The notes under the pieces were generated by a model. It was not told the DNA's origin. It made no database searches and worked only from the letters and a program-made list of their open reading frames with translations. A stretch of 5,624 bases of DNA. Origin: Solirubrobacteraceae bacterium (GTDB lineage Bacteria > Actinomycetota > Thermoleophilia > Solirubrobacterales > Solirubrobacteraceae). Position numbers and translations under genes: made by a program. The stretch covers positions 1 through 5,624 of the forward strand of contig JAICUS010000410.1 in assembly GCA_025935735.1 (NCBI GenBank), in the 5' to 3' direction. Shown piece by piece: positions 1 through 5,624 of this stretch. Position 1 is the first letter of the stretch. The number at the start of each line of letters is the position of its first letter.

Positions 1-1731
1 CGGCGCGAGGCGCACATGCGCCAGGCGATCCGCGCCACGCTGAAGGGCGGGGCCGAGCGGATCGCGGTCGTGTGCGGCGCCTGGCACGCGCCCGCGCGGG
101 CCGAGCTAGGGCCGGCCGCCCCGGATGCGCGGACCCTGCGCGGACTGCCCAAGGTCAAGGTGGCGGCCACCTGGGTGCCGTGGACGTACGGGCTGCTGGC
201 CCGGGCGAGCGGCTACGGCGCGGGCGTCGACTCGCCCGCGTGGTACGACCAGCTCTTCGACGAGGCCGAGGACCCGGTCACCCGTTGGCTGGCCCGGGCG
301 GCGCGGCTGCTGCGCGCCGAGGGGCTCGACGCGTCGGCCGCCCAGGTGGTCGACGCCGTGCGCCTGGCCGGCGCGCTCGCCGGCATCCGCGACCGGCCGC
401 TCGCCGGCCTGGACGAGCTGCTCGACGCCACCCGGGCCGTGCTCTGCCACGGCTCCGAGGTCCCGCTCCGGCTGGTCGAGGCGCAGCTCGTCGTGGGCGA
501 CCGGCTCGGCGAGGTCCCGCCGGACACGCCGATGGTCCCGCTCCAGCAGGACGTCGCCCGCGCCCAGCGGCGGCTGCGGCTCAAGCCCGAGGCGTCGGTG
601 CGCGAGCTCCGGCTCGACCTGCGGCGCGACATCGACCGCGAGCGCAGCCGGCTCCTGCACCGCCTGAACCTGCTCGGCGTCGAGTGGGGCACTCCCGTGG
701 AGAGAGATCGCCTGGGGGCCCACCCGACCGGCAACGTGTCGCGGCGCCGGCCGCCAGGAGCGCCTGCCGGTCGGGCACCCCTGGGCGGCGCGCGCGGGAC
801 GTTCCGGGAGGCGTTCCGGCTCGAGTGGCGGCCGGAGCTCGCGCTCGACCTCATCCACGCCGGCCGCTGGGGGACGACGGTCGCCGCGGCGGCCGAGAGC
901 CGGGCGCTCGCGCTCGCCGCCGAGCGCGAGCGCCTCGCGGACCTCGCGCGGCTGGCGGACGCCGTCCTGCTCGCCGACCTGCCGGTGGCGGGCGTGATGG
1001 AGGCGCTCGCCGCCCGCGCGGCGCTGGACCGCGACGTGACCGACCTGCTCGGAGCGGTCCCGCCGCTGGCCGGCGTGCTGCGCTACGGCGACGTGCGCGG
1101 CAGCGACGTGGCCGGCGTCGGCGACGTGCTGCGCGGGATCGTGCTCCGGGGCGCCATCGGCCTGCCCGCGGCGGGCGCCGGTTCAGACGAGGAGGCCGGC
1201 GCGGAGCTCGCCGGGCTGGTCGACGCCGTCAACGGCGCGCTGACGCTGCTGCAGGATCCCGAGTTGACGCGGTCCTGGCAGGAGGCGCTCCAGCGCGTCG
1301 CCGCCGGCGACAGCCAGCCCGGCGTGTTGGCCGGCCGGGCGACGCGGCTGCTGCACGACGCGGCGCAGCTGGAGCCCGGCGCGGCCGCCGCGGCCATGGC
1401 CCGCGCGCTCTCGCCCGGCGAGCCGCCCGAGCGCGGCGCGAGCTGGATCGAGGGCTTCATCGGCCCGAGCGGGCTCGTCCTGGTCCACGACCCGGCGCTG
1501 CTGAGCGTGCTCGACAGCTGGATCCAGGTCGTGCCCGACGACGCGTTCACCGCCGTGCTCCCGCTGCTGCGCCGCGCGTTCTCCTCTGTCCCCGCAGGCG
1601 AGCGCCGCCGCCTCGGAATGCACCTGCGAGCAGGCACTTCCAACCTAAAGGGGACTGTCCCCTTTAACGTCGAGCGGGCCGCGCCGGCGTTGGCCACCGT
1701 GGCCCGGCTGCTGGGGGTGGGCGATGAGTGA
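1..1731 (+). CDS. DUF5682 family protein, 5'-truncated by window edge
   Basis: The frame is open from the first base, so the true start lies upstream. I see 576 C-terminal residues; the family is, from memory, several hundred residues longer than a single domain, so perhaps 150-250 residues are missing. The ATG at 16 is internal: the preceding codons (RREAH) continue family-like sequence. Near the window start is a hydrophobic strand followed by CGAWHAP (His at about residue 29), a GxxH-type motif resembling those in the TraB/Tiki/ChaN-like superfamily. Later family-like blocks are LLHRLNLLGVEWG (about 218-230), RGTFREAF (265-272) and RWGTTVAAAAES. The end overlaps the VWA gene by 8 bp, indicating translational coupling. 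No signal peptide or membrane span is visible. Two segments (about residues 233-262 and 541-556) look inserted: they use codons rare in the rest of the gene (AGA, GAT, CCA, GGA, CCT, CTA, TTT, ACT). Biochemical function is unknown. Family recognition is from remembered motifs. Confidence 0.85.
   Translation, partial: RREAHMRQAIRATLKGGAERIAVVCGAWHAPARAELGPAAPDARTLRGLPKVKVAATWVPWTYGLLARASGYGAGVDSPAWYDQLFDEAEDPVTRWLARAARLLRAEGLDASAAQVVDAVRLAGALAGIRDRPLAGLDELLDATRAVLCHGSEVPLRLVEAQLVVGDRLGEVPPDTPMVPLQQDVARAQRRLRLKPEASVRELRLDLRRDIDRERSRLLHRLNLLGVEWGTPVERDRLGAHPTGNVSRRRPPGAPAGRAPLGGARGTFREAFRLEWRPELALDLIHAGRWGTTVAAAAESRALALAAERERLADLARLADAVLLADLPVAGVMEALAARAALDRDVTDLLGAVPPLAGVLRYGDVRGSDVAGVGDVLRGIVLRGAIGLPAAGAGSDEEAGAELAGLVDAVNGALTLLQDPELTRSWQEALQRVAAGDSQPGVLAGRATRLLHDAAQLEPGAAAAAMARALSPGEPPERGASWIEGFIGPSGLVLVHDPALLSVLDSWIQVVPDDAFTAVLPLLRRAFSSVPAGERRRLGMHLRAGTSNLKGTVPFNVERAAPALATVARLLGVGDE
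723..775. repeat. Inverted repeat inside an apparent in-frame insertion in the DUF5682 gene
   Basis: CCCGACCGGCA (723-733) is the perfect reverse complement of TGCCGGTCGGG (765-775), with a 31-nt loop that itself contains the palindrome CGGCGCCG (742-749). A second short pairing, GCCCA (718-722) with TGGGC (782-786), can extend the stem past a 6-nt bulge. The repeat sits between two conserved-looking protein blocks (LLGVEWG and RGTFREAF), which in remembered family members are separated by only a few residues. The intervening 30 or so residues are Arg/Pro/Gly-rich and carry codons (AGA, GAT, CCA, GGA, CCT, GGT) that are scarce elsewhere in the gene. I infer a small palindromic insertion about 90 bp long that kept the frame. 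A lineage-specific low-complexity loop is the alternative. Confidence 0.55.
1623..1634. repeat. Short inverted repeat next to the 21-bp palindrome
   Basis: CCTGC (1623-1627) and GCAGG (1630-1634) are perfect reverse complements around a 2-nt centre. The next palindrome starts 11 nt later. Five-base arms are common by chance in GC-rich DNA, so alone this would not be notable. Its place in the same rare-codon patch suggests it could be the second half of a two-hairpin REP-like unit. Confidence 0.3.
1646..1666. repeat. Perfect 21-bp palindrome (REP-like element) inside the DUF5682 gene
   Basis: Arms TAAAGGGGAC (1646-1655) and GTCCCCTTTA (1657-1666) are perfect reverse complements around a single T. 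As RNA this would form an 8-bp TAAAGGGG/CCCCTTTA stem with a 5-nt loop. The AT-rich ends stand out against very GC-rich surroundings. The codons across it (CTA, AAG, GGG, ACT, TTT) are unlike the gene's usual set. It encodes NLKGTVPFN, in frame, near the C-terminus between the conserved-looking RRLGMHLR and RAAPALATVARLLG blocks. Very similar GGGGACTGTCCCC-type palindromes occur, in my memory, as dispersed repeats in various bacterial genomes. I see only this copy in the window, so calling it a dispersed repeat is an inference. A Rho-independent terminator is unlikely: it lies within a gene and has no U-tract. Confidence 0.7.
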
Positions 1732-2869
1732 CCCGCGGCTGCGGCGCTGGCGGCTGGTGCTGGGCGGCGAGGAGGCCGACGGCACCGAGGTGCGGCTGGC
1801 CGGCGACGACGCAGCGATGGACGGCGCGCTCGACGCGGTGTATGGCGAGCGGGCCGGCGACCTGAGCGGATCGGCGCCCACGGTCGCGCGCTGGCTGGGC
1901 GAGCTGCGGGCGCGGTTCCCGTCGGGCGTGGTGAGCGTCGTCCAGCAGGACGCGATCGACCGCCTCGGGCTGCACCAGCTGCTGCTCGAGCCCGAGCTGC
2001 TGGACGCGGTCACGCCCGACGTCCACCTCGTGGCCACGCTGCTCAGCCTGCGCGACGCGCTGCCGGCCGAGAGCCGCGAGGCCGCCCGCCGGGTGGTGCG
2101 CGAGGTGGTGGAGGACATCGAGCGCCGGCTGGCCGACCGCACGCGCGCGGCGGCCCGCGGAGCGCTCGACCGCGCCGCCCGGACGAGCCGGCCGCGCCAC
2201 GCCGAGATCGACTGGGACCGCACGATCCGGGCCAACCTGCGCCACTACCGGCCCGAGTACGGCACGGTGATCCCCGAGCGGCTGGTCGGCCACGGCCGGC
2301 GCCGCCGCGCGCTCGCGGCCGAGCTCATCCTCGCGCTGGACCAGAGCGGCTCGATGGCCGCGTCGGTCGTCCACGCGGGCGTGCTGGGCGCCGCGCTCGC
2401 CTCGCTCCCGACGCTGTCCACTCGCGTGGTGGCGTTCGACACGTCGGTGGTCGATCTGAGCGACGAGCTCCAGGACCCGGTCGACGTGCTGTTCGGCATC
2501 CAGCTCGGCGGCGGCACCGACATCGACCGCGCGCTGGCCTACTGCCAGAGCCTCGTGAGCCGGCCGGCGAAGACCGTGCTCGTCCTGCTCAGCGACCTCT
2601 ATGAGGGCGGCGACGACGGCGCGATGCTGCGCCGCGCCGCGAGCCTGATCGCCGCCGGCGTGCGGCTCGTCGTCCTGCTCGCGCTGTCCGACGACGGCGC
2701 GCCCGGCTACCACCGCGAGAACGCCGCCCGGCTGGCCGCGCTCGGCGCGCCGGTGTTCGCCTGCACGCCCGACCGCTTCCCGGACATGCTCGCCGCCGCG
2801 CTCGCCGGCCGCGACGTCGGCGCCTGGGCGGAGTCCGCCGGCATCCCGGTCACCCGCGCGGCGGGCTGA
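1724..2869 (+). CDS. VWA domain-containing protein (partner of DUF5682)
   Basis: Complete, 381 residues. The ATG at 1724 overlaps the DUF5682 stop by 8 bp and is preceded by a G-rich Shine-Dalgarno-like stretch (GGGGGTGGG), so the start is well supported. Residues 1 to about 200 form a helical N-terminal region with a strongly family-like block IDWDRTIRANLRHY (162-175). The VWA domain follows. Its metal-ion-dependent adhesion site is intact: DQSGS (Asp206, Ser208, Ser210), Thr265 in GGGTDID and Asp291 in LLSDLYEGG. It should therefore bind a divalent metal and a ligand carboxylate, as VWA domains do. There is no signal peptide or transmembrane segment, so it is probably cytoplasmic, unlike adhesion-type VWA proteins. 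Cytoplasmic VWA proteins commonly work with MoxR AAA+ ATPases as adaptors in remodelling or metal-insertion complexes; applying that here is an inference from family context. The 3' end overlaps the convergent lipoprotein gene by 20 bp. Confidence 0.93.
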   Translation: MSDPRLRRWRLVLGGEEADGTEVRLAGDDAAMDGALDAVYGERAGDLSGSAPTVARWLGELRARFPSGVVSVVQQDAIDRLGLHQLLLEPELLDAVTPDVHLVATLLSLRDALPAESREAARRVVREVVEDIERRLADRTRAAARGALDRAARTSRPRHAEIDWDRTIRANLRHYRPEYGTVIPERLVGHGRRRRALAAELILALDQSGSMAASVVHAGVLGAALASLPTLSTRVVAFDTSVVDLSDELQDPVDVLFGIQLGGGTDIDRALAYCQSLVSRPAKTVLVLLSDLYEGGDDGAMLRRAASLIAAGVRLVVLLALSDDGAPGYHRENAARLAALGAPVFACTPDRFPDMLAAALAGRDVGAWAESAGIPVTRAAG

Positions 2870-3690
2870 GCGCCGCCAGGAAGCGCAGGATGCGCGGCCA
2901 CAGGTCCGCCTTGGCCGCGGCGTCCGCGCGCGCCGAGCCGCCGAACTCGTCCTGGACGGTCGGCGCGGGCACGTAGGGCAGCGCGACGCCCGCGAGGTGC
3001 CCGGCCCGGGGGTACGTCAGCGCCGTGTGGGCGAAGCGGAAGTGCCGGTCGCGCAGCCGCTGCTCGATCTCGTGCAGGGGGATGTCCAGCAGGTGCTTCG
3101 GCACGCCCGGCGCCGCGAAGTACGCGATCGAGAGGGTCGTGTAGCCGTGCGCGGCGAGGAGGCCGGCCTGGTCGACCATCGTGTTGCCGCCGTCGGAGCC
3201 GCCGAACAGCAGCACCGCCGGGTGCGGCCGGCGGTTGCGGGGCGTAAACAGGTCGCCATAGACGCCGTCGCGCTCGACGGTGAGGCGGCGCAGGCCGACG
3301 GCTGCCGGCGTCACGCGGCGCGGCACGGTGGCGCGTGCCACGGTCCGGCCGCCCTGGACCACCGACAGCGCCACAGGACTCGGGCCGGTAGGGGGCGGCC
3401 GGAAGTCCTGCGGCACGGCGGGGCGCGGCGGGCGCATGCCCCAGAGGAACCGCATGCCGGCGACGCCGCGCAGCCGCACGGACGCGTGCATTGGCGCTGC
3501 CGACGTCCACACCGTGCCCCCGAGGTCCGTCCAGCGCGCGCGCAGCGTGGCCGGCCCGTCGAGCCCGCGCACGTCGACCTCGACAGGCGAGTCGGCCAGC
3601 GGCGACCCGGCGTGGACCGCCAGCGTCACCCGCTGCGAGCCGCAGCCGGCGGCCAGCAAGGCCAACGCAAAATAGAGCGGCGATCCTCAC
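2850..3690 (-). pseudogene. Degenerate lipoprotein of the BAAT / acyl-CoA thioester hydrolase family
   Basis: The longest in-frame stretch starts at a TTG (3665) and gives 271 residues beginning MALLAAGC, a lipobox without the charged start of a signal peptide. A GTG at 3690 with a good Shine-Dalgarno lies upstream in another frame. Dropping one T from the TTTT run (plus-strand AAAA, 3669-3672) joins the two as MRIAALFALALLAAGC, a textbook lipoprotein signal. The body (numbered from the TTG) has the N-terminal Ig-like domain of the bile acid-CoA:amino acid N-acyltransferase/thioesterase family (about 10-125), then an alpha/beta-hydrolase start: HPAVLLFGGSDGG (148-160) and SIAYFAAPGVPK (179-190). 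After IPLHEIEQ (195-202) it jumps to LTYPRAGH (216-223), the block holding the catalytic His223. The nucleophile elbow (GxSxG or GxCxG) and acid residue are absent, an in-frame loss of roughly 120-130 residues relative to human BAAT as I remember it. It is last in the operon, 30 nt after the hydratase stop. Catalysis is very unlikely. Confidence 0.75.
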
Positions 3691-3695
3691 CGCTG

Positions 3696-3702
3696 CCTAC
3701 CT
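3696..3702 (-). promoter_or_regulatory. Ribosome binding site for the GTG start at 3690
   Basis: On the minus strand AGGTAGG lies 5 nt before the GTG at 3690-3688, in the 30-nt gap after the hydratase stop. This is good Shine-Dalgarno spacing. It supports GTG 3690, rather than the TTG at 3665, as the ancestral start of the lipoprotein gene. That makes the intervening frameshift real or a sequencing error, not an artefact of start choice. No separate promoter is visible in this gap. Confidence 0.6.
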
Positions 3703-3720
3703 GCCCGCCCGCGCGCCGCG

Positions 3721-4434
3721 TCAGTCTCGGTTCCAGGCGGGCGTGCGCCGGGCGAGGAACGCGGCCATCCCCTCACGCGCCTCCTCGCCGGCGAACAGCT
3801 CGGCGGACAGCCGCTCGGCCTCGGCGATCGCGGCGGACACGTCGGGCAGCGCCAGCCGCCGGACGGTCTGCAGGGCGCGCGGGCCGGCGGCGGCGATCGC
3901 GGCGATCTCCGGGTCGAGCGAGTCGCCGAGCCGGGAGACGAGGCCGAGCGCCTGCGCCGTCTGCGCGCCGAACGGCTCTCCGGTGAGCAGCCAGGGCAGC
4001 AGCGGCCCGGGCGCGAGCTTGGGCAGCGTGACCGCCAGCACGAGCGCCGGCGCCACCCCGACCTTGACCTCCGAGTACGCGAACGTGGCCCGCGCCGAGG
4101 CGATGACGATGTCCGCGCAGGCCACCAGGCCCATGCCGCCGCCGCGCACCGGCCCGTCCACCCGGCAGAGCACCGGCGCGGGGTGGGCCCACAGCGCGCG
4201 CAGCAGCTCGGCGAGCCGCGCCGAGTGATCGCCCCCGGCCGCGCGCTCGCGCAGGTCGACGCCGGCGCAGAACACGGGGCCGTCGTGGTCGAGCACGAGC
4301 GCTCGGGCGTCGCTCGCCCGCACGTGGTCGAGCAGCTCGTCCAGCAGCTGCAGCGACAGGGCGTTGCGGTTGTGCGGCGAGGCGAGCGTGACGACGTCGG
4401 CGCCGGAGCGGCGCTCGCGGCGGCTGAGGGTCAT
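3721..4434 (-). CDS. Enoyl-CoA hydratase/isomerase family protein (crotonase)
   Basis: Complete, 237 residues, slightly shorter than the usual 255-265. The ATG at 4434 overlaps the upstream dehydrogenase stop as ATGA; the longer open frame upstream is an Arg-rich shadow. Crotonase signatures in order: NRNALS (22-27) for substrate binding; FCAGVDL (55-61), the first oxyanion-hole loop; GPVRGGGMGL (94-103), the second oxyanion loop; YSEVKVGVAPA (120-130). The Glu122 of SEVKVG matches rat mitochondrial hydratase Glu164. The position of rat Glu144 (GGGCEL) is Gly102 here. The SEV[KR]xGxAPA form resembles LiuC/AtuE-like hydratases of branched-chain and isoprenoid acyl-CoA catabolism more than classical FadB-type enzymes, a comparison from memory. 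Expected role: hydration, or a related reaction, of a 2-enoyl-CoA made from the ligase product, feeding the adjacent dehydrogenase. It is cytoplasmic with no signal peptide. Isomerase or hydrolase activity cannot be excluded because crotonases are diverse. Confidence 0.9.
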   Translation of the reverse strand: MTLSRRERRSGADVVTLASPHNRNALSLQLLDELLDHVRASDARALVLDHDGPVFCAGVDLRERAAGGDHSARLAELLRALWAHPAPVLCRVDGPVRGGGMGLVACADIVIASARATFAYSEVKVGVAPALVLAVTLPKLAPGPLLPWLLTGEPFGAQTAQALGLVSRLGDSLDPEIAAIAAAGPRALQTVRRLALPDVSAAIAEAERLSAELFAGEEAREGMAAFLARRTPAWNRD

Positions 4435-5267
4435 GACTCGTAGCGGTAGAAGCCGTGGCCGGACTTGCGCCCCAGCCGGCCGGCGGCGACGAGGCGCTCG
4501 AGGATCGCCGGCGGCCGGTAGTCCTCGCGGCCGGACTGCTCGCACATGCTCCGGAGGTTGTTCAGCCGCGCGTCGAGGCCCACGAGGTCGGCGAGCTCGA
4601 GCGGGCCCATCGGGTGGCGGTAGCCGAGCCGCATCGCCTTGTCGATGTCCGCCGCCGACGCGACGCCCTCCTCGACCATCCGCATCGCCTCGTTGCCCAG
4701 CAGCAGCCCGAGCCGGCTGGTGACGAAGCCCGGCGCGTCGCGCACGACCACCGGGTCCTTGCCGAGGCGCTCGGCCAGCGCCAGCGCGTCGGCCACGGCG
4801 TCCTCGCCGGTGGCCTCGCCCACGATGATCTCGACCAGCGGCATCCGGTGCACGGGGTTGAAGAAGTGCATGCCGACGAACCGCGGCGAGTCGCCGCACG
4901 CGTGGGCCAACCCGGTGATGCTCAGCGTCGAGGTGTTGGTCACGAGCAGCGCGCCCGGCGGCGCAGCGGCGGCGACCCGGCCGAGCACGTCCGCCTTGAG
5001 CGCGGGGATCTCGGGCACGGCCTCGATGACCGCGGTGGCGTCCGCCACGTCGAGGTGCTCGGTGAGCGTCAGCCGCTCGACCGGGGCGCGGCGGGCGATC
5101 GCCTCGCGCGCCGCCGCCCGCGCCTCGGCGTCGACCTCGACGAGCGTGACAGGCAGGTCGGCCGCAAGAGCGACGCCCGCGATGCCACGTCCCATGGTTC
5201 CGGCGCCGATCACCACGAGCGAGGCGGCGCGCGGAGGCGCCGGGTGCGGCGAGCCGGCGCCCGTCAT
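4431..5267 (-). CDS. 3-hydroxyacyl-CoA dehydrogenase (3-hydroxybutyryl-CoA dehydrogenase type)
   Basis: Complete, 278 residues. The ATG at 5267 overlaps the ligase stop by 4 bp. The first 15 residues are a Pro/Ala-rich tail before the Rossmann fold. The fold begins VVIGAGTMGRGIAG (18-31) with Gly21, Gly23 and Gly26, and the acidic residue ending strand 2 is Glu44 (TLVEVD), which favours NAD over NADP. Further signatures are VIEAVPE (80-85 region), NTSTLSIT (111-118), GMHFFNPVHRMPLVEII (132-148) with catalytic His134 and Glu146, DAPGFVTSRLG (177-187), GNEAM with Asn192, HPMGPLELAD (218-227) and GRKSGHGFY at the C-terminus. It oxidises (3S)-3-hydroxyacyl-CoA to 3-oxoacyl-CoA. The stretch between strand 2 and VIEAVPE is about 33 residues, versus about 50 in typical PHB/butyrate-type enzymes as I remember them, so the helical arm that closes over CoA is shortened. 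It is coupled to the ligase before it and the hydratase after it. Confidence 0.94.
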   Translation of the reverse strand: MTGAGSPHPAPPRAASLVVIGAGTMGRGIAGVALAADLPVTLVEVDAEARAAAREAIARRAPVERLTLTEHLDVADATAVIEAVPEIPALKADVLGRVAAAAPPGALLVTNTSTLSITGLAHACGDSPRFVGMHFFNPVHRMPLVEIIVGEATGEDAVADALALAERLGKDPVVVRDAPGFVTSRLGLLLGNEAMRMVEEGVASAADIDKAMRLGYRHPMGPLELADLVGLDARLNNLRSMCEQSGREDYRPPAILERLVAAGRLGRKSGHGFYRYES

Positions 5268-5624
5268 GACGCGGCGGGCGCGCGGCGCAGGGTCGCGCGG
5301 TCGACCTTGCCGGTGCTCGTGCGCGGCAGGTCGCCGACGTAGCGGACGTCGCGGGGGTAGGCGTGGCCGCCGACCTTGGTCCGCACGTGCTGCTGGAGGC
5401 GCTCGGTGAGCTCGGCGCCTCCGGCGGCGTCGCCGCGCAGGCGCACGAACGCGGTGACGACCTGCCCGCGCGCCGGGTCGGGCAGCCCCACGACCGCGCA
5501 CTCGGCCACCGCGGCGTCGAGCAGCAGCGCCGCCTCCACCTCCGCGGGCCCGATCCGGTAGGCGCCGCTCTTGATGATGTCGTCGGCGCGGCCGTGGAAG
5601 TACAGCTGCCCGCGCTCGTCCGCC
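5264..5624 (-). CDS. Acyl/aryl-CoA ligase (ANL superfamily), C-terminal domain only
   Basis: The frame is open to the window edge, so only the last 119 residues are visible; the N-terminal domain and the start lie outside. This is the mobile C-terminal domain of the acetyl-CoA synthetase/acyl-CoA ligase/luciferase superfamily. The A8 hinge is GRADDIIKSGAYRIGPAEVE, with the hinge Asp-Asp and the Tyr-Arg-Ile preceding the Glu that starts the helix. The A10 motif is LPRTSTGKVDR, whose Lys is the adenylation lysine. Preceding it, HAYPRDVRYVGDLP resembles the YKYPRxxxFV form in medium-chain acyl-CoA and benzoate-CoA ligases. That hints at a small aromatic or medium-chain acid substrate, but the C-terminal domain cannot settle it. 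The reaction is ATP-dependent formation of an acyl-CoA via an acyl-adenylate. The stop overlaps the dehydrogenase start by 4 bp (ATGA). It is first of the four operon genes visible here. Confidence 0.92.
   Translation of the reverse strand, partial: ADERGQLYFHGRADDIIKSGAYRIGPAEVEAALLLDAAVAECAVVGLPDPARGQVVTAFVRLRGDAAGGAELTERLQQHVRTKVGGHAYPRDVRYVGDLPRTSTGKVDRATLRRAPAAS

Follow-up and report, generated by a model that had tools for sequence, protein, structure and literature searches.

The closest described system is that of the REP palindromes and their RAYT genes (TnpA-REP, 'REPtrons'), known from Pseudomonas, Stenotrophomonas and E. coli, in which dispersed copies of a palindrome of 20–40 bp go together with a small number of Y1 transposase genes in each genome that have such palindromes near their ends; the material from relatives described below is alike in all these respects. 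REPs with a GTAG/CGTC tag can also lie inside genes: the accessible part of PMC3733652 reports in-gene copies read in frame in conserved genes of several species, and mentions recB of two Xanthomonas species as one case where different REPs lie at about the same site. Another relevant observation is the 'orthoswitch' which, in the portion of PMC3686654 available to us, denotes a syntenic RAYT locus accompanied by different REP classes in related species; according to the model given there, the old REPs stay and decay after the switch while the new ones spread. Protein genes with palindromic elements in their reading frame are also known from Rickettsia (the Rickettsia palindromic elements or RPE; PMC2229807, seen in part), and further known ground is covered by PMC8266576, PMC3116915, PMC8049555 and PMC6006769, again as far as these texts were accessible. 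As regards the exchange of one REP family for another at orthologous in-gene sites, no title was found among the matches listed in a search that left subscription journals mostly outside, and the recB remark (PMC3733652) and the orthoswitch model (PMC3686654) are the nearest literature in the parts consulted. Searches with the same coverage found no paper pairing Solirubrobacter with 'repetitive extragenic palindromic' and none mentioning DUF5682.

The window, i.e. the whole stretch of 5,624 nucleotides that was analysed, contains the following features.

1 to 1731, plus strand: DUF5682 gene (Pfam E 4.4e-189), with its 5′ end beyond the window; it carries the palindrome.
703 to 789, plus strand: second in-frame segment, specific to the window, 29 residues replacing 3; not of the same family as the palindrome.
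1623 to 1634, no strand assigned: small inverted repeat CCTGC/GCAGG, at chance level.
1633 to 1668, plus strand: codons for the coil that separates the last two predicted helices (residues 545–556; pLDDT below 50 at 546–555).
1642 to 1666, plus strand: putative REP unit with the conserved 5′ extension AACC; the consensus of the relatives is AACCTAAAGGGGNCNGNCCCCTTTAGGTT.
1646 to 1666, no strand assigned: REP-type perfect palindrome with its dyad centre at 1656; its core pattern is also dispersed in relatives.
1724 to 2869, plus strand: VWA (CoxE-like) gene, downstream, overlapping the DUF5682 stop; REP-type sequence or peptide at its 5′ end in S. deserti, P0153 and P0180.

The palindrome is perfect over its 21 bp, with 10-bp arms on either side of a 1-nt centre (TAAAGGGGAC-T-GTCCCCTTTA), and lies 62 nt ahead of the DUF5682 stop codon; in the longer unit that begins with AACC, the 3′ GGTT end of the consensus is not retained. 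The original prediction, made from the letters of the window, had placed a perfect 21-bp palindrome in frame near the 3′ end of this gene, in an AT-richer patch with scarce codons, and it was right on both counts. The GC content is 0.57 over positions 1620–1670 against 0.78 for the part of the DUF5682 gene present in the window, and among the 576 codons of this part CGA, GCA, ACT, CTA and TTT occur 1, 3, 3, 2 and 1 times, respectively. Judged by its length, the palindrome is no more than mildly unusual: the window has one palindrome with arms of at least 10 and a spacer of at most 1, and 60 first-order Markov sequences have 0.18 on average with a maximum of 1. Its folding as DNA gives a z of −2.6. 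The case for a REP comes from the relatives, and it is on the dispersed copies found there that chance origin is rejected, since length by itself is insufficient to do so. The smaller repeat upstream, CCTGC/GCAGG, is present as had been predicted, but pairs of this type (arm of at least 5, spacer of at most 2) number 62 in the window against an expected mean of 65.4, and we rejected it as a meaningful element.

Two other identities can be set aside. The hairpin is not an intrinsic terminator, as it lies inside the gene and no T run follows it; nor is it a REPIN (two REPs inverted as one unit), as the window has a single unit. REP pairs do exist in the relatives, unlike this single unit. The window-specific segment at 703–789, which includes an 11-bp perfect inverted repeat (CCCGACCGGCA at 723–733 and TGCCGGTCGGG at 765–775), was considered as a possible mobile family of its own: a DNA search of 249 genomes of the class gave matches in 62, with E values of 3e-6 to 1e-3, mostly to short GC-rich stretches, the longest covering about 60–67 of 91 bases at 76–78% identity, and no match was accepted as a member.

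The closest named relatives belong to Solirubrobacter (67–69% identity to the DUF5682 fragment), and similar palindromes are dispersed in their genomes. A search of five genomes on both strands for the half-motif AACCTAAAGNGG returned 113, 42, 42, 28 and 64 matches, counts in which a full palindrome is scored twice and in which G002 and G003 are one strain, S. deserti; the reversed pattern returned 0. Seven of the family's 146 genomes contain the core TAAAGGGGNCNGNCCCCTTTA, with 113, 46, 13, 12, 6, 6 and 1 copies, the reversed control being 0 in all, and the window's exact 21-mer occurs twice in S. phytolaccae. REPs are near-perfect palindromes of 20–40 bp; the window has 21 bp, perfect, and the full unit in the relatives is a palindrome of 29–31 bp, of the form AACCTAAAGGGG-NCNGN-CCCCTTTAGGTT (class A) or AACCTAAAGAGGGAC-N-GTCCCTCTTTAGGTT (class B). 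A further family, class C (TTAAACGTCCWGGACGTTTAA), has 18 forward and 20 reverse matches in S. phytolaccae and 19 and 23 in G162; S. taibaiensis, S. soli and S. deserti (G002) gave no match. The consensus of 39 class-A and 18 class-B copies has the ends AACCTAAAG ... CTTTAGGTT and lacks the GTAG/CGTC tag; GTAG or CGTC falls within 12 nt outside the unit in 7 of 68 class-A and 3 of 32 class-B copies, and in class C a CGTC is located within the stem. Site-specific base pairing outside the core, taken as a sign of selection for longer hairpins, showed no clear excess over chance in classes A, B or C: elements extending at least 6 nt outward were 2 of 54 (1.6 expected), 1 of 24 (1.1) and 6 of 51 (2.8), respectively.

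Genes of the Y1_Tnp type (PF01797), i.e. RAYT candidates, number 12 in the five genomes (3 of them from the duplicate strain G003), to which G162 adds one and G264 two. Among the 10 Y1_Tnp genes of five strains, a count that includes neither G003 nor the outlier G264, 9 have a REP-type palindrome, in some cases imperfect, near one or both ends, of class A, B or C or of the GGCCCAGGGCC type. No such palindrome was found near the S. soli RAYT L081, and none was seen at the G264 RAYT L307. As to the window's own version, with the GGGGACTGTCCCC core on both arms, this exact form was not found among the palindromes recorded beside the RAYTs of relatives. One RAYT locus is collinear over ~3 kb, with 78–84% DNA identity, in S. 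phytolaccae (L077), S. taibaiensis (L078), S. deserti (L080) and G162 (L308), and a S. soli locus (L076) shares one of its flanks (about 600 nt, 78–80%). The palindromes at this syntenic place are GGCCCAGGGCC in L077, GGGGTCTGACCCC in both L078 and L080, CGTCCAGGACG in L308 and GGGGCCTGACCCC in L076. In S. phytolaccae class C is common, yet the two RAYTs detected carry other palindromes, and a class-C RAYT was not detected. Taken through these relatives, the comparison makes the identification of the window palindrome as a REP well supported. The proposal that it is a REP-type or RAYT-mobilised element thus stands as far as the relatives are concerned, with their dispersed copies (the exact 21-mer included) and Y1_Tnp genes beside palindromes; it does not stand in two other respects, the palindrome as a simple added insert and its rarity inside genes, as the data on the linker and on other genes indicate.

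In an AlphaFold2 model of the DUF5682 fragment (mean pLDDT 74.7), the segment is a coil between helices 532–544 and 557–571, and the linker peptide NLKGTVPF, encoded by the palindrome region, is predicted to be disordered. We scored all windows of 120 DUF5682 homologues for codon choices able to spell a class-A or class-B REP, with thresholds of at least 16 of 18 for A or at least 20 of 22 for B. REP-type peptides were found in 17 of the 120 homologues, in all cases in the linker ~30 residues from the C-terminus; outside this slot, 0 of 251,100 windows reached 16 for A and 0 of 250,998 reached 20 for B. When the window is taken with its closest 44 homologues, the left anchor of the slot is recognised in 39 rows (P0024 is cut short), 18 of which pass, i.e. 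the 17 homologues and the window itself; P0017 and P0018 are one strain. The peptides occur in several variants and in at least two frames. The window shares NLKGTVPF with P0001, to which it is 98% identical over 513 tree columns, and with P0039 (75%). In 14 of the 15 other passing rows the lysine has a constant position that precedes that of the window's clade by four residues, mostly in another frame, with peptides such as EPKGDSPLY, KGARPLY, KGVRHLY and KEGQSPS. The DNA of S. deserti has AACCTAAAGAGGGACAGTCCCCTTC in the DUF5682 linker and a second copy, with the same derived right end, 101 nt on at the start of the VWA gene; the S. soli linker has a decayed copy read as ACCTAAAAGGGAGCAGGCC..., and no REP is present in the linkers of S. 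phytolaccae, S. taibaiensis and G162. At the DUF5682-VWA junction a perfect class-C hairpin is found in S. phytolaccae, and the same hairpin with one arm base changed in G162, and no palindrome was found there in S. taibaiensis. Among 120 VWA homologues, two (P0153 and P0180) have the REP-type peptide EPKGDSPLY at their start.

The linker does not become longer when it carries a REP. Its length is 22–27 amino acids (median 23, 20 rows) with a REP and 22–26 (median 23.5, 16 rows) without, P0003, P0005 and P0007 being labelled REP-like by eye, below the thresholds, for these lengths as well as for the tree, and P0041 being excluded from the lengths. It had been predicted that the palindrome adds a short peptide; this is not the case, and among the homologues, whose alignment had been suggested as a check, those without a REP have a linker of the same length. 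The point that the prediction had itself raised on the other side, namely that orthologues might share the residues, applies to P0001 and P0039. On a tree built without the slot, the presence or absence of a REP needs 7 changes, 6 of them forced by starred branches; the count is over 40 labelled rows, the two decayed copies being excluded and the seven rows without coverage of the slot being left unlabelled.

Further evidence comes from a comparison of REP sites between species. We assembled 140 loci from five genomes: 30 from S. deserti (G002, with G003 excluded as its duplicate), 47 from S. phytolaccae, 38 from G162, 13 from S. taibaiensis and 12 from S. soli. The sample is not random, as the sites were taken from motif listings, which are partial for S. 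taibaiensis and S. soli, and it excludes, among others, ACC and the RAYT of S. deserti, ACC of G162 and MocR of S. taibaiensis. Flanks are shared in 47 cross-species pairs; a REP was present at the corresponding place in both members of 29 pairs, which form 21 clusters, and in the other 18 pairs no REP was seen at the matching position. By inspection, the family differs between species in 9 of the 21 clusters (3, 4, 5, 7, 8, 10, 12, 14 and 17), with flank identities of 69–90% except on one side of cluster 17 (52–58%). Three of these clusters (7, 8 and 10) have two paired REPs in one species where the other species has a single one.

Four genes illustrate the pattern. ACC, a biotin-carboxylase gene, has class-A REPs with the core TCAGA in S. 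deserti, TCTGA in S. phytolaccae, CCAGG in S. taibaiensis and TCAGG in S. soli, and class C instead in G162; its dyad centre moves by whole codons (36, 36, 36, 30 and 39). A MocR-type regulator has one or two REPs, of class A or B depending on the species. The linker of PabB-PabC carries class A in S. taibaiensis (core CCAGG) and, shortened, in S. deserti (core TCTGA), a GGCCC-type hairpin with one mismatch in S. phytolaccae and a GTGC-type hairpin in G162. In each of these four species the dyad centre falls at the same distances from the two anchors, 42 nt on the left and 37 on the right; in S. soli there is no REP, and 18 residues are absent. In an XDH-type gene, the centre is at nt 30 (61 from the right) in S. 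phytolaccae (class C), S. taibaiensis (class A) and G162 (class C); S. deserti has a decayed copy, AAGGGGTCAGGCGCCTT, which is in the same register by reading although the automatic search did not pick it, and S. soli has no REP. The GTGC hairpin of G162 is found once among 325 loci, in which the GGCCC type recurs at two more places. That families differ at shared sites, in some cases around one and the same centre nucleotide, favours exchange in place, as far as can be judged from sequence comparison.

The original prediction regarded a REP inside a gene as uncommon, which does not hold in the relatives. Of 171 REP stretches, 20 lie inside coding frames when a strict two-sided coding test is applied; they fall in 17 of the 140 loci of the five genomes. 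This test was used because a cruder gene caller had overlooked the VWA gene and predicted a dubious ORF in the window; in an earlier sample of 39 REPs, that caller had placed 19 between genes, 13 overlapping gene ends and 7 inside. REPs in the relatives are therefore still mostly outside genes, as is expected of such elements, and the window copy itself is inside one. To judge by the translations, the in-gene copies sit in linkers or loops, and their hosts include what we take to be a SARP-type regulator, a LuxR-type regulator, the PabB-PabC fusion and the XDH-type oxidoreductase.

Our best reading of these data is that REP sites, the in-gene ones included, probably persist in this lineage while their occupant is exchanged in place. 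The view from which the analysis started, an ordinary selfish REP insertion in one gene which is tolerated and drifts without any special turnover, now appears improbable. It has in its favour that in-gene REPs are already known (PMC3733652, in its accessible part) and that the linker is disordered in the model; it does not account for a linker that gains no length, for one slot being occupied repeatedly, in 17 of 120 homologues, or for families that differ at 9 of 21 shared sites. A more serious alternative, although we consider it rather unlikely, is an insertion hotspot, where REPs would have been inserted independently in each species at the same linkers and gene ends, since tolerated or structurally preferred targets are few. 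The DUF5682 linker by itself agrees with this possibility: the two registers, NLKGTVPF with its lysine four residues further on and EPKGDSPLY, imply at least two events, and the seven changes on the tree, six of them forced, point the same way. What is difficult to reconcile with independent insertions is the exact coincidence of dyad centres, which holds in PabB-PabC for all four hairpin-bearing species and in the XDH-type gene, by automatic call, for three of four, the fourth being decayed, with equal lengths in both genes, and also the constant lysine offset in 14 of the 15 passing DUF5682 rows outside the window's clade.

The place of the palindrome, shortly ahead of the stop codon in an overlapping gene pair, raises the possibility of a regulatory hairpin, an mRNA stabiliser or translation coupler kept by selection near the DUF5682-VWA junction, which may coexist with the REP identity. 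The second copy at the VWA start in S. deserti and the class-C hairpins at the junction in S. phytolaccae and, with one changed arm base, in G162 would fit such a role, but the junction of S. taibaiensis has no palindrome and REPs are found at many unrelated genes, so that we see little likelihood in it. Least credible of all, indeed very improbable, is a selected linker peptide or a coincidental palindrome. Although the eight residues NLKGTVPF are identical in P0001 and P0039, and the length of the palindrome is compatible with chance, the linkers of other orthologues, for example GAQAAPEE, are unrelated, and at the DNA level the motif recurs in other frames, in other genes and in intergenic regions of the relatives; a purely protein-level cause is set aside on account of this reading of the same DNA in other frames elsewhere.

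On this reading, the palindrome is a lone REP unit, of the sort found together with RAYT genes in soil bacteria of the Solirubrobacter type, situated in the DUF5682 frame and tolerated there since it brings no stop into that frame and the linker keeps its length. The host of the window would carry the same RAYT/REP system as its relatives. Sites of this kind would be long-lived in the lineage, in-gene linkers included: the hairpin would stay and the stem be swapped, mostly for that of a family present in many copies in the same species. As to the agent of exchange, one possibility, which we put forward tentatively, is that the RAYT/REP system rewrites its resident REPs: a RAYT would change its specificity, and the single-stranded copies of the new family made by it would then convert the old REPs in place, with the dyad centre kept, so that sites would be inherited like loci and their sequence would evolve in concert genome-wide. 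We hold just as tentatively the combined proposal that this rewriting extends into the coding frames of conserved enzymes. The rarity of the GTGC and GGCCC hairpins among the 325 loci and the case of class C in S. phytolaccae argue against a tight match between the occupant of a site and the RAYT. The action of a RAYT as the converting agent is what we would infer rather than what is observed.

The question bears on how REPs spread and persist. If orthologous sites are kept and one family takes the place of another around a constant centre, REPs would evolve not only through insertion and decay but also through conversion that preserves the site. Sites within genes provide a good testbed, because the register is set there by the reading frame of the protein and the codons on either side, and sequence alone suffices to tell conversion, insertion and decay apart.

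Set beside the described systems, the element is closest to the REPs, from which it differs by a consensus devoid of the GTAG/CGTC tag, a sizeable in-gene share (the 20 of 171 stretches) and long near-perfect palindromes with a 1-nt centre. RPE-1 is much longer than the palindrome described here. The likeness to RPE lies in palindromic elements being read in frame; RPE-1 is described as an added segment, unlike the linker of constant length here, and it is by description only that we set our element apart from RPE. The syntenic RAYT locus of Solirubrobacter with its species-specific REPs resembles the orthoswitch, but a different family occupies the same sites, which is unlike the model in the consulted part of PMC3686654. 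Compared to the recB case in the portion of PMC3733652 available, we find many sites over five genomes with different families per site, the same centre nucleotide in two genes and a constant length of the DUF5682 linker. The element works like a REP without the GTAG/CGTC tag in its consensus, and the new part is the comparison of its sites across species.

The DUF5682 gene carries a second in-frame segment, at the following position:

703-789, plus strand: 29 residues replacing 3 (net +26)

This segment contains an 11-bp perfect inverted repeat, and an alignment showed that it is missing in the 40 nearest DUF5682 homologues, among them P0001, which is 98% identical to the window's protein elsewhere. 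In the structure model it lies within a loop of low confidence. A DNA search of 249 genomes of the class found no family for it.

Downstream, the VWA gene (1724-2869) has homologues (P0122-P0132) that are 98-99% identical to it and lie on contigs of several sources, mostly JGI; the host's close kin therefore seem to be widespread. The minus strand carries what looks like an ordinary cluster for acyl-CoA degradation:

3721-5624: consecutive coding regions for an enoyl-CoA hydratase, a 3-hydroxyacyl-CoA dehydrogenase and the C-terminus of an AMP-binding enzyme

As for REPs at gene junctions, the C-terminus of the DUF5682 homologue P0039, beyond the REP peptide of the slot (the linker encoded at the palindrome), is ENEPKGDSPL, which reads like the beginning of a further REP at the DUF5682-VWA junction. 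In S. deserti (loci L190 / L116), one frame of 877 amino acids spans two genes, histidine-kinase-like by inspection, and the stretch that forms their junction holds two class-A REPs; at the same site, the Solirubrobacter-type genome G162 (L263) has only one REP, of class C.

In relatives, a second palindrome, of the form GCGACANNTGTCGC, adjoins class-A REPs in L148, L149 and L054 (S. phytolaccae, G162), and the two are perhaps parts of a composite unit. At five further loci (L043, L052, L053, L195 and L253), REP forms like AACATTAACGGGTCTGACCCCTTTAGGTT, or its complement, are followed by an additional outer arm, as if a hairpin were nested within another hairpin.
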